Program-made: the position numbers and the translations under genes
In this document: one piece after another, positions 1 through 64,000 of the stretch
Numbering within the stretch: the stretch's first letter is position 1
Layout of the letters: the number at the start of each line of letters is the position of its first letter
NCBI RefSeq assembly: GCF_029212375.1
Contig: NZ_JARGNU010000004.1
Coordinates: 124,001 to 188,000 of the forward strand
From: Zhongshania sp.
GTDB lineage: Bacteria > Pseudomonadota > Gammaproteobacteria > Pseudomonadales > Spongiibacteraceae
Direction: 5' to 3'
Length of the DNA: 64,000 nt
Notes under the pieces: model-generated
Told to the model about the DNA's origin: nothing
Seen by the model: the letters and a program-made list of their open reading frames with translations, nothing else
Database searches by the model: none

Positions 1-498
1 GGCATTTTTTATCGGGCGGGGAGTTTTGTGTTTGGCGGCGGCCATGTGGTGCTGCCCTTATTGGAATCGTTTATAGGCGATGGCCTAAGCAAAGACCGCT
101 TTTTATTGGGTTATGCGGCGGCGCAGGCGGTGCCAGGACCGATGTTTTCTTTTAGTAGTTACCTGGGTGCAGCCTTGCGGCCAGAAACGGCCTTGCTTGG
201 CGCGGGCCTAGCTACTGTGGCGGTGTTCCTGCCTGGGTTTTTGTTGGTGGGTGGTTTTAATGGCCTGTGGCAGCAATTAGCTCAGCATGGCCGCGTAGTG
301 GCCGCTATTGCTGGGGTCAATGCAGTGGCGGTTGGTATGTTGGCGGCGGCTTGGGTCAACCCGGTGCTGAGCAATGCACCCCACGACATCCTCTCATTGG
401 CGCTGGCGCTCCTGGGTTTTATTGGCCTGCGCAGTCAGCGACTGCCTATTTATTGGCTTATTCCCGCATTTACAGTGTACGGCTGGCTGCTTCTGTAA
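1..498 (+). CDS. chrA: Chromate transporter ChrA, C-terminal part (5' end outside window)
   Basis: The reading frame is already open at base 1 and reads FYRAGSFVFGGGHVVLPLLE, the typical start of the second homologous half of CHR-family transporters. A GTG at 28 lies inside this motif and is not a real start. About 165 residues are visible, with several hydrophobic segments and the conserved AVPGP motif near visible residue 47. The family exports chromate (or takes part in anion/proton exchange) across the inner membrane. The family is clear; whether the missing 5' half is intact, and whether the substrate is chromate, cannot be seen here. Confidence 0.85.
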   Translation, partial: GIFYRAGSFVFGGGHVVLPLLESFIGDGLSKDRFLLGYAAAQAVPGPMFSFSSYLGAALRPETALLGAGLATVAVFLPGFLLVGGFNGLWQQLAQHGRVVAAIAGVNAVAVGMLAAAWVNPVLSNAPHDILSLALALLGFIGLRSQRLPIYWLIPAFTVYGWLLL

Positions 499-540
499 GT
501 TATATCGCCCATATGAACCGCCGGCTTTTTGGGCGATTGG

Positions 541-1842
541 TTAAAACCACTGCATCAAACAGACCGCCAATATTAAACCCAAGGTGGGAATTGCAATGGT
601 TAGCGCGGCAATAGGCCAGTACGCGCTTTTATGGGTTTCGCCGCAAATGGCGCGCACGGTGGTGACGATATAGCCATTGTGGGGCAGTGAATCGAGGGCA
701 CCAGAGGCAATAGACGAAATCCGGTGCAAGTGGTCGGGGTTCACCCCTAAATCGGTGTAGTGGGGCGCGAGTACCGGCAGGGCGATGGACAAGCCGCCAG
801 ACGCGGAGCCAGTTAAACCGGCAATAGTAGTCACCGCCAGCGCAGCGCCAATTAATTCATTACCGGGAATCGCGGTCATCGCTTCGATGGCCACAGCGAA
901 GGCCGGCGACGCTTTCGCGACGGTGCCAAACCCCACCACGGCAGCGGTATTGCCGATCGCAATTAGCGCGCCGGTGGTGCCCTCGTTAATCGCTTTATTA
1001 ATATTGTGAAAATGCCGAAAATTTAACAGACTCAGGCTAATACAGCCGCCTAATAGCGCTAGGATGAGCGCGTATTGCTGAAATTGTTCGTGGCAAAAAT
1101 ACGAAATGCTGAGTACCACCAGCAGTGGTACCAAGCCACTAATCGGATTGGGGTAATCCCGCTCTGGAATAGCGGGGTCGGTGGCGCGGTGTTCAAAGCG
1201 CTCGCCGTTGGCGACAGCTTTGCGCACCATGCGATTGATCCAGAAAAAGCCCAGTACGGCCATAAATATGGCTACCGTGAAACTGATTTCCCACGCCGCA
1301 TAAGGGCTGGTGTGCAGAAATTTAACCGGTATCCAGTTTTGAATTTCTGGCGAGCCCGCGGTGGTCATGGTGAAGGTCACTGAGCCGAAGGCCAGCGCGC
1401 CTGGAATAAAGCGTCTTGGTAGATTGGCGTCTTTAAACAGGCCCAAGGCCATGGGGTAAACCGAGAACGCCACAATAAATACGCTAACACCGCCGTAGGT
1501 TAGTACCGCGCAGGCGAGAATAACGGCGGCCACCGCGTGTTTAACGCCGATTTTACTAATAATCCAGCGGGCTAGACTGTCGGCGGTGCCGGTGTCTTCC
1601 ATGAACTTGCCAAACAAGCTGCCGAGTAAAAACATCAGAAACCATGCACTGATAAAGCTGGCAAAGCCGTTCATATAAGTAGTGACAAAGGCGACGGAAT
1701 CGGTGTTGGGGAAAATCGGAATACCGCCGCTGATGCCCACAACTAGGGCGCACAGCGGCGCGGCAATAAATAGGTTCCAGCCCCGTAAGGCCAGTGTGGT
1801 GAGTAATAACAGGCCGCCGATTAAGCCGATCATACTAACCAT
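541..1842 (-). CDS. GntP-family permease (organic acid:H+ symporter)
   Basis: A 433-residue, strongly hydrophobic protein with about 12 membrane segments. Motifs such as GSLFGKFMEDTGTA and the TAGSPEIQNWIPVKFL stretch are typical of the GntP family, which imports gluconate and related acids. The frame is open up to 2034, but the first 64 residues of that longer version are basic and not membrane-like. The ATG at 1842 has a GGAG six bases upstream and begins directly with a membrane helix, so I chose it. The gene is convergent with the chromate transporter gene, and no sugar-acid kinase lies nearby, so the substrate is unknown. Confidence 0.85.
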   Translation of the reverse strand: MVSMIGLIGGLLLLTTLALRGWNLFIAAPLCALVVGISGGIPIFPNTDSVAFVTTYMNGFASFISAWFLMFLLGSLFGKFMEDTGTADSLARWIISKIGVKHAVAAVILACAVLTYGGVSVFIVAFSVYPMALGLFKDANLPRRFIPGALAFGSVTFTMTTAGSPEIQNWIPVKFLHTSPYAAWEISFTVAIFMAVLGFFWINRMVRKAVANGERFEHRATDPAIPERDYPNPISGLVPLLVVLSISYFCHEQFQQYALILALLGGCISLSLLNFRHFHNINKAINEGTTGALIAIGNTAAVVGFGTVAKASPAFAVAIEAMTAIPGNELIGAALAVTTIAGLTGSASGGLSIALPVLAPHYTDLGVNPDHLHRISSIASGALDSLPHNGYIVTTVRAICGETHKSAYWPIAALTIAIPTLGLILAVCLMQWF

Positions 1843-2080
1843 TGCATGCTCCAAATCTGTATTTGTGTTGTGGTAGTTAAGGGGGTGGCCTAATGCTAAC
1901 CGAGTAAGGCGTTGGCGTGCTAATAAAAAACGCCGTAATTTTAGGGTGTTGGTGGTTTTGCCTGCTCTGCCCTGAGCGAGGTAGCCACAGCTTACATCAA
2001 TAGGCCCGTCGCTAGGGTGACCCCCAGTTGTCATAACCTTTTGTTAAAACAGCACAGTTTATTTTATACAGGGCTGCCAG

Positions 2081-3208
2081 ATGTTCATACCTCGCTTATT
2101 GATAACTGTATTTTTACTACTTTGGATAAGCGCCTGCGGGACGCTGCCAAGTGACACTACAAATAGTCTTTCTGCGTCTCCACCGTACATGGGGCAAGAA
2201 ACCGAGATAATTGCTTTTGGCTCCTGCCTGCGCCAGTGGGCAGAGCAGCCAGTGTGGCAGGGGGTGAACAGTGTAAACCCTAAGGCGTTTATTTTTACCG
2301 GCGACAATGTTTATAGCGATGTGGGGCCTTATCTTCAGCAGCCACTGCCAGCGCGAATACAACAAGCGTATAAGGATTTAGCCTTTAGTCCTGAGTTTAA
2401 TGCATTTTTACAGAACATCGAGCAACAGAACGGCGGGATTTATGCCAGCTGGGATGATCACGATTACGGCAGTAATGATGGTGGTGCTGAGTTTGCTTAT
2501 AGGGCTGAGGCTAAACAATATTTTGCCGACTTCTTTCAGCTCGATCCCGCGGCGATTGGTTCGTCACCTGAACTTGGGATCTACCACAGTAATTATTTTA
2601 CGGTGTCGGGGTTGCGGGTTCAGCTGTTGGTGTTGGATACCCGCAGCTACCGCAGCCCAATTAAGCGCAGTGTAAATGCCAGCGCCTGTACGCCCACGGG
2701 TATTGTTGCCAACCGTGACCCTGAGGCCACCGTGTTGGGTGCGGCTCAGTGGGCTTGGCTGGCGAATGAATTACAGCAGCCGGCAGATATACGTTTGCTG
2801 GTGTCGAGTATTCAGGTTTTAGCGACTGAGCACTGCTTTGAAAAATGGCAGAATTTTCCCCAAGAGCGACAGCGTTTATTTAACGTGCTAAAGGGCAGTC
2901 AGGCCAATGGTCTGATTTTGTTGAGTGGTGACCGCCATCTAGCCGAAATTGCCAAGGCCGATATTGGTCTGCCTTACCCACTTTACGAGGTAACGAGCAG
3001 TGGCCTTAATTCGGCGGTGGGGTTGAATAGCCCCGCAGCGAATGAAAAAAATACGTTGCGCTTATCGGCTAAGCCAATTCTTGTTAATAATTTTGGCAGC
3101 ATTGAAATTCGCCGCAATGGCCAGCACATTGAATTGGCCTTGCAGATTCGCGATGTGAATGGTCAAGTATTACAGGAAACGCTCTTAGACTTACGCAGTT
3201 TGCGCTAA
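2081..3208 (+). CDS. PhoD-like metallophosphatase lipoprotein
   Basis: A 375-residue protein with a lipoprotein signal: a hydrophobic helix ending in ISAC|G, giving lipidated Cys19. The mature part carries PhoD/metallophosphatase motifs: GSC near residue 48, TGDNVYSD near 73, ASWDDHDYG near 122, and SGDRH near 285. In PhoD enzymes these bind the metal centre and the phosphoester. The likely role is hydrolysis of phosphodiesters or monoesters at the cell envelope. The protein is shorter than typical secreted Tat-exported PhoD (about 500 residues) and lacks the twin-arginine signal, so it belongs to the shorter lipoprotein branch. It converges with the fatty acyl-CoA reductase gene. Confidence 0.8.
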   Translation: MFIPRLLITVFLLLWISACGTLPSDTTNSLSASPPYMGQETEIIAFGSCLRQWAEQPVWQGVNSVNPKAFIFTGDNVYSDVGPYLQQPLPARIQQAYKDLAFSPEFNAFLQNIEQQNGGIYASWDDHDYGSNDGGAEFAYRAEAKQYFADFFQLDPAAIGSSPELGIYHSNYFTVSGLRVQLLVLDTRSYRSPIKRSVNASACTPTGIVANRDPEATVLGAAQWAWLANELQQPADIRLLVSSIQVLATEHCFEKWQNFPQERQRLFNVLKGSQANGLILLSGDRHLAEIAKADIGLPYPLYEVTSSGLNSAVGLNSPAANEKNTLRLSAKPILVNNFGSIEIRRNGQHIELALQIRDVNGQVLQETLLDLRSLR

Positions 3209-3227
3209 TACGAATGTGGAGAAGAGA

Positions 3228-3261
3228 ATGCGATAGGAGGATGATATTGCTCCTATCGCAT
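3228..3261. terminator. Perfect 12-bp inverted repeat between convergent genes
   Basis: ATGCGATAGGAG (3228-3239) and CTCCTATCGCAT (3250-3261) pair perfectly around a 10-base loop. It lies 19 bases after the phosphatase stop and 14 bases before the end of the reductase gene. There is no T-run on either side, so it could be a bidirectional transcript end or an mRNA-protecting stem rather than a classical intrinsic terminator. Confidence 0.5.
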
Positions 3262-3275
3262 CGTGTTGACGAAAC

Positions 3276-5264
3276 TTAAACGTGAATACCCTTGAGTACC
3301 GCAGCCAGTGCCATTTGCTCAGTTGATACCTCGGGGCTGGCGGCATCGCCTTCACCTTTGGCGGCAGATGAGTCTGGGAAGGTGCGAAATACCGTGTTCA
3401 TGGTGATTTCCACTGCCTTGGGCATGATGGCGTTGAGCACCTGTGCGGTGATTCCCAGCCCCGTCGCAATACGCTTAGGACGGCGAATAATCGCGTCGCA
3501 AATCATATCGGCGGCTTCTTCTGGCGATAAGGTTGGCACCGAATTATAGATTGAGGTTGGCCCAATCATCGGTGTTCTTACCAGCGGCATATTTATGGTG
3601 GTAAAGGCAATATTGCGGTCCGAGAACTCGGCGGCAGCACTGCGTGAGAAGGCGTCCAACGCCGATTTAGAGGCCGCGTAAGCCGAGAAGCGTGGCGATG
3701 TGCCAACGATTACGGCGATTGACGAAATATTAATAACGTGACCGGCTCTGCGCTCCAGCATTGACGGTGCCAAGCCCATAATCAGGCGGATAGCGCCAAA
3801 GTAATTGAGCTGCATGGTGCGCTCAAAGTCGTGGAAGCGGTCGAAGGTTAGCTCTAGTGAGCGGCGGATCGAGCGACCGGCATTGTTAACAAGCACATCT
3901 ACCTGGCCGTGATTCTCGAGCAAAGTGGCCACGAGTTTATCGCAGGAACTTAAATCCGATACGTCGCAGCTGTAAGCAAAGCTGGTGCCGCCTTTCTCAT
4001 CAATTTCTTTCTGAGTTTCTTCGAGCTTTTCTAGCGAGCGGGCAACCAAGATGACTTTGGCACCTGCCGCGGCTAATTTCAGTGAGGCTGCTTTGCCGAT
4101 ACCGGACGAGGCGCCAGTAATAACAATAACTTTGTCTTTGACATTGCCTCGCAGTGAGCGGTCTTTAAATAGGTCTGGGTCGAGATTGCGCTCCCAGTAA
4201 TCCCATATTTTGGCGGCGTAATCTTCCAGTGCTGGTGGCTCAATGCCGCTACCTTTGAGTGCTTTAAGGGTGTCGCGGGCTTCGAAGCGGGTGGGCATAT
4301 TCATAAAGCTCACCGCGTCGCGGGGAATGCCGTAGTCGGCCAATATCGCGTTGATAATTCGGCGCACCGGCGGCAGGCCCTTTACCAAGCCTAGAATTGA
4401 GGCGGGAATAAAGGCAAACATCCGCATATCAATGCGCAGGGCAAAGCGCGGCGCGTGGGCGGCTTTAGAGAAGATGTTGAGCACTTCGCCAACCTGCTGA
4501 GATTCGGGGTTAACCAAATGGAAGCAGCGTCCGTCCATACCAGCTTTATGCGACAGAAAATCCATGGCATCGGCAACATAGTCCACCGGCACAATATTCA
4601 TTTGACCGCCTTCAATGCCGATTAATGGCAGCCACTGGGGTAGGCGGTTTCTGAGTGATTGCAGTAATTTAAAGAAGTAGTAAGGGCCGTCGATTTTGTC
4701 GATCTCGCCAGTTTTAGAGTCGCCAACCACCATTGCTGGGCGATAAATGCGGTAGGGGATTTTGCACTCGCTGCGCACAAGGCCTTCGGATACGTGCTTG
4801 GTGCGGAAGTAGGCGTGCTCTAAGCCGCGGGCTTCTTCGAACATGTCTTCGCGGAATACGCCGCGGTATAGGCCCGCTGCAGCGATGGAGCTGGCAAGGT
4901 GGAAGCACTTGGCTTCCATTGCTTCGGCGGCGGCAATGGCATTTTTGGTACCTTCAATATTAGCGATTTCTTGGCTTTCGGCGTCGGCCTTTAAGTCGTA
5001 GATGGCAGCTAGGTGATAAAAATGTTTGACCGAGCCTGTTAAAGTGGCGAGGTCTTTACTGCTAATGCCGAGTTTAGGTTTAGATAAGTCGCCATTAATT
5101 GCTACCAGGCGATCGCTGCTCAGTCCAGTTCGCTGCAGAAGGTCTTTGTATTTTTGTTTGGAGCCGCGGCGCACTAGAACGTATATGGTGCCTTTGCGCT
5201 TGGCGAGGCGTTCAATTAGAAAACGGCCGATGAAACCGGTACCGCCGGTAACAAAATAACTCAT
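3276..5264 (-). CDS. Bifunctional fatty acyl-CoA reductase (Marinobacter FACoAR type)
   Basis: A 662-residue protein with two SDR modules. The N-terminal extended-SDR half has TGGTGFIGR at residues 6-14 and the active pair Y152xxxK156. The C-terminal classical SDR half has TGASSGIG at 383-390, NNAG at 460-463, catalytic Ser 514/515 and Y529xxxK533. Length, domain order and linker (IWDYWERNLDPDLFKDR near 353-369) match my memory of the Marinobacter enzyme that reduces fatty acyl-CoA to the aldehyde and then the alcohol with NADPH. The next gene on the same strand side is a wax ester synthase, whose substrate is the fatty alcohol. An uncharacterised two-domain SDR of mycobacterial type is the main alternative. 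Confidence 0.85.
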   Translation of the reverse strand: MSYFVTGGTGFIGRFLIERLAKRKGTIYVLVRRGSKQKYKDLLQRTGLSSDRLVAINGDLSKPKLGISSKDLATLTGSVKHFYHLAAIYDLKADAESQEIANIEGTKNAIAAAEAMEAKCFHLASSIAAAGLYRGVFREDMFEEARGLEHAYFRTKHVSEGLVRSECKIPYRIYRPAMVVGDSKTGEIDKIDGPYYFFKLLQSLRNRLPQWLPLIGIEGGQMNIVPVDYVADAMDFLSHKAGMDGRCFHLVNPESQQVGEVLNIFSKAAHAPRFALRIDMRMFAFIPASILGLVKGLPPVRRIINAILADYGIPRDAVSFMNMPTRFEARDTLKALKGSGIEPPALEDYAAKIWDYWERNLDPDLFKDRSLRGNVKDKVIVITGASSGIGKAASLKLAAAGAKVILVARSLEKLEETQKEIDEKGGTSFAYSCDVSDLSSCDKLVATLLENHGQVDVLVNNAGRSIRRSLELTFDRFHDFERTMQLNYFGAIRLIMGLAPSMLERRAGHVINISSIAVIVGTSPRFSAYAASKSALDAFSRSAAAEFSDRNIAFTTINMPLVRTPMIGPTSIYNSVPTLSPEEAADMICDAIIRRPKRIATGLGITAQVLNAIMPKAVEITMNTVFRTFPDSSAAKGEGDAASPEVSTEQMALAAVLKGIHV

Positions 5265-5315
5265 AGGTGAATCTCCAGGTCTTTTGAATTCTATAGTGCT
5301 CAGGATCTATTATTT

Positions 5316-6719
5316 TTAGTTTGATTTTCCTCTGCTAGGGGACACCGCCTCTTCGAGATCGTCAAATGCATCGTGAATGTAATCACTGAGAATATCAAGG
5401 TTTGGCATGGCTTGACTGGCTACTAAGCCAAATTGCAAGCGGCCGTCATAACTGTATAGCGTAATATTGAGGTGGTTGCTTGGCGTCAGTGCGCTTATTG
5501 GGTACATCTCTTCTAACTTGGCGCCCTTGAGGTAAAGGGCTTTTGCTGGGCCAGGCACATTAGACACCAAGGTATTGCCCAGTGGCGGCAATACATCGCC
5601 CAGCTTAAGGGCTTCGCTAATAAGTGAAATACTGCCGAGCAATACGGTGTAAGCCATTACTGAGGCGGGCGGTACACCGTCTATTTGGTAGCGAACATTG
5701 CGCAGGGTAAAGCCGATTTCTCGCAGGCGCTCATAAGGATCAGTGGTCTTGCTGGCTAATTCAACCAAGACAATACCAATCTTATTGCCAAAGCTGTCGT
5801 CATCACTGCGCCGTAAATTGACCGGCATTTGGATGGTGATTGGCTCATTGATGTCGGCATCACAATCTTGTAAATAGCGGTGCAGAGCGCCGTCTATGCA
5901 GGTTAGGGCAATATGGTTGAGGGTGGATCTGGTCTGTTGGCGGAGCTTGGTCACGCGGCTCATATCGACCGCCGCAGTGGCAATTTGCCGACCCGCGCTG
6001 ACTTGGCCGGTGAGTGGTGTATTGGGGTTGGCTTTAAAGGGAACGGCCACCGCATTTTTAGTCAGGTGTAAGGTTTCCAGTGCCAATTGCGCACTGAGTT
6101 TAGATAGCCCAGTGATGGCTTTGAGGTAGTCGCCAGAGCGACCGCCTAGTTGGCTGAGCACCTTCATAATCGAGATGCTGTCTGCGTTTTTTTGCAGGCG
6201 TTTTTGCGGGAGAACCGACCAGATCGGCGTGACAGCTTTGGTGCGCGCCGACGTACTTAGGCTGTTAACCAGCCAAGACGACATGGTAACGCCGTCGGCG
6301 TAGGCGTGGTGGAGTTTGGTATACAGCGCAAAGCGCTGGTCGTCGATACCTTGAATAACATGCATTTCCCACATTGGCCGTGCTCTATCCATGCGAATGC
6401 TGTGCAGCTCGCCAACGAGCTCATAGAGGCTTTCACGAAAATCGTCGCCGCCAATGGTGTGGAAAAAAACGTGATTTTCAATGTCGAATTGAGAGTCTGT
6501 CTGCCATTGCGGGGCGGTGAATGTTCCGAACTTAACAATCTGATTAAAGGGCGCACGAATTTCGCTAATATTGCCGGCGTATTCCGCAACCAAATTTTCA
6601 ACGTAATTGGCTGCTGCCTTTGCAGGCTTACGGAACATCAAGAGCCCGCCAACGTGCTTGGGGCTTGCGTCCGTTTCGGTCAGGAAAAAGGCCAGATCCA
6701 TTATTGAAAGTTTTGCCAT
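5316..6719 (-). CDS. Wax ester synthase / diacylglycerol acyltransferase (WS/DGAT)
   Basis: A 467-residue acyltransferase of the WS/DGAT family. The catalytic HHxxxDG motif is intact at residues 137-143 (HHAYADG), and the family motif LVSNVPGP lies near residue 405. It joins an acyl-CoA to a fatty alcohol or diacylglycerol to make storage wax esters or triacylglycerols. A TTG nine codons upstream (6746) is possible, but the ATG at 6719 begins MAKLSIMDLAFFL and aligns with family N-termini. It lies 51 bases upstream of the fatty acyl-CoA reductase gene on the same strand, so the two are probably co-transcribed, with this gene first. Confidence 0.88.
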   Translation of the reverse strand: MAKLSIMDLAFFLTETDASPKHVGGLLMFRKPAKAAANYVENLVAEYAGNISEIRAPFNQIVKFGTFTAPQWQTDSQFDIENHVFFHTIGGDDFRESLYELVGELHSIRMDRARPMWEMHVIQGIDDQRFALYTKLHHAYADGVTMSSWLVNSLSTSARTKAVTPIWSVLPQKRLQKNADSISIMKVLSQLGGRSGDYLKAITGLSKLSAQLALETLHLTKNAVAVPFKANPNTPLTGQVSAGRQIATAAVDMSRVTKLRQQTRSTLNHIALTCIDGALHRYLQDCDADINEPITIQMPVNLRRSDDDSFGNKIGIVLVELASKTTDPYERLREIGFTLRNVRYQIDGVPPASVMAYTVLLGSISLISEALKLGDVLPPLGNTLVSNVPGPAKALYLKGAKLEEMYPISALTPSNHLNITLYSYDGRLQFGLVASQAMPNLDILSDYIHDAFDDLEEAVSPSRGKSN

Positions 6720-7089
6720 AACTGTAATCACACCCTGTGTTTGCAAGTAAATGGTAGGCTAACGCAATAATTGATGACGTTATTATCTTGCGGCGCCAGT
6801 TAATTTATTTGAATACCGTATTAGTCTATGTCCTAATGTTTTGCTTAGCTATTGCCGAGTTTTCGGCAAGTTATTATTTTAGGTCAATGCTCAGTGTGCG
6901 CTAAATATCGGCAATTGTGCGCCGCGCCTATTTCTATAGTTGGTCTACTTGTGGCGCCTGCCGTTTGGTGTTCATCTTATGTGGCAGTGCGCGCATACTC
7001 ATTACGAGGCTGCCTTTACGTTAGTCCACAATATGGATATTTAATAGCAAACTAAGGGATATGTTGGTGAATAGTCGGAATAATAAGAA
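6720..7089. other. 370-base divergent intergenic region with small hairpin
   Basis: This region lies between the divergent wax ester synthase and peroxiredoxin genes and must hold both promoters. The only clear structure is a perfect 7-bp stem, TTGCCGA (6852-6858) and TCGGCAA (6863-6869), with a 4-base loop; TCGGCAA occurs again near 6908-6914. A 67-codon frame inside (6852-7055) shows no ribosome binding site or recognisable protein. I saw no convincing consensus promoter. Confidence 0.4.
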
Positions 7090-7938
7090 ATGATAAAGAC
7101 CGTAGTGACCCTTGTTAAACGCTGGTATGCAATTCCCTATTTGCTGCTGTGCTCATTGGTGTCGATACAAAGCGTGTTGTATTTACTGGGCGGCAACGAC
7201 TTTAGCCTTTCGTGGCTGGGCTCGGCAGTGGCATTAGTGCCACTGGTGGTTTTTATTGGAATTGTCTACTTTTTACCGTGGATCGGCATTGCCCATTTTA
7301 TTGCTATTCCGGTGGTCGCCGTATTATTTGGGTCCTTTTTGGCGGTGATAGAAATGCGCGCCGTGCCGACCTTTTATACCCTGTTTTTCGGTTTGGGTGG
7401 GGTTTTGGCCTATATATTTTGGTATTCCTATTTAGATCGCGGTGACAACCAGCTGCTGCGAATCGGCGCAAAACTGCCCGACTTTAGTGTGCGCACCCTC
7501 GACGGCGAGATACTCCATTCCACGGCTTTTCTCGGGCGTAAAACCCTATTAGTGTTTTATCGCGGTAATTGGTGTCCTGCTTGCCAGGTACAGTTGCGGG
7601 AGCTGGCCGCCGAATTTGAAGAAATTCAGCGCCGAGGCGTTTCGGTGGTATTAATTAGCCCGCAGGCCCCGCAGCGCAGTGCTGCGCAAGCGCGCCGCTT
7701 TAAGGTAGGTATGCAGTTTTGTATTGATGAAGGTAATCTCGCGGCGCGGAGCTTGGGTATTGCTCACCGCTACGGCGTGCCGCTGGGGATTCTTGGCTAT
7801 GGTCAAGACACCGTATTACCGACGGCCCTGATTGTCGATGAGCGCGGCAAAATTGTGTACGCCGATCTAACCGAAAATTTCCGCGTACGGCCTAAGGCCA
7901 AGACCTTAATCAGCGCCTTAGATAGCGTATGGATGTAA
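7090..7938 (+). CDS. Membrane-anchored peroxiredoxin-like protein (AhpC/TSA)
   Basis: A 282-residue protein. The first 115 residues hold about four hydrophobic segments (roughly 15-33, 42-62, 64-86 and 93-113). A thioredoxin-fold domain follows from about residue 125, with the active site RGNWCPAC (Cys162 and Cys165) and a conserved cis-Pro region near PTALIVDE. The GxKLPDFSVRTLDG lead-in is typical of AhpC/TSA proteins. It probably reduces peroxides or disulfides at the inner membrane; which side the domain faces is not clear. The Nudix gene follows 34 bases later and may be co-transcribed. The membrane domain has no family I recognise. Confidence 0.7.
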   Translation: MIKTVVTLVKRWYAIPYLLLCSLVSIQSVLYLLGGNDFSLSWLGSAVALVPLVVFIGIVYFLPWIGIAHFIAIPVVAVLFGSFLAVIEMRAVPTFYTLFFGLGGVLAYIFWYSYLDRGDNQLLRIGAKLPDFSVRTLDGEILHSTAFLGRKTLLVFYRGNWCPACQVQLRELAAEFEEIQRRGVSVVLISPQAPQRSAAQARRFKVGMQFCIDEGNLAARSLGIAHRYGVPLGILGYGQDTVLPTALIVDERGKIVYADLTENFRVRPKAKTLISALDSVWM

Positions 7939-7972
7939 CTGCTTAAGACCATAATCGTTTTGGATGTAATTT

Positions 7973-8647
7973 ATGAATACCGAGATTAGAGCGGCGGCGA
8001 CCGCCGTCATTATTCGCGATGGCGAAGCGGGCATTGAAGCCTTATTACTACGGCGCCACCGCCAACTTAAAGTCAGTGGTGGGCACTGGGTGTTTCCTGG
8101 TGGTGGAATAGACCCAAGTGACTATCTGGGCGGCAGTGACGACGAGTTGGCGGCACGAGTGGCGGCAGTGCGTGAAACTCACGAAGAGGCCAGCGTAGTA
8201 CTCGACCCAGAATCCTTACAGTTTTTGTCACACTGGACAACCCCACCCACAATGGGGCGTCGTTTTGCAACCTGGTTTTATTTAGCCGTGGCTGGGCCAG
8301 AGCACAGTGAGGTGGTGGTTGACGGCGAAGAAATGGATGATTTTAGTTGGGCGACTCCTGAGCTGTTTTTAGACCAGCATCGCAGTGGCGAAATTGCCTT
8401 GCTGCCGCCAACCGTAGTGACCCTGACTGAACTGGCGCGCTGTGCCCGTGCGGCAGAGGCCCAGCGCTTTTACCGCGAGCGTGAAGTGCCCTTTATCGCG
8501 CCGCGGATTTCAAAACACAATGAGGTGGTGTGTATGCTTTATGCCGGTGACGCCGGTTTTGACGCCATTGACCCTCATATTGAAGGCCCTAAAAATCGCT
8601 GCTATTTAGAAGCTGGAGTGTGGCGCTACGAATTTGCTACGGAATAA
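7973..8647 (+). CDS. Nudix hydrolase, NUDT19-like (probable CoA diphosphatase)
   Basis: A 224-residue protein. FPGGGIDPSD (residues 41-50) and AVRETHEEAS (65-74) form the two halves of a Nudix box separated by a longer insert than the canonical 23-residue motif. That split arrangement is typical of NUDT19-like enzymes that cleave CoA or acyl-CoA to phosphopantetheine and 3',5'-ADP. The metal-binding REUxEE portion is intact (R67, E68, E71, E72). ATG at 7973 is the natural start. The cellular substrate is inferred only. Confidence 0.75.
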   Translation: MNTEIRAAATAVIIRDGEAGIEALLLRRHRQLKVSGGHWVFPGGGIDPSDYLGGSDDELAARVAAVRETHEEASVVLDPESLQFLSHWTTPPTMGRRFATWFYLAVAGPEHSEVVVDGEEMDDFSWATPELFLDQHRSGEIALLPPTVVTLTELARCARAAEAQRFYREREVPFIAPRISKHNEVVCMLYAGDAGFDAIDPHIEGPKNRCYLEAGVWRYEFATE

Positions 8648-8701
8648 GCGGGTATTTAAGCGCCCGTTTAGCCGGCCTGTTGTATTCTTTAAATCGATCC
8701 T

Positions 8702-8722
8702 AGCCCGTTGTTTGCGCGGGCT
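8702..8722 (+). terminator. Weak hairpin after the Nudix gene
   Basis: AGCCCG (8702-8707) pairs with CGGGCT (8717-8722) around a 9-base loop, followed by a T-rich but interrupted stretch (tcctagtctttattt). It is the best candidate for the end of the peroxiredoxin-Nudix transcript, though the stem is short. Confidence 0.35.
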
Positions 8723-8878
8723 TCCTAGTCTTTATTTAATCATGGCTGTCCAAAATTTGGTCCATCAAATAATGTTTTTTTTATTTGTGTGCCCGTAAGT
8801 GGCGAGGGATTTGTCGGCCCGCGGTGTTTAATCAATACGGCCGTTACATTACTCAAATTTATTAAGGGAACGCAGCTT

Positions 8879-9340
8879 ATGAACACCAAACAATTACTGA
8901 TCAGCGGACTCATCGCCATGGGCGCAATGTCGGTTCAAGCGGGTGAAGGTAAAGACCGTCATCCTCGGCCAGACCTCAACAATGATGGCGTGGTGACCAG
9001 CGCAGAAATGTTGGAGCATCGGCAAGCAATTTTTAGCAAGATCGATGCAAATAAAGACGGCTTTCTGACCAAGGAAGAGGGCGAAGCCTTTAAAGCGCAG
9101 ATGGAAGCCAAACACAAAATGATGCGCGAAGCGAAAGCGCAAGAGCGTTTCACTAAAGCAGACAGTAATGGCGACGGTAAAGTGTCGGCAGAAGAGTTTG
9201 CCGCTCAAGCCCAAGCCCAGATTGCGGAAATGGACGCCGATGGCAATGGCGAACTCAGCCGCCGCGAAATGCACAAGGGTATGCGCGACGGTGGACGTAA
9301 ACATGGCTGCGACGGCGGCCACGAGAAGCGCGGCGAGTAA
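8879..9340 (+). CDS. Secreted EF-hand calcium-binding protein
   Basis: A 153-residue protein. The ATG at 8879 follows AAGGGA by nine bases and opens a Sec signal peptide (MNTKQLLISGLIAMGAMSVQA, cleavage before GEGK). The mature protein has four EF-hand-like loops: DLNNDGVVTSAE, DANKDGFLTKEE, DSNGDGKVSAEE and DADGNGELSRRE, near residues 33, 57, 99 and 122. It should bind Ca2+ in the periplasm or outside. The C-terminus is rich in Gly, His, Lys and Arg. It lies 39 bases upstream of an ECF sigma factor and is probably in the same operon, suggesting a sensing or target role in that stress system. Confidence 0.8.
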   Translation: MNTKQLLISGLIAMGAMSVQAGEGKDRHPRPDLNNDGVVTSAEMLEHRQAIFSKIDANKDGFLTKEEGEAFKAQMEAKHKMMREAKAQERFTKADSNGDGKVSAEEFAAQAQAQIAEMDADGNGELSRREMHKGMRDGGRKHGCDGGHEKRGE

Positions 9341-9379
9341 GGTGGGTATTGTATCAAACCAATAACACTTAGCTGCTAA

Positions 9380-9928
9380 ATGCCAAGCGATGACGTGAGT
9401 TTGATGCGCCGGCTTGCCGGTGGCGACCAACAGGCATTTACCTGTCTGGTCGACCGCCACAGCAAGCTGGTACTTAATGTTCTATACCGCATTGTGCTGT
9501 CGCGTGACGACGCCGAGGATCTGTGTCAGGAGGTGTTTGAGCGCTTGTGGGTGAACGCGCCACAGTGGCGCGACGACGCTAAAATCACCACATGGCTGTA
9601 CCGAGTAGCTAATAATTTAGCCATTAATTTTCGCCAGCGCGTGCAGCAACGCTACGTGCTGGATTTAGATGAAAACTCCATCGCCGAGGGTGGTGCAGAT
9701 GAGATCGCAGCGGCGAGTAGTCCCACAGACCATATTGCCGATCAAAGCCTAGTGCAGGCATTAGCCCAGTTGCCAGAGAATCAGCGTGCGGTTTTGGCCT
9801 TTCGGTTTTATCGGGATTTACCCGTAAAAGATATTGCAGAAATTATGGGCTTGTCGGCCAAGGCTGTTGAGTCATTGCTGGGCCGCGCCAAAACCCAGCT
9901 AAGACAGAATTTAGGAGGTGGCGAGTGA
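9380..9928 (+). CDS. ECF-type RNA polymerase sigma factor
   Basis: A 182-residue sigma-70 family protein. Region 2 contains DAEDLCQEVFERLW (about residues 35-48) followed by an aromatic DNA-melting stretch; region 4 contains LPENQRAVLAFRFYRDLPVKD and a helix-turn-helix (MGLSAKAVESLLGRAKTQLR). No extra domain is present, as expected for ECF sigma factors. It overlaps the next gene by four bases (GTGA), a translational coupling typical of sigma/anti-sigma pairs. It probably drives expression of this operon in response to an envelope or metal signal. Confidence 0.88.
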   Translation: MPSDDVSLMRRLAGGDQQAFTCLVDRHSKLVLNVLYRIVLSRDDAEDLCQEVFERLWVNAPQWRDDAKITTWLYRVANNLAINFRQRVQQRYVLDLDENSIAEGGADEIAAASSPTDHIADQSLVQALAQLPENQRAVLAFRFYRDLPVKDIAEIMGLSAKAVESLLGRAKTQLRQNLGGGE

Positions 9929-10380
9929 ATACATCGCAAACACTATTGGCTAGAGCAATACGGCATTATGGCGCCCAGTTCGGCGCGTGGCCGTTATTAT
10001 TGCGGCCACTATTAGGCCTGGTAATTCTGTGTAGCCGTCGCAGTCGGCAGCAATGGCAAGCAGCTCAGCGCGAAGCTCAAACCGCAAATGGTGACCTACT
10101 TCAAGCTTACGCAGACGGTATGCCGGAACTTAGCCCGAGCGATACCTTGCAGCGGCGCCTACAAGCTATTGCCGCTCGCCCCCAGCTGCGTAGCACAAAA
10201 GCAGTTACCCCCATGCCGTTTTGGCGAATTAGCCTTGCCTCAGCCATGGCCTCGGCACTATTGGGCTTGGTATTAGGCGCGGGCGGTATGCTCGACGAAT
10301 TTAGTGACAGCGATAGCCTGTATCTGGAGAGTGCAATGAATTACGAAGTCAGTAATTGGCTAGCAGGTGACATTCAATGA
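9925..10380 (+). CDS. Putative anti-sigma factor, single-pass membrane protein
   Basis: A 151-residue protein with no named domain that I recognise. The GTG start at 9925 follows AGGAGG by six bases and overlaps the sigma factor stop. The first 100 residues are basic and soluble with a short hydrophobic patch (WPLLLRPLLGLVIL); a membrane helix lies at about residues 103-122, followed by a short acidic periplasmic tail. Topology and position between sigma factor and periplasmic sensor fit an anti-sigma factor of the CnrY/RsiW kind. It overlaps the next gene by four bases (ATGA). The assignment rests on context. Confidence 0.6.
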   Translation: MNTSQTLLARAIRHYGAQFGAWPLLLRPLLGLVILCSRRSRQQWQAAQREAQTANGDLLQAYADGMPELSPSDTLQRRLQAIAARPQLRSTKAVTPMPFWRISLASAMASALLGLVLGAGGMLDEFSDSDSLYLESAMNYEVSNWLAGDIQ

Positions 10381-10841
10381 CATCACGCAAAGGGATTTTA
10401 ATTGCCTTGTTGGCATCAGTAATAATCAATGGCGCCTTAATTGGCCTGATTGTTGGCCATCGCATGGAAGGCGAAGAGCGCCGCGCCATGCACGGCATGA
10501 CTCGACAGTTGCTGCGCGATGAACCCAGCGAATTTGCCGAGCCAATGCGTCTTGCCATGGAAGCCCACCGCAGCGAAATGCGCAGTGCTTTTCGGCAAAT
10601 GCGCAGCGCGCGGCGGGATATGTTTAAAATTCTGAAAATACCAGAGGCGAGCACCGCCGATATAAATCAAGGTTTTGTTCGTATCCGCGAGGCAGAGATG
10701 AACCTTAAAGCAATAAGCCACCAAGTGCTCGCCGAGGTTTTGCCTAATATGCCGGTAGAGCAGCGTCTGCATTTTGCAAAAGAAGACATGATGCGGCGTC
10801 ACGGTGGTAAACCCCATAGCGGAGAGCGGCCTGCTAACTAA
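10377..10841 (+). CDS. Periplasmic heavy-metal/stress sensor (CnrX/Spy-like)
   Basis: A 154-residue protein with an N-terminal signal anchor (residues 5-26) and a mostly helical periplasmic part rich in Met, Arg and Glu. The arrangement of long helices with repeated RxxMR motifs (EMRSAFRQMRSARRDM) resembles the metal-resistance (CnrX, ZraP, Spy/CpxP) family. In CnrX such a protein binds Ni or Co and releases an ECF sigma factor through its anti-sigma partner. Here it closes the operon EF-hand, sigma, anti-sigma, sensor with four-base overlaps. The metal or folding signal is not known. Confidence 0.65.
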   Translation: MTSRKGILIALLASVIINGALIGLIVGHRMEGEERRAMHGMTRQLLRDEPSEFAEPMRLAMEAHRSEMRSAFRQMRSARRDMFKILKIPEASTADINQGFVRIREAEMNLKAISHQVLAEVLPNMPVEQRLHFAKEDMMRRHGGKPHSGERPAN

Positions 10842-10903
10842 GGGGTTGTCGGTAATTTAAGCGAGCCGCCTTCAGCAGCACATATTCACTTTTTGTATCT
10901 CGG

Positions 10904-12466
10904 TTAGTGGGCACCGCCGGTATCGACTGCCGCGTGCTTGCCGTGAATTGGCTTGGTGCTCCAGATGGCGATTATTAACACCAAAAACATCATTGACGAA
11001 AAATAAAATATATCATTTACGCCAAGGGTGCTGGCTTGCACTGACAGTGTTCGCTCAAACATCGCGTTAGCCTGATCACCGCTTAAACCGAGCTGCTGCA
11101 AGTTTTGCATGCTGTCGGTGTAAATTGGATTGTACACATTGGCGTGTTCCATTAGCTGGGTGTGGTGCAGTGCAGAGCGGTTGTCCCATGCGGTGGTAGT
11201 AATAGATGATCCAAACCCACCACAGAGAACGCGTACAAAATTGCTCAAGCCACTGGCAGCGGGTATTTGCTCTGGTTTTAAACCAGACATAATGAGCATC
11301 GTCAGCGGTGTGAAAAATACCGCCATCGCAAAGCCTTGAAGATAGGCTGGCAGCATCACACTCCAATTATCAACGCTGCTGGTAAATAATGAGCGCATAT
11401 ATAAAACCAATGCGAAAATCAAAAAACCGCAGGTTGCCAATATGCGGGCATCCATGCGGTGTATATTGCGGCCCACAAAAGGCGACAGCAATATGGCGAA
11501 TAAGCCCACCGGTGCCATTGCTAAACCGGCCGCGGTTGCGGTGTAGCCGATTTGGGTTTGCAGCCATAGGGGTAAGATCACAATATTGCCAAAAAAGGCG
11601 CCGTAACCCAGTGACAGTGCGATGACCCCGCCAGTGAAATTGCGGTTGCGAAATAAAGATAAATCCACAATGGGGTGCTTTTCGTTTCGCTCCCAAATTA
11701 AGAAGAAAACCAAACCCACCACTGCAACTACGGCGAGCGCAATGATTTGCCCTGAGTTAAACCAATCCAGCTCGCGGCCTTTGTCTAACATGATTTGTAA
11801 GGCGGCTATCCACAGAACTAAAAGCGATAAACCAATGGTGTCGACTGGCAGCTTTTTGGTAGCGGTTTCCCGCGTGCGGTAGATTGTCCATGTGGAATAG
11901 GTGGCCAGTACGCCGAGTGGCACGTTGATATAAAAAATCCACGGCCAAGAATAATTATCTGAAATCCAGCCGCCCAGAATTGGCCCCACCACCGGCGCTA
12001 CGAGGGTGGTCATGCTCCACACGGCCATGGCAGTTCCCGCTTTGGCCTTAGGGAAACTGGCCAAGAGTAGCGACTGCGACATTGGGATCATTGGCCCTGC
12101 AACCGCACCTTGCAATATTCGAAAGGCAATTAACATTTCAATACTTTGCGCGGTTCCGCAAAGAAAAGATGCAATCACAAATAGCAGCGTAGACACAATA
12201 AAGAGGCGCACTTGACCAAAGCGTTGCGACAGCCAGCCTGTTAAGGGAATTGCAATTGCGTTAGACACGGCGAAGGAGGTAATTACCCAGGTGCCCTGAT
12301 TTGCAGACACGCCAAGATCGCCGGCAATGGTGGGAATTGCAACATTGGCGATGGAGGAGTCCAGCACGTTCATAAACGTGGCAAGCGATACCGACACCGC
12401 GCCAATCGCGAGTATTACGCCCTGCAACGGCGGTAATGTGGCCTCGGCATTCGCAGCATTAGCCAT
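10904..12466 (-). CDS. DHA2-family MFS multidrug exporter (EmrB type)
   Basis: A 520-residue, 14-helix major facilitator protein. Motif A-like GWLSQRFGQVR (residues 78-88) and the family signature NVLDSSIANVAIPTIAGDLG near residues 34-53 are clear, as is the VVGPILGGWISD motif C region. It exports drugs, dyes or bile-acid-like compounds using the proton gradient, working with a periplasmic adaptor and an outer membrane channel. It is the last gene of the four-gene operon marR-channel-adaptor-exporter, 11 bases after the adaptor gene. Confidence 0.93.
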   Translation of the reverse strand: MANAANAEATLPPLQGVILAIGAVSVSLATFMNVLDSSIANVAIPTIAGDLGVSANQGTWVITSFAVSNAIAIPLTGWLSQRFGQVRLFIVSTLLFVIASFLCGTAQSIEMLIAFRILQGAVAGPMIPMSQSLLLASFPKAKAGTAMAVWSMTTLVAPVVGPILGGWISDNYSWPWIFYINVPLGVLATYSTWTIYRTRETATKKLPVDTIGLSLLVLWIAALQIMLDKGRELDWFNSGQIIALAVVAVVGLVFFLIWERNEKHPIVDLSLFRNRNFTGGVIALSLGYGAFFGNIVILPLWLQTQIGYTATAAGLAMAPVGLFAILLSPFVGRNIHRMDARILATCGFLIFALVLYMRSLFTSSVDNWSVMLPAYLQGFAMAVFFTPLTMLIMSGLKPEQIPAASGLSNFVRVLCGGFGSSITTTAWDNRSALHHTQLMEHANVYNPIYTDSMQNLQQLGLSGDQANAMFERTLSVQASTLGVNDIFYFSSMMFLVLIIAIWSTKPIHGKHAAVDTGGAH

Positions 12467-12477
12467 AGCAAAAATCC

Positions 12478-13674
12478 TTAGTGATTAGTTAACGTGGCAA
12501 TGCTTGAAGGAGTACCAATATTGGCTTTGATGATCTGCTCCACTAGCTCCTCGGCAGCGTGACCGGCAAGCTCGTACACCTCGGTTGCATAGGCGGCTTG
12601 TAGCTTGTTGGTGCCTTGACTTAGCTGTGCGCCGCTGTCATCGCTAATATCGATTTCCGCTGTCATCGACAAACCTATGCGCAGTGGATTTGCCGCGAGC
12701 TGCTTGGGGTCGAGCGCAATACGTACCGGTAAGCGCTGTACCACTTTAATCCAGTTGCCAGTGGCATTTTGCGGAGGCAGTAAGCTAAAGGCGCTACCTG
12801 TACCGGCGTCTAGGCCCACCACGTAGCCCTGATATTCTACATCGCCGCCATACATATCGGCTGATAATGCAACGGGCTGGCCGATGCGAATATGATGGAG
12901 CTGGCTCTCTTTAAAATTGGCATCTATCCACACTTGGTCTAGTGGAATTACTGCCATTAGCGGTTTGCCTGGAGCAATACGTTGGCCCAGTTGCACGCCG
13001 CGTTTAGACACATAGCCGTCAACTGGTGAGGGGATGCGAGTGCGTTGCAGGTTTAAATAGGCGGCGCGCACCTTGGCCGCAGCGGCCAATACTTCGGGGT
13101 GGCTGTCAATCGCGGTGTTCTCGGTGAGCGCCTCGTTGCCGGCGAGTGCTTCGCGGGCCGCAAGTAGATCTGATTGCGCAGATTTCACTGCAACTTCGCT
13201 GTGGTGAAGTTCTTCATAGGAAATAGCGCCGGTTTTGCCCAAGCCGCTGCGGCGGTTTAGATCGGCTTTGGCGCGGCTTAAGATGGTTTGCTGTAAATCG
13301 ATTTGCGCATTAAGTGCATCGTTAGCAGTAAACAATGAGCGCACGGTGCGCACGGTATGTGCTAATTCTGCCTCGGCCTGCGCTAGTGTAATTTGCGCAT
13401 TGCTGTCGTCCAGTTCGATTAAGATTTGCCCAGCGCTTACGCGCTGCGTGTTGTCGGCGTAAATGGCGACCACGGTGCCCGCTGTTTGGGGCGTGACTTG
13501 CACAATATTGCCAGCTACATAGGCATCGTCAGTGTCTTCGTGGTAACGGCCAACTAGGGCCCAGTGTGCTGTCCAAGCTGCGCCAATCAGTATAAAAATA
13601 CCGCCGGCAATGAGCATTTGGCGGCGACGATCACCATTGGGCGTTGGTGTGACGGAGGTGTTTGCATTCGTCAT
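12478..13674 (-). CDS. Membrane fusion protein of efflux pump (EmrA/HlyD type)
   Basis: A 398-residue periplasmic adaptor. One N-terminal membrane helix (about 19-38) precedes TDDAYVAGNIVQVTPQTAGTV, the usual EmrA biotinyl-lipoyl entry. A helical hairpin spans roughly residues 90-200, and the second lipoyl half begins at RIPSPVDGYVSKRGVQLG. It connects the inner membrane exporter to the outer membrane channel. It sits 9 bases after the channel gene and 11 bases before the exporter gene, so it is certainly in the same operon. Confidence 0.93.
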   Translation of the reverse strand: MTNANTSVTPTPNGDRRRQMLIAGGIFILIGAAWTAHWALVGRYHEDTDDAYVAGNIVQVTPQTAGTVVAIYADNTQRVSAGQILIELDDSNAQITLAQAEAELAHTVRTVRSLFTANDALNAQIDLQQTILSRAKADLNRRSGLGKTGAISYEELHHSEVAVKSAQSDLLAAREALAGNEALTENTAIDSHPEVLAAAAKVRAAYLNLQRTRIPSPVDGYVSKRGVQLGQRIAPGKPLMAVIPLDQVWIDANFKESQLHHIRIGQPVALSADMYGGDVEYQGYVVGLDAGTGSAFSLLPPQNATGNWIKVVQRLPVRIALDPKQLAANPLRIGLSMTAEIDISDDSGAQLSQGTNKLQAAYATEVYELAGHAAEELVEQIIKANIGTPSSIATLTNH

Positions 13675-13683
13675 AATGGCTTC

Positions 13684-15258
13684 CTACAAAGGCGCTGCTG
13701 TAGTGATTGGCGTGTTGCTGTTTATTTGGCTGGCCGCAAATGTGGCACTGGCAATTTTCGTTTCTGTTTCTGTGACTGCTGAGTCATCGGCAACTCTGAC
13801 TGGATCAATATTGGGGAAGCCGCCGCCGAGGGCGCGGGCCAGCTCAACATGCGTTGTGAGCGCGCGCAGTCGTAATTGGGATTGAAATAATTGTTGTTGA
13901 ATGACCATGCTTTGCGCGTTAAGCACGGTTAGGTAATTGCCCAGCCCCGCGTTATAGCGCTGCATCGCGAGATTATAAGCGGCACTGGCAGCATCAAGTG
14001 CCAGTTGCTGCTGAGCTATTTGCGGTTGCAGAAAGCGATAGCTATTAAGCTGGTCTGCGACATCGCGCAGTGCGCCAATCAGGGTTTGATTATAGTTGGC
14101 CACCGCGGCGTCGTAGTCGGCGTAATTGGCTTTTAAGTTAGCGCGCAGCCGGCCGCCGTCAAATATGGGCAGTGACAGTGCTGGGCCAGCGCCGTAGTTC
14201 TCGCTGCTGGAGCGCAGCAGTTGATCTAAGCCAATGCTGGAATACCCTGCAAAGGCGACAAGATTAATATTGGGGTAAAACGCCGCTTTACTTGCTTTGG
14301 TGTCTTGCTGGGCGGCTTCTACCTGCCAGCGCGCAGCGACGAGATCGGGTCGATGACCGAGCAGGGCAATCGGTATATTTTGCGGCGAAAGTGCGAAATT
14401 ATGGCTGGCGTTAGGCTCAGGCAGCGCTGCCTGCAGGTTTAAAACACGGTCTGGTCCAGCGCCTAATAGGGCGGCCAAAGCATGCTGGGTGTTGACGATG
14501 TTTTCTTTCACCATTTCGATATTGGTGCGGGTTAGCGGCAGTTGGGTTTCGGCTTGTTTTAGCTCTACTTGGGTATCAAGCCCTGCATCAACCCGCTGTT
14601 TTGTTAGCTGGTAAATGTGTAGGCGTTGTTCAAGTGCGCTGTCGCCAATACGGCGAAAACGCTGCAGCTGCGCCAGTTGAAAATAGGTTTTGGACACTGC
14701 ACTGGCGAGCATTAACTGAGCACTGGCCGATTCCGCTTGCGCCACGGCCAAACGCGAGCGACTGGCCGCGGCAGCGGCGTGGTTTCGTCCCCAGAAATCC
14801 AGATCGTATTTTGCTTGCAGGGTGACATTGCCACTGGTTTGGGTAGAGCCACCCAATGGCGCAGGATACATACCATTTTCGGTGTAGTGCTGGCGGCTGG
14901 CGTCGGCAGTGACGCCTACGTTAGGTAGTGTTGCTGCGTGGAAGTGCTCTAGCGAGGCGTTGGCACGAGCAAGCTTGGCTGCGGCAATGGCTAAGCTAGG
15001 GTTGCTTTCTAGCGCTTCTGTAATTAGCGCGTCGAGCTGCGGGTCGTTAAAATTTTTCCACCAAGTTTGTGTAGGCCATTCGTATACTACTGGGTTTATA
15101 TCGTGTTCGGCGCCCAAGCTTTGCTCGGTGGCTAGCTGCTTTGTATTTAGCATTGTCTGGCTGCTGCTAATGCCGCTGTAGTTAGCGCAGGCGCTTAGGC
15201 TGGCAATCAATACCAGAGCACTTAAACGATGACCGAGCGAAGGGCTTAGCATCATCAC
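13684..15258 (-). CDS. Outer membrane efflux channel lipoprotein (NodT/OprM family)
   Basis: A 524-residue TolC-superfamily protein. The signal peptide ends in LSAC|ANYS, a lipobox as in OprM-type channels. Two repeats of long helices and beta strands, with the LGHRPDLVAARWQVEAA motif near residue 310, are typical of the NodT family. GTG at 15258 overlaps the MarR stop by four bases; ATGs at 15255 and 15252 are equally possible, and AGAGGA lies 7-13 bases upstream of these. It completes a tripartite pump with the next two genes. Confidence 0.92.
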   Translation of the reverse strand: MMMLSPSLGHRLSALVLIASLSACANYSGISSSQTMLNTKQLATEQSLGAEHDINPVVYEWPTQTWWKNFNDPQLDALITEALESNPSLAIAAAKLARANASLEHFHAATLPNVGVTADASRQHYTENGMYPAPLGGSTQTSGNVTLQAKYDLDFWGRNHAAAAASRSRLAVAQAESASAQLMLASAVSKTYFQLAQLQRFRRIGDSALEQRLHIYQLTKQRVDAGLDTQVELKQAETQLPLTRTNIEMVKENIVNTQHALAALLGAGPDRVLNLQAALPEPNASHNFALSPQNIPIALLGHRPDLVAARWQVEAAQQDTKASKAAFYPNINLVAFAGYSSIGLDQLLRSSSENYGAGPALSLPIFDGGRLRANLKANYADYDAAVANYNQTLIGALRDVADQLNSYRFLQPQIAQQQLALDAASAAYNLAMQRYNAGLGNYLTVLNAQSMVIQQQLFQSQLRLRALTTHVELARALGGGFPNIDPVRVADDSAVTETETKIASATFAASQINSNTPITTAAPL

Positions 15259-15764
15259 AGCCTATCCTCTGCAACAATGGCGTCGGCTTCATAAATGAAT
15301 TTTTTCAGTAGGCGCTTTAAGACCGAGATCTCGTCGGCGTCGAAGTCTTGCAAATACTGATTAAGCACATTAATGGCAATTACTGGCATTTTCTCAACCA
15401 CCAGCTTGCCGTAGTCGGTGAGTACGATTTTGATGACCCGACGGTCTTCAAGGCTCCGCTCGCGGCGCACAATTTCCTTTGCCTCTAGGCGGTCAAGCAT
15501 CCGCGTGGTGGCGCCAGTATCAAGACTGGTTTCGCGGGCTAACTCTGCCGCAGTGGAGCAGTTTTGCTGCTTTAGCGTCATAAGAAAGGCGAATTGGGGA
15601 TGGGTTAAATCATAGGGTGCTAATTGTTTATCGATGGCGGTAGTCAAAAAGCCAAAACAACGCTTTAACAGGTAGCCAATGCTCTCATTCTGCTGGTATT
15701 CGGCCAAATTATAAGGGCCGTCGGGGTTTTCAACGGCGAGATCGAGAATGTTTTTAGGAGTCAT
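15255..15764 (-). CDS. MarR-family transcriptional regulator of the efflux operon
   Basis: A 169-residue winged-helix regulator. The helix-turn-helix region includes CSTAAELARETSLDTGATTRMLDRLEAKEIV (about residues 69-99, quoted in part), and the wing contains RRERSLEDRRVIKI. These match MarR proteins, which usually repress an efflux operon until a phenolic or drug ligand binds. It is the first gene of the operon and overlaps the channel gene. A palindromic site lies 47-66 bases upstream of its start and is the likely operator. Confidence 0.9.
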   Translation of the reverse strand: MTPKNILDLAVENPDGPYNLAEYQQNESIGYLLKRCFGFLTTAIDKQLAPYDLTHPQFAFLMTLKQQNCSTAAELARETSLDTGATTRMLDRLEAKEIVRRERSLEDRRVIKIVLTDYGKLVVEKMPVIAINVLNQYLQDFDADEISVLKRLLKKFIYEADAIVAEDRL

Positions 15765-16068
15765 AACGGTAGCCTGTTAAATAGGTGTCGTGGCAGTGGC
15801 TGCTATAACATTATCTGCCTAGACAGTTAATATGCCTTCGCAAATAATGAAAAGCAAGTGTTTCGATAAGTTGGTGAGTATGAGTGCCTTTCTGATAGAC
15901 CTAATGAGCTAGCGGGAAAAGTGGCAACTATTAAGTGTTCTTAAATGTGTAAATAGGTAGATTATTTTCTAACACCTACTATTATTGGTGCTGTTGTTCA
16001 TGTGGTTCTAATAAGTTGTGGCGTAGTTGGGTAGCGTATTAAATGGAATTTACCTAAAGGATGGGGCA
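15765..16068. other. Divergent intergenic region between marR and the BLUF gene
   Basis: About 304 bases. It holds the MarR-type palindrome at 15811-15830 and a ribosome binding site for the BLUF gene (AAAGGA at 16056-16061). Otherwise it is AT-rich, and I see no RNA gene or clear consensus promoter. Confidence 0.4.
15811..15830. promoter_or_regulatory. Probable MarR operator (imperfect 20-bp palindrome)
   Basis: TTATCTGCCT (15811-15820) and AGACAGTTAA (15821-15830) match as a dyad at 8 of 10 positions. The spacing, size and CCTAGACAG-like centre fit MarR-family operators, and the site lies just upstream of the marR gene of the efflux operon. The link to this regulator is inference. Confidence 0.5.
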
Positions 16069-16485
16069 ATGATTTTCTACTTGATTTATGTCAGTTCTGC
16101 CGTCAAACAAATGCCGGAAGAAGACCTACTATTGCTTTTGCGGCAGTCTCAGGCAAAGAACTGCGATCTCGATATTAGCGGAATGCTGCTTTATAAAGGC
16201 GGTAATTTCATGCAGATGCTCGAAGGCGACGAGAAAACGGTTCGCGAACTCTACGCAACCATCAAAAATGATGAGCGCCACAAAAATGTGCTGACAATCA
16301 TTACCGGAAACCTTAAAGAGCGCAATTTTATTGGTTGGTCAATGGGCTTTCAAAATATGGATAAGGTTGCTGATCTGCAGACGTATGATAATTATATTAA
16401 AGATAATCTCACTTTGTATCCATTTAAGGGCGATGCCGAACAAGCCTATGAATTTATTTCCCACTTTAATGCGAGTAATCGCTAG
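16069..16485 (+). CDS. Single-domain BLUF blue-light photoreceptor
   Basis: A 138-residue protein. ATG at 16069 follows AAAGGA by seven bases; a longer frame from 16027 has no ribosome binding site. Residues 1-95 form a BLUF domain: the flavin-contacting Tyr in LIYVSS (Y7), Asn in AKNCDLDISGMLL (about N31), Gln in FMQMLEG (about Q49), and the WSMGF segment near residue 90. All photocycle residues are present, so it should bind FAD and respond to blue light. No output domain follows, only a short helical tail, so signalling would be through protein-protein contact. Neighbours give no clear partner. Confidence 0.88.
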   Translation: MIFYLIYVSSAVKQMPEEDLLLLLRQSQAKNCDLDISGMLLYKGGNFMQMLEGDEKTVRELYATIKNDERHKNVLTIITGNLKERNFIGWSMGFQNMDKVADLQTYDNYIKDNLTLYPFKGDAEQAYEFISHFNASNR

Positions 16486-16499
16486 CCGCAGGCTTTTAC

Positions 16500-16838
16500 T
16501 TACGCATTGCGCGGTGCAAACATAATAATAGCCATGCCCAATAGCGCTACGCTAGACCCTACAATATCCCACGTTGTTGGGCGAATTCCCTCAACTGCCC
16601 ACAGCCACAAAATCGCCATGCAAATATACACGCCGCCATAGGCCGCATATACCCGACCAGCGGCTGCCGCCGAGGGATGCAACGTGAGTAACCACGCAAA
16701 TATCCCTAAGCTCAACGCGGCAGGAATGAGGAGTAGGATTGATTTCCCTTCGCGCAGCCAAAGATAGGGCAGATAACAGCCGATAATTTCGGCAATGGCG
16801 GTGATGATGAATAGGGCGACTGTCTTAACTTCTAGCAA
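16500..16838 (-). CDS. ynfA: YnfA-family (UPF0060) membrane protein
   Basis: A 112-residue protein with four membrane segments. Conserved family features include [24 protein letters not shown] (residues 10-33, partly quoted), [12 protein letters not shown] near residue 62 and the DxxG segment near residue 90. YnfA is related to small multidrug resistance exporters, though its physiological substrate is unsettled. It is convergent with the BLUF gene, ending 14 bases from it. Confidence 0.9.
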
Positions 16839-16916
16839 GAGTAATGATCCCTTTGGTCTGGTGTAGTGCCTAATCGTGAAATACTATGAGCAAGGTTTAT
16901 ATTATATCGGCGTTCA

Positions 16917-16938
16917 AATTAGCAATTTTTTGCTAATT
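16917..16938. repeat. Perfect 9-bp palindrome with TTTT centre
   Basis: AATTAGCAA (16917-16925) and TTGCTAATT (16930-16938) are perfect inverted repeats. The site lies 79 bases upstream of ynfA and 91 bases downstream of the transglycosylase stop. It could be an operator for ynfA or a transcript-end stem; no T-run follows on the minus strand. Confidence 0.4.
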
Positions 16939-17028
16939 GATATTTAAAATATTGTCTGCGGTGGGCGAGTGTTAAGAGCTTGTATGGTCTGTCTAGCTGC
17001 ACGCGAATATTTAGCGCAAGAGCACTAT

Positions 17029-17625
17029 TTAATTAAAAATTAACTCCCCGTTATACCAATGCTTGCGCCAGCGGCTGAAGACTCGCTCCGGGTACCAGTG
17101 TTTGCCAAGGCTGCCGTTGTAGCGGGCGAGGGCGCGGTGGAGATTACCTTTTTCTTTGTCTAGGTAAAATTTTAATATGTGGCAGCCGTAACGCAGATTG
17201 GTGTCGGGCTGGGTGAGGTTGTCTTCGGGGCGGCCAATTTCCTTTTTCCAAAAGGGCATGACTTGCATTAGGCCTTGGGCGCCAACGCGGGACACCGCGT
17301 AGCGGTCGAAGTAGCTTTCTACTTCTATTAGGGCGAGGACGAGTTCTGGGCTTAACTTGGCGGCGCTGGCTTCGCGGTGAACGCTGCGCAAAAAGCTGAG
17401 GCGTTCTGCTGGGTCTTTTATAAAGCGGCTCATGCGGCTAGACATGTCGAATAGCCACACTTCGGCGTCGAAGCGGTCTTCAAAGCTGTCGGCTTCGGCA
17501 ATAGCCAGTTGCAAATATTGGCGCAGTTCGTCGCGGTCTTTTATGTTGTTGCCGGTCGCCGCCCAAGTGGGGGCGGCGAGTAGGCAGAGCATCAAATAAA
17601 CTGAAACTAAGCCGCGCCACATCAT
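17029..17625 (-). CDS. Lytic transglycosylase (SLT domain)
   Basis: A 198-residue secreted protein. I place the start at the ATG at 17625, one base after the proS stop, because it opens directly into a signal peptide (MMWRGLVSVYLMLCLLAAPTWA); the longer frame from 17685 overlaps proS by 59 bases. The SLT domain (residues 85-185) has catalytic Glu in ALIEVESYFD, then GAQGLMQVMPFW, then RYNGSLGKHWYP. It cleaves peptidoglycan glycan strands non-hydrolytically in the periplasm. The gene touches proS and is probably translated from the same mRNA. No strong ribosome binding site is seen. Confidence 0.88.
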   Translation of the reverse strand: MMWRGLVSVYLMLCLLAAPTWAATGNNIKDRDELRQYLQLAIAEADSFEDRFDAEVWLFDMSSRMSRFIKDPAERLSFLRSVHREASAAKLSPELVLALIEVESYFDRYAVSRVGAQGLMQVMPFWKKEIGRPEDNLTQPDTNLRYGCHILKFYLDKEKGNLHRALARYNGSLGKHWYPERVFSRWRKHWYNGELIFN

Positions 17626-17626
17626 A

Positions 17627-19351
17627 TTAACGAGGCAGCTGCTGCTGAATAAAGTCGATAACATCGTCAATGGCAATGTCTTCATTGTCGCTGGCGCGGC
17701 GGTTTTTGTATTCGAACATGCCGTTGTCTAAACCGCGGTCGCCAATCACGATGCGGTGAGGAATGCCGATTAACTCCATGTCGGCAAATTTAACGCCGGG
17801 GCGTTCGTTGCGGTCGTCGAGCAGCACGTCGTAGCCTAGACCGCGCAGAGTGTTGTAGAGGTTTTCGGCTTGCTCGCGAACCCGCTCCGACTTTTGCATA
17901 TTCAGCGGCACAATGGCCACTTCAAAGGGCGCAATGCTAGCGGGCCAGAGTATGCCTTTGTCGTCGTTGTTTTGCTCGATGGCAGAGGCGACCACGCGAG
18001 TAACGCCAATGCCGTAGCAGCCCATGGTCATGATTTGGTCTTTGCCATTTTCATTTAGCACACTGGCTTTGAGCGCTTCTGAATACTTGGTGCCGAGCTG
18101 GAAGATATGACCAACTTCAATACCACGCTTAATAAGCAAGCTGCCTTGGCCGTCTGGGCTGGGGTCGCCTTCGACTACATTGCGAATATCGGCAGTTTCG
18201 GTGAACGCGGCGTCGCGGTCCCAGTTGCTGCCAGTAAGGTGATAGCCGTCTTCGTTGGCGCCACAGACAAAATCGGCGCAGTGGGCAGCGCTGCGGTCGG
18301 CAATAACACGAATGCTTAAACCGGCGGGGCCAATCGAGCCGGGTTTGCAGCCCAGTACCGCGACAATGTCTTCTTCTGAAGCAAAAGTGAGCGGTGAGGC
18401 TACGCCAGCAATTTTTTCGGCCTTGATTTCGTTTAATTGGTGGTCGCCGCGCAGGACCAGTGCGATTAAATCTTGTTTGCCATTCTCGTCTTCGTCACCG
18501 TAAACGATGAGGGTTTTTAGCACCTGCTCGACGCTCAGTTTGAGTAGGGCGCTGACTTCGTCAATAGTGTGGGTGTTAGGGGTGGCGATTTTTGCGATTG
18601 CTTGGCTAGGCGCAGGGCGTTCACCAGCGGGGGCGATGGCTTCGGCCATTTCCACGTTGGCGGCATAGTCTGAGGTGTCAGAGAAGGCAATGTCGTCTTC
18701 GCCAGACGAGGCCAATACATGGAATTCGTGGGAGCCGCTGCCACCGATTGAGCCAGTGTCGGCAATAACGGGGCGGAAATCTAAGCCCAAACGCGTAAAA
18801 ATGCGCGAGTAGGCGGCGTGCATTACGTCATAAGTGGCCTGCAACGAATCTTGGTCGTTATGAAAGGAGTAGGCGTCTTTCATTATAAATTCACGTGAGC
18901 GCATCACCCCAAAGCGAGGGCGAATCTCGTCGCGAAATTTAGTTTGCACCTGATAGAAGGTGGCGGGCAGCTGCTTGTAGCTTTTGATTTCGTTGCGAAT
19001 AAGGTCAGTTATGACTTCTTCGTGGGTTGGGCCAAGGCAAAAATCGCGGCCGTGGCGGTCGCTAAAACGTAATAGCTCGGCGCCGTATTGTTCCCAGCGG
19101 CCAGATTCCTGCCATAATTCGGCGGGTTGGGCGACCGGCATCAGTACTTCCATGGCGCCGCTGCGATCCATTTCGTCGCGAATTATGGCTTCGACTTTGC
19201 GCAGTACCCGCAGGCCCATTGGTAGCCAAGTGTAGAGGCCGGTGGCGAGCTTGCGTATCATGCCCGCCCGCAACATTAGCTGGTGGCTGATGACTTCGGC
19301 ATCGGCGGGAGTTTCTTTAATGGTGGCAATTAGAAATTGGCTAGCGCGCAT
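17627..19351 (-). CDS. proS: Proline--tRNA ligase
   Basis: A 574-residue class II aminoacyl-tRNA synthetase of the bacterial type. Motif 2 region [24 protein letters not shown] (near residues 141-164, partly quoted) and motif 3 [18 protein letters not shown] (near 440) are intact. The editing insertion domain lies between them (about 225-405), as in E. coli ProS. It attaches proline to tRNA-Pro in the cytoplasm. The start ATG at 19351 opens [19 protein letters not shown], the normal N-terminus. Confidence 0.97.
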
Positions 19352-19431
19352 GATGTAATTCTGGCCTTGTTTATCAGAGTGTGCGCATTTTACGATTGAT
19401 CGGCAGCGCGGTACAGCCGCAGGAGGTAGTG

Positions 19432-19854
19432 ATGTTCGAATTACATGAGGCTTTGGCCCGAGATTGCGTATTTGTGGGTGATTTACCCCTGTGCAGGCTC
19501 CTGTTGATGAACGATAGCCAGTATCCGTGGTTGATTTTGGTGCCGCGCCGCGCAGATTTGCGCGAGCAATGTGACTTAAGCAGCGACGATCAACTGCTAT
19601 ATTTGCAGGAATCGAATATTTGCTGTGGGGTGTTGCGCAGTGAATTTGGGGCCGAAAAACTCAATGTGGCGGCGCTGGGCAATATGGTGCCGCAGCTGCA
19701 TATTCATCATATTGCTCGGTTTAGCAAAGACCCTGCGTGGCCCAAACCGGTGTGGGGGCAGTTTCCCGCACTGGCTTATACCGATGACCGATTAGCTGCG
19801 CTGGTGGCGCAGTTACGAGAGGTATTTGCGGCGTGTGTTGAACTTAAGTATTAG
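19432..19854 (+). CDS. HIT-family protein
   Basis: A 140-residue protein. The ATG at 19432 is preceded by a perfect AGGAGG at 19421-19426; the longer frame from 19381 contains that site and is wrong. The nucleotide-binding histidine cluster is [14 protein letters not shown] near residues 78-91. HIT proteins hydrolyse or transfer nucleotides such as AMP from dinucleotide polyphosphates; this short branch, with HxHH rather than the usual HxHxH, is uncharacterised. It is divergent from proS. Confidence 0.8.
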
Positions 19855-20002
19855 GGTTTTAAGGGCGTATTTAGGGCCAAACTGCGGTTTTTGTTTACGC
19901 CGCTGTTTTGGGTGTTAATTGTGCTGAAATCAGCAAGAAAGGCCTTTTTTATAGTGTTTTAGGCTTAAAAGTTGCCCTATATCTTGTATTGCGTAAAACA
20001 AT

Positions 20003-20018
20003 CGACTATAGGTAGTCG
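20003..20018. repeat. Perfect 6-bp inverted repeat upstream of the HU-like gene
   Basis: CGACTA (20003-20008) and TAGTCG (20013-20018) flank TAGG. It lies 124 bases before the HU-like start, inside the likely promoter or leader region. Function unknown. Confidence 0.3.
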
Positions 20019-20141
20019 CAAGCACTTTTCTGAACGAAATTGCTGAGGCAGTTACAGTGGTTAATGCCTTGGTGCAGCTAGTTAGTGCTAGGGATTTAAA
20101 TGGGCAAGAACAATTCAACGTGAGATATAGGAATAATCATA

Positions 20142-20543
20142 ATGGCGATAAAAAAAGCTGCTCCAAAAAAAGCTGCCGCTAAGGCAAAAGTTAGCGCAAC
20201 AGCGAGCGCGGCACCTAAGCGTAAAGTCGCTGCAATTAGTGAGAAAATGACCAAAACTCAAATTCTGACTGAGATTGCAGAAAACACTAACCTGAGCCGT
20301 AAGCAGGTAGGTGATGTAATGACTGAGCTGGAACTCTTGATTGAGCGCAGCATTAAAAAGCGTGCGCTGGGCGAATTTACAATTCCTGGTTTGATGAAAA
20401 TCACCACGGTTAAAAAGCCAGCGACTAAAGCGCGCAAGGGCATTAACCCGTTTACCGGCGAAGAGACCATGTTTAAAGCCAAACCTGCCAGCGTGGCGGT
20501 TAAGGTTCGCCCTTTGAAAAAGCTTAAAGATTTCGCTATCTAA
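20142..20543 (+). CDS. HU-family DNA-binding protein with Lys/Ala-rich N-terminal tail
   Basis: A 133-residue protein. Residues 1-32 are rich in Lys and Ala (IKKAAPKKAAAKAK) and resemble a histone H1-like tail. From about residue 35 an HU/IHF fold follows: MTKTQILTEIAENTNLSRKQV, a beta-hairpin arm with GEFTIPGLMKI, and KARKGINPFTGEE (quoted in part). It should bind and bend DNA in the nucleoid, the tail adding non-specific affinity. AGGA lies nine bases upstream of the ATG. A strong hairpin terminator follows, so the gene is probably a single-gene transcript. Confidence 0.88.
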   Translation: MAIKKAAPKKAAAKAKVSATASAAPKRKVAAISEKMTKTQILTEIAENTNLSRKQVGDVMTELELLIERSIKKRALGEFTIPGLMKITTVKKPATKARKGINPFTGEETMFKAKPASVAVKVRPLKKLKDFAI

Positions 20544-20556
20544 GCGTAAATCTTCT

Positions 20557-20588
20557 ACCCCAAAGTGGTATTTGCGCCACTTTGGGGT
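20557..20588 (+). terminator. Intrinsic terminator of the HU-like gene
   Basis: ACCCCAAAGTGG (20557-20568) pairs perfectly with CCACTTTGGGGT (20577-20588) around an 8-base loop, followed by TT. It begins 14 bases after the stop codon. Confidence 0.8.
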
Positions 20589-20736
20589 TTAATCCATCGC
20601 ATTACCGTTTATTTCCTCCCTCATATAGGCTCCTGCATTTATTGCTGGCGGCGCTTTGCGTTATAATCCCGCTCCTTTTGAGCCGTTTGGCCCTTAATGA
20701 CTTCATTGGTTTGTTTTGAATTGGGGTTTTTTTCCT

Positions 20737-20991
20737 ATGCCTATCTACGAATATGTGTGTCGGGCCTGCGAACATGAGTTTGAAGCCTTGCAAAAAATGA
20801 GCGATCCAGTACTAACAGATTGCCCAGAATGTAAGGCTGTGGAGCTGATTAAAAAGGTTTCGGCGGCGGGTTTTCGCCTAAAAGGTGGCGGCTGGTATGA
20901 AACCGATTTTAAATCTGGCGGCAAAAAGAAAAATTTGGCGGGTGACAGTGCCCCTAGTGGCGCCTCATCTACGTCTTCATCCTCCGACTAA
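20737..20991 (+). CDS. FmdB-family zinc ribbon protein
   Basis: An 84-residue protein starting MPIYEYVCRACEHEFEALQKM. Two CxxC pairs (Cys8/Cys11 and Cys28/Cys31) form a zinc ribbon, followed by GGGWYETDF and a low-complexity Ser-rich tail. FmdB-type regulators or zinc ribbon proteins very often precede aspS in gammaproteobacteria, as here (46 bases). The exact role is unknown. The start at 20737 was chosen over a frame from 20716 because the family begins MPIYEY; no strong ribosome binding site is visible. Confidence 0.85.
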   Translation: MPIYEYVCRACEHEFEALQKMSDPVLTDCPECKAVELIKKVSAAGFRLKGGGWYETDFKSGGKKKNLAGDSAPSGASSTSSSSD

Positions 20992-21037
20992 ACCTCGGAT
21001 TGTGACTTACTAAACTCGATAAAGCGGGACAGAATTC

Positions 21038-22813
21038 ATGCGCAGTCATTATTGCGGCAGCTTGGGTAGTGAAAACATTGATCAAGAAGTGACCTTGTGC
21101 GGTTGGGTAGACCGCCGCCGAGATCACGGTGGGGTTATCTTCCTCGACATGCGCGACCGCGAGGGCATTGTGCAGGTGGTATTTGATCCAGACACCGAAG
21201 AGCACTTTCGTACTGCCGACAGAGTGCGCGGTGAATATGTGCTGCGTATTCGCGGTCGCGTTCGCGCCCGCGCTGGAGCGACCGTTAACGCCAATATGAA
21301 AACTGGCGAAATTGAAGTGCTGGGTAAAGAGCTGGAAATTCTGAACGAGTCAGAAACCCCGCCGTTTCAACTGGACGATCACACCAATGTTGGCGAAGAC
21401 GTACGTTTGCGCTACCGCTACCTAGATTTGCGTCGCCCGCAAATTGCCGACAAGCTGCGCCTACGCGCGCGGATTACGTCGGTGCTGCGTCGCTATTTAG
21501 ATGGCCAGAATTTCTTGGATATCGAAACCCCGATTTTGACCCGCGCTACGCCAGAAGGCGCTCGGGACTATTTGGTGCCCAGCCGTACCCACGCCGGCAA
21601 ATTCTTTGCGCTGCCCCAGTCGCCTCAGCTCTTTAAACAGTTGCTGATGGTGTCGGGTTTTGACCGCTACTATCAAATTGCCAAGTGCTTTCGCGACGAA
21701 GACCTGCGCGCCGACCGCCAGCCAGAATTTACCCAAATCGATATTGAAACCTCCTTTATGGATGACAAGCAGATCATGGCCGTTACCGAGGGCATGATTG
21801 GTGATCTGTTTAAAGAAGTGATGAATATTGACCTTGGCAGCTTCCCAACCATGAAGTACGCCGAGGCCATGTCGCGGTTTGGTAGCGACAAGCCCGATAT
21901 GCGGATTCCGCTCGAGATGGTCGATGTTGGCGATCTGATGCAAGACGTAGAATTTAAAGTCTTCTCTGGTCCAGCGACAAGCCCAGAAGGCCGCGTAGCA
22001 GCCTTGAAAGTACCCGGTGGCAACGAGGCGCTGACCCGTAAAAAGATCGACGAATACACCAAATTTGTCGGTATTTACGGTGCTAAAGGCCTGGCTTATA
22101 TCAAAGTTAACGACAAAAGCGATTTGGAAAACGGCTTACAGTCGCCCATTGTTAAGTTCTTGCCTGAGCCAGTGCGCGCTGCGATTTTGGCGCGCTTGGA
22201 AGCTGAAAATGGCGATTTGATCTTCTTTGGCGCCGATACTGCCAAAGTAGTGAACGAAGCCCTTGGCGCGCTGCGCTGCAAGCTGGGTGAAGATCTCAAT
22301 TTGTATACCTGCGAGTGGGCGCCATTGTGGGTTGTCGACTTTCCCATGTTTGAGAAAGACGGCAGCGGCAACTGGACCTCATTGCACCACCCCTTCACTG
22401 CACCTTCGTGCAGCCCAGAAGAGCTTGAAAAAGCACCTGGCGAAGCATTGTCTATTGCCTATGACATGGTGCTTAACGGCACTGAGCTTGGCGGCGGTTC
22501 GGTTCGTATTCACCGCTCAGACATGCAGCAGGCGGTATTCCGCGTGCTAGGAATTGGCCCAGAAGAAGCTGACGAGAAATTTGGCTTCTTGCTAGATGCC
22601 TTAAAATACGGTGCGCCACCACACGGCGGTTTGGCTTTTGGTCTGGACCGTTTAGTGATGCTGATGACCGGTGCGAAGTCGATTCGCGACGTTATTGCCT
22701 TCCCCAAAACCCAGAGCGCAGCCTGTGTGATGACCGACGCACCTGGCACGGTGGAAGTGAAGCAATTAACCGAGCTGAATATTCGATTGCGCAAATTAGA
22801 AGAAGAGAAATAA
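21038..22813 (+). CDS. aspS: Aspartate--tRNA ligase
   Basis: A 591-residue class IIb synthetase. The N-terminal OB-fold tRNA anticodon-binding domain ([20 protein letters not shown]) is followed by the catalytic core with [18 protein letters not shown] (motif 2, near 217-234), the bacterial insertion (GAD) domain, and [20 protein letters not shown] (motif 3, near 530). It charges tRNA-Asp, or both tRNA-Asp and tRNA-Asn if no AsnS exists. Full length and no anomalies seen. Confidence 0.97.
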
Positions 22814-22853
22814 TTACGCTAAGTGCTCAATGGCGTTAATTGTTCTAACTAGC

Positions 22854-22876
22854 TGAGCCCCGCAATGCGGGGCTCA
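22854..22876. repeat. Very stable 10-bp hairpin between aspS and yebC
   Basis: TGAGCCCCGC (22854-22863) pairs perfectly with GCGGGGCTCA (22867-22876) around the loop AAT. No T-run follows, and the yebC ribosome binding site AGGAGG starts nine bases later. It may terminate or attenuate aspS transcription or protect mRNA ends. Confidence 0.55.
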
Positions 22877-22894
22877 CTGCTATCAGGAGGCGGT

Positions 22895-23650
22895 ATGGCG
22901 GGTCACAGCAAGTGGGCCAATATTAAGCATCGCAAAGCTGGGCAAGATGCCAAGCGCGGCAAAGTGTTCACCAAACTGATTCGAGAAATTGTGGTGGCTG
23001 CCAAAGCTGGCGGCCCTGCACCTGAAGACAATCCGCGTTTGCGCGCCGTGGTCGACAAAGCGCTAACCGCGAATATGAAGCGCGACACCATCGACAAGGC
23101 CATCGCCCGTGGCGCCGGTAATGCCGAGAGCGACAATTACGAAGAAGTTACCTATGAAGGGTATGGTGCTGGTGGCGTGGCTATTCTGGTTGAATGCATG
23201 ACCGATAACCGCAATCGTACGGTGGCGGACGTTAGGCACGCCTTTAATAAGCGTGGCGGCAATTTGGGTACCGATGGTTCAGTGGCCTATTTGTTTAATC
23301 GTCTTGGCCAGTTGGTTTTTGAGCCGGGCCAAGAACAAGATGCTGTGCTAGAGGCGGCGTTAGAGGCAGGTGCCCAAGACGTGCAATTTAGTGATGACGG
23401 GTCGGTTGAGGTGCTAACCGCCTTCGGCGATTTTATGGCAGTGAAAGAGGCGATGGTCGCGGTGGGCTTTGCGCCAGATCACGCCGAAATTATTATGCAA
23501 GCTTCAATGACAGTGCCGCTGAATGGCGGCGGAGCCGAAGCGCTACTGGCACTCGTCGACATGTTGGAAGATCTCGATGATGTGCAAAATGTGCACACCA
23601 ATGCCGACATTCCCGACGATGTTCTTGCTGCGTTAGCGGAATTGGGCTGA
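22895..23650 (+). CDS. yebC: YebC/PmpR-family protein
   Basis: A 251-residue protein starting [25 protein letters not shown], the family hallmark (quoted in part elsewhere). The ATG at 22895 follows AGGAGG by four bases; the longer frame from 22865 runs through a hairpin. Family members were first called transcription regulators, and some are now linked to translation of proline-rich stretches. It lies between aspS and ruvC, the usual gammaproteobacterial order. Confidence 0.93.
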
Positions 23651-23776
23651 TCTTTCGCGCTGACAACGTCGGCGTGTCATTATCTATAAAAATCTGTGCA
23701 TAATAAGTCTAACTCGCCGCGCTCAGCGTATGCTCATGCGCAGCCATATTGCTTCCTTTTTCTATTTGCAGGCGCC

Positions 23777-24304
23777 ATGACCATAATTTTGGGGGTAGAC
23801 CCCGGATCACAAAAAACCGGCTTTGGCGTAATAGAAGTGCAGGGCAATAAGCACCGTTACGTAACCAGTGGTGTGATTCGCCTGCCGCAGGGTGCGTTGC
23901 CAGCACGCTTGGATATTATTTTTAAAAGTTTGTGCACCATTATTAATGAGTACTCACCCGATGAAGCGGCCGTAGAAGAGGTGTTTATGGCCAAGAGCGC
24001 GGGCTCTGCCTTAAAGCTTGGGCAGGCGCGGGGGGCGGCCGTGGTGGCCTGTGTGAGTGAGGGCTTGTTGGTTGCTGAATATACCGCCAGACAAATAAAA
24101 AAAGCGGTGGTAGGCACCGGCGCTGCAGATAAAGAGCAGATCCAGCACATGGTAAAAATCTTACTGAAACTCCCCGCTGCGCCGCAGGAAGATGCTGCAG
24201 ATGCTTTGGCGGCGGCAATTTGCCACGCCAATTCTCGGCAGGGCTTGCTGAGTATGTCTGGGCCACATGGCGGCACACGCATGCGCCGCGGTCGGCTTTC
24301 TTAG
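23777..24304 (+). CDS. ruvC: Holliday junction resolvase RuvC
   Basis: A 175-residue endonuclease. The ATG at 23777 begins [20 protein letters not shown], carrying the first catalytic Asp (D7). Further acidic residues lie in [13 protein letters not shown] (about E66) and [14 protein letters not shown] near residue 140. It cuts Holliday junctions made by RuvAB branch migration. The frame upstream to 23696 has no family similarity. RuvC lies in order ruvC-ruvA-ruvB. Confidence 0.96.
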
Positions 24305-24376
24305 TTGCTATAGATCAATAACGATGCATAAGAACGAATACATACCGATGAAGGTTAAAATGAAGACGGAGCACAA

Positions 24377-24976
24377 ATGATAGGTCGTTTGCGGGGGGTG
24401 TTAATAGAAAAGCAGGCACCTGAGATCGTTATTGATGTTAATGGCGTGGGCTACGAAGTGCTGGTACCAATGACAACGCTCTACAATTTACCTGCGCTAG
24501 GGCAAGAAGTGTCGCTTTACACCCAGTTTATTGTTCGCGAAGATGCCCAACAGTTATTTGGTTTTAGTGACAGCCGCGCGCGGCGCTTATTTCGAGACTT
24601 AATCAAGGTCAACGGTGTCGGCCCCAAAATGGCCTTGGCGATTATGTCGGGTATCGACAGCGATGAGTTTGTGCGCTGCGTGCAAGATGGTAATACCGCC
24701 GCGCTGGTTCGCTTGCCGGGGGTGGGCAAGAAAACTGCCGAGCGCTTGGTGATTGAAATGCGCGACCGTCTTAAAGATTGGGCGCCGGAGTCGGGTAGTA
24801 TGAGTATGCCGACTTCTCAGGCGCTGGGCTGCGCAAATATTGCGGAGGCCGAGGCGGCGCTGGTGGCACTGGGTTATAAACCCCAAGAGGCGAGCAAGGC
24901 CATTAGCGCCTTGAAGTTAGACGACGCCAGTAGCGAGGAATTGATCCGCGCCGCCTTAAAAAACATGATTAAGTAA
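24377..24976 (+). CDS. ruvA: Holliday junction branch migration protein RuvA
   Basis: A 199-residue protein: N-terminal OB-fold ([20 protein letters not shown]), central helix-hairpin-helix pair ([15 protein letters not shown] and [16 protein letters not shown]), and a C-terminal domain that contacts RuvB ([16 protein letters not shown]). It binds four-way junctions as a tetramer and loads RuvB. GGAG lies just upstream of the ATG. Confidence 0.97.
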
Positions 24977-24989
24977 TGAGCAAAGCCCT

Positions 24990-26030
24990 GTGATAGAAAT
25001 AGACCGCCTAGTGGCACCGGAACTCGGCGAGCCAGCTGAAGAGCGCTATGACCGTGCGATTCGCCCTAAAAGTTTGGCCGATTATATTGGTCAGCCAGCG
25101 GTGCGCGAGCAAATGGGGATTTTTGTAAGTGCAGCGCGGATGCGCAGTGAACCGCTGGACCACACGCTTATCTTTGGCCCACCCGGCCTTGGCAAAACCA
25201 CCTTGGCGAATATATTGGCCAATGAAATGGGGGTGTCGCTTAAAACCACCTCGGGGCCGGTATTAGAAAAAGCCGGTGATCTCGCTGCCTTATTAACCAA
25301 TCTCGACGCGGGCGACGTGCTATTTATTGATGAGATTCATCGTCTCAGCCCCAATATTGAAGAAATTCTGTATCCCGCGATGGAAGATTATCAGTTGGAT
25401 ATTATGATTGGTGAAGGCCCCGCGGCGCGCTCAATTAAATTGGACTTGCCGCCGTTTACCTTAGTAGGGGCAACTACTAGGGCGGGTTTGTTAACTTCGC
25501 CGCTGCGTGACCGCTTTGGTATTGTGCAACGCCTAGAGTTTTATGGGGTGAAGGACCTCACCACCATTGTTAGCCGCAGTGCGGGTATTCTCGGTATGCG
25601 CTTGGATGACGCCGGTGCCCATGAAATTGCACTGCGCTCCAGAGGTACGCCGCGCATCGCCAACCGCTTACTGCGGCGGGTGCGGGATTACGCCGAGGTG
25701 AAGGCAGATGGGTTTGTGAGCGCCGAAGTCGCCGATCAGGCATTAAATATGCTTAATGTAGACAGCAGCGGTTTCGATCATCAAGATCGGCGGCTATTAT
25801 TGGCCATGATTGAGCGTTTTGACGGTGGCCCCGTGGGGGTAGACAGTCTCGCCGCGGCGATTAGTGAAGAGCGGGGCACCATAGAAGATGTGCTAGAGCC
25901 ATACTTAATTCAGCAAGGCTATATTATGCGTACGCCCCGCGGCAGGGTGGTCACAAATCTGGCTTATCGGCATTTTGGCTTAGAAATGCCCAAAAGTGGG
26001 GATATTACCGAAAACGGTGGTGCATCCTGA
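24990..26030 (+). CDS. ruvB: Holliday junction helicase RuvB
   Basis: A 346-residue AAA+ ATPase. Walker A is [12 protein letters not shown] (near residues 64-75), Walker [10 protein letters not shown] (near 111-119), followed by the sensor and RPxxLxDYIGQ entry motif. It drives branch migration with RuvA. The start is GTG at 24990, 13 bases after ruvA. The stop overlaps the ybgC start by one base (TGATG), so the recombination and Tol operons are fused transcriptionally here. Confidence 0.97.
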
Positions 26031-26422
26031 TGGAATTCAGTTTGCCGCTGCGAGTCTATATTGAAGACACCGACGCAGGTGGCATTGTTTACTATGTGAA
26101 CTACCTCAAATTTATGGAACGCGCCCGCACTGAATATATGCGGGCACAGGGATTCTCTAAAGCAGCAATCATGAATGATGCGCTAATGTTCGTGGTTAGC
26201 GCACTGCAAACAAAATATTTACGTCCAGCACGATTAGATGAGCAACTTATTGTTACCGCCAGAGTCTTAGCGGCGGCTCGGGTAAGCTTGTGCTTTGAAC
26301 AGCGGGTTTACCGAGGTGAAGAATTGCTGTGCGAGGCCGAAGTAACAGTGGCATGCGTCGATAGCAGCACGCTAAAGCCAAAACGAATACCAACGGAGCT
26401 GCTTGCAGCACTGAAGCATTAA
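26030..26422 (+). CDS. ybgC: Tol-Pal-associated acyl-CoA thioesterase YbgC
   Basis: A 130-residue hot-dog-fold protein. The family active site is YIEDTDAGGIVYYVNYLKFMERART (around residues 10-34; Asp15 and the YxNY segment). It hydrolyses acyl-CoA or acyl-ACP thioesters and is almost always the first gene of the tol-pal operon. Translation is coupled to ruvB by a one-base overlap. Confidence 0.94.
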   Translation: MEFSLPLRVYIEDTDAGGIVYYVNYLKFMERARTEYMRAQGFSKAAIMNDALMFVVSALQTKYLRPARLDEQLIVTARVLAAARVSLCFEQRVYRGEELLCEAEVTVACVDSSTLKPKRIPTELLAALKH

Positions 26423-26444
26423 TACAAAAAATCAGGAGTGAACT

Positions 26445-27119
26445 GTGGGACAAGAGCTTTCCATTTGGCAATTAGTGAGTTCGGCCAGCTTATTTGTGCA
26501 GCTGATAATGATGGTCCTATTGCTCGCTTCGGTGGTGTCTTGGTATCAAATTGCCAACCGAGTTATGTATTTCAATCAGGCGCAGGGCGAAATGAATCGC
26601 TTTGAAGCGCGGTTTTGGTCGGGAACTGATCTCCATACCCTCTATAAAGAAGGTGACGACAAGCAAGTGGTTGTTGGTATGGAAAGCGTGTTTCGGGCGG
26701 GCTACAAAGAATTCACCCGATTAGCTAAAAAACGTCTCGATTCCGATGCCATGATGGAAGCCTGTCAGCGCTCTATGCGAGTGGCTCTGTCTAGAGAAGA
26801 AGAGGCCATGGAACATAGCTTGCCATTTTTGGCGACCGTGGGCTCAACCAGTCCCTATGTGGGCTTGCTTGGTACTGTATGGGGGATTATGGGGTCTTTT
26901 CATGGCTTAGGTCAGGTTCAACAGGCCACCTTGGCCACCGTGGCGCCAGGTATTTCTGAGGCCTTGGTAGCGACGGCGATGGGTTTGATTGCGGCGATAC
27001 CGGCGGTGGTTTCCTATAACCGCTTTTCCTCGAAGGTCGATTCTTTTGCTGGCAAATACGACACTTTTTCTGAAGAGTTCTCCAGTATTTTACACCGCCA
27101 AATTCACTCGCGGGATTAA
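26445..27119 (+). CDS. tolQ: Tol-Pal system proton channel subunit TolQ
   Basis: A 224-residue inner membrane protein with three helices (about 15-37, 130-155 and 168-190). LPFLATVGSTSPYVGLLGTVWGIMGSF is the conserved TolQ/ExbB motif. With TolR it forms the proton channel that energises TolA. The start is GTG at 26445 preceded by AGGAG. It lies second in ybgC-tolQ-tolR-tolA-tolB-pal-cpoB. Confidence 0.96.
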   Translation: MGQELSIWQLVSSASLFVQLIMMVLLLASVVSWYQIANRVMYFNQAQGEMNRFEARFWSGTDLHTLYKEGDDKQVVVGMESVFRAGYKEFTRLAKKRLDSDAMMEACQRSMRVALSREEEAMEHSLPFLATVGSTSPYVGLLGTVWGIMGSFHGLGQVQQATLATVAPGISEALVATAMGLIAAIPAVVSYNRFSSKVDSFAGKYDTFSEEFSSILHRQIHSRD

Positions 27120-27130
27120 GGGGAACGGCT

Positions 27131-27574
27131 ATGTCGCGGCGAAATAAGCGTAAGCCAATGTCCGACATTAATGTGGTTCCCTACATTGATGTGATGTTGG
27201 TGCTATTAATAGTATTTATGGTAACGGCGCCAATGCTGGTACAGGGTGTGCAGGTGAAATTGCCGCAGGCGTCTACCGAGCCAGTGCCACCTACTGATGA
27301 CGATCCTATTGTGGTTTCGGTTGATAAGCAGGGTAAGTATTACGTTACCTTGGGCGACCCAAGCAAGCAGGGTGAGCCAGCGGAGTTGGCTGATATTGGC
27401 GACAAGATCAGTAAAATTTTGCGCAATAAACCCAAAACGCCAGTAATGGTGAAGGGCGATGGCGCGGTAGATTATTCGGCGGTAGTAGCGGCGATGGCGG
27501 TCTTGCAAGGTGCGGGCGCAACGTCAATAGGCTTGATTACCGAGGAACCTAAATCGCGCAGTGGAGCGAAGTAA
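27131..27574 (+). CDS. tolR: Tol-Pal system subunit TolR
   Basis: A 147-residue ExbD/TolR protein. The single N-terminal helix carries the essential proton-carrying Asp in NVVPYIDVMLVLLIVFMV (Asp at about residue 21). A periplasmic domain follows. It works with TolQ and is 11 bases downstream of it. Confidence 0.96.
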   Translation: MSRRNKRKPMSDINVVPYIDVMLVLLIVFMVTAPMLVQGVQVKLPQASTEPVPPTDDDPIVVSVDKQGKYYVTLGDPSKQGEPAELADIGDKISKILRNKPKTPVMVKGDGAVDYSAVVAAMAVLQGAGATSIGLITEEPKSRSGAK

Positions 27575-27579
27575 GCGCG

Positions 27580-28359
27580 ATGAGTGATATAAAACTGGTT
27601 CCGGCAGCGGTAACGCTAAGCTTACATGCGGGGGTGATAGCGCTTCTGTTGTTTGGTATACCGACCATGCAGGATACAAAGCCCTTGGAGGCGCGACCGC
27701 TGGCAATACAGGCAAAATTGGTTATTGAAAAGCCGGTTAGTCGGCCGGCACCGGCTAAGCCAGTGGCGAAACCAAGTCCAAAGCCCGTGGTCAAACCGGC
27801 GCCTAAACCTGAACCGGTGAAAAAGCCCGAACCCAAGCCGACGCCGCCACCGCCAAAACCGAAGCCTGTGCCACAGGTGAAAAAGCCTGAACCAAAAGGG
27901 CCAACGCCGGAGGAGATTCGCAAGCAGCAGGAGCAGGAAAAGGCTCGCGAAGCCGCTAAGCAGAAGGCTCTACAAGAGGAGATTCGTCGCGAGCAGCAAA
28001 AGGAACTCGCTGACGCACTGGCCTCCGAAGATGATTTGGTGGAGGACGGTGAGTTAGCCTCTACCTATGCCGACATAATTACAGCATTGATTTCAAATAA
28101 TTGGACGCGGCCGCTGTCTGCCCGAAACGGTATGCAGGCGACGATCCAAATTATGACCACGCCTACTGGCGAGATAGTAGGTCATTCGATTATTAAGGGT
28201 AGCGGCGATAGCGCCTTTGATATATCCATAACCCGAGCGGTGACTCGTTTGGGCAAAATAGAGGAGCTGGCTGAGTTAGCTCGCAAAGATCCGTCGGCGT
28301 ATGAAAAAAACTTCCGACGTTTTACGATTAATTTTTCACCCCAAGATTTGAGGCGGTAA
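27580..28359 (+). CDS. tolA: Tol-Pal system energy-transducing protein TolA
   Basis: A 259-residue protein: an N-terminal membrane helix (residues 11-28), a Pro/Lys repeat region (about 45-110, many PKP and EPKP units), a charged helical stretch, and a C-terminal domain (from about 165) with the [19 protein letters not shown] core. It spans the periplasm and reaches TolB and Pal. It is shorter than E. coli TolA (421 residues) because the helical arm is short and proline-rich, making it look partly TonB-like. Confidence 0.93.
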
Positions 28360-29651
28360 TGTTTAAACAGATTGTTACAGTGTTAGCCTTGGTGCTCGCC
28401 GGTAATTTCGCAGTGGCCGATCTCACCATCGAAATCAATAAGGGCAAGGACGACCCCGTGCCGATTGCGATTGTGCCCTTTGGTTGGCAACCCGGTGTGG
28501 CCGTGGCTGAGGATATCGCGTCTATTGTTGAAATGGATTTGCATCGCAGCGGCCAGTTTGCACCTTTGAGTCGCGGCGACATGCTGGGCCGTCCGCGCAA
28601 TGCCAGTGAAGTTTATTACCGAGACTGGAAAAGCTTGGGGGTAGACTATGTGGTGGTGGGTACACTTACGCAGCCGATGCCAGGCACATTAATGGCAAAT
28701 TATGAGCTACTAGATGTCAATACGCAGCGCGTGGTACTTACTGGCTCGGAATCGGTGAGCTCAGACAAGCCGCGTTACCTTGCGCACACCGTTAGCGACA
28801 AAATATATGAAAAACTCACAAATATTCGCGGTGCATTTAGGACGCAACTGCTTTATGTTTCCGCTGTTCGCGAAGGGGGCAATCGAACCCGCTTCCGTTT
28901 GCTGAAAAGCGACATCGATGGGGCCAATGAATCCGTACTTTTTGACAGTCGAGAGCCAATTATGGCGCCGACATGGTCCCCTGACGGCAAGAAAATCGCA
29001 TACGTATCCTTCGAAAGTAGCCGGCCTGCAATATACATGCAGGACCTTGTGACGGGTGTGCGTAAGCAGTTAACAGCGTTTCGTGGTTTAAACAGCTCGC
29101 CAGCGTTTTCACCTGATGGCACAAAAATGGCGATGGTATTGTCAAAGGACGGCAGTCCCGATGTGTATGTGATGGACTTGGCCAGCGGCAGTTTGGAGCA
29201 GGTAACCAATCACTTTGCTATCGACACTGAGCCGGCCTGGTTGCCAGATGGTAAATCGTTAATATTCACGTCTGACCGAGGCGGTAAACCGCAGATTTAT
29301 AAGGTCCAACTGAATACTGGCGCGGTAGAAAGAATTACATTTATAGGTGACTATAATGCAAGGGCAAGAGTTCTGGCAGATGGTCTGGGTTTGGTGTTAG
29401 TGCATCGCAGCAACGGTAACTTTCATATTGCAGTACAGGATTTGAAACGTAACCGTGTTGAGATACTCACAAGCACTAATTTGGACGAGTCACCTAGTGT
29501 AGCGCCAAATGCTAGTATGCTATTGTATGCAACACAGTACGATGGCAAAGGTGTTTTGGCGGCAGTATCGATAGACGGTGGAGTGAAGTATCGCTTACCG
29601 TCGCGATTCGGGGATGTGCGCGAACCGGCTTGGTCGCCTTTTCTTCAATGA
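28359..29651 (+). CDS. tolB: Tol-Pal system beta-propeller protein TolB
   Basis: A 430-residue periplasmic protein. A signal peptide (cleavage after NFAVA) precedes a D1 domain and then six WD-like propeller blades with repeats such as [18 protein letters not shown] and [18 protein letters not shown]. It links TolA with Pal. The ATG overlaps the tolA stop by one base (TAATG). Confidence 0.97.
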
Positions 29652-29673
29652 AGTAGTAGCCGGGAAAGAAAGA

Positions 29674-29703
29674 CCGAACATACAAAATGAATTGTATGTC
29701 CGG
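29674..29703. repeat. 12-bp hairpin between tolB and pal
   Basis: CCGAACATACAA (29674-29685) pairs with TTGTATGTCCGG (29692-29703), with one A-C mismatch and a 6-base loop. It lies 23 bases after the tolB stop and 34 bases before pal, without a T-run. It could be an mRNA-processing or stability stem that lets Pal be made in excess. Confidence 0.5.
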
Positions 29704-29736
29704 AAGTGTGTAATCAAAATTTGACGGGAAAATGCC

Positions 29737-30231
29737 ATGAAATACCAAGCAAAAAATATGTTTTTGGGTGTAGCTTTCTTCAGCGTGCTGTTGGCTGGTT
29801 GTGCATCAACCGATACCGATAGCAGTGGTCAGGACGGTGCTGATACTGTTAGCACTTACACTGAGTCTGCTGATGCGAATAGCTCCGCTTACGATGCCCA
29901 AGACATGATGAATCTCGAAACGGTTTTCCATTTCGAATTCGACCAAGCCACTTTGACTGCTAAGGCTCGTAAAGCTCTGGACGCGCAAATTGTTCGTCTG
30001 AAGAAAACTACTGGTCCTGTGCGTCTGGAAGGTCATGCTGACGAGCGCGGCACCCGTGAATACAACATCGCTCTTGGCGAGCGTCGTGCTATTGCTGTAG
30101 CAGATTACATGGCAATTAATGGCATTCCGCGCTACCGTATTGAGACTGTTAGCTACGGCGAAGAGCGTCCAGTTGCATTCGGCCAGTCTGAATCAACTTA
30201 CTCTCAGAACCGTCGCGTTGAACTGAAGTAA
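29737..30231 (+). CDS. pal: Peptidoglycan-associated lipoprotein Pal
   Basis: A 164-residue outer membrane lipoprotein. The lipobox is LLAGC|AST (Cys22). The OmpA C-like domain has FHFEFDQATLTAKARKALDAQ and the peptidoglycan-binding LEGHADERGTREYNIALGERRA (near residues 98-119, partly quoted). It anchors the outer membrane to the wall and binds TolB. Codon use is more biased than in neighbours, consistent with high expression. Confidence 0.97.
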   Translation: MKYQAKNMFLGVAFFSVLLAGCASTDTDSSGQDGADTVSTYTESADANSSAYDAQDMMNLETVFHFEFDQATLTAKARKALDAQIVRLKKTTGPVRLEGHADERGTREYNIALGERRAIAVADYMAINGIPRYRIETVSYGEERPVAFGQSESTYSQNRRVELK

Positions 30232-30246
30232 TTTAAAGGCGTACTG

Positions 30247-31083
30247 ATGCAGTTTACAAAACCACTGTTCTTGCTGCTGCCGGCAGCGTGTTTGTCGGCG
30301 CAGTTGTGGGCGCAAGCCCCAGTTGTCGATATGAACTCACCTCGGCAGGCCGCTGAATCCGGTCGTAGCATGCAGGGCGAGATTTATCAGCAGCTTCAGC
30401 AGCTTCGTCAAGAAATGATGGCGCTGCGCGGAATAGTGGAAGAGCAAGAGCATCAGATCAGCCAGCTAAAACAGCAGGGCCTAGATCGCTATATAGATTT
30501 AGACCGCCGTTTGGGTTCGCTAACCACTGGCGCCGCAGGCGCGGTGGTTGGCAGCTCTGGCGCGACAACGGACACGACAATAGATGCTGAAAGCGGTGAA
30601 ATGCTGTCTGGCAGCGAAAGCCCTACTGTTAGTGCGCCGAGTCCTGTTATCGCAAGTCCCTCAGTTTCTGGTCCGGCTCCGGCTGTGGCGAGTGCTGGGA
30701 ATGATTCATCCGACTACACCGACGCTTACGCCTTGGTGAGAAGTGGCAGTTACGATCAAGCCATCACGGCATTTCTAGCATATGTAGAGCGCTACCCCTC
30801 AGGCCGCTACACGCCAAACGCGTGGTATTGGCTGGGCGAGCTTTATGTCGCTGTTAAACCCCAGAATTTAAAAGGCGCAACCGAGGCCTTTCAATATTTG
30901 CTAAGCAAATATCCCGACCACGATAAAGTCCCCGCTGCCATGTATAAATTGGGCACGGTCTACTTCTTGAATGGCAATAAGCAAAAATCCCAAGAATTAC
31001 TGACGCATGTTATTGACCGCTACGGCAGTACCGGCAACTCTGCAGTAAACAAATCGCGGGAATTTCTCCGTAAGAATTTCTGA
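30247..31083 (+). CDS. cpoB: Cell division coordinator CpoB (YbgF)
   Basis: A 278-residue periplasmic protein. Signal peptide (cleavage near LWA|QAP), then a coiled coil (about residues 38-80, QQLQQLRQEMMALRGIVEEQ) for trimerisation, a Ser/Pro/Ala-rich linker (about 100-155), and C-terminal TPR repeats (YTDAYALVRSGSYDQAITAF onward). It couples Tol-Pal with septal wall synthesis. It ends the operon, 15 bases after pal. Confidence 0.95.
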   Translation: MQFTKPLFLLLPAACLSAQLWAQAPVVDMNSPRQAAESGRSMQGEIYQQLQQLRQEMMALRGIVEEQEHQISQLKQQGLDRYIDLDRRLGSLTTGAAGAVVGSSGATTDTTIDAESGEMLSGSESPTVSAPSPVIASPSVSGPAPAVASAGNDSSDYTDAYALVRSGSYDQAITAFLAYVERYPSGRYTPNAWYWLGELYVAVKPQNLKGATEAFQYLLSKYPDHDKVPAAMYKLGTVYFLNGNKQKSQELLTHVIDRYGSTGNSAVNKSREFLRKNF

Positions 31084-31150
31084 TTGTTCGCGGAGCAAAG
31101 CTTGCGCGGCTGGTCTCCGGAAACAATCCAGTATCCGGTAACTGGCGTCA

Positions 31151-31801
31151 ATGAAAGCTAACACCCTTCGTATTACTGAAATATTCTATTCCCTGCAGGG
31201 CGAGTCCCGTACCTTGGGCTTGCCCACCGTGTTTGTGCGCCTTACGGGTTGCCCCCTGCGGTGTGTGTACTGCGATACCGAATACGCCTTTCATGGCGGT
31301 GAGCGCCGTGAGCTTAACGATATTCTCGCCGAAGTGGCCAAGTATTCCCCACGTTATGTCTGCGTCACTGGCGGTGAGCCGCTGGCGCAACCGGAATGCT
31401 TAAGCCTACTTACCGCACTCTGTGATGCAGGCTATGAGGTGTCCTTAGAAACCAGCGGCGCCTTGCCTATCGAAAAGGTGGATTCGCGGGTTTCACGGGT
31501 TGTCGATCTAAAAACCCCTGCTTCGGGTGAAATGCATCGCAATCTTATGGATAATATCCCCTTTCTCACCCCGCTCGACCAAGTTAAGTTTGTGCTGTGT
31601 AATCGTGAAGATTACGACTGGGCGAGATTCCAGCTCGATAGCCACCAGCTAAATAAGCGCGCCGGTGAAGTTTTGTTTTCACCTAGCTTTGGTCAGCTAA
31701 GCGCGACCGATTTGGCAAACTGGATAGTGGCAGACAACCTCCCTGTGCGTTTCCAGATGCAATTACACAAAATATTGTGGAATGACGCCGCAGGGCATTA
31801 G
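31151..31801 (+). CDS. queE: 7-carboxy-7-deazaguanine synthase QueE
   Basis: A 216-residue radical SAM enzyme. The iron-sulfur motif is GCPLRCVYCDTEYAF (Cys34xxxCys38xxCys41), and GGEPLAQPE follows near residue 76. It converts 6-carboxytetrahydropterin to 7-carboxy-7-deazaguanine, a step to queuosine. It precedes queC by 15 bases, forming a preQ0 synthesis pair. Confidence 0.95.
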   Translation: MKANTLRITEIFYSLQGESRTLGLPTVFVRLTGCPLRCVYCDTEYAFHGGERRELNDILAEVAKYSPRYVCVTGGEPLAQPECLSLLTALCDAGYEVSLETSGALPIEKVDSRVSRVVDLKTPASGEMHRNLMDNIPFLTPLDQVKFVLCNREDYDWARFQLDSHQLNKRAGEVLFSPSFGQLSATDLANWIVADNLPVRFQMQLHKILWNDAAGH

Positions 31802-31816
31802 AAAAGAGGACGTGTT

Positions 31817-32494
31817 TTGCAAAAGAAAGCAGTCGTACTGGTTTCCGGTGGCTTAGACAGCGCTACGGTATTGGCCCAGGCAACAACCGCAGGTTACGAA
31901 TGCTACGCCCTAGCATTTGACTACGGCCAGCGTCACCGCGCCGAATTAGTCGCCGCCAAGCGCGTCGCAGAAAGCGGTGGCGCCAAAGAGTTTAAAATTA
32001 TTAAGCTGGATTTAAGCAGTATTGGTGGCTCCGCCTTAACCGATATGAAAATCGACGTACCGGATGCAGGCGCGCTGGGAATTCCTGTTACCTATGTGCC
32101 AGCGCGCAATACTGTGTTTTTGTCTATTGCTCTAGGCTGGGCAGAAGTTCTCGACGCCGACGATATATTTATTGGCGTGAATGCCGTGGACTACTCGGGC
32201 TACCCCGATTGCCGCCCGGCATTTATCGAAGCCTTCGAGACCCTCGCCAATGTCGCTACCAAGGCGGGCGTAGAAGGGCATGGCATGCACATACACACCC
32301 CGCTAATGACGCTCAGCAAAGCGGATATCATCAAGCAGGGCCTAGAGCTAGGTGTGGATTACGCCCAAACTGTGTCGTGTTACCAAGCCAATAGCGACGG
32401 CGAAGCTTGTGGCCGCTGCGATAGCTGCCATCTTCGTCGTGAAGGTTTTCAGCAGGCGCATGTTGCAGATCCTACCCGATATCGGAAACTGTAA
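31817..32494 (+). CDS. queC: 7-cyano-7-deazaguanine synthase QueC
   Basis: A 225-residue protein. The PP-loop [12 protein letters not shown] is at residues 9-20, and the zinc-binding cluster [16 protein letters not shown] ends at about residue 205. It makes preQ0 from 7-carboxy-7-deazaguanine, ATP and ammonia. The start is TTG at 31817 with GAGGA upstream. Confidence 0.95.
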
Positions 32495-32648
32495 TAAAAC
32501 TGCATTTTTTAACACTAAACGGTTGTTTTTTCTTTTGAAATCCGTATTATAGGCGCCTCTTTCGGGGTCACTGAAAAGACGCAATTTTAGCGAATAATCA
32601 GTGATTTAGGTCTAGTAAATAATACTGGATTCATTCGAAAGATAGCAT

Positions 32649-32654
32649 TACAAT
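32649..32654 (+). promoter_or_regulatory. Possible -10 element of the tRNA-Lys promoter
   Basis: TACAAT is followed directly by a GC-rich stretch (GCGGCCCCCGG), the sort of discriminator expected for stringently controlled stable-RNA promoters. A -35 element at the right spacing (TGGATT, 32626-32631) is poor. Tentative. Confidence 0.3.
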
Positions 32655-32693
32655 GCGGCCCCCGGAACACGCGGGTAGCAAAAAAGAGAATTT

Positions 32694-32768
32694 GGGCCGT
32701 TAGCTCAGTGGTAGAGCAGTTGGCTTTTAACCAATTGGTCGATGGTTCGAATCCATCACGGCCCACCA
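32694..32768 (+). tRNA. tRNA-Lys (anticodon UUU)
   Basis: A full cloverleaf of 75 bases including the encoded CCA. Acceptor stem GGGCCGT/ACGGCCC, D-arm AGCTCAGTGGTAGAGC, anticodon arm GTTGG-CTTTTAA-CCAAT with anticodon TTT, and T-arm GATGG-TTCGAAT-CCATC. It closely matches gammaproteobacterial tRNA-Lys. Confidence 0.97.
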
Positions 32769-32785
32769 TTTTCTCTAAAGAATTC

Positions 32786-32816
32786 AAAGCGTTGCATACA
32801 TGCAGCGCTTTTTTTT
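32786..32816 (+). terminator. Intrinsic terminator after tRNA-Lys
   Basis: AAAGCGTTGCA and TGCAGCGCTTT pair with one G-U wobble around TACA, followed by a run of eight T. It begins 17 bases after the CCA end. Confidence 0.85.
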
Positions 32817-32908
32817 GTCTGGACTTTCTCTTTTGACCAATCTGTGACAAGTTTTTGCCGATTCGGCTTAAGTTTGAGCAATTTTAAAAGCCAATTGGTC
32901 AATTCCAC

Positions 32909-34639
32909 CTAGGAATCTAGGTTGAGCTTGAGACCTATCAAAGAGATCTCCCCATTTTTCATTTCCTTAACAGTCAGTTTAAGTTGTGGGAATGTCAGTG
33001 CGTCACCAACCACGGGCCGTCCTCTAAACTTGCGCTTAATGTGCTCGCCTACGGTGAGGTGTTTTAATTCATCGGGTATTTCAAAGTTATAAAGGAGCGC
33101 CAGATTCCCCAATTCGCTGTTTGGCCGAATAGTAAAATCTCCGAAATAACTGGACGATTGTTTTGATGACATGCGTGAAAGGACCGGGGAGAATAACTCG
33201 GCTAGTTTTTCGGCCATACCGGTAGTGGCAACGATGACAACTTGATCGCGCTCTTTAAGCGTGTTCTCTTCGTTTGAGTTAAGTGGGATTTCATCGCGGA
33301 TGAGCGCGACGACCTGAGCGCTGTCTGGTAACACCAGCTGATAGATAGATTTGCCAATGACACTGCTTCCGGCAACCACCTGATACACCACTAAGTCTTT
33401 GTGAGGGTTGCTGGGCAAGTGGGTGCTTTTAAAGCTGGGCAGTTTTAATGCCACGGGCAAGTCGACTTTTAACCAGCGGGCCATTGGTGCAATGGTCCAG
33501 CCTTGGATGACCAGCGAGGTTAATACCACGAAGAACACCAATTCAAAGTAGATGCGCGCGTTCTCTAAGCCTGCAAGGGAGGGGAATAGAGCGAGAATGA
33601 TCGGTACCGCACCGCGTAATCCACACCAGCTTACAAAAACTTGATCGCGCACGGGAAACCTGAACGGCAGCAGTGATACCGCAACAGCCAGTGGCCGCGC
33701 GATGAATATCAGAACACCGGCGATAATTAGCGCCGGAATGATGATGGGGGGCAGCAGGCTTGGCGTTACCAAGAGGCCTAGCATTAAGAACATGCCAATC
33801 TGACTCAACCAGGCGATGCCATCGTGAAAGCGTCGTATGTCATTCATATACAAAGATGACGTGGTGCCGGTCATCACGCCAGCGATGTAAATGGCGAGAA
33901 AACCGCTGCCCCCGCTAAAGCTGGTGCCGCCAAATAAGGTGAGCGCGGCGGCAAAGACCATTAAGGGGTATAAGGACACCGGCAATGTTATTTTGCCCAG
34001 CGCTGCCGGGATGACGTAGCCGCCCAGCACCCCGAAGAGAAGGCCGAGCCCCATTTGCTTGGCAAGCTCGGCTAGCAGCAGCCAGCCACTTAATCCGGCA
34101 GGGCTGCTAAGGGCTTCAACGAGCGTGATGGTTAGGAAAATGGCCATAGGGTCGTTGGAGCCAGATTCAATCTCTAGCGTGGCACCGGTTCGATCCTTTA
34201 GGTTTAGCCCAGCATTTTTGATAAGGCCGAATACCGCCGCCGCATCTGTTGAGCCGACAATCGCGCCGATCAATAAGCCCTCTTGCCAAGGTAGGTCAAG
34301 GATATAACAGGCGGCCGCGCCGGTTATTCCTGCGGTGAGAAATACGCCCACAGTGGCTAAGGAGAGCGCAGGCCGTAAGCTGCTGCGAAAGGTATCCATA
34401 CGGGTGCCAAGCCCGCCATCAAAAATGATAATGGCGAGTGCGAGGTTGCCAATTAAAAACGCGGTGTCGATATCATCAAAGTGGATGCCGCCGATGCCGT
34501 CTTCGCCAGCTAGCATGCCGAGTAGCAGGAATATCAGTAATAGGGGAGCCCCTAGGCGACGGGAGATGATGCTGGCAAACACCGCAAATAAGAATAGTGC
34601 GGCGCCGATAAATACAAGTTGGTAGGTGTGCTCAATCAT
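32909..34639 (-). CDS. nhaP2: K+/H+ antiporter of the NhaP2/CvrA type
   Basis: A 576-residue CPA1-family exchanger. About 12 membrane helices fill residues 5-390, with the ion-site motifs GSTDAAAVFGLIKN (near 128) and ESGSNDPMAIFL (near 157). A TrkA-C domain (about 415-485) and a C-terminal transporter-associated (CorC/HlyC-like) domain follow, as in CvrA/NhaP2. It likely exports K+ in exchange for protons for volume and pH control. The gene stands alone, convergent with tRNA-Lys. Confidence 0.9.
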   Translation of the reverse strand: MIEHTYQLVFIGAALFLFAVFASIISRRLGAPLLLIFLLLGMLAGEDGIGGIHFDDIDTAFLIGNLALAIIIFDGGLGTRMDTFRSSLRPALSLATVGVFLTAGITGAAACYILDLPWQEGLLIGAIVGSTDAAAVFGLIKNAGLNLKDRTGATLEIESGSNDPMAIFLTITLVEALSSPAGLSGWLLLAELAKQMGLGLLFGVLGGYVIPAALGKITLPVSLYPLMVFAAALTLFGGTSFSGGSGFLAIYIAGVMTGTTSSLYMNDIRRFHDGIAWLSQIGMFLMLGLLVTPSLLPPIIIPALIIAGVLIFIARPLAVAVSLLPFRFPVRDQVFVSWCGLRGAVPIILALFPSLAGLENARIYFELVFFVVLTSLVIQGWTIAPMARWLKVDLPVALKLPSFKSTHLPSNPHKDLVVYQVVAGSSVIGKSIYQLVLPDSAQVVALIRDEIPLNSNEENTLKERDQVVIVATTGMAEKLAELFSPVLSRMSSKQSSSYFGDFTIRPNSELGNLALLYNFEIPDELKHLTVGEHIKRKFRGRPVVGDALTFPQLKLTVKEMKNGEISLIGLKLNLDS

Positions 34640-34814
34640 CTGCTGGCTAGGTGCTCATGACTTGCGGTGTATTGGGTTAGTTCTTTGTAGTCTGGCTAGG
34701 TAACGGCAATTCTATCCCATTAAGGCGCTTGCCTTGGCTTTATATAGGAGATTAGATAATTTCAGGGAACCGTGGCGATTTCTGCTTTGTTGCTGCATGC
34801 GGGTGTTGCTTTGT

Positions 34815-35825
34815 TTAAGTGCCGGCTCTTAGTTGGCGAATTCCTAAACCGGTGCGGCGCTTGAGCATCTTTCCTAGGGATTTGGCATCGGAATAGCCCA
34901 GTTTTTCGGCAATCGCCTCCATAGATTCACCGCGCCGCAGTTGGCGGAGGGTGAGTTTTTCAAAGACTTGTTCTTGGACCTCTTTGTAGGTGAGTTTTTC
35001 ATCCTTCAGCCTGCGCAATAGTGTGCGCTCACCGATTTCCAGTTTAGCGGATACTGTTTGACGCGATGGCGCCACGCCTTCGTCGATCAATTTTAGTATG
35101 GCTTTTTCGATAATGGCACTTTGGCTATTGAGTGTGCGAACTTGATAGTCAAGGCTGGTATCAAGGGATTCGTAAAGTTGGGGGTCGGCTGACTGGAGTG
35201 GAAGGTCTAGCAGTTTTGCGTCTAGGCATAGTGCGTATTCCTTGCAGTTAAATCGGCAGTGCGCGTTGAGCTTGGCCTCATATATTTCTTTTAGGCCAAA
35301 GTCTGGGTGCGCAAACCAGATTTCAGCATATTTATAGGTGTTGTTTGGGAAGCAGTCTTGCAAAATCCGAACACAGGCGCAGATAAAGGCGTCATAGGAG
35401 TAATGGGTAACCTCTAAATTGGGGTTTGCAAGGCGAAATCGCATCACGCCTAAGCCGCGTTCTTCCGTGAGTGAAAATTGCCACACTTCGCTTACCAAGG
35501 AGATTTGATCGAGCGCTTCTAGAATGGATTGTCGAAATGTTTTGGCGACCATCATCTTAAAGGCCAGTGAGCCAATGGTTCTAAAGTGGAAGTGGTCTAA
35601 TACATCCAGACCAAGATCGACTCGGCCAGTTAATCGCTGTGCTAATTTCCAAAGCGCAGTGAGATCCTCTTGGTTCACCCGATTCACTGAGTCCCAAGCG
35701 AGTGAAGGAATACCCGCTTTCTTCAATAACTGCCCGCGATCAAAGCCGCAGGCCGCAGCGGTAACATTGGCGACCATGTCAGCCCACTGAGCGTGGGCGG
35801 TGATAGCTAATGAGCTGTTTGTCAC
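34815..35825 (-). CDS. AraC-family transcriptional regulator
   Basis: A 336-residue protein. An N-terminal ligand-binding domain of the type found in OruR-like AraC proteins (residues 15-210) precedes the two C-terminal helix-turn-helices: APSRQTVSAKLEIGERTLLRRLK and MEAIAEKLGYSDAKSLGKMLKRRTG. It is divergent from the beta-helix/cytochrome gene, with 115 bases between their starts, so it may regulate it. The ligand is unknown. Confidence 0.88.
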   Translation of the reverse strand: MTNSSLAITAHAQWADMVANVTAAACGFDRGQLLKKAGIPSLAWDSVNRVNQEDLTALWKLAQRLTGRVDLGLDVLDHFHFRTIGSLAFKMMVAKTFRQSILEALDQISLVSEVWQFSLTEERGLGVMRFRLANPNLEVTHYSYDAFICACVRILQDCFPNNTYKYAEIWFAHPDFGLKEIYEAKLNAHCRFNCKEYALCLDAKLLDLPLQSADPQLYESLDTSLDYQVRTLNSQSAIIEKAILKLIDEGVAPSRQTVSAKLEIGERTLLRRLKDEKLTYKEVQEQVFEKLTLRQLRRGESMEAIAEKLGYSDAKSLGKMLKRRTGLGIRQLRAGT

Positions 35826-35940
35826 AAATTAACCCGTTTAAGACACGTTTCCGCATTGTACCTAATTCTTTACAAGGTAGCATAATTGCTTGATGGCGGC
35901 AGGCCGCTCAATAGTTCATAGACGTCGCAGATGGAATGTT

Positions 35941-38900
35941 ATGTTGAAATTCAAGCAAAGAGCCGTATCTCACTATTTACTATTACTGCTGGTGCTTATC
36001 CTTGCAGCTTGTGGTGGTAGCTCTAGTTCTAGTCCGAACTCGGGTAACCCCGATACGGGTGGTAACTCCAATACCGGCGGTAACCCCAGTGCCGAGGACG
36101 GGCAGGGGCGTACTTTCTTTATCGCAAACGGGCCGAATGCGACCACTGAGATGGTGTTGGCGATGATCAGCGCCAAACCCAAGGATGTTATTGAATTTGG
36201 TGAAGGCTATTTTGAACTTAGCTCTGGTATTCAAATATCCGGCACAGAAGATATCCTCGTTAAAGGCCAGGGTATGGATAAAACGGTACTCTCGTTCAAA
36301 AATAGCGGCTCGCAGGAAGGCTTTCTTGCCACCACCGTGCGCGGCATTACCGTTGAAGATTTGACGGTGCTGGATTCGCCAGGTGATGCTTTCAAACTAC
36401 AGGGTGTTGATCACGGAACGTTACGTCGCGTTCGTGCATTTTGGTCTAGCGGGCGCAACACGGCCAACGAAGACACCATAACGGCGGCAAATTATAAAAC
36501 TAAGCTGCAGGTTGCCTGTACTGATCCGGCGCGGCACAACCCTGATAATCCCAATCCCCTTGAAATGGATACGACGTCACCAGATTACAATGTCAGTAAG
36601 TTGTCGGGCCGCTATGGGGTTTACCCAGTAAACTCGCGGAATATTTTGGTTGAGTATGTGGAATCGGTAGGTGCATCTGACGCCGGTATTTATGTAGGTC
36701 AAACCGACAACGCGATTATCCGTAACAGCCGCGCCGCGTTTAACGTATTTGGTTTTGAAATTGAGAATGTGCGCGGCGGTGAGTATGTCGACAATTTGTC
36801 GGAATGTAATACCGGCGGTTTCTTGGTTTATGACTTAGACGGCCTAACGCGTTACGGTAGCCGTACCCGTATGTACCGCAACACCTCGCGCAACAATAAC
36901 ACTTACAACTTTGCCGAACCCGGCAGCATCGTATCTAACGTACCTCGCGGTACCGGTATGTTGACCATGGGTTACGACAAGATCGATATTTTTGATAACA
37001 CCTTTGAAGACAACGGCACTGCCGGTATTGTGCACACGAGCTACAAGCTATTTGGTGTGCCTGGTGATCGCCGTATGGATTTATACAGTGAAGGTGTTCA
37101 CATTTGGAATAACACCTTTAAAAATAACGGTAACGATCTACCTAGCCCTGATTTCGCCTCGATTATCGATACCGGCGGTGAGCAGGTCACCTCCGCATTC
37201 CCTATGTTAATCGGTTTAAAAATGGTGGCTGGCACCGGTGAATACCGCGGCGCGCACATCGCATGGGATGGCTATGAAGACGAATACAATGCCGATTGTC
37301 CCTATCCAATTGACAGTAATGGCGATCCGATTCCAGCAGATGCTGAAGGCAAACCTATTTCGGGTAACCAGTACCCCAATCCTTCCTGCCGTTACAATGC
37401 CTATAAGTTTAACGAGGCTGGTGAACGCAAGAAGCCGCAGTGGTGGTATTCCTGTATTGATGCCAGTAATAACTTTGACAGCGACAGCGCTACCTTCGCC
37501 AATTTTCACGGCACCGAAGGCCTAGAAGCGCTGTTATACCTGCCACCGCAAGGCCCAGAAGACCTTATAGATATTGTGACCAGTCTGCCAAACTTCCCTG
37601 TGGATACCGATATCACGCCGCATCTCTGTGACGAGACCTATGGCAGCAACATGGCGCCGTTACCGCCTATTGTGATTCCCGAGTTTGTGCCTTCTGGCAC
37701 AATTGATCCCGCGCCGTCAGATGCATTGGTCGACCAGCTGTGTAATACCACGGTAGCCGCCGGTGAGATCAATGCGGCGGCCTATACGGTAAATTGCCCA
37801 CGTCTTGATCAGTACCATTTATTTGCCGATGCAGAGGACCCTACAAGCCTACCCAATGGCCAGGGTGTGCCCTTTGTGCTGAATACCAAGTTGTTTTCGG
37901 ATTACGCCACCAAGTATCGCGTGGCCTATATTCCTAAAGGCGAGCAGGCTATTTATCGCGATGGTAATGACAACGCCAATGCGGCAATTTTATTCCCCGT
38001 CGGAACAATTCTCGCTAAGACCTTCTCTTTTACGAATGAAACGAAGCAAACTGAAGCAGCAGCTGAGACGAGGTTGGTCATAAAACGGCAAACCAGTGGT
38101 GGTCAGTATTATTGGGAAGGGTTGGAATATATTTGGAAAGCGGAAAATGGAGAGAAAGTCGCATATTTGACCCAGCAGGGCGGGTTGATGAGCGCAAGCT
38201 GGGATTACAGCGACGTTAATAGTGGTGATCACTACCAAGGCTCAACGGCTGCCTATGTATTGCCAAACGCTAACCAGTGTCAAAGTTGTCATGCCAATGA
38301 CGATGCCGAAACAGGCTCTGCGCCCATTGGCCCCAAGGCGCGGAATCTTAACCGTCCGTATAGCAGCGAGTCGCCCCTTGCCTCGGGTATGGATGCGCAT
38401 GCGGTTAACGGCAAAAACCAATTGGTATTTTGGTGTGAAACCGGCTTAATGAAAAACTGCCCCAGCAACATGGAAGTCGATTCAAATACACAGTATCTGA
38501 AGGCTGTTGAACGCAACCCAATCTTTAATATGCCGGGTGACTCGGGCTTTGATTCAAACAGCGACAAAGATGTGGAGGCGCGGGTACGCTCTTACCTTGA
38601 AGTGAACTGTGGCCATTGCCACAATCCCCGCGGATTAGCGCAGAACACCGGTTTCTATCTTGATGTATTTCGCTCAGTAAACGATACCTTTGGTATATGT
38701 AAAGGTCCGACTGCCAGTGGTAGTGAAGGTCGCGGTGGTCGTGAATATGACATTGTTCCTGGAAACGCCGCAGAATCTATTCTCCCCTACCGCCTAGGGC
38801 CCGAAGCCAATACTCTGGCGGCACGTATGCCGCCGATTGCGAGGAGTACCGTGCATGCCGCTGCATTTGATTTGATCACTAAGTGGATCAATGAAGTAGT

Positions 38901-39030
38901 TGATGACAGTTATGACAACGCGGATGCTTGCAAAACGACTAGCAGCGGCGGTGGCGCGAACGGCGGAATTTGCCTGCCAGGTGAAATACCTTTGCTCGGT
39001 GGGGCCTGTTTGCCAGCGGGTAGTTTGTAA
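35941..39030 (+). CDS. Fused lipoprotein: parallel beta-helix domain plus diheme c-type cytochrome domain
   Basis: A 1029-residue lipoprotein. ATG at 35941 opens a signal ending LILAAC|GG (Cys24), then a Ser/Asn/Gly linker with GNPDTGG-like repeats (28-55). Residues about 60-480 form right-handed beta-helix repeats (NILVEYVESVGASDAGIYVG, NAIIRNSRAAFNVFGFEIEN). Residues about 600-1005 carry two CxxCH heme sites, CQSCH at 780-784 and CGHCH at 890-894. To my memory these match two families usually encoded as adjacent genes (SO2931-like beta-helix, SO2930-like diheme cytochrome) and sometimes fused. It probably sits at the outer membrane as a redox protein with a glycan- or polymer-binding solenoid. 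Substrate unknown. The longer frame from 35890 lacks a signal at its N-terminus. Confidence 0.85.
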   Translation: MLKFKQRAVSHYLLLLLVLILAACGGSSSSSPNSGNPDTGGNSNTGGNPSAEDGQGRTFFIANGPNATTEMVLAMISAKPKDVIEFGEGYFELSSGIQISGTEDILVKGQGMDKTVLSFKNSGSQEGFLATTVRGITVEDLTVLDSPGDAFKLQGVDHGTLRRVRAFWSSGRNTANEDTITAANYKTKLQVACTDPARHNPDNPNPLEMDTTSPDYNVSKLSGRYGVYPVNSRNILVEYVESVGASDAGIYVGQTDNAIIRNSRAAFNVFGFEIENVRGGEYVDNLSECNTGGFLVYDLDGLTRYGSRTRMYRNTSRNNNTYNFAEPGSIVSNVPRGTGMLTMGYDKIDIFDNTFEDNGTAGIVHTSYKLFGVPGDRRMDLYSEGVHIWNNTFKNNGNDLPSPDFASIIDTGGEQVTSAFPMLIGLKMVAGTGEYRGAHIAWDGYEDEYNADCPYPIDSNGDPIPADAEGKPISGNQYPNPSCRYNAYKFNEAGERKKPQWWYSCIDASNNFDSDSATFANFHGTEGLEALLYLPPQGPEDLIDIVTSLPNFPVDTDITPHLCDETYGSNMAPLPPIVIPEFVPSGTIDPAPSDALVDQLCNTTVAAGEINAAAYTVNCPRLDQYHLFADAEDPTSLPNGQGVPFVLNTKLFSDYATKYRVAYIPKGEQAIYRDGNDNANAAILFPVGTILAKTFSFTNETKQTEAAAETRLVIKRQTSGGQYYWEGLEYIWKAENGEKVAYLTQQGGLMSASWDYSDVNSGDHYQGSTAAYVLPNANQCQSCHANDDAETGSAPIGPKARNLNRPYSSESPLASGMDAHAVNGKNQLVFWCETGLMKNCPSNMEVDSNTQYLKAVERNPIFNMPGDSGFDSNSDKDVEARVRSYLEVNCGHCHNPRGLAQNTGFYLDVFRSVNDTFGICKGPTASGSEGRGGREYDIVPGNAAESILPYRLGPEANTLAARMPPIARSTVHAAAFDLITKWINEVVDDSYDNADACKTTSSGGGANGGICLPGEIPLLGGACLPAGSL

Positions 39031-39481
39031 GTTTTACCAGAAACGTAATAACAAATTCGCCATCTAAGTGCGGCGAATTTGTTATGTTAAACCCAGAACG
39101 TCTGTAATTTTATCTATATAATTCAATATGTTGTATTTGTTCAGCGCTTTTTATGTCTGCACTTTTTGTGGCAGAATTTGTCTCATTTGATTACCTGATG
39201 CAGTCGCTTCATGGCGTATAGAACGCTATTTGTTACATAGCTGGAAATCATGCGCCGAGTGGATCAGGTCTAGCTTGTGATTACTTTGAAATGAAACGAA
39301 ATTCAGTGTCGTCACCCCTTAATTGCAGCAGCGAGGTTTTACTCATTGCGGCGATTGTCTTTCATTCCACTTACGCTAAGTACACCAATATACTTTAATC
39401 ATTGTGGAATAAAGGTCTGGTGTTATTCTGTAATGACAGTGTTAGCATTCATAAAGAATGCGAAGTCTAAGGACATGAATA
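39031..39481. other. 451-base intergenic region
   Basis: It holds the hairpin at 39049-39084, distant inverted arms ATTCCAC/GTGGAAT (39364-39370 and 39404-39410), and a small perfect stem GCATTC/GAATGC (39445-39461) just before the ribosome binding site AAGGA (39469-39473). No coding frame or RNA gene is evident. The last two structures lie in the promoter or leader of the next gene. Confidence 0.4.
39049..39084 (+). terminator. Hairpin terminator after the fused lipoprotein gene
   Basis: TAACAAATTCGCC (39049-39061) pairs perfectly with GGCGAATTTGTTA (39072-39084) around a 10-base loop, 18 bases after the stop. The downstream sequence is only weakly T-rich. Confidence 0.6.
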
Positions 39482-39898
39482 ATGCTAAGAATGAAATTGA
39501 TTAAAAAGGGTTTGTTACTCTCCGTGTTGGCTGGTTTTGGGGTAACTGCCTATGCGCTTGAAAGTGGCGATATTGAAGGCCGAGTTGGCTTTATAGATGA
39601 AAGTACCGGTGCCAAGGTGGAAGCGGTTGAGCGCGGTGAGCAGTCTGGCGAGTATCGGGTGCTGATTTCGATTCCAGGTAAGGCTGGCGCTGAGGCTTTG
39701 GAAATTGAGGAGGTCCTCGTTAGTGCTCCTGCAATTAGCCCTGATGCAGCGGATTTGCCGGCGCCGACGCGCTACGAGTTTGTAAAGGATTACAGTGCTG
39801 ACCGCTATGGCTTATATATTTATATTGGCAAGAGCAAGGATTGGCCGTTTCGGATTTATTTTAAAGACTCAGATAGTGAGCTAATACACAATCACTAA
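39482..39898 (+). CDS. Secreted protein of unknown function
   Basis: A 138-residue protein I do not recognise. AAGGA lies eight bases before the ATG. A signal peptide (residues 1-26, cleavage after AYA) is followed by an acidic, beta-rich domain with DIEGRVGFIDESTGAKVEA, a central IEEVLVSAPAIS stretch, and a C-terminus rich in aromatic residues (YGLYIYIGKSKDWPFRIYF) ending HNH. No cysteine or metal motif stands out. It is probably periplasmic or surface-exposed. The preceding gene has its own terminator, so this one has its own promoter. Confidence 0.6.
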   Translation: MLRMKLIKKGLLLSVLAGFGVTAYALESGDIEGRVGFIDESTGAKVEAVERGEQSGEYRVLISIPGKAGAEALEIEEVLVSAPAISPDAADLPAPTRYEFVKDYSADRYGLYIYIGKSKDWPFRIYFKDSDSELIHNH

Positions 39899-39948
39899 GC
39901 TGGCGTGCAACTGGATTTAAACCTGATATTTGAGCGTTTGGTGATGTA

Positions 39949-40845
39949 ATGCAGTGGATGTGTGGCAAGGCGCAGGCTAATGGAATTGAGCTTGCTTACC
40001 AAGAGCTAGGTGGCAATAGTGCGCCAGCAATATTGTTAATTATGGGGTTTGCCAGTCAACTAACGGTGTGGCCCGAGGCATTTTGCCAGAGTTTGGCCGC
40101 AGCGGGTTATCGTGTTATTCGCTTTGATAATCGCGATGTGGGTTTGTCTCACAAAGTATACGATCAAGTGCCGCCAGGCATTGTTGGTTTGCGCTTGCGT
40201 AGCAGTCTGCGCCTGCCCATTCGCGCGCCGTATACCTTGGATGATATGTGCGCTGACGCAGTGGCGTTATTGGATGTATTAAACATTGAGCGGGCCCACA
40301 TTGTTGGGGCATCAATGGGCGGTATGATCGGCCAGTTAATGGCAATCAACTACCCAGAGCGAGTGGCGAGCTTAGTGTCGATGATGTCGAGCTCGGGTTA
40401 TGGCGGCATGAAACCTGCGGTTTTGATGCATTTCATGAAAAAGCCTAAAGCCCATAGGGTGGCACAAATTAGCCACGCGCTTAAAACATGGCAGCTTATT
40501 TCTAGCCCAGAGTTCGGTGATCCCGAACCCCAGCTTAGAGCGCGCATCGCCGCGGCCTATGAGCGCAATCACTACCCTGCAGGTAAGGCGAGGCAGTTGG
40601 CAGCCATTGTGGCCAGTGGTAATCGCAAAAAGTTACTATCTAAAATTTCCGCGCCAACTCTAGTGATTCACGGTGACAAAGATCCGATGTTGTCGCTAAA
40701 AGGTGCGCGGGATACCGCGCAGCGTATTCCCAATGCGCGCCTAGAAATTATTCCGGGGATGGGTCACGATTTGCCCACAGCAATGCTGGAGCGCTTGGTC
40801 AATTTAATTCTCGGTCATGTCGATGCGGTGAAAATGGCGGGCTAG
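39949..40845 (+). CDS. Alpha/beta hydrolase
   Basis: A 298-residue hydrolase. Nucleophile Ser in GASMGGMIGQ (about residue 124), an oxyanion segment LIMGFASQLTVWP near residue 33, acid Asp in VIHGDKDPM (about residue 244) and His in GMGHDLP (about residue 272). It resembles esterases or lipases of the 3-oxoadipate enol-lactonase/TesA-like group; no signal peptide is present, so it acts in the cytoplasm. The substrate is unknown. ATG at 39949 was used; M4 at 39958 is an alternative. Confidence 0.85.
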   Translation: MQWMCGKAQANGIELAYQELGGNSAPAILLIMGFASQLTVWPEAFCQSLAAAGYRVIRFDNRDVGLSHKVYDQVPPGIVGLRLRSSLRLPIRAPYTLDDMCADAVALLDVLNIERAHIVGASMGGMIGQLMAINYPERVASLVSMMSSSGYGGMKPAVLMHFMKKPKAHRVAQISHALKTWQLISSPEFGDPEPQLRARIAAAYERNHYPAGKARQLAAIVASGNRKKLLSKISAPTLVIHGDKDPMLSLKGARDTAQRIPNARLEIIPGMGHDLPTAMLERLVNLILGHVDAVKMAG

Positions 40846-40849
40846 TACC

Positions 40850-40870
40850 TAAGTGCCGAACTGGTACTTA
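40850..40870 (+). terminator. Weak hairpin after the hydrolase gene
   Basis: TAAGTGCC (40850-40857) and GGTACTTA (40863-40870) pair with one G-U wobble around a 5-base loop, five bases after the stop. No T-run directly follows. Confidence 0.3.
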
Positions 40871-40991
40871 AGCTCAGCTGACGTTTGCTTCTTTCTGTAA
40901 ATTTGCCATATTAAGCACCTTAGTGCGGGCTTCGTGTGTAATAGTGCGATGATTGCGCGGGGTCTTGGGGCTGTTTAAAGGGAGTTTGCAG

Positions 40992-41852
40992 ATGAAATTA
41001 CATAATAAATATAGCGTTGCCGTCATCTTTTTCTGTGTGTTTGCTATCTTTTGGGGGTGTGCCAAGGAGGTTCCAAATAGCAGGGTCACGAGTAATAGTG
41101 GAATTTATGACGAGGCTACTGATGACAGTCTCGATACCCACCCCGATGCCATAACGGCGGCACCTGAGTTGCTAGCGGTGCCGGCGCCCGTCGTTGATGC
41201 TGAGCAACCGTCCCCTATGGCCGCGCCAGACGAAGTGCATGCCAGTAGTGATCATAGCGTTCAAGACCTGGTGGAAGAGCAGACCGTTGCCCTAGATAAC
41301 TCAAGTGAGCGTTTGGGCGATTACAAGGTGGAGCTAGGGGGTGATTCGCATCTCACGTTTCCGTCTAACTCTGGGCAGCTTATTGTGTGGATTGGCGATG
41401 CCGAGTACTCGGCCACGTTTCCCGATGATTTTAATATTGCCACTTCAACAATTCCTGCGTTGGGCGAATCGGCTACCGTTAAGCCTTATGCTCCCGACTT
41501 TGAAGTAATACCGGCGGAAACCGCCTGTATTAAAATTCATCGTCGCGGTTCAAGTGTGCGTTTTGAGCTGCGCCCCATTAAGGGCGGTCATTTTAAAGTG
41601 GGGGCCGACGTTAATTTGTTTGGCTCCGACGATTGCACAGGTATTGCAGTGCCGCAGGCGGCGACAAGCTTAGCTGTTGATGTTGAGGTGAGTTGGTGGG
41701 CGTGGCTAATGTTAAAGGTGAAGGTACTTGGCGATATTGCGTGGACCCAGTTTGTCGATTTTTGGGCAGAGGCCGTGGCGATTTTGTTTGCTTTAATGTT
41801 GTTCTTGCTGCGGGGGAAGTTGCTCAGTAAATTTGGTTTCGGTAGCAAATAA
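40992..41852 (+). CDS. Lipoprotein with C-terminal membrane segment, unknown function
   Basis: A 286-residue protein I do not recognise. ATG at 40992 is preceded by AAGGGAG. The signal ends FAIFWGC|AK, so lipidation at about Cys23 is likely. A Pro/Ala/Asp-rich linker (about 40-95) leads to a beta-rich domain (about 110-225) that contains two Cys (ETACIKI and SDDCTGI) able to form a disulfide. The C-terminus has a hydrophobic helix AVAILFALMLFLLRGK at about residues 262-277, ending in basic residues. A lipid anchor plus a C-terminal helix is unusual. It stands alone, convergent with a LysR gene. Confidence 0.6.
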   Translation: MKLHNKYSVAVIFFCVFAIFWGCAKEVPNSRVTSNSGIYDEATDDSLDTHPDAITAAPELLAVPAPVVDAEQPSPMAAPDEVHASSDHSVQDLVEEQTVALDNSSERLGDYKVELGGDSHLTFPSNSGQLIVWIGDAEYSATFPDDFNIATSTIPALGESATVKPYAPDFEVIPAETACIKIHRRGSSVRFELRPIKGGHFKVGADVNLFGSDDCTGIAVPQAATSLAVDVEVSWWAWLMLKVKVLGDIAWTQFVDFWAEAVAILFALMLFLLRGKLLSKFGFGSK

Positions 41853-41906
41853 GGTTCTTAACTTAAAATAATATTTATTCGTCACGGGTGATGGCGCAAT
41901 TACTGG

Positions 41907-42806
41907 TCACGCTCTACTAACGTGGCTTTCACGCATAATAAATTCTCGCAGCCATAGCAGAGCGGGATCATGGTCTACACTTTTGTGCCACAGCATTTGC
42001 AGCTCCAATTTTGGGGTGTTAAAGGGCAGGGCGTGGCTGTTGAGCTGCCAGTGCTGGGCAATAGTCTTGGGAATGGCCGCGATAAAATCAGATTGGGCGA
42101 GCAGTGCTGGCAGCGCAGCATAATGCTGTAGTCGCAGTGCTATTCGGCGTTTTTGACCAATCGAACGCAGAGCTAAGTCGATATGCCCTGAGCCGGTCAT
42201 GCGGCTAGAGACATGAATGTGGCTGCTGGTGAGAAAGTCCTCAAGGCTTAGCTCGCACTTCGTTGCGCTTAGCGGGTGGTCGGGGCGCATTACGCAAACA
42301 TATTCGTCGGTGTGCAGGGGCTGACTAATGAGTTCGGGGTGGCTGAGCAACGGTGCGTCGACCGCTAAGTCTAAATTGCCACTGGCTAGCTCATAGGCCG
42401 CTTCGCGACGTTTGATGAACACCACCTCAAGATTAACGCTTGGTGCTTCACGGTTTAGTTGAGTGAGTAATCTGGGCAGCAAAATAAGCTCAGCGTTTTC
42501 GGTGGCGTGAATCCGAAAGGTTTTATTGACGGTGGCGGGATTAAATTCAATGCGCGCGGTAATGCAATTATCGAGGTTTTTCAGCGACTCACGAACAGTG
42601 GCAATGAGTTGCCGAGCCAAAGGTGTTGGCCCCATGCCGTTTTGGGTGCGCACAAATAGCGGGTCGTCGAAGATGGCGCGCAGCTTCGCCAGCGAGCTGC
42701 TGACGGCGGGCTGGGTAACGTGTAGAACCCCAGCAGCCTTCGTTAAGCTCTGCTGAGAATAAATGGCGTCGAAGACAACGAAGAGATTGAGATCTATCTT
42801 TGACAT
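41907..42806 (-). CDS. LysR-family transcriptional regulator
   Basis: A 299-residue protein starting MSKIDLNLFVVFDAIYSQQSLTKA (quoted in part), which leads into the winged helix-turn-helix AAGVLHVTQPAVSSSLAKLRAIFDDPLFVR. The rest is a periplasmic-binding-like effector domain. The start at 42806 replaces a frame extended to 42875. A perfect 21-bp dyad (42830-42850) lies 24 bases upstream, and the divergent histidine phosphatase-acyl-CoA operon begins 91 bases from the dyad, so control of that operon is likely. Confidence 0.92.
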   Translation of the reverse strand: MSKIDLNLFVVFDAIYSQQSLTKAAGVLHVTQPAVSSSLAKLRAIFDDPLFVRTQNGMGPTPLARQLIATVRESLKNLDNCITARIEFNPATVNKTFRIHATENAELILLPRLLTQLNREAPSVNLEVVFIKRREAAYELASGNLDLAVDAPLLSHPELISQPLHTDEYVCVMRPDHPLSATKCELSLEDFLTSSHIHVSSRMTGSGHIDLALRSIGQKRRIALRLQHYAALPALLAQSDFIAAIPKTIAQHWQLNSHALPFNTPKLELQMLWHKSVDHDPALLWLREFIMRESHVSRA

Positions 42807-42829
42807 GTGCACACCATCCGTTTGTTTCA

Positions 42830-42850
42830 ATAATAAGCAATGCTTATTAT
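42830..42850. promoter_or_regulatory. LysR-type operator: perfect 10+1+10 palindrome
   Basis: ATAATAAGCA (42830-42839), A (42840), TGCTTATTAT (42841-42850). It contains the T-N11-A core expected of LysR-type sites (TAAGCAATGCTTA). It lies between the lysR gene and the divergent operon and is the strongest dyad I noticed in the window. Confidence 0.75.
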
Positions 42851-42940
42851 GCGACATAAAAACAATAAATTTCAATAATGATTGTGCGCTTGTTATTATC
42901 AGACTTCACTATCCAACGCAGCGCCGATTTAGGAGTTTTC

Positions 42941-43600
42941 ATGTCAGAGGTCATTGTAGTCAGGCACGGCCAAGCCGCGTTTGGCACCGACGATTATGAT
43001 CGGCTCACGGAAGTTGGCTGGGAGCAGGCTCGGCTGTTGGGAGAGCATTTGTCCGGTGCCGCGCAGCCCATTACCGCGGTATTCACGGGCACCATGCGCC
43101 GTCACCGTGAAACCTTAGCGGCTATTCGCGATGTTTTGCCAGCCGTGCCAGACGCCACCGAACTGCCGGGCTTAAATGAATACGATTTTCATCAGCTGGT
43201 AAGCGCCTACTTAGCGATGTCGGGCGAAGTAATTGATTTAGGTAATAGCCGCGCATTTTACCGAACATTACGCCAAGCCTTAATGGCGTGGAGCAGGGAT
43301 GATTTGGCTGATGTGGCCGAACCTTGGTCGGCGTTTGAGGCGCGGGTAAAAGCGACCTTGGCCCGTGTAGCGACGCCTAAGGGTAGTGTGTTGGTGGTTA
43401 GCTCGGGTGGGCCGATCAGCGCAATGTTGCGCGAGGTGCTCAAGCTCGACGTTGAAACTATGGTTAATCTGAACTTACAGGCCAAGAACACCGGCGTAAC
43501 CCGCTATTTCACCAAGGGTGAGCACTTTAATTTAAACGCGTTTAACGGCGTTGCTCATCTTGATCAGCCGGCTACTCGGCACTTAATTACTTATACCTGA
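42941..43600 (+). CDS. Histidine phosphatase family protein
   Basis: A 219-residue phosphoglycerate-mutase-like phosphatase. The ATG at 42941 follows AGGAG by five bases. The phosphohistidine motif VVRHGQAAFG lies at residues 6-15, and a second catalytic segment SSGGPISAML near residue 152. The usual second His is not obvious in the expected GH motif (SGGP is seen instead), so activity may be altered. It opens the LysR-flanked operon with an acyl-CoA dehydrogenase, a kinase-like protein and an SDR. Its substrate may be a phosphorylated pathway intermediate. Confidence 0.85.
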   Translation: MSEVIVVRHGQAAFGTDDYDRLTEVGWEQARLLGEHLSGAAQPITAVFTGTMRRHRETLAAIRDVLPAVPDATELPGLNEYDFHQLVSAYLAMSGEVIDLGNSRAFYRTLRQALMAWSRDDLADVAEPWSAFEARVKATLARVATPKGSVLVVSSGGPISAMLREVLKLDVETMVNLNLQAKNTGVTRYFTKGEHFNLNAFNGVAHLDQPATRHLITYT

Positions 43601-43639
43601 CATTTACCGTCTATTTGATTTACCAAAGAGGAAATAGCA

Positions 43640-44863
43640 ATGAATTTAACGCCATCAGCCAAGGCCCAAGATTTACTACAACGGCTCAGCGCCTTTATGG
43701 ACGAGCATATTTACCCCAACGAGAAGGCCTATGCCGAGCAGTTGCACAACGCTGAGAATCGCTTTGGCATTATCCCGTTAATGGATGAGCTCAAGCTTAA
43801 AGCCAAGGCGGCGGGCTTGTGGAATTTGTTTTGCCCAGAAGAGTATCCCCAATACTGCGAGCATGGCGGTTTAAGCTTTCTCGACTACGCGCCCCTTGCC
43901 GAGTTAATGGGCCGGGTTATTTGGTCGCCAGAAGTGTTTAACTGCAATGCGCCAGACACCGGCAATATGGAAGTGTTTATGAAATACGCCACCGACGCCC
44001 AGCGCGAAAAGTGGTTAACCCCCTTGCTTAATGGTGATATTCGCTCTTCTTACGCGATGACCGAGCCTCAAGTAGCGTCTAGCGACGCCACCAATATTGA
44101 ACTCAGCATTGTTAAAGACGGTGACGAGTGGGTTTTGAATGGCCGCAAATGGTTTATTACCGGCGCCATGAATGAGCGCACGCAAATCTTTATTGTGATG
44201 GGCAAATCTGATCCTGAGAATGCCAGCCGTCATAAGCAGCAGAGCCAAGTATTGGTGCCCAAGGGCACACCTGGCTTGTCGATTGTTCGCCCGCTGAGTA
44301 CCTTGGGCTACGACGATGCGCCAATTGGTCACGCCGAAATAGTATTAGAAAATGTGCGGGTGCCGCTGGAGAATATCTTGCTGGGCGAAGGCCGCGGCTT
44401 TGAAATTGCGCAGGGCCGTTTGGCCCCCGGCCGTATGCACCACTGCATGCGTTTGATTGGCGCCGCGCAGCGTTCGCTGGAGCTGGCCTGCCAGCGCGCA
44501 GTGTCACGCACCACCTTTGGTAAGCCGCTGAGCAAGCACCAATCGGTGCGCGAAGAAATCTCCAAGAGCTTTTCTGAGATTGAAATGGCGCGCCTGCTAG
44601 TATTAAAAACCTGTGTGCAGATTGACGAACAGGGACCAATGCAGACTACCGACATGATCGCGGCGACCAAAACTACCGTGCCACTACTGGTCCAAAATGT
44701 GATTGATCGCTGTATGCAATTGCATGGCGCTGGCGGCCTGACCGAAGATTATTTTATGGCCGAAGCCTTTAACTACGCGCGCTGGTGTCGTCAGGCCGAC
44801 GGTCCAGATCAAGTGCACCAAATGGCTTTGGGCAAACAAATTATTGATCGCTACGCTGTTTAA
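43640..44863 (+). CDS. Acyl-CoA dehydrogenase of the ACAD10/11 type
   Basis: A 407-residue flavoprotein with the ACAD signatures YAMTEPQVASSDATNIE (near 140) and GAGGLTEDYFMAEAFNYARW (near 362-381). Where medium-chain dehydrogenases carry the catalytic Glu in YEGT, this protein reads ADGPDQVH (Asp387), as I recall for ACAD10/11 and LvaC. Those proteins act on 4-phospho-acyl-CoA made by a partner kinase, rather than on ordinary fatty acyl-CoA. The kinase-like gene follows nine bases later. GAGGA lies upstream of the ATG. Confidence 0.9.
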   Translation: MNLTPSAKAQDLLQRLSAFMDEHIYPNEKAYAEQLHNAENRFGIIPLMDELKLKAKAAGLWNLFCPEEYPQYCEHGGLSFLDYAPLAELMGRVIWSPEVFNCNAPDTGNMEVFMKYATDAQREKWLTPLLNGDIRSSYAMTEPQVASSDATNIELSIVKDGDEWVLNGRKWFITGAMNERTQIFIVMGKSDPENASRHKQQSQVLVPKGTPGLSIVRPLSTLGYDDAPIGHAEIVLENVRVPLENILLGEGRGFEIAQGRLAPGRMHHCMRLIGAAQRSLELACQRAVSRTTFGKPLSKHQSVREEISKSFSEIEMARLLVLKTCVQIDEQGPMQTTDMIAATKTTVPLLVQNVIDRCMQLHGAGGLTEDYFMAEAFNYARWCRQADGPDQVHQMALGKQIIDRYAV

Positions 44864-44872
44864 GGAGGACGC

Positions 44873-45901
44873 ATGGCTACTACCTTTGATTTAGATGTCG
44901 CGGCATTAGGCGCATATCTTGAAAAAAACATAGCGGGCTTTAAAGGACCGTTTACCGCCGATAAATTTGCCGGTGGCCAGTCCAACCCGACCTACCTTAT
45001 TGCCGCCGCCAGTGGTAAATACGTTCTGCGGCGTAAGCCGCCAGGTGAATTACTGAAGTCTGCCCATGCGGTAGACCGAGAATTCCGCGTGATGAAGGCG
45101 CTGGGCCAAAGCAACGTGCCCGTGCCGAATATGCGGGTGCTGTGTGACGACGATAGCGTCATCGGTTCAATGTTTTATGTTATGGATTACATTGATGGCC
45201 GTATTTTTTGGGATGCGGCGCTACCAGAGCAAAGTCCGGCAGAGCGTGGCGCTATTTACGATGCCATGAATCAGGTATTGGCTGATTTACATAATGTAGA
45301 TGTCGACGCGATTGGCTTGAGTGATTACGGTCGCCCAGGTAATTATTTTGAGCGTCAGCTCAGCCGCTGGACCACCCAGTATCGCGCCAGTGAAACGGCA
45401 ACCGTGCCAGCGATGGAAGCCATGATCGAATGGTTGAATGCCAATCTGCCGCCAGATGACGGCTTGGTGTGTATCAATCACGGTGATTTTCGTCTCGACA
45501 ATATGATGTTCGACAATAAAGAACCTAAGGTTTTGGCCTTGTTGGACTGGGAGTTGTCGACCTTGGGCCACCCCTATGCCGACTTGGCATATCAGTGCAT
45601 GCAATTGCGAATTCCCGGTGACGCCGCGATTCCGGGGCTGGGCAGTGTCGACCGCGAGACGTTGGGTATTCCCTCTGAGCAAGAATATGTGCGTCGCTAC
45701 TGCGAGCGGCGGGGTATTGAGGGTATTGATCACTGGGTATTCTATCTGGCTTTTGCTTTTTTCCGGCTCAGTGCAATTTTACAAGGCGTGTACAAGCGCG
45801 CACTCGATGGCAACGCCTCTAGCGAAAAAGCCATGGCCTATGGCGCCTTGGCTGCGCCCTTGGCCGAGCTGGGCTGGGCCTTGATTGAAAAAGGCGAGTA
45901 A
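44873..45901 (+). CDS. Aminoglycoside-phosphotransferase-like kinase (acyl-CoA kinase candidate)
   Basis: A 342-residue APH-fold kinase. Nucleotide-binding residues include YVLRRKPPGELLKSAHAVDRE (near 50-70); the Brenner motif is HGDFRLDN at 203-210 and the metal-binding DWE at 225-227. All catalytic residues are present. Homologues fused or adjacent to ACAD10/11 proteins phosphorylate 4-hydroxyacyl-CoA (LvaA in Pseudomonas levulinate catabolism). It is embedded between the dehydrogenase and an SDR, so antibiotic resistance is very unlikely. Confidence 0.88.
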   Translation: MATTFDLDVAALGAYLEKNIAGFKGPFTADKFAGGQSNPTYLIAAASGKYVLRRKPPGELLKSAHAVDREFRVMKALGQSNVPVPNMRVLCDDDSVIGSMFYVMDYIDGRIFWDAALPEQSPAERGAIYDAMNQVLADLHNVDVDAIGLSDYGRPGNYFERQLSRWTTQYRASETATVPAMEAMIEWLNANLPPDDGLVCINHGDFRLDNMMFDNKEPKVLALLDWELSTLGHPYADLAYQCMQLRIPGDAAIPGLGSVDRETLGIPSEQEYVRRYCERRGIEGIDHWVFYLAFAFFRLSAILQGVYKRALDGNASSEKAMAYGALAAPLAELGWALIEKGE

Positions 45902-45924
45902 TAGCCGTTAATAAGGGTTTTAAA

Positions 45925-46704
45925 ATGAATGAAGCAATAGCAAAAAGTATTGATTTGTCGGGCCGAGTGGCCTTGGTAACCGGCGCGTCTAGTGGCCTCG
46001 GCGCCCATTTTGCTACGGTTTTGGCGCAAGCGGGGGCCACCGTGGTGGTCGGCGCTCGGCGAGTTGACCGTTTGCAGACCTTGGTGGCAAGTATTGAAGC
46101 CGAGGGCGGCAAGGCCTTGGCGGTGGCAATGGATGTGAATGATAAGGCTTCAGTTGTTGCCGCATTTGATCAGGCCGAGGCCGCTGTGGGCGCCGTTGCC
46201 ATTGTGGTGAATAACGCCGGTGTCGCTGATTCTGCTCGTTTTGTAGACAGCTCTGAGGAGCAGTGGGACTTTGTTGTTGATACCAATTTGCGGGCGGTGT
46301 GGCGCGTGTCGCGCGAAGCGTCAGCGCGCATGATAAAGGCCGGAATTAGCGGTAGCATTGTTAATATTGCATCAATCTTGGGTCTGCAGCCGGGCGTTAG
46401 TAATAGCTTGTATGCAACGGCGAAAGCAGGAGTAATTCAATTAACGAAAAGCGCTGCGCTGGAGTTGTGGCGCAATAATGTTCGGGTTAATGCCCTGTGC
46501 CCAGGCTATTTTGAAACTGAGATTAATCGCGATTTTTTCCACTCGGAGAAAGGCCAGCAGTATCTCGGCCGCATACAGCCGCGGCGGCTTGGTCAAATGC
46601 ATGAGCTAAGCATGCCGCTATTGCTGTTGGCTAGCGATGCGGGGTCGTTCCTTAATGGCGTGGCGCTGCCGGTGGATGGCGGTCACTTGGTGCAGTCACT
46701 ATAA
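45925..46704 (+). CDS. Short-chain dehydrogenase/reductase
   Basis: A 259-residue classical SDR: TGASSGLGAHFA (residues 18-29), NNAGVAD near 93-99, catalytic Ser in NIASILG and YATAKAG (Tyr and Lys near 168-172). The C-terminal half has NVRVNALCPGYFETEIN. It uses NAD(P)H to reduce or oxidise an acyl or keto substrate. Within this operon it could interconvert 4-oxo- and 4-hydroxyacyl-CoA, or oxidise a beta-hydroxyacyl-CoA product. Confidence 0.92.
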   Translation: MNEAIAKSIDLSGRVALVTGASSGLGAHFATVLAQAGATVVVGARRVDRLQTLVASIEAEGGKALAVAMDVNDKASVVAAFDQAEAAVGAVAIVVNNAGVADSARFVDSSEEQWDFVVDTNLRAVWRVSREASARMIKAGISGSIVNIASILGLQPGVSNSLYATAKAGVIQLTKSAALELWRNNVRVNALCPGYFETEINRDFFHSEKGQQYLGRIQPRRLGQMHELSMPLLLLASDAGSFLNGVALPVDGGHLVQSL

Positions 46705-46820
46705 GGCTTGGCTGTTTGCCTTGGCGCAAATTTGCAGCGTACTGGCGGTTAATGCCAATACATAATAATAAGTCACGGGCTACACTGTTTGGATAAAAAT
46801 ATTCCAACAGAGGTAGCCCA

Positions 46821-48356
46821 GTGGCAAATACAACTCCCATTCTCATTGCGTCCGGTCAATATGTATTTCGCGATGCGCTAACGGCGGATAATGCGCGATC
46901 ACCTGTGGATATTGCCGCCGAGGCGGCGAGGGTGGCACTGGCCTCCGCCAATGCTGCTAGCTCCCTTGTCGAGCATATAGACACCATCGCCTTTATTCGC
47001 GGTTTTATCGATTCCATCCCCGGTGGCGCAGGCCCCTTTGGGGTGAGCAATAATATTCCGCGCTCTTTAGCGAATCGCATTGGCGCCAATCCCCGCAGCG
47101 CAATTTATGGTCGCGAAGGCGGTCATTCCCCACAGCGCTTTGTAAATGAGTTTGCCGAGAAAATTGCCGCTGGCGAAATGTCGATGGGCTTAATTGCTGG
47201 GGCAGAAGCAACGGGCATTATGAAACAGGCGCTGAAAAGCGGTTTAGCGCTGGATTGGAGTGAAACCGTCGACGGCGAGTTGGATGATCGCGGCTGCCAC
47301 CTGTTATTTACCTCCCACGAAGTCAATCATGGCATTACTTTCCCTACCCAAGTTTACCCCTTGTTTGAAAATGCTTGGCGAGTCCGCCACGGCCTGTCTG
47401 AAACTGCGCATCGTCGCCTCGCGGCGGAGTTGTTTGCTAAATTTTCTAACGTGGCAGCGCAAAATCCTTACTCCCAATTTCCGCTGGCGCGCAGTGCCGA
47501 TTTTTTAAACGAAGTTGCGACGGACAATTACTGGGTGGCGCGGCCCTACACCAAATGGATGGTGGCGCAGGATGCCGTCAACCAAGGCGCGGCACTGTTA
47601 ATGTGTTCGGTCGACAAGGCCATTGAATTAGGTGTGCCAGAATCCCAATGGGTTTATCTGCACAGCTATGCCGACGTAGATGACCGCTGGGTGTCGGAGC
47701 GGCCTGACTTGGCGGTTTCAGAAACCATGAACCTGAGCCTAAATGCGGTGCTTAGCAGTGTTGATAAAACCATCGACCAGATCGATATTATGGATATTTA
47801 CAGCTGCTTCCCCATAGCGGTACTGGCTGCCTGCGAGGCTATGGGCTTAGACTGGACCACCGATAAGCCGCTAACAGTCACTGGTGGCTTACCCTTTTTT
47901 GGCGGTCCCGGTAATAGCTATAGTACCAATGCCATTGCGAGCTTAACGGATATGCTTAGAGCTAAGCCCGAGAGTTACGGTTTGATTACCGCCAATGGTG
48001 GCTTTTTGTCTAAGCAGTCGGTGGGTGTTTATTCTGCGCAGCCACCAGTAAAACCCTGTCACAACGCCGACCCGAGTTTGCAGGCTAAATTCGACGCGCT
48101 GCCGGTGTGCGAGCTGACAGAGCAGGCAGAGGGAGATGGCGTTATTGAAACCTATACTGTGGTGTATAACCGCGGTGTTGCGAACTTGGGCATTGTGGTG
48201 GGGCGCTTTGAAGATGGCCGCCGCTTTCTCGCCAATACTGCCGTAGGCGATGCGCATACCTTGCTCGCAATGACCACTGAAGACGAGGTGATCGGTCGTA
48301 AAGTTAGGGTGAGCCACGATGCAGGCAAGAACACGTTTACACTTATAAATGATTAA
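46821..48356 (+). CDS. Thiolase-like protein (TLP1 type, acetyl-CoA acetyltransferase-like)
   Basis: A 511-residue protein with a thiolase fold and an extra C-terminal OB-like domain (about residues 420-511). Where thiolases have the nucleophilic Cys it reads GREGGHSPQ (97-105), and where they have GHPxGATG it reads NGGFLSKQSVGVYS (392-405). The catalytic Cys and His are therefore missing. This resembles mycobacterial TLP1-type proteins, which lack thiolase activity. It may bind acyl-CoA or act as a carrier. GTG at 46821 has AGAGG upstream. It follows the SDR after 116 bases and may have its own promoter. Confidence 0.8.
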   Translation: MANTTPILIASGQYVFRDALTADNARSPVDIAAEAARVALASANAASSLVEHIDTIAFIRGFIDSIPGGAGPFGVSNNIPRSLANRIGANPRSAIYGREGGHSPQRFVNEFAEKIAAGEMSMGLIAGAEATGIMKQALKSGLALDWSETVDGELDDRGCHLLFTSHEVNHGITFPTQVYPLFENAWRVRHGLSETAHRRLAAELFAKFSNVAAQNPYSQFPLARSADFLNEVATDNYWVARPYTKWMVAQDAVNQGAALLMCSVDKAIELGVPESQWVYLHSYADVDDRWVSERPDLAVSETMNLSLNAVLSSVDKTIDQIDIMDIYSCFPIAVLAACEAMGLDWTTDKPLTVTGGLPFFGGPGNSYSTNAIASLTDMLRAKPESYGLITANGGFLSKQSVGVYSAQPPVKPCHNADPSLQAKFDALPVCELTEQAEGDGVIETYTVVYNRGVANLGIVVGRFEDGRRFLANTAVGDAHTLLAMTTEDEVIGRKVRVSHDAGKNTFTLIND

Positions 48357-48372
48357 CGATGGGTATTGGCGC

Positions 48373-49392
48373 CTACAGCTGCCGTCGGTAATGCTGGGGT
48401 GTCATTCCGGTCCACGTCTTAAACGCGCGGGTAAAGGCGCTGGCTTCTGAAAAACCAGTGCGTTGGGCAATACTTTCAATCGATAGCTTGGACTTGCCAA
48501 GGTAGTAGAGTGCGGTATCGTGTCGACATTGCGTTTTAACGTCGTTGAATGTCGTTCCCTCTTGGGCGAGACGTCGCCGTAGAGTTTGCGGGTGCAGCTT
48601 TAATTGCTCGGCTATCTCATCAATGCTGGGGGTGTCGATGAGACGTTTGTTGATAATAATACGAACCTGCGCTGTCCAGCTCTTTTCTTTATATTGTTGA
48701 ATAAGAAACACCAAAATAGGGTGTTGTAAAAATCGGTGTAGCGATTGCTCTGTTTGCTTAGTGGGCAGCTCGGTAAGGCTGCGGTGAAATACCAGCTCGG
48801 TTTGCGCCTTGTCGAAGTAGATCGCCTGCCCTAAAAACAAATGCCGGTATTCCTCGGCGTGATCGGGGGCGGGGTATTCTAGGTTAACTGCAATTAATGG
48901 AAGATGTTGTTGGGTAAACCAACTGCTGAAGCGATGAAGATTAAACATAATCAATTCAAACGCGTAAGCTTCGTAAGGATGATTTGGATCGCCGCGATGT
49001 ATCGTCAGTTTGGCTTCATTGCCACAAATTTCAAAATGAGGTTGCAGGCCCCATTCAAACATTTGGTAAAACCGGCAATAGCGCGCCAGTGCGTGGCCAA
49101 GTGTTGCGCAGTTAATAAGCGAATAACACATATTGGTCCATGTGCCAGGTAAATAGCGGCCGGGGCCATAACCTAAAAATTCATCATTCATTGCGCGCAT
49201 AGTAATGGCTTGTAATTTGCCAAAATTTACGGCGGGAACGCGGGCATTTTGCTGCTTAAGTAGCTCGGCAGAAATGCCAGCTTCATGTAAAAGCTGTTCG
49301 GGATCCAGCCCATTTGCCGGCGCGTTTCGCAGCACCGCATGCAGAAAATAGTTGGCAACCGATATGTTGCGCATTGAAGAAATATTGCTCAT
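48373..49392 (-). CDS. AraC-family transcriptional regulator
   Basis: A 339-residue protein with the N-terminal AraC ligand-binding domain (about 18-205) and two C-terminal helix-turn-helices: SIDEIAEQLKLHPQTLRRRLAQEG and SIESIAQRTGFSEASAFTRAFKTWTG (quoted separately). It resembles OruR-like regulators. It converges on the thiolase-like gene, 16 bases away, and diverges from the TonB receptor operon across 231 bases, so either operon may be a target. Confidence 0.9.
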   Translation of the reverse strand: MSNISSMRNISVANYFLHAVLRNAPANGLDPEQLLHEAGISAELLKQQNARVPAVNFGKLQAITMRAMNDEFLGYGPGRYLPGTWTNMCYSLINCATLGHALARYCRFYQMFEWGLQPHFEICGNEAKLTIHRGDPNHPYEAYAFELIMFNLHRFSSWFTQQHLPLIAVNLEYPAPDHAEEYRHLFLGQAIYFDKAQTELVFHRSLTELPTKQTEQSLHRFLQHPILVFLIQQYKEKSWTAQVRIIINKRLIDTPSIDEIAEQLKLHPQTLRRRLAQEGTTFNDVKTQCRHDTALYYLGKSKLSIESIAQRTGFSEASAFTRAFKTWTGMTPQHYRRQL

Positions 49393-49623
49393 TAGTATTT
49401 TTTCAGAAGGCCTTGTTACGTCATTACAACGGGTTTTTGAGCATAAAATGAATTAAGAGCTAAAGTACAAGTGTAAGTCGATGTGCATAATATAGGTAAA
49501 AGCGACTATATCACCGCGTGCATGCGTGTATTAGTGTTGACTTAGCGCAACTATGCCACTGATTAGGACGTGAAAAACGATAATAGCTGAGCCATTAAGC
49601 ACACCCATAAATGAGTCTAAAGC

Positions 49624-51585
49624 ATGTCAAAGTGTTATTGGAAGGCCATAAATAAATTTGGCAAAAATACGGGGCGCGGTGGCTTGTCGGTGTTGGCGCT
49701 ATTTGTCAGCGCGGTGAGTAGCAGCTACGCGGCAAATTCTGAGCCCGTCATGCTTGCTCGTGTTGATGACTTAGCCAGTTTGAGTCTTGAGTCGCTGATG
49801 AATATCGATGTGGTATCGGTGTCTAAGCGCAGTGAGCCGCTGCAGCAATCCCCCGCCGCGGTGTTTGTTCTTGAGGGCGGTAGTATTATTCGCTCGGGCG
49901 TCAAAAGCATTCCTGAAGCGCTGCGCTTGATCCCAGGTTTGCAGGTGGCGCGCTTAGATTCTCATACCTACGCCATAACCGCTCGGGGCTTTAATTCTAC
50001 CGTTGCCGATAAGTTAGAAGTGCTTATGGATGGCCGCAGTTTATATACGCCTTTGTACTCTGGTGTCTTTTGGGACGCGCAGGATACCCTGATGGAAGAT
50101 ATTGAGCGTATCGAAGTTATTCGCGGCCCCGGCGCAGCTCTGTGGGGCGCCAACGCGGTAAATGGCGTTGTGAATATTGTTACCAAGTCTGCGGCAAAAA
50201 CCCAAGGTGGTTTAGAACAAATTGGTGGTGGTGGTGAGTTTGAAGGCTTTGCGGCGTGGCGCTACGGTGGCAAGCTCGGCGAGCTTGGCCATTACCGTTT
50301 GTACGCAAAAACCACTCACTACACTGCTCAAGAAGTTGCGGGAGCGGGTGACGCTGGTGATGCGCGAAATAATGATCAGCTTGGTTTTCGTAGCGATCTT
50401 AGGCTTAACGATAGCGATACCCTAACCTTGCAGGGCGATTTGTATAAAGAACGGATCGCGAACCCACTCAGTAATCAAGACGAGTCTATTAGTGGTCACA
50501 ATGTAATCGCACGTTGGAAGCGGCGTTACGATGATAGCGCTGACACTGAAGTGCAGTTTTATTACGATCAAACTAGCCGCGATGACACAAGAACATTTAC
50601 CGAAGATCGCAATACCTACGATTTGGAAGTGAAGCACCGTTTTGCCCTAGGCGAGCGTCAGAATTTTGTGGTTGGCGGGGGCTACCATACCACGGATGAC
50701 AATATTGGAAGCATTAATTCAGCGATACTAAAATTTGTGCCAGCGACGCGTAAAGATAAGACGTTAGACTTTTTCGCTCAAGATCAAATAGCATTAATAG
50801 AGAACAAACTGCACCTTACCTTGGGGGCGAAGTACGAAAACAATGACTATACCGGCGATGAGTTTCAGCCCAGCGTACGCGTTAGTTATATTTTAAATGA
50901 ACATAATACTGCCTGGGGGGCGGTGTCGCGGGCCGTTCGTATTCCAAATCGACTTGATCATACTTTAAATATTTATAACGGCGTTCTTGTTGGCGATGAA
51001 AGCTTCAGCTCTGAAGAAGTCATTGCTTATGAACTTGGTTACCGAACTATTTTAACCCCGACTTTATCGACAGACATTGCCGTTTTCTACAATGAATATG
51101 ATGATCTTCGTGCGTTCTCAGGTAGTTTCGGCGTGCCGCAAGCGGAGCCAATTCGAATTGTAAATGACGGTGCGGGAAGAACCCAAGGGCTTGAGCTTAC
51201 AGTTCGCTGGGAGCCGTTGCCCGAGGTGAAAGTATTGGCGAGTTACGTCTATCAGGATATGGATGTGGCGGCTAAATTCGGTAGTAAAGATATTAATATC
51301 GGCCAGAATGATGAAAACGACCCAAATAATCAACTTAACGTCAGAGTGGATTGGGATGTTGCTGCAAACGTTTCTGTTCAGGCGCGCACGCGCTGGGTTG
51401 ATGGCCTAGACGATGTTGGCGTAAAAGCCTATTCAGCATTCGATATGACCGCCATTTGGCGAGTAAGTGAACGTGTGGAACTGTCGCTGTTGGGGGCCAA
51501 TTTACTCGACCCGCAGCACGCTGAGTTTAGTGGAGGCAAGGAAATAAGCCGGAGCCTAACTGGACAATTTACATGGCATTTCTAA
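49624..51585 (+). CDS. TonB-dependent outer membrane receptor
   Basis: A 653-residue protein. Signal peptide of about 37 residues (ending SSSYAANS), then a plug domain (about 72-185) with SVSKRSEPLQQSPAAVFVLEG-like entry and DRIEVIRGPGAALWGANAVNGVVNIVTK (near 160-187, both quoted in part), and a 22-stranded barrel ending in FTWHF, the expected terminal aromatic. It imports a ligand, perhaps an iron chelate or vitamin, or senses it. Its end overlaps the yfiR-like gene by 13 bases, so receptor, YfiR and histidine kinase are one operon. Confidence 0.93.
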   Translation: MSKCYWKAINKFGKNTGRGGLSVLALFVSAVSSSYAANSEPVMLARVDDLASLSLESLMNIDVVSVSKRSEPLQQSPAAVFVLEGGSIIRSGVKSIPEALRLIPGLQVARLDSHTYAITARGFNSTVADKLEVLMDGRSLYTPLYSGVFWDAQDTLMEDIERIEVIRGPGAALWGANAVNGVVNIVTKSAAKTQGGLEQIGGGGEFEGFAAWRYGGKLGELGHYRLYAKTTHYTAQEVAGAGDAGDARNNDQLGFRSDLRLNDSDTLTLQGDLYKERIANPLSNQDESISGHNVIARWKRRYDDSADTEVQFYYDQTSRDDTRTFTEDRNTYDLEVKHRFALGERQNFVVGGGYHTTDDNIGSINSAILKFVPATRKDKTLDFFAQDQIALIENKLHLTLGAKYENNDYTGDEFQPSVRVSYILNEHNTAWGAVSRAVRIPNRLDHTLNIYNGVLVGDESFSSEEVIAYELGYRTILTPTLSTDIAVFYNEYDDLRAFSGSFGVPQAEPIRIVNDGAGRTQGLELTVRWEPLPEVKVLASYVYQDMDVAAKFGSKDINIGQNDENDPNNQLNVRVDWDVAANVSVQARTRWVDGLDDVGVKAYSAFDMTAIWRVSERVELSLLGANLLDPQHAEFSGGKEISRSLTGQFTWHF

Positions 51586-52136
51586 ACTTAAAATTTGTTA
51601 GGCCAGTGCGGCTTTGTAGGCTGCTTATCACGGTGATGTTGCCACTGTTTTGCACGGCTATACATGCCTACGCAGACAATAGCGAGCTGGAATACCGCGT
51701 TAAATCTGCCTTTTTGTTCAATTTCACCAAGTTTATTGAGTGGCCAATCGCACAAACTCCGCGCAGTGAATTTGTGATGTGTGTAGTGGGTAATGGTCAG
51801 CTGCATGCCAAATTAATAGAAACCATCGGTAATAAGCAGCATGATGGAAAGCCAATTCAATTTACGATGATAAAACACCCTGGCGAAGCCCAAAATTGCC
51901 AAATGGTGTTTCTGGGTTTTCTTGAGCGGGAGCGATTAGGTGATTGGATCGGTGCCATGTCTGAACTTGCGGTACTTACCGTGAGCGACGAGCAAGACTT
52001 TATCAACTTAGGTGGCATGATTCAGTTTGTTATTATTGATGGCAAGATTCGTTTTGATATAAATCAGTCAGCAGCAAATCGCTTGAGTATAAAAATGAGC
52101 TCGAAGCTGTTGGGCTTAGCGCGGAATGTAAATTAA
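51573..52136 (+). CDS. YfiR-family periplasmic protein (DUF4154)
   Basis: A 187-residue protein. A signal peptide (residues 10-35) is followed by LEYRVKSAFLFNFTKFIEWP, the family hallmark, and the central MVFLGFLERE and FVIIDGKIRFDIN segments. In Pseudomonas YfiR is a periplasmic repressor of a membrane diguanylate cyclase. Here it lies between a TonB receptor (13-base overlap) and a histidine kinase (21 bases apart), suggesting it relays ligand state to the kinase. Confidence 0.88.
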   Translation: MAFLNLKFVRPVRLCRLLITVMLPLFCTAIHAYADNSELEYRVKSAFLFNFTKFIEWPIAQTPRSEFVMCVVGNGQLHAKLIETIGNKQHDGKPIQFTMIKHPGEAQNCQMVFLGFLERERLGDWIGAMSELAVLTVSDEQDFINLGGMIQFVIIDGKIRFDINQSAANRLSIKMSSKLLGLARNVN

Positions 52137-52157
52137 TAACAAGGAATAAAACAAGTT

Positions 52158-53729
52158 ATGATTCGCGGCGCTGATATTCCTATTCGAGTTAAATTACTGT
52201 CTGCCATTGTGGGTACCACCTCGCTGTGTTTAATTGCCACCGCGGCGGTGTTTGTTGTTTATAACTGGTTTAGTGTGCGTAGTACCTTAACTAATAATCT
52301 CGCTGCTGTTGCCGAAGTGTTTACTTTAAATACCACTGCCGCGCTGAGTTTTAATGACGCGCCTGCCGCCACCGAAATATTGTCGTCGTTACGTGCTAAG
52401 CGCGAGGTGCTCCAAGCCTGTATTTATAAGTTCGATAATGATGGCCAAGAGTTGCTGTTTGCACGGTATAGCAGTGGCGAAGATCTAAGCCTGCAATGTC
52501 CGCAAACCCCGCCGACCGCAGATTTTTTTACACATAATCACCTTGTTGTGGTGAGCCCAGTTATTTTGGGTAATGAAAAAATTGGTAGTTTGTATATTGA
52601 GCGAGGCCTTCATGACCTGTGGGAGTCGACTCGCGTCGACAGTATTGTTGTGGCGCTAATGGCTTTAGCCAGTATTGCCATTGCATCGGTTTTGTCGCTG
52701 TTTTTACAACGGCTAATTTCAAATCCTATTTTGGCCCTATTAGGTACAACCAAAGCGGTGTCGGTTGCGGGTGATTATTCATTGCGGGCAATACCGACTG
52801 GTAATGATGAAATCGGTGAACTGATTTCGGGTTTTAATAATATGTTGGCGCAAATTGAGGGCCGAGATATTGCACTTGAATCTACCAAAAAGGAGTTGGA
52901 AGTCAGGATTGAGCAGGCGGATAAGGCCAATAATGAGCTTGAAGCGGCCTTGGCAAAATTAAAAGAAACCCAAGAGCAATTAGTGAATAACGAGAAAATG
53001 GCCTCGCTGGGTGGTTTGGTAGCCGGAGTGGCTCACGAGATAAACACGCCAGTAGGTGTGGGTGTGACCGCCGCCAGCACCCTACGAGAAGATACAAAGA
53101 CGACAACCGGGCTTTACGAATCAGGTGAACTAACTAACTCCTCGCTCAAACGTTATTTTGCTACCTGTATGCAAGCCACGGAAATTATTTTAGGCAATTT
53201 GCAGCGGGCTGCAGATTTAATTCATAGCTTTAAACAAGTGGCTGTAGATCAAACCAGCAGCGAATATCGCATGTTTGAAATAAAGCGCTATATCGATGAA
53301 ACCTTGTTAAGCCTTAAGCCTAAATTGCGCAGTACGGAATTAAAGGTTGAGGTTGAATGTGACCCCAACTTAGCCGTTAATTCTGTGCCAGGCGCAATAT
53401 CACAAATTATCACTAACTTGGTAATGAACTCGGTGCAACATGGCTACGATGAGGGCACAAAGGGCTGTTTGCGAATTCACGTTGAGGATCAGGCAAAGCA
53501 CATCCATATTCACTACAGCGATGATGGTAAGGGTATGCCTCCAGAAGTTTTGAAAAAGGTGTTTGAACCCTTCTTTACGACCCGTCGAGGCTCGGGTGGT
53601 AGCGGCTTGGGTATGCATATTGTTTACAATTTAGTAACCCAGCAGTTAAAAGGCACGGTCAGTTTGCACAGCAATCTCGGCAAGGGGAGTTCGGTGGATA
53701 TTGTATTCCCGAAAAGGGAGTTGGATTGA
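52158..53729 (+). CDS. Membrane sensor histidine kinase
   Basis: A 523-residue kinase. Two membrane helices (about 11-36 and 165-190) flank a periplasmic sensor domain. A HAMP domain (about 190-240) and a long coiled coil follow. The phosphorylated histidine is His293 in VAGVAHEINTPVG. The ATPase domain has NLVMNSVQHGYDEG (N box), DDGKGMPPEVLKK and GSGLGMHIVYNL (G boxes). It probably senses through YfiR. No response regulator lies in this operon, so its partner is elsewhere. Confidence 0.92.
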   Translation: MIRGADIPIRVKLLSAIVGTTSLCLIATAAVFVVYNWFSVRSTLTNNLAAVAEVFTLNTTAALSFNDAPAATEILSSLRAKREVLQACIYKFDNDGQELLFARYSSGEDLSLQCPQTPPTADFFTHNHLVVVSPVILGNEKIGSLYIERGLHDLWESTRVDSIVVALMALASIAIASVLSLFLQRLISNPILALLGTTKAVSVAGDYSLRAIPTGNDEIGELISGFNNMLAQIEGRDIALESTKKELEVRIEQADKANNELEAALAKLKETQEQLVNNEKMASLGGLVAGVAHEINTPVGVGVTAASTLREDTKTTTGLYESGELTNSSLKRYFATCMQATEIILGNLQRAADLIHSFKQVAVDQTSSEYRMFEIKRYIDETLLSLKPKLRSTELKVEVECDPNLAVNSVPGAISQIITNLVMNSVQHGYDEGTKGCLRIHVEDQAKHIHIHYSDDGKGMPPEVLKKVFEPFFTTRRGSGGSGLGMHIVYNLVTQQLKGTVSLHSNLGKGSSVDIVFPKRELD

Positions 53730-53765
53730 GTCGTTACTTGCAGCTGTGATTGTGCAGAGAAGAGA

Positions 53766-53842
53766 TGGTGTCCCCGACAGGATTTGAACCTGTGACCTGC
53801 CCCTTAGGAGGGGGCCGCGCTATCCAGCTGTGCCACGGGGAC
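53766..53842 (-). tRNA. tRNA-Arg (anticodon CCU)
   Basis: A full 77-base cloverleaf with encoded CCA on the minus strand. Acceptor stem GTCCCCG/CGGGGAC, anticodon arm GCCCC-CTCCTAA-GGGGC giving anticodon CCT, T-arm with GGTTCAAATCC. It reads the rare AGG codon. Confidence 0.95.
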
Positions 53843-53917
53843 ATCAAATGCGATCAAGGTCACCCGTAACCGCGCCGCAGATTCTATAGTGATTAGCGCT
53901 ACGAATCAAAAAAAGCC

Positions 53918-54382
53918 TTATTTTACCAATGGTTCGCTGTAGCTGGGCTCGCTGTCCCAAGGGAAGTGGATCCAGGTGTCTTGGGCAAATTCACGTACGT
54001 AGTGCTCGGTTAGGGCCATGGCTTGCGGTTTGGCGTAAATCGTTACAAAGCAGGCCTTGGGCAGCAGTTCTTTAGCGATTCTGGCGGTGCCGCCGGTATC
54101 GACTAAATCATCAACGAGTAAATAGCCGTCACCGTCGCCTTCTACGGTTTTCAGAATATTGATTTTACCTTGCTGGTCGTGGTCGTAACTGGCAATGCAT
54201 AAAGTGTCGACAACGCGTAAATTTAACTCGCGCGCGAGTATGGCGCCAGGCACTAGCCCGCCGCGAGCAATACTAATTATGCCTTTCCAGCTGCGGTCGG
54301 TGAGCTTGCGCGCAAGATTGCGGGTGTCGCGGTGCAGTTCATCCCAGCTCAGGTAGTAAACGGGAATATTGGTGTCTGGCAT
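53918..54382 (-). CDS. gpt: Xanthine-guanine phosphoribosyltransferase
   Basis: A 154-residue type I phosphoribosyltransferase. The PRPP motif YLLVDDLVDTGGTA lies near residues 81-94, and SWDELHRDTRNLARKL opens the N-terminus as in E. coli Gpt (152 residues). The ATG at 54382 was chosen because the 64-residue upstream extension to 54574 crosses the divergent promoter region and has no family match. It salvages guanine and xanthine to GMP and XMP. It is divergent from a sigma-54 activator gene. Confidence 0.9.
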   Translation of the reverse strand: MPDTNIPVYYLSWDELHRDTRNLARKLTDRSWKGIISIARGGLVPGAILARELNLRVVDTLCIASYDHDQQGKINILKTVEGDGDGYLLVDDLVDTGGTARIAKELLPKACFVTIYAKPQAMALTEHYVREFAQDTWIHFPWDSEPSYSEPLVK

Positions 54383-54554
54383 GGTGTTGGCCTTTGTGCT
54401 GTCGGCAAAGGTGGCAGATTGTGCCGGATGGCGTGTTCTACCGCAAGACTTGAGCTCTAGGTCATATATTTGTTTTGTCGGAATTTTGACGATCAGTGAT
54501 GATGCGGAGTATTTTTGTAGTATAGTCAAAAAAATGACGGCACTGGTTCTATCT

Positions 54555-55910
54555 ATGGTAACTGCTTTGCGCATTTTAATTTTGGCCCCCCAGTCATTAA
54601 CTCAGCGTTTGGCTGCTGTTCTGCAGGCCGTGGGTGAAGAACAAGTAAGTAGCGATTACGTTGGCTTGGACGCTGATAATGTCGACGTGGTTTTCTATGC
54701 CGAACTGAATCCTGAACAGAGCGACTACTTAGCTAGATGCTCAGCGCTAAGTGTTCCAATTATATCTACCCCTAGCGCAAAGCCCCTTGCCGAGCATACT
54801 TTCAGCCTGCCCGATGATTTCTACTACCAAGATGTTTTAGAGTTGCTATATCGCCTTCGTGCCAGTGTCGGGGTAACGAATCAAGCTGATGTTGGCGCTG
54901 AACCCAACGAGGATTTGGTCGGTTGTAGCGCGGCAATTGGCGAATTGCGGCGTTTATTGCGGCAGGTGGCGGATAAAATGGTGACGGTCTTGATTACTGG
55001 GCCGTCGGGATCGGGTAAAGAAGTGGTGGCGCGAAGCCTCCATCGCCACTCGCTGCGCAGCAACGGACCCTTTGTGCCGATTAATTGTGGTGCGATTCCG
55101 CGGGAGTTGCTGGAAAGTGAGCTTTTTGGCCATGAGCGGGGCGCATTTACCGGTGCGATATCCAGCCGCGCGGGTCGATTTGAGTTAGCGGAGGGCGGCA
55201 CCCTGTTTCTCGACGAAATTGGCGATATGCCCCTCGATATGCAGGTTAAAATTTTGCGGGTAATCCAAGAGCGCCAGTTTCAGCGCGTGGGCTCAGATAA
55301 AACGCGAGTTGCTGATGTGCGTATTATTGCCGCCACACATCGGGATTTGGCTAGTATGATAGCCGCCGGTGAGTTTCGTGAAGATCTTTATTACCGGCTT
55401 AATGTGTTTCCCTTGCAGGTGCCGCCACTGGCGGAGCGCCAAGAAGATATTCCGGATTTGATTCGGGTCTTGAGTCGGCAATTAGAGGCTGATGGTCTGG
55501 GGCGCTTGCGTTTGGCGAGTTCGGCCCTGCAGTCTTTGGTTCAGCAGCCGTGGTCAGGCAATATTCGCGAGTTGGCGAATTTACTTGAGCGCCTCGTTAT
55601 TATGTATCCCGATCAAGTGGTCGGCTTGGGGGATTTGCCCGAAAGCTACCGCTGCGCAGCCGAACCTTGGCGGGAGCACGGCGCAGCCGAGCAAGTAGCG
55701 GGCTTAGCGGCGACGCCTGAAGCTGCGCTTAGCTCGGCTCTGCCCACAGCGGGACTCGATATGAAGGCGAGTTTACAGGCCTTGGAGCGGTCGTGGATCG
55801 AGCAAGCCCTTGCCACGCATTCTGGGGTTGTTAGCAAGGCGGCGGCACATTTGGGCCTGCGCCGAACCACCTTGATCGAAAAAATGCGCAAGCTAGAGAT
55901 TTACGTCTAA
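54555..55910 (+). CDS. Sigma-54-dependent transcriptional activator, FleQ-like
   Basis: A 451-residue AAA+ activator. An N-terminal FleQ-type domain (about 1-100; TALRILILAPQSLTQRLAAVL) lacks the phosphorylated Asp of true receivers. The AAA+ core has Walker A GPSGSGKE (near 151-158), intact GAFTGA, and LFLDEIGDM. The C-terminal helix-turn-helix HLGLRRTTLIEKMRKLEIYV matches FleQ. In FleQ this family controls flagella and exopolysaccharide with c-di-GMP. No flagellar genes are nearby. ATG at 54534 is an alternative start. Confidence 0.85.
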   Translation: MVTALRILILAPQSLTQRLAAVLQAVGEEQVSSDYVGLDADNVDVVFYAELNPEQSDYLARCSALSVPIISTPSAKPLAEHTFSLPDDFYYQDVLELLYRLRASVGVTNQADVGAEPNEDLVGCSAAIGELRRLLRQVADKMVTVLITGPSGSGKEVVARSLHRHSLRSNGPFVPINCGAIPRELLESELFGHERGAFTGAISSRAGRFELAEGGTLFLDEIGDMPLDMQVKILRVIQERQFQRVGSDKTRVADVRIIAATHRDLASMIAAGEFREDLYYRLNVFPLQVPPLAERQEDIPDLIRVLSRQLEADGLGRLRLASSALQSLVQQPWSGNIRELANLLERLVIMYPDQVVGLGDLPESYRCAAEPWREHGAAEQVAGLAATPEAALSSALPTAGLDMKASLQALERSWIEQALATHSGVVSKAAAHLGLRRTTLIEKMRKLEIYV

Positions 55911-55947
55911 GCTCCTGCAAATGTAGCGAGTTCGCGCTTTGCTGAGC

Positions 55948-56295
55948 CTAGCCACCGGCCAATTTCACTTGAAAGCCTTTGGCTTCCAGTAGCGCTTTTA
56001 GTGCTTGGCGATGATCGCCCTGAAACTCCATGTCGCCGTCTTTGATTGCGCCGCCGGTGCTGAGCTTTTGGCGCAATTCTTTAGCAAGGTTTTTAAAGCT
56101 GGCCTCGTCGAGTATCAACCCCTTCACAATACTGACGCCTTTACCCTTGCGACCTTTGGTTTCGCGGTGAATTCGGGCAATGCCGTCGCCGTCTTGATTG
56201 GCCGTGTTGCGTTTTTTGCATTGGCATTGCTCGCTGGGTTGTTGGCACTCGGGACACAGGCGGCCCTGTTCGGTGGAATAAACAAGTCTAGACAC
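55948..56295 (-). CDS. yciH: SUI1-family translation factor YciH
   Basis: A 115-residue protein. An N-terminal Cys cluster (LCPECQQPSEQCQCK, Cys14 to Cys26) probably binds zinc; the SUI1/eIF1-like domain follows with GRKGKGVSIVKGL, KLSTGGAIKDGDMEFQGDHR and a C-terminal LLEAKGFQVKLAGG. It is related to eIF1 and influences start-codon choice. It converges with the FleQ-like gene. Confidence 0.93.
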   Translation of the reverse strand: MSRLVYSTEQGRLCPECQQPSEQCQCKKRNTANQDGDGIARIHRETKGRKGKGVSIVKGLILDEASFKNLAKELRQKLSTGGAIKDGDMEFQGDHRQALKALLEAKGFQVKLAGG

Positions 56296-56388
56296 GAATT
56301 TCTCCTATTTTGCGCTGTGCTGATTATAATGGCTGCGCGTCGTCAATGGCGCCTTTCCTAATCAAAATCCTTAGTGGAGTTTATACCG

Positions 56389-56610
56389 ATGGCCAGCGAT
56401 ATTTCTGCCCAACTCATTGACTTGCAAAGTCAATTTGCTTTTCAGGAAGATTTACTCGGGGCTCTCAACGAGCGGGTGATTGCTCAAGATCGTGAGCTGC
56501 AAGATATGCGGCGAGCGATCACCCAGTTGAGTGAGCAGCTTCGCCAGCAGAATACTGACTCAGAAGGTGCCGCGCAGTCGATAGAATCAGATCGTCCACC
56601 ACATTATTAG
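56389..56610 (+). CDS. slyX: SlyX-family protein
   Basis: A 73-residue coiled-coil protein: LQSQFAFQEDLLGALNERVIAQDRE (quoted in part as QFAFQEDLL) and ITQLSEQLRQQ. Ends with PPHY, the conserved SlyX tail. ATG at 56389 follows GGAG by nine bases; a GTG at 56374 overlaps that site. Function unknown. A strong terminator follows. Confidence 0.9.
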   Translation: MASDISAQLIDLQSQFAFQEDLLGALNERVIAQDRELQDMRRAITQLSEQLRQQNTDSEGAAQSIESDRPPHY

Positions 56611-56662
56611 CGGGCGGGTTCTTTGGCTTGGCGCTTGCGGCTGGGTTTGTTTTGTATAAATG

Positions 56663-56693
56663 GGCCGCAGGCGAATGTCTGCGGCCTTTTTTT
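56663..56693 (+). terminator. Intrinsic terminator after slyX
   Basis: GGCCGCAG (56663-56670) pairs perfectly with CTGCGGCC (56679-56686) around an 8-base loop, followed by seven T (56687-56693). The stem may also serve the convergent cold-shock gene. Confidence 0.9.
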
Positions 56694-56698
56694 AAAAC

Positions 56699-57091
56699 TT
56701 ACTTAAGTACAGAAACTTCTTCCGCTTGGGGGCCTTTCTCGCCTTCACTGAGCACGAACTCAACTAGCTGACCTTCATTGAGGCTGCGGCGTCCGCGTCC
56801 TTGGCCGCGAATAGAGCGAAAATGCACAAACACGTCGCCGCCGGCGTCGCGGGTAATAAAGCCATAGCCTTTACTCACGTTAAACCATTTTACGGTGCCG
56901 CGTTCGCGCTGACTTTTAAATTTGTCGGCCAAGTCGGGCAGGAGGGGTGAAAGCAGCATGGTCAGTAATAGGGCGATGCTGACGATGGCGGCGGGAGCGG
57001 CTTGTAAGGTGTTAAAACCGAGAAGGTGTAGAGCCCAAAGGCTGGCAAAGCTCAAGGTGGCAATAAGAATAGTTCTAATTATCAATAACAT
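56699..57091 (-). CDS. Membrane-anchored cold-shock domain protein
   Basis: A 130-residue protein. Two hydrophobic helices (about 2-20 and 30-50, [20 protein letters not shown] and [15 protein letters not shown]) are followed by a complete cold-shock domain (about 64-130). RNA-binding motifs RNP1 KGYGFITR and RNP2 VFVHF are intact. Ordinary CspA proteins are about 70 residues and soluble; this one should hold an RNA/DNA-binding domain at the membrane. ATG at 57091 has GGA six bases upstream; a longer frame to 57127 is possible. A perfect hairpin (57137-57161) lies upstream. Confidence 0.85.
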
Positions 57092-57392
57092 AAAAATCCA
57101 AATATAGCTGAAGTTGAAATAGCACAAAGTTGTTTGGCGGGTTTGAACGCGATAAACCCGCGCGCAAGCATAGCATTTTCTAATGAAAAGGTCGCGGCAG
57201 TGCTCAGGCTTGCCTTGAAGCAGGCTTAGCTTGGTATGGGATTAATCAAGCCGTTATGGGATTTGCCAAGATTTGAACTACCCTTAGCAATGAGAACCCC
57301 CTTGCGTTGCCAGGCCTTAGTGGAAATTACGCATAGTTACTGGTGACGCGGGCAGGCATGATTCGTATGTTAACTAAAGCTGGGGAATATTC
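57092..57392. other. Divergent intergenic region, 301 bases
   Basis: Separates the membrane cold-shock gene from the PAS histidine kinase. It holds the 57137-57161 hairpin. I see no further RNA gene or convincing promoter. Confidence 0.4.
57137..57161. repeat. Perfect 8-bp inverted repeat upstream of the cold-shock gene
   Basis: GCGGGTTT (57137-57144) and AAACCCGC (57154-57161) flank a 9-base loop, 46 bases before the cold-shock start. It may be a leader hairpin or operator. Confidence 0.45.
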
Positions 57393-60023
57393 GTGCGCGA
57401 TTGGGTGAAATCTAAGGAGGGAGGCGGTCAGGCCCAGCGGAATCGCGCTATTTTGAATTTGTCGATAGTTACGCTGTTTCTATTGATGTTTTTGATTGCT
57501 TCTTCTGAAATTATTTCTCTAATTGGCGCGTCTGAAAAAGTTAAACAATCAGAAAAAATTGCGCAGGGCTATCGGGTTAGAGAAGACGCCTTATTTGCTT
57601 TGGATGCGGTGCTTGATCGTGGTCTTGCGATTAATGAATTTGTTGAGGCCATGGCGCTTGGGGATTTGTTTTTGGCCGACAGTGCGCGCACGCGGCTTAT
57701 TTCAGGTCGGCAGCTTTTGCTCAGCGAGGCAATGGCAGGTTTTCCGACCGCGATGCGAACAGATATGGCGAGTTTGCTTAATATTTACGCTTCTTACCGG
57801 CTGCACCACGATGAAACTGCTAATACTGGCATGCTGCCACTCAATCCACAGCTGGATACCAAGGCGCTGATTTCTGGCCTGCAGAGTTTACGTGCCTACC
57901 AGAAAAGTTGGATGAGTGAGTTGAGTGCGCAGAGCGTGGATGAGCGCCGTTTATGGCGCGCGCGGTCAAGTATTGTGGTGACATTTATACTCCTCGGATT
58001 TATCCCTTTATTTGGTGGCATTTTCACTTCGCGGCGTTTTGCTCGGGAGCACTTACAGCTTTTAAATACCAGAGAATATTTTACTCAGCTGATCGATAAC
58101 TTGCCGGGGCTGGTGTTGTTGACCACCCGCAGCGGTGAAGTCCTGGCTGCGAGCAATGCGGTTACTCAGTATTTAGGGCATTCCAAGGAGTGGTATAAGC
58201 AGGGGACGATGGCCCAGTTACTACCAAAGCGTTTCCGCCAGCAGTATCAGCTCTATAGTAAAAACTACCTCGACACCAAAGGCGAAATAGTAAAGGGCCG
58301 AGAGCTACTGGTGATGAATGCGGGCGGCAAAGAGTTACCCGTAGAACTCCATTTCGGTCATTTTGACACGAGTGAGGGTGAGGTATTGCTGGTTTGCTTT
58401 AGAGATGTAACTGAGCAGCGAGCCCTTTATCAGCGCTACCAGCATCTTCAAAAGCGTTTTGATATGGCAATGACCGCATCGCGGGACGGGTTGTGGGACT
58501 GGGATTTGATTAGCAATGAGGTTTTACTTAGCGCGTCGTGGTTAGAAATGATGGGCATTAGGGAAGGGCACCCCCTAAATGGCTTTGTGGTATTTAAAGA
58601 CAGTGTTTACAGCGAAGACCGCCAAAGGGTTGAGCGTGAGGTGGACCAGTTTTTGCGCGGCAAGGATATTTTATTCCGCACTGAGTATCGCCTACGCAGT
58701 CGAGATGGGCGGGTTTGTGATGTGGTGAGTCGAGGTTGCGCGCTGCGCAATAGCGAGGGAAAGGTTCTGCGAATTGTAGGTGTGCATTCAGACGTTACTT
58801 CTTTTAAAGAGGCTGAGCGGGAAGTGCTGCGTTTAAATCGCAATCTCGAAGATCGAGTTCGCCTGCGTACCCAGCAATTAGAAAACGCGTTGGTTAGCGC
58901 TGAGGCGGCCAACAGCGCAAAAGCCGCATTTTTATCGGTAATGGGCCATGAAATTAGAACCCCGATGAATGGCGTGCTGGGTATGGCCGATTTACTGGCA
59001 AAAACGAAATTAGATCGCGAACAACAAATGATGCTGAATACGGTGCGTAGTTCCTCGTTGAGCCTGCTAACCACACTTGATCATATCCTTGATTACACTG
59101 CGCTGGAGTCGGGCGGCGTTGAGATTGTTCCTGAAGAGTTCCAGCTTGTTGAATTTATTGAGGGAATTGCCGACAGCGTGGGTTTGCAGTTAGCCAAAAA
59201 TAAGCAGCGCTTTATACTGCATATCGGGGCAGATGTGCCCGCACGAGTAAGCGCAGATGCAAATCATTTGCGTAAAGTTGTGCTTAATTTGATTGATAAC
59301 GCCATTAAATTCTCGGTAAACACGATCCCGCAAGGGATTATTCAGCTGCGCTTGGGTCTCGCCGCGGATCAGTCTGAATTGCCGTCTGGGCAGCAACGCC
59401 TAGAAATAAACGTTATTGACAACGGTATCGGTATTTCGAGTGACCAGCGAAGTCAGCTTTTTGAACCATTTGTGCAAATTGAAAACAGTCGCACCCGCCG
59501 ATTCGGGGGCACCGGTTTAGGTTTAGCCATTGCTGCGCGCATGATAAAACTCATGGGGGGGCGGGTCGGGCTGACGAGCACCGCAGGCCAAGATACCTGT
59601 TTCACGGTAAAGCTCCCTATTGATGTGCCCGAAATATTGCCGATTGTTGAGCCGTTTAGTGATATTACGGTTTTGGCATGTGTTCCAGAAAAGCTACTGC
59701 GCAATGCGGTTGCCGCTATTCTTGAACGGCACGGTTACAAACTTCAATGTTTTGAGTCGACTGCTGAGTTAATGACGCAAATTGATGAGTTAAATGCGGC
59801 GGCAATTGTGTTAGTTGCAAGCGATAATCAGGCAATTTTGGACTGCTGCACTGCGCAAAAATTAAAGGTAATTAAGCTAAGTGAGCGGCCTCGAGATAAG
59901 ACAATCTTGGGTTTAGGCTTGGTTTATACCGACCCGCTTTTACCCTCAGCACTAATGCGGGCGTTAGAGCGCGAAACGCGTTTGCTAAACTCCATAATTA
60001 CCGAGGATGATGCCAGCCAATAG
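57393..60023 (+). CDS. PAS-containing sensor histidine kinase with degenerate receiver domain
   Basis: An 876-residue kinase starting at GTG 57393. Membrane helices at about 21-45 and 192-210 flank a helical periplasmic domain. Two PAS domains (about 228-345 and 350-480) and a coiled coil follow. His519 lies in MGHEIRTPMNGVLG; ATPase boxes are NLIDNAIKFS, DNGIGISSDQ and GTGLGLAIAARM. The last 125 residues resemble a receiver fold but lack the phosphoacceptor Asp (AAIVLVASDN). It is flanked by cold-shock genes on both sides. Ligand and partner unknown. Confidence 0.9.
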   Translation: MRDWVKSKEGGGQAQRNRAILNLSIVTLFLLMFLIASSEIISLIGASEKVKQSEKIAQGYRVREDALFALDAVLDRGLAINEFVEAMALGDLFLADSARTRLISGRQLLLSEAMAGFPTAMRTDMASLLNIYASYRLHHDETANTGMLPLNPQLDTKALISGLQSLRAYQKSWMSELSAQSVDERRLWRARSSIVVTFILLGFIPLFGGIFTSRRFAREHLQLLNTREYFTQLIDNLPGLVLLTTRSGEVLAASNAVTQYLGHSKEWYKQGTMAQLLPKRFRQQYQLYSKNYLDTKGEIVKGRELLVMNAGGKELPVELHFGHFDTSEGEVLLVCFRDVTEQRALYQRYQHLQKRFDMAMTASRDGLWDWDLISNEVLLSASWLEMMGIREGHPLNGFVVFKDSVYSEDRQRVEREVDQFLRGKDILFRTEYRLRSRDGRVCDVVSRGCALRNSEGKVLRIVGVHSDVTSFKEAEREVLRLNRNLEDRVRLRTQQLENALVSAEAANSAKAAFLSVMGHEIRTPMNGVLGMADLLAKTKLDREQQMMLNTVRSSSLSLLTTLDHILDYTALESGGVEIVPEEFQLVEFIEGIADSVGLQLAKNKQRFILHIGADVPARVSADANHLRKVVLNLIDNAIKFSVNTIPQGIIQLRLGLAADQSELPSGQQRLEINVIDNGIGISSDQRSQLFEPFVQIENSRTRRFGGTGLGLAIAARMIKLMGGRVGLTSTAGQDTCFTVKLPIDVPEILPIVEPFSDITVLACVPEKLLRNAVAAILERHGYKLQCFESTAELMTQIDELNAAAIVLVASDNQAILDCCTAQKLKVIKLSERPRDKTILGLGLVYTDPLLPSALMRALERETRLLNSIITEDDASQ

Positions 60024-60092
60024 CGGGTATTGGCGCGGGTTCGGTTTTCTGCGTAGCCGGTTTTAGCTAGCGGCACATACGTTTGGCGTTGC

Positions 60093-60302
60093 TTAGACTT
60101 TTGTTACGTCCTCAGCCTGCAAGCCTTTGGGGCCGTTAATTAAATTAAACTCCACTGTTTGGCCTCCGTCTAAAGTGCGATAACCGTCGCCGCGAATAGA
60201 ACGAAAATGCACAAAGACATCGCTGCCTTCACTGTGGCTAATAAAGCCAAAACCTTTCGCATTATTAAACCATTTAACCGTGCCGGAAACGCGTTCACTC
60301 AT
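60093..60302 (-). CDS. Cold-shock protein (CspA family)
   Basis: A 69-residue protein with [32 protein letters not shown] (quoted in part; KGFGFI and VFVHF are RNP1 and RNP2). It should bind single-stranded nucleic acid as an RNA chaperone. FRSIRG instead of the usual FSAI loop is shared with the membrane-anchored paralogue at 56699-57091, so the two are related. It is downstream of valS on the same strand after 312 bases. Confidence 0.93.
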
Positions 60303-60614
60303 CGTTGTACCTCGTAGAAATACTTGTGACTGGGAATGATGCTACAGGAATCGTTTGCGTAAATAAGCGCCACTTAGTACTTGGCCAGCAGTAAGTTGCG
60401 GTTTTACTTTGGTCAAAAGATGAAAAAAAAGAAGGCAATGCAGGTACTGCGAAAGAGGGGTGCGCTGGAAAGTGCAGCGCTTGGCAAATACGTGCAAGCA
60501 TCACTATACGGCGGGGTATCGGGCCAGTGTTAGGCCCTACTATAACGGCTTTAGCGTATTTGTCTACGGTTTAAGCGGTTATAGCAGGGCGCTATTGGCT
60601 TTTTTGTGAGCTAC
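60303..60614. other. Leader/intergenic region between valS and the cold-shock gene
   Basis: 312 bases between two minus-strand genes. It contains a long imperfect hairpin (60534-60590) near the valS end, a short stem GCGCT/AGCGC (60462-60480), and an eight-A run (60423-60430) that reads as T8 on the minus strand. No coding frame. It could hold valS transcript ends and the cold-shock leader. Confidence 0.4.
60534..60590 (-). repeat. Long imperfect 20-bp hairpin downstream of valS
   Basis: Arms 60534-60553 and 60571-60590 pair at 17 of 20 positions as Watson-Crick pairs (plus one G-U on the minus strand); the core is CTATAAC/GTTATAG. The loop is 17 bases. It starts 25 bases after the valS stop and has no T-run. 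Confidence 0.5.
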
Positions 60615-63482
60615 TTACAGGGCTTGAATGCTCTTGATTTGCTCAGACAGGGTTTGTTGCGCAGCTTGCTGGGCGGCGAGTTTTTCCTGCTCTTTGGCGA
60701 CAACGTCTGCTGGGGCTTTGTCTAAGAAGCCAGCGTTACCGAGTTTGCCTTGAATGCGCTGGATGTCTTTGTCGAGCTTTTGAATCTCTTTTTCAAGGCG
60801 GGCGATTTCAGCCACTTTATCGATTAAGCCGGACATCGGCACCAATACTTCCATGCTGCCAACCAATTGCGTTGCCGACATGGGCGCTTCGTCGCTGGCG
60901 GCTAGCCACTGAATGTCGTCAAGTTTGGCGAGTTTACTGAGTGCTTGGCGGTTGCCATTGAGGCGGCGAAAATCTTCGTCGCTGCCGTTTTTAAGCAGCA
61001 ATTTGAGGGTTTTGCCCGGTGGTACGTTCATTTCGCCACGAATATTACGGATGGCTAAAATGACACTTTTTAGCCACTCGGCGTCGGCAATCGCATCGCT
61101 GTCAATTTCTTCGCTGGCGGCAATGGGGTAGGCCTGCAGCATAATAGTGTCGCCGCCAGCCTTGAGGCTAATGCCGGCAATGGGTGCTACTCGCTGCCAA
61201 ATTTCCTCGGTGATAAAGGGCATAAAGGGGTGAGCCATACGCAGCGTGGCTTCTAAAACCCGAATCAAGGTGCGGCGGGTGCCGCGCTTGGCTTCTGCGC
61301 TGGCGTTGTCGTCCCAGAGTACCGGTTTAGACAATTCAAGATACCAATCGCAGTACTCGTTCCAAATGAATTCGTAAATGGCTTGCGAGGCGTGGTCGAG
61401 GCGGTAGGCGCTCATGGCGTCGGCAACGGTCTGCTCGGTTTGCTGCAGGCGCGAGATGATCCAGCGGTCGGCTAAGCTCAGCTCTACGGCCTCGCCATTG
61501 ATGCCGCAGTCCTGCTCCTCGGTGTTCATCAACACGTAGCGGGCGGCATTCCAAATTTTATTGCAGAAGTTGCGGTAGCCTTCAAGGCGTTTCATATCCC
61601 AGTTTATGTCGCGGCCAGTTGAGGCTAATGAGAACAGGGTAAAGCGCAGGGCGTCGGTGCCGTGGGCGCCAATACCTTCGGGGAAGGTGTTGCGGGTCGC
61701 TTTGGCGATTTTCTCGGCGAGCTGGGGTTGCATCATATTGCCGCAGCGCTTGTCGAGCAGGGCGTCGAGTTCAATGCCGTCAATCATATCTAGCGGGTCT
61801 AAGACGTTGCCCTTAGACTTGGACATTTTCTGGCCCTGCTCGTCTCGGATTAGGCCGGTAACGTAAACGGTTTTGAAGGGCACTTGCGCCTCGCCGTTTT
61901 CGTCTTTATTAAAGTGCATGGTCATCATGATCATGCGCGCCACCCAGAAGAAAATAATGTCGAAGCCGGTAACCAAGACATCGGTGGGGTGGAAAGTTTT
62001 CAGGCGCTCGGTTTGCTCAGGCCAGCCGAGGGTGCCGAAAGTCCACAGTGCGGAGCTGAACCAGGTGTCCAGCACGTCATCATCTTGTTTGAGTTCAAGG
62101 CTGTCGGCCAGCTGATATTTTACTCTGGCCTCCGCTTCGTTGCGGGCAACATAAATATTGCCCTCGCTGTCGTACCACGCGGGAATGCGGTGGCCCCACC
62201 ACAATTGCCGCGAGATACACCAGTCTTGAATGTCGCGCATCCAGCTGAAATACATATTCTCGTATTGCTTGGGCACAAACTCGATGCGGCCGTCTTCAAC
62301 CGCTTCAATCGCTGGTTTAGCGAGGGCCGCGGTGGCAACAAACCACTGGTCGGTGAGCATGGGTTCAATGACCAGCCCTGAGCGGTCGCCACGGGGTACT
62401 TTAAGGGCGTGGTCGTCGACTTTTTCAAGCAGACCTGCGCTGTCTAAATCGGCAACAATTATTTTGCGCGCCGCGTAGCGGTCTAAACCGGCGTAGCTGG
62501 CGGGCAGGGTTTTATCGAGCTCGGTATTCTCTGAGCTATCGCTATTGAATATTTCGGCTTCTGTGCGAACAGCGGCGTTTTGATCGAGAATATTAATCAT
62601 CGGTAGCTTGTGGCGCTGACCAACCGCGTAGTCGTTAAAATCGTGGGCGGGAGTGATTTTTACGCAGCCAGTGCCAAATTCACGGTCTACATAGTCGTCG
62701 GCAACAATCGGAATTTGACGGCCAACTAAGGGCAGGGTGATAAATTTGCCGATCAGTGAGGCGTAGCGCTCATCTTTTGGATTCACCGCCACAGCGGTGT
62801 CACCCAGCATGGTTTCTGGGCGAGTGGTGGCAACTACGAGATAGCTTTTGCCGTCGCTAGTGGTGGCGCCGTCGGCAAGTGGGTAGCGGAAGTGCCACAT
62901 AAAGCCTTTTTCGTCGGTGTTTTCGACTTCAAGGTCAGAGATGGCAGTGTGCAGTTTGGGGTCCCAGTTAACGAGGCGTTTGCCGCGATAAATCAGTTTG
63001 TCGTCGTAGAGGCGAACAAAAACTTCCTGCACGGCTTTGTAAAAACCGTCGTCCATGGTGAAGCGTTCGTGATTCCAATCTACCGAGGCGCCGAGGCGGC
63101 GCAGCTGGCGAGTGATGGTGCCGCCAGACTCTTCCTTCCACTCCCAAACCTTGTCTAAAAAGGCGTCGCGACCCAAGTCGTGGCGAGTTTGGCCGGTTTC
63201 GGCGGCGAGTTTGCGTTCAACCAGCATTTGGGTGGCGATACCGGCGTGGTCGGTGCCCACTTGCCAGAGCGTGTTTTTACCCTGCATACGGTGGTAGCGG
63301 GTTAGGGCATCCATGATGGAGTCTTGGAAGGCGTGGCCCATGTGCAGACTGCCGGTGACATTCGGCGGCGGAATCATGATGCTGTAGGCGTCGCCTTTAC
63401 CCTGCGGCGAAAAATAGCCGCTTTCTTCCCAATTTTGATACCACTTAGTTTCGATGTCGGCGGGCTGAAATGTCTTGTCCAT
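60615..63482 (-). CDS. valS: Valine--tRNA ligase
   Basis: A 955-residue class Ia synthetase. The HIGH motif is HMGH at 47-50, KMSKS is at 552-556. The CP1 editing domain spans roughly 180-400, and the C-terminal coiled coil (about 885-955, [20 protein letters not shown]) is typical of bacterial ValRS. It charges tRNA-Val in the cytoplasm. The start ATG at 63482 is natural. The preceding gene on the same strand is separated by 167 bases. Confidence 0.97.
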
Positions 63483-63591
63483 GGTGTCTCGATAATGTGT
63501 TTAGCGATAAATGACGCCGCGCCAGCCATGGCAAAACACACTTGGCTGCATAGCAATACGGCGATTAAAAAAGGGAGCAAGTATACTGAGT

Positions 63592-63610
63592 TTTGGCCGT
63601 TCTGGCCAAA
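63592..63610. repeat. Perfect 7-bp hairpin upstream of valS
   Basis: TTTGGCC (63592-63598) and GGCCAAA (63604-63610) flank GTTCT. On the minus strand it overlaps a possible valS promoter, TTGGCC (63609-63604), 18 bases, TATACT (63585-63580). Both ideas are tentative. Confidence 0.35.
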
Positions 63611-63649
63611 GCTGGGGGGATTTATATGGGCGGATTTTCTTTGCGGTGA

Positions 63650-64000
63650 TTAGCTATTGTGGTGTGCTTGCTGGTGCCAGCGCTCAAGCAGGGATTCATC
63701 AAGGCTGAGTAGACGTTTGCGCAATTCGGCTTCAATGCTGGGCATCATGGAGTCAATCACATCTTGAATTAGCAGTTCACGTGCGTAGTCATCGTCGTGG
63801 TGATGCGCAGAGGCTGAAGGTGTGGGTTCTTGAATGGCTGTTTGTGGCGCGTATTGGAATTCGACGCCAGCGTCGCTAAAGCGTGGTTCATCGTGGTTTT
63901 TGGCGTGGTAAGCGGCACTGGGGCCGATTTCGATAATGTCATCTAACAAGGGGATTAAGGCGGGGTCGATACCATTGGTATCGAGGAGTACCGCTTGCAG
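63650..64000 (-). CDS. Hypothetical protein upstream of valS (5' end outside window)
   Basis: The frame is open to the window edge; the TTG at 63949 inside it is not a credible start, since the upstream 17 codons (LQAVLLDTNGIDPALIP) continue the same protein. At least 116 residues are visible: an acidic start LLDDIIEIGPS, a Pro/Gln/His-rich linker (QTAIQEPTPSASAHHHDDD) and a C-terminal helix pair (LLIQDVIDSMMPSIEAELRKRLL). Gammaproteobacteria often have a small uncharacterised gene between holC and valS with this kind of helical tail. No function can be assigned. Confidence 0.65.
   Translation of the reverse strand: MQAVLLDTNGIDPALIPLLDDIIEIGPSAAYHAKNHDEPRFSDAGVEFQYAPQTAIQEPTPSASAHHHDDDYARELLIQDVIDSMMPSIEAELRKRLLSLDESLLERWHQQAHHNS

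Follow-up and report, generated by a model that had tools for sequence, protein, structure and literature searches.

The closest described counterpart of the protein treated here is the SO2930/SO2931 pair, a cytochrome of family TIGR03806 and a beta-helix protein of family TIGR03805. PMC4837345 names SO_2930 and SO_2931 among the outer-membrane/extracellular members of an electron-transfer network. Among the matches listed in a search of the open-licence literature in PMC, none dealt with what the pair does, with a fusion of the two proteins or with a link between SO2930 and cytochrome P460. The cytochrome P460/c'-beta superfamily (PF16694) forms a second point of comparison, and its studied members are ligand-binding or catalytic according to PMC11928373. 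Partial counterparts also exist in dehydrogenase-cytochrome fusions with a PQQ-type GSDH domain and in the beta-helices of alginate epimerases/lyases and NosD.

The window is a stretch of 64,000 nucleotides from Zhongshania sp., a marine bacterium of a group linked to oil degradation. On its forward strand, a single open frame running from the ATG at 35941 to the stop at 39030 joins both families in one chain of 1029 residues (Table 1). The protein has the signal peptide and lipobox, ending in Cys24, of a bacterial lipoprotein, followed by a Ser/Gly-rich linker (residues 25 to 56). The preliminary description of this locus, which reported one frame with a lipobox, a linker and two CxxCH sites, is correct on each of these elements, and the lipoprotein character extends to the relatives, with 31 of 37 long fusions passing the lipobox pattern. 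The whole-chain structure prediction that it called for is confident (mean pLDDT, 87.3; pTM, 0.87) and suggests that the beta-helix and cytochrome halves pack as one body.

Table 1. Features of the fused gene and its upstream region (positions in the window)
Feature	Position	Strand	Remark
Divergent AraC-family regulator (PF12625 + HTH_18)	34815..35825	-	Profile match; head-to-head with the fusion
Intergenic region common to AraC and fusion; conserved blocks nearest the AraC start	35826..35940	.	
Fused lipoprotein gene: beta-helix, P460-like heme domain, class I-like cytochrome c domain	35941..39030	+	
Lipobox LAAC, Cys24 (residues 21-24), Gly at +2	36001..36012	+	Sequence
Right-handed parallel beta-helix domain, residues ~57-566, main strand ladder to ~394 (TIGR03805)	36109..37638	+	
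GASDAGIYVGQ, residues 244-254	36670..36702	+	Invariant in 48/48 aligned beta-helix rows
Residues 458-607, four segments mainly of long fusions (458-465, 470-502, 539-552, 580-607)	37312..37761	+	
P460/cytochrome c'-beta-like domain with heme 1, residues ~617-804	37789..38352	+	
Codon of Lys693 (invariant), at the place of the P460 heme-crosslinking lysine in the alignment	38017..38019	+	
CxxCH of heme 1, residues 780-784	38278..38292	+	
Class I-like cytochrome c domain with heme 2, residues ~875-985	38563..38895	+	Model helices; weak PSCyt1/Cytochrom_C matches in relatives
CxxCH of heme 2, residues 890-894	38608..38622	+	
Codon of Met963, probable distal ligand of heme 2	38827..38829	+	Sole invariant Met of the cytochrome half

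The arrangement of the two halves was compared across relatives by searching with six aligned fusions; the best 80 of at least 561 relatives were kept. These 80 loci comprise 31 long fusions in one frame (993 to 1,131 amino acids), 5 shorter fusions, 43 adjacent gene pairs and 1 fusion split over two overlapping frames. Long fusions rank higher in such a scan, and the counts are not frequencies. In the 43 pairs the beta-helix gene comes first and the cytochrome gene second, one pair being cut by a contig end and one having its cytochrome in two frames, which bears out the earlier assignment to two families normally encoded by separate, adjacent genes. The fused frame recurs in Zhongshania antarctica with 94% identity, the nearest named relative among the best 80, and the fusion is therefore not an assembly join; a join or frameshift between the halves is ruled out by the intact frame in many genomes. 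The exception is the two-frame copy, on one MAG contig (L036/L083), for which one of the two overlapping frames was used. In a sample of 390 genomes of the order, 30 contain long fusions, and 12 of these 30 rows report one stop within the matched stretch; three of the 12 were examined (L199 to L201) and are complete frames of 988 to 1,000 amino acids, from which the stops are taken to be the gene's own end. The genome of the window contains one TIGR03806 match. A plasmid search with the fusion returned three records, none of them a fusion.

A quick tree of 101 cytochrome domains, built without bootstrap, places 39 long fusions and three tandem cytochrome-only copies in one clade (SH-aLRT, 99). 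The five short fusions are scattered, with L088 as the sister of the long-fusion clade and four elsewhere. Six long cytochrome proteins stand apart together with L049; five of them are shown to carry GSDH, and L050 is labelled by length only. Fused and unfused states require at least four changes on this tree, in which gain and loss are not distinguishable. Zhongshania has an Ectothiorhodospiraceae MAG and G025 as its neighbours in the tree, and the clade also takes in Limnobacter and a Myxococcota MAG, placements that disfavour a lineage-bound fusion. The view that fusions are rare stands in a relative sense but not in an absolute one, given a whole clade with 39 tree rows and the 30 order genomes. 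The TIGR03806 family is found here from Planctomycetes to Gammaproteobacteria; in a sample of 369 genomes of the class, 39 have a match and 6 score above the curated cut-off.

Several loci show further variants of this architecture. L037 (G347:C105, 76 to 4275), in a genome that has AlkB, encodes three cytochrome-only members of the long-fusion clade in tandem, with no beta-helix. A Salinisphaerales MAG carries two long fusions in tandem (L052, 8890 to 15090). An N-terminally extended copy of ~1,185 amino acids, 46% identical, is encoded at L202 (8370 to 11933) and L203 (7383 to 10937); G703 has this form as a second copy, and the long fusion scored in G579 is of this form.

The beta-helix half belongs to TIGR03805, with 235.3 bits against a curated cut-off of 141.5 (residues 221 to 408, the better of two stretches). 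In the model, the main strand ladder runs from residue 58 to ~394, with a few later strands at 438 to 442 and 504 to 521, and residues ~56 to 566 match solved beta-helix structures, so that the extent of about 60 to 480 given previously is a rough fit. The mixed stretch with segments mainly of long fusions sits between the ladder and the cytochrome half; the short-fusion group in that comparison contained three cytochrome-only rows (L102, L107 and L109), which the conservation counts over 48 rows no longer group in this way. The fold of residues ~56 to 566 is shared with alginate epimerase/lyase and NosD beta-helices (8ja4, 2pyg and 7osf). A glycan-active or maturation protein can be considered, in which the beta-helix would act on exopolysaccharide or handle metal like NosD and the hemes would serve it. 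The 48 aligned rows, however, contain no invariant His or Lys within the beta-helix, in contrast to the catalytic site of AlgE, which disfavours an active epimerase, and the NosD family model TIGR04247 reaches 12.5 bits against a cut-off of 300. This explanation appears very improbable.

The cytochrome half aligns with TIGR03806 almost end to end (residues 618 to 985; profile positions 1 to 313 of 314) and shares with the SO2930 family two CxxCH motifs and invariant residues, but its 257.4 bits lie below the curated cut-off of 313.3. The profile search proposed earlier for each half thus succeeds for TIGR03805 and, despite the full-length match, falls short of the threshold for TIGR03806; judged by its sequence, the cytochrome half is a divergent relative of that family and no strict member. 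The protein is like the SO2930/SO2931 pair in its families, in the order with the beta-helix first and in the end-to-end alignment of both halves. It differs in forming one chain with extra segments between and within the halves; ~80 residues separate the CxxCH motifs in the pair, compared to ~110 in most long fusions. MtrC-type and CCP-type dihemes were considered and set aside, the MtrC-like and CCP_MauG Pfam matches being weak; RoxA was also considered.

The two heme domains appear to be of different types. Heme 2 resembles that of a His/Met cytochrome c by predicted ligation: a model helix at residues 875 to 889 precedes the CxxCH at 890, the invariant Met963 follows downstream as in class I cytochromes c, and a PSCyt1 match crosses this region in the relative L096 with 21.5 bits, just below the cut-off of 22. 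For the heme-1 domain, the five best rows of a structure search are cytochrome P460/c'-beta proteins, with low Z scores, and a profile comparison with P460/c'-beta gives 95%, compared to at most 0.15% in 40 shuffles. The domain stays below the PF16694 gathering score of 27 bits: among 65 members the best E value is 7.3e-5, the top score of ten members scanned singly is 19.7 bits (L096), and the window member is unmatched at an E value of 5. Both appear to have a beta-sheet domain ending in CxxCH, and both have a P-x-G-T strand with Lys at the crosslink position; the chain described here is larger and adds a second heme domain and a beta-helix. Apart from H892 (0.98), no second invariant Met or His that might ligate heme 1 was found. 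Heme 1 is therefore probably not a plain carrier, its predicted fold resembling a ligand-binding or catalytic type of domain, and the earlier statement that the heme pair moves electrons is probably wrong for this heme.

That statement corresponds to a pure electron-transfer lipoprotein, in which both hemes are carriers and the beta-helix only docks to a polymer or envelope partner. In all five proteins scanned from other loci, this cytochrome half is joined to a PQQ-type GSDH domain; there it follows the dehydrogenase, would accept electrons and has the same conserved Lys, although the GSDH domain takes the place of the beta-helix and these proteins form a separate tree group. Together with the network listing of SO_2930 and SO_2931, this favours electron transfer, against which stand the missing second invariant ligand of heme 1 and the likeness of its domain to P460/c'-beta proteins that bind ligands or catalyze reactions (PMC11928373). 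We regard the two-carrier explanation as unlikely, if the strongest of the alternatives to a reactive heme 1 that serves alkane oxidation.

The FPVGTILAKTF motif of the window protein aligns opposite FPKGTVIVF of a Thermus thermophilus protein (L215) of 154 residues, the crystal chain of which has 135. In a manual count that allows for a signal of 19 residues, the last Phe of this motif (80) becomes Phe61; two residues named in the review PMC11928373, Phe29 and Gly82, likewise land on Phe and Gly. Table 2 of that review gives Phe61 as the counterpart of the crosslinking residues Lys70, Lys78 and Lys106 in three P460s. Lys693 is invariant, both in the set of 48 rows (48 of 48) and in alignment A3, where it is K99 (65 of 65); among 102 cytochrome rows, 94 show the Lys motif pattern, 7 more have the Lys by eye and 1 is a fragment not covering the site. 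Ten P460-family proteins carry Lys at this position in some cases only, in line with a superfamily that has crosslinked and uncrosslinked members. The alignments thus support a location of Lys693 at the P460 crosslink position; the lysine alone is no proof of a crosslink. The catalytic carboxylate position of P460 aligns with E709 or R711, both invariant, in an ambiguous register. A match of the Phe29 capping residue of the Thermus c'-beta protein with F652 was dropped, the hhalign alignment giving no support. Plasmid-borne P460-family genes, each beside a DUF4405 membrane gene, occur in Rhizobium, Pseudosulfitobacter, Sinorhizobium, Peribacillus and Ensifer (L219 to L223).

The hosts of long fusions among the best 80 loci include Alcanivorax, Marinobacter, Hydrocarboniphaga, Solimonas and Zhongshania, and an association with the alkane monooxygenase AlkB was therefore tested. 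Scored with one query (L139; E ≤ 1e-50), and in counts that ignore relatedness and include some genomes in more than one sample, long fusions co-occur with AlkB: it is present in 30 of 32 long-fusion genomes (the window genome and the 31 loci), compared to 5 of 36 genomes with split genes or a short fusion (the 36 being taken from 48 such loci). In the class sample, where 22 of 369 genomes have AlkB, it is found in 4 of 5 long-fusion genomes and 18 of 364 others. The order sample contains AlkB in 132 of 390 genomes, namely, 30 of 30 with long fusions, including G579 with its 46% identical copy, and 102 of 360 others, which divide into 43 of 109 with another match and 59 of 251 without a match. 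Within the genus, the ratio is 13 of 13 with the long fusion to 1 of 4 without it (P = 0.006, kinship ignored). AlkB is absent from three long-fusion genomes (L053, L070 and G229). In two congeners (L185 and L186), AlkB adjoins the fusion tail to tail, less than 50 bases apart; these loci are near-identical and count as one event. The single AlkB match of the window genome at this E limit is 68% identical to this neighbour and a clear relative of alkane 1-monooxygenase (8sbb; E = 1.2e-104). AlkB without the fusion is common, and the fusion therefore looks like an accessory.

A P460-like fold that places Lys where P460 crosslinks its heme, in cells that have a monooxygenase, would also fit a gas or hydroxylamine handler, in which heme 1 binds NO or oxidizes NH2OH and shields cells from monooxygenase by-products. 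By analogy, a P460 beside methane monooxygenase may do likewise: in methanotrophs, toxic NH2OH may be cleared by HAO and P460 (PMC11928373, section 4). The split pair, however, occurs in many genomes without AlkB, and the carboxylate at the catalytic position is ambiguous. Ammonia oxidation is also not known for AlkB. This function seems quite unlikely, though less so than a glycan-active or maturation role.

Of 12 loci of the genus, 8 have the AraC gene (PF12625) head-to-head with the fusion, and these 8 represent three distinct gene surroundings; one such pair occurs in another family (L031). At the other long-fusion loci examined, the neighbours of which were partly scanned, no divergent AraC pair was recognised by eye. 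The proposed co-occurrence of the AraC gene is thus supported for this genus only. The AraC proteins of the fusion and of the AlkB locus belong to the same Pfam family but are only 21% identical over the aligned part, and hence no shared regulon is claimed. Besides its own PF12625 AraC gene, that AlkB locus (L205, 2615 to 8586) encodes a GSDH-cytochrome protein and an ORF resembling cytochrome P450 by eye. A second PF12625 AraC gene of the window is divergent from a TonB-dependent receptor gene, after which come a YfiR-like gene and a gene for a sensor protein (48373 to 51585). At ten loci (Alcanivorax, Marinobacter and one Pseudomonadales MAG), a large lipoprotein of ~830 residues is encoded just upstream of the fusion (for example, L063, 6315 to 8807); the two scanned both show a partial match to Peptidase_M19, a metal-dependent hydrolase family. 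Its relatives are found in 50 of 390 order genomes and, counted by eye, in 21 of the 30 with long fusions.

Taken whole, the explanation that we prefer, at roughly an even chance of being right, is an outer-membrane lipoprotein oxidoreductase serving AlkB alkane oxidizers. Here, the beta-helix would bind a substrate or envelope partner. Heme 1, in its P460-like domain with Lys693 at the crosslink position and no invariant distal Met or His, would be the reactive centre, presumably five-coordinate or crosslinked and catalytic. Electrons would then pass through the class I-like His/Met domain of heme 2 to a soluble cytochrome, and in the long-fusion clade the protein would serve cells oxidizing alkanes with AlkB.

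The locus encodes a real, conserved fusion, a divergent clade of the known SO2930/SO2931 pair. Two elements are new, both computational: the P460-like heme domain with its conserved lysine and the tie to AlkB. With the first, a presumed enzyme takes the place of a presumed wire, in a widespread cytochrome family for which no function was found in the literature searched. More tentatively, and with somewhat more doubt than confidence, the SO2930 family may be an unrecognised P460 branch, a Lys-crosslinked heme with a cytochrome c outlet, fused in alkane degraders into a self-contained envelope oxidoreductase alongside AlkB. P460 activity is described for nitrifiers and a methanotroph in PMC11928373; if heme 1 proved to have a Lys crosslink and a reduced band at ~460 nm, P460 chemistry would extend to oil degraders and many heterotrophs. 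Through its association with AlkB, the fusion may also serve as a new marker of alkane oxidation at the cell envelope and may be a new component of that process.
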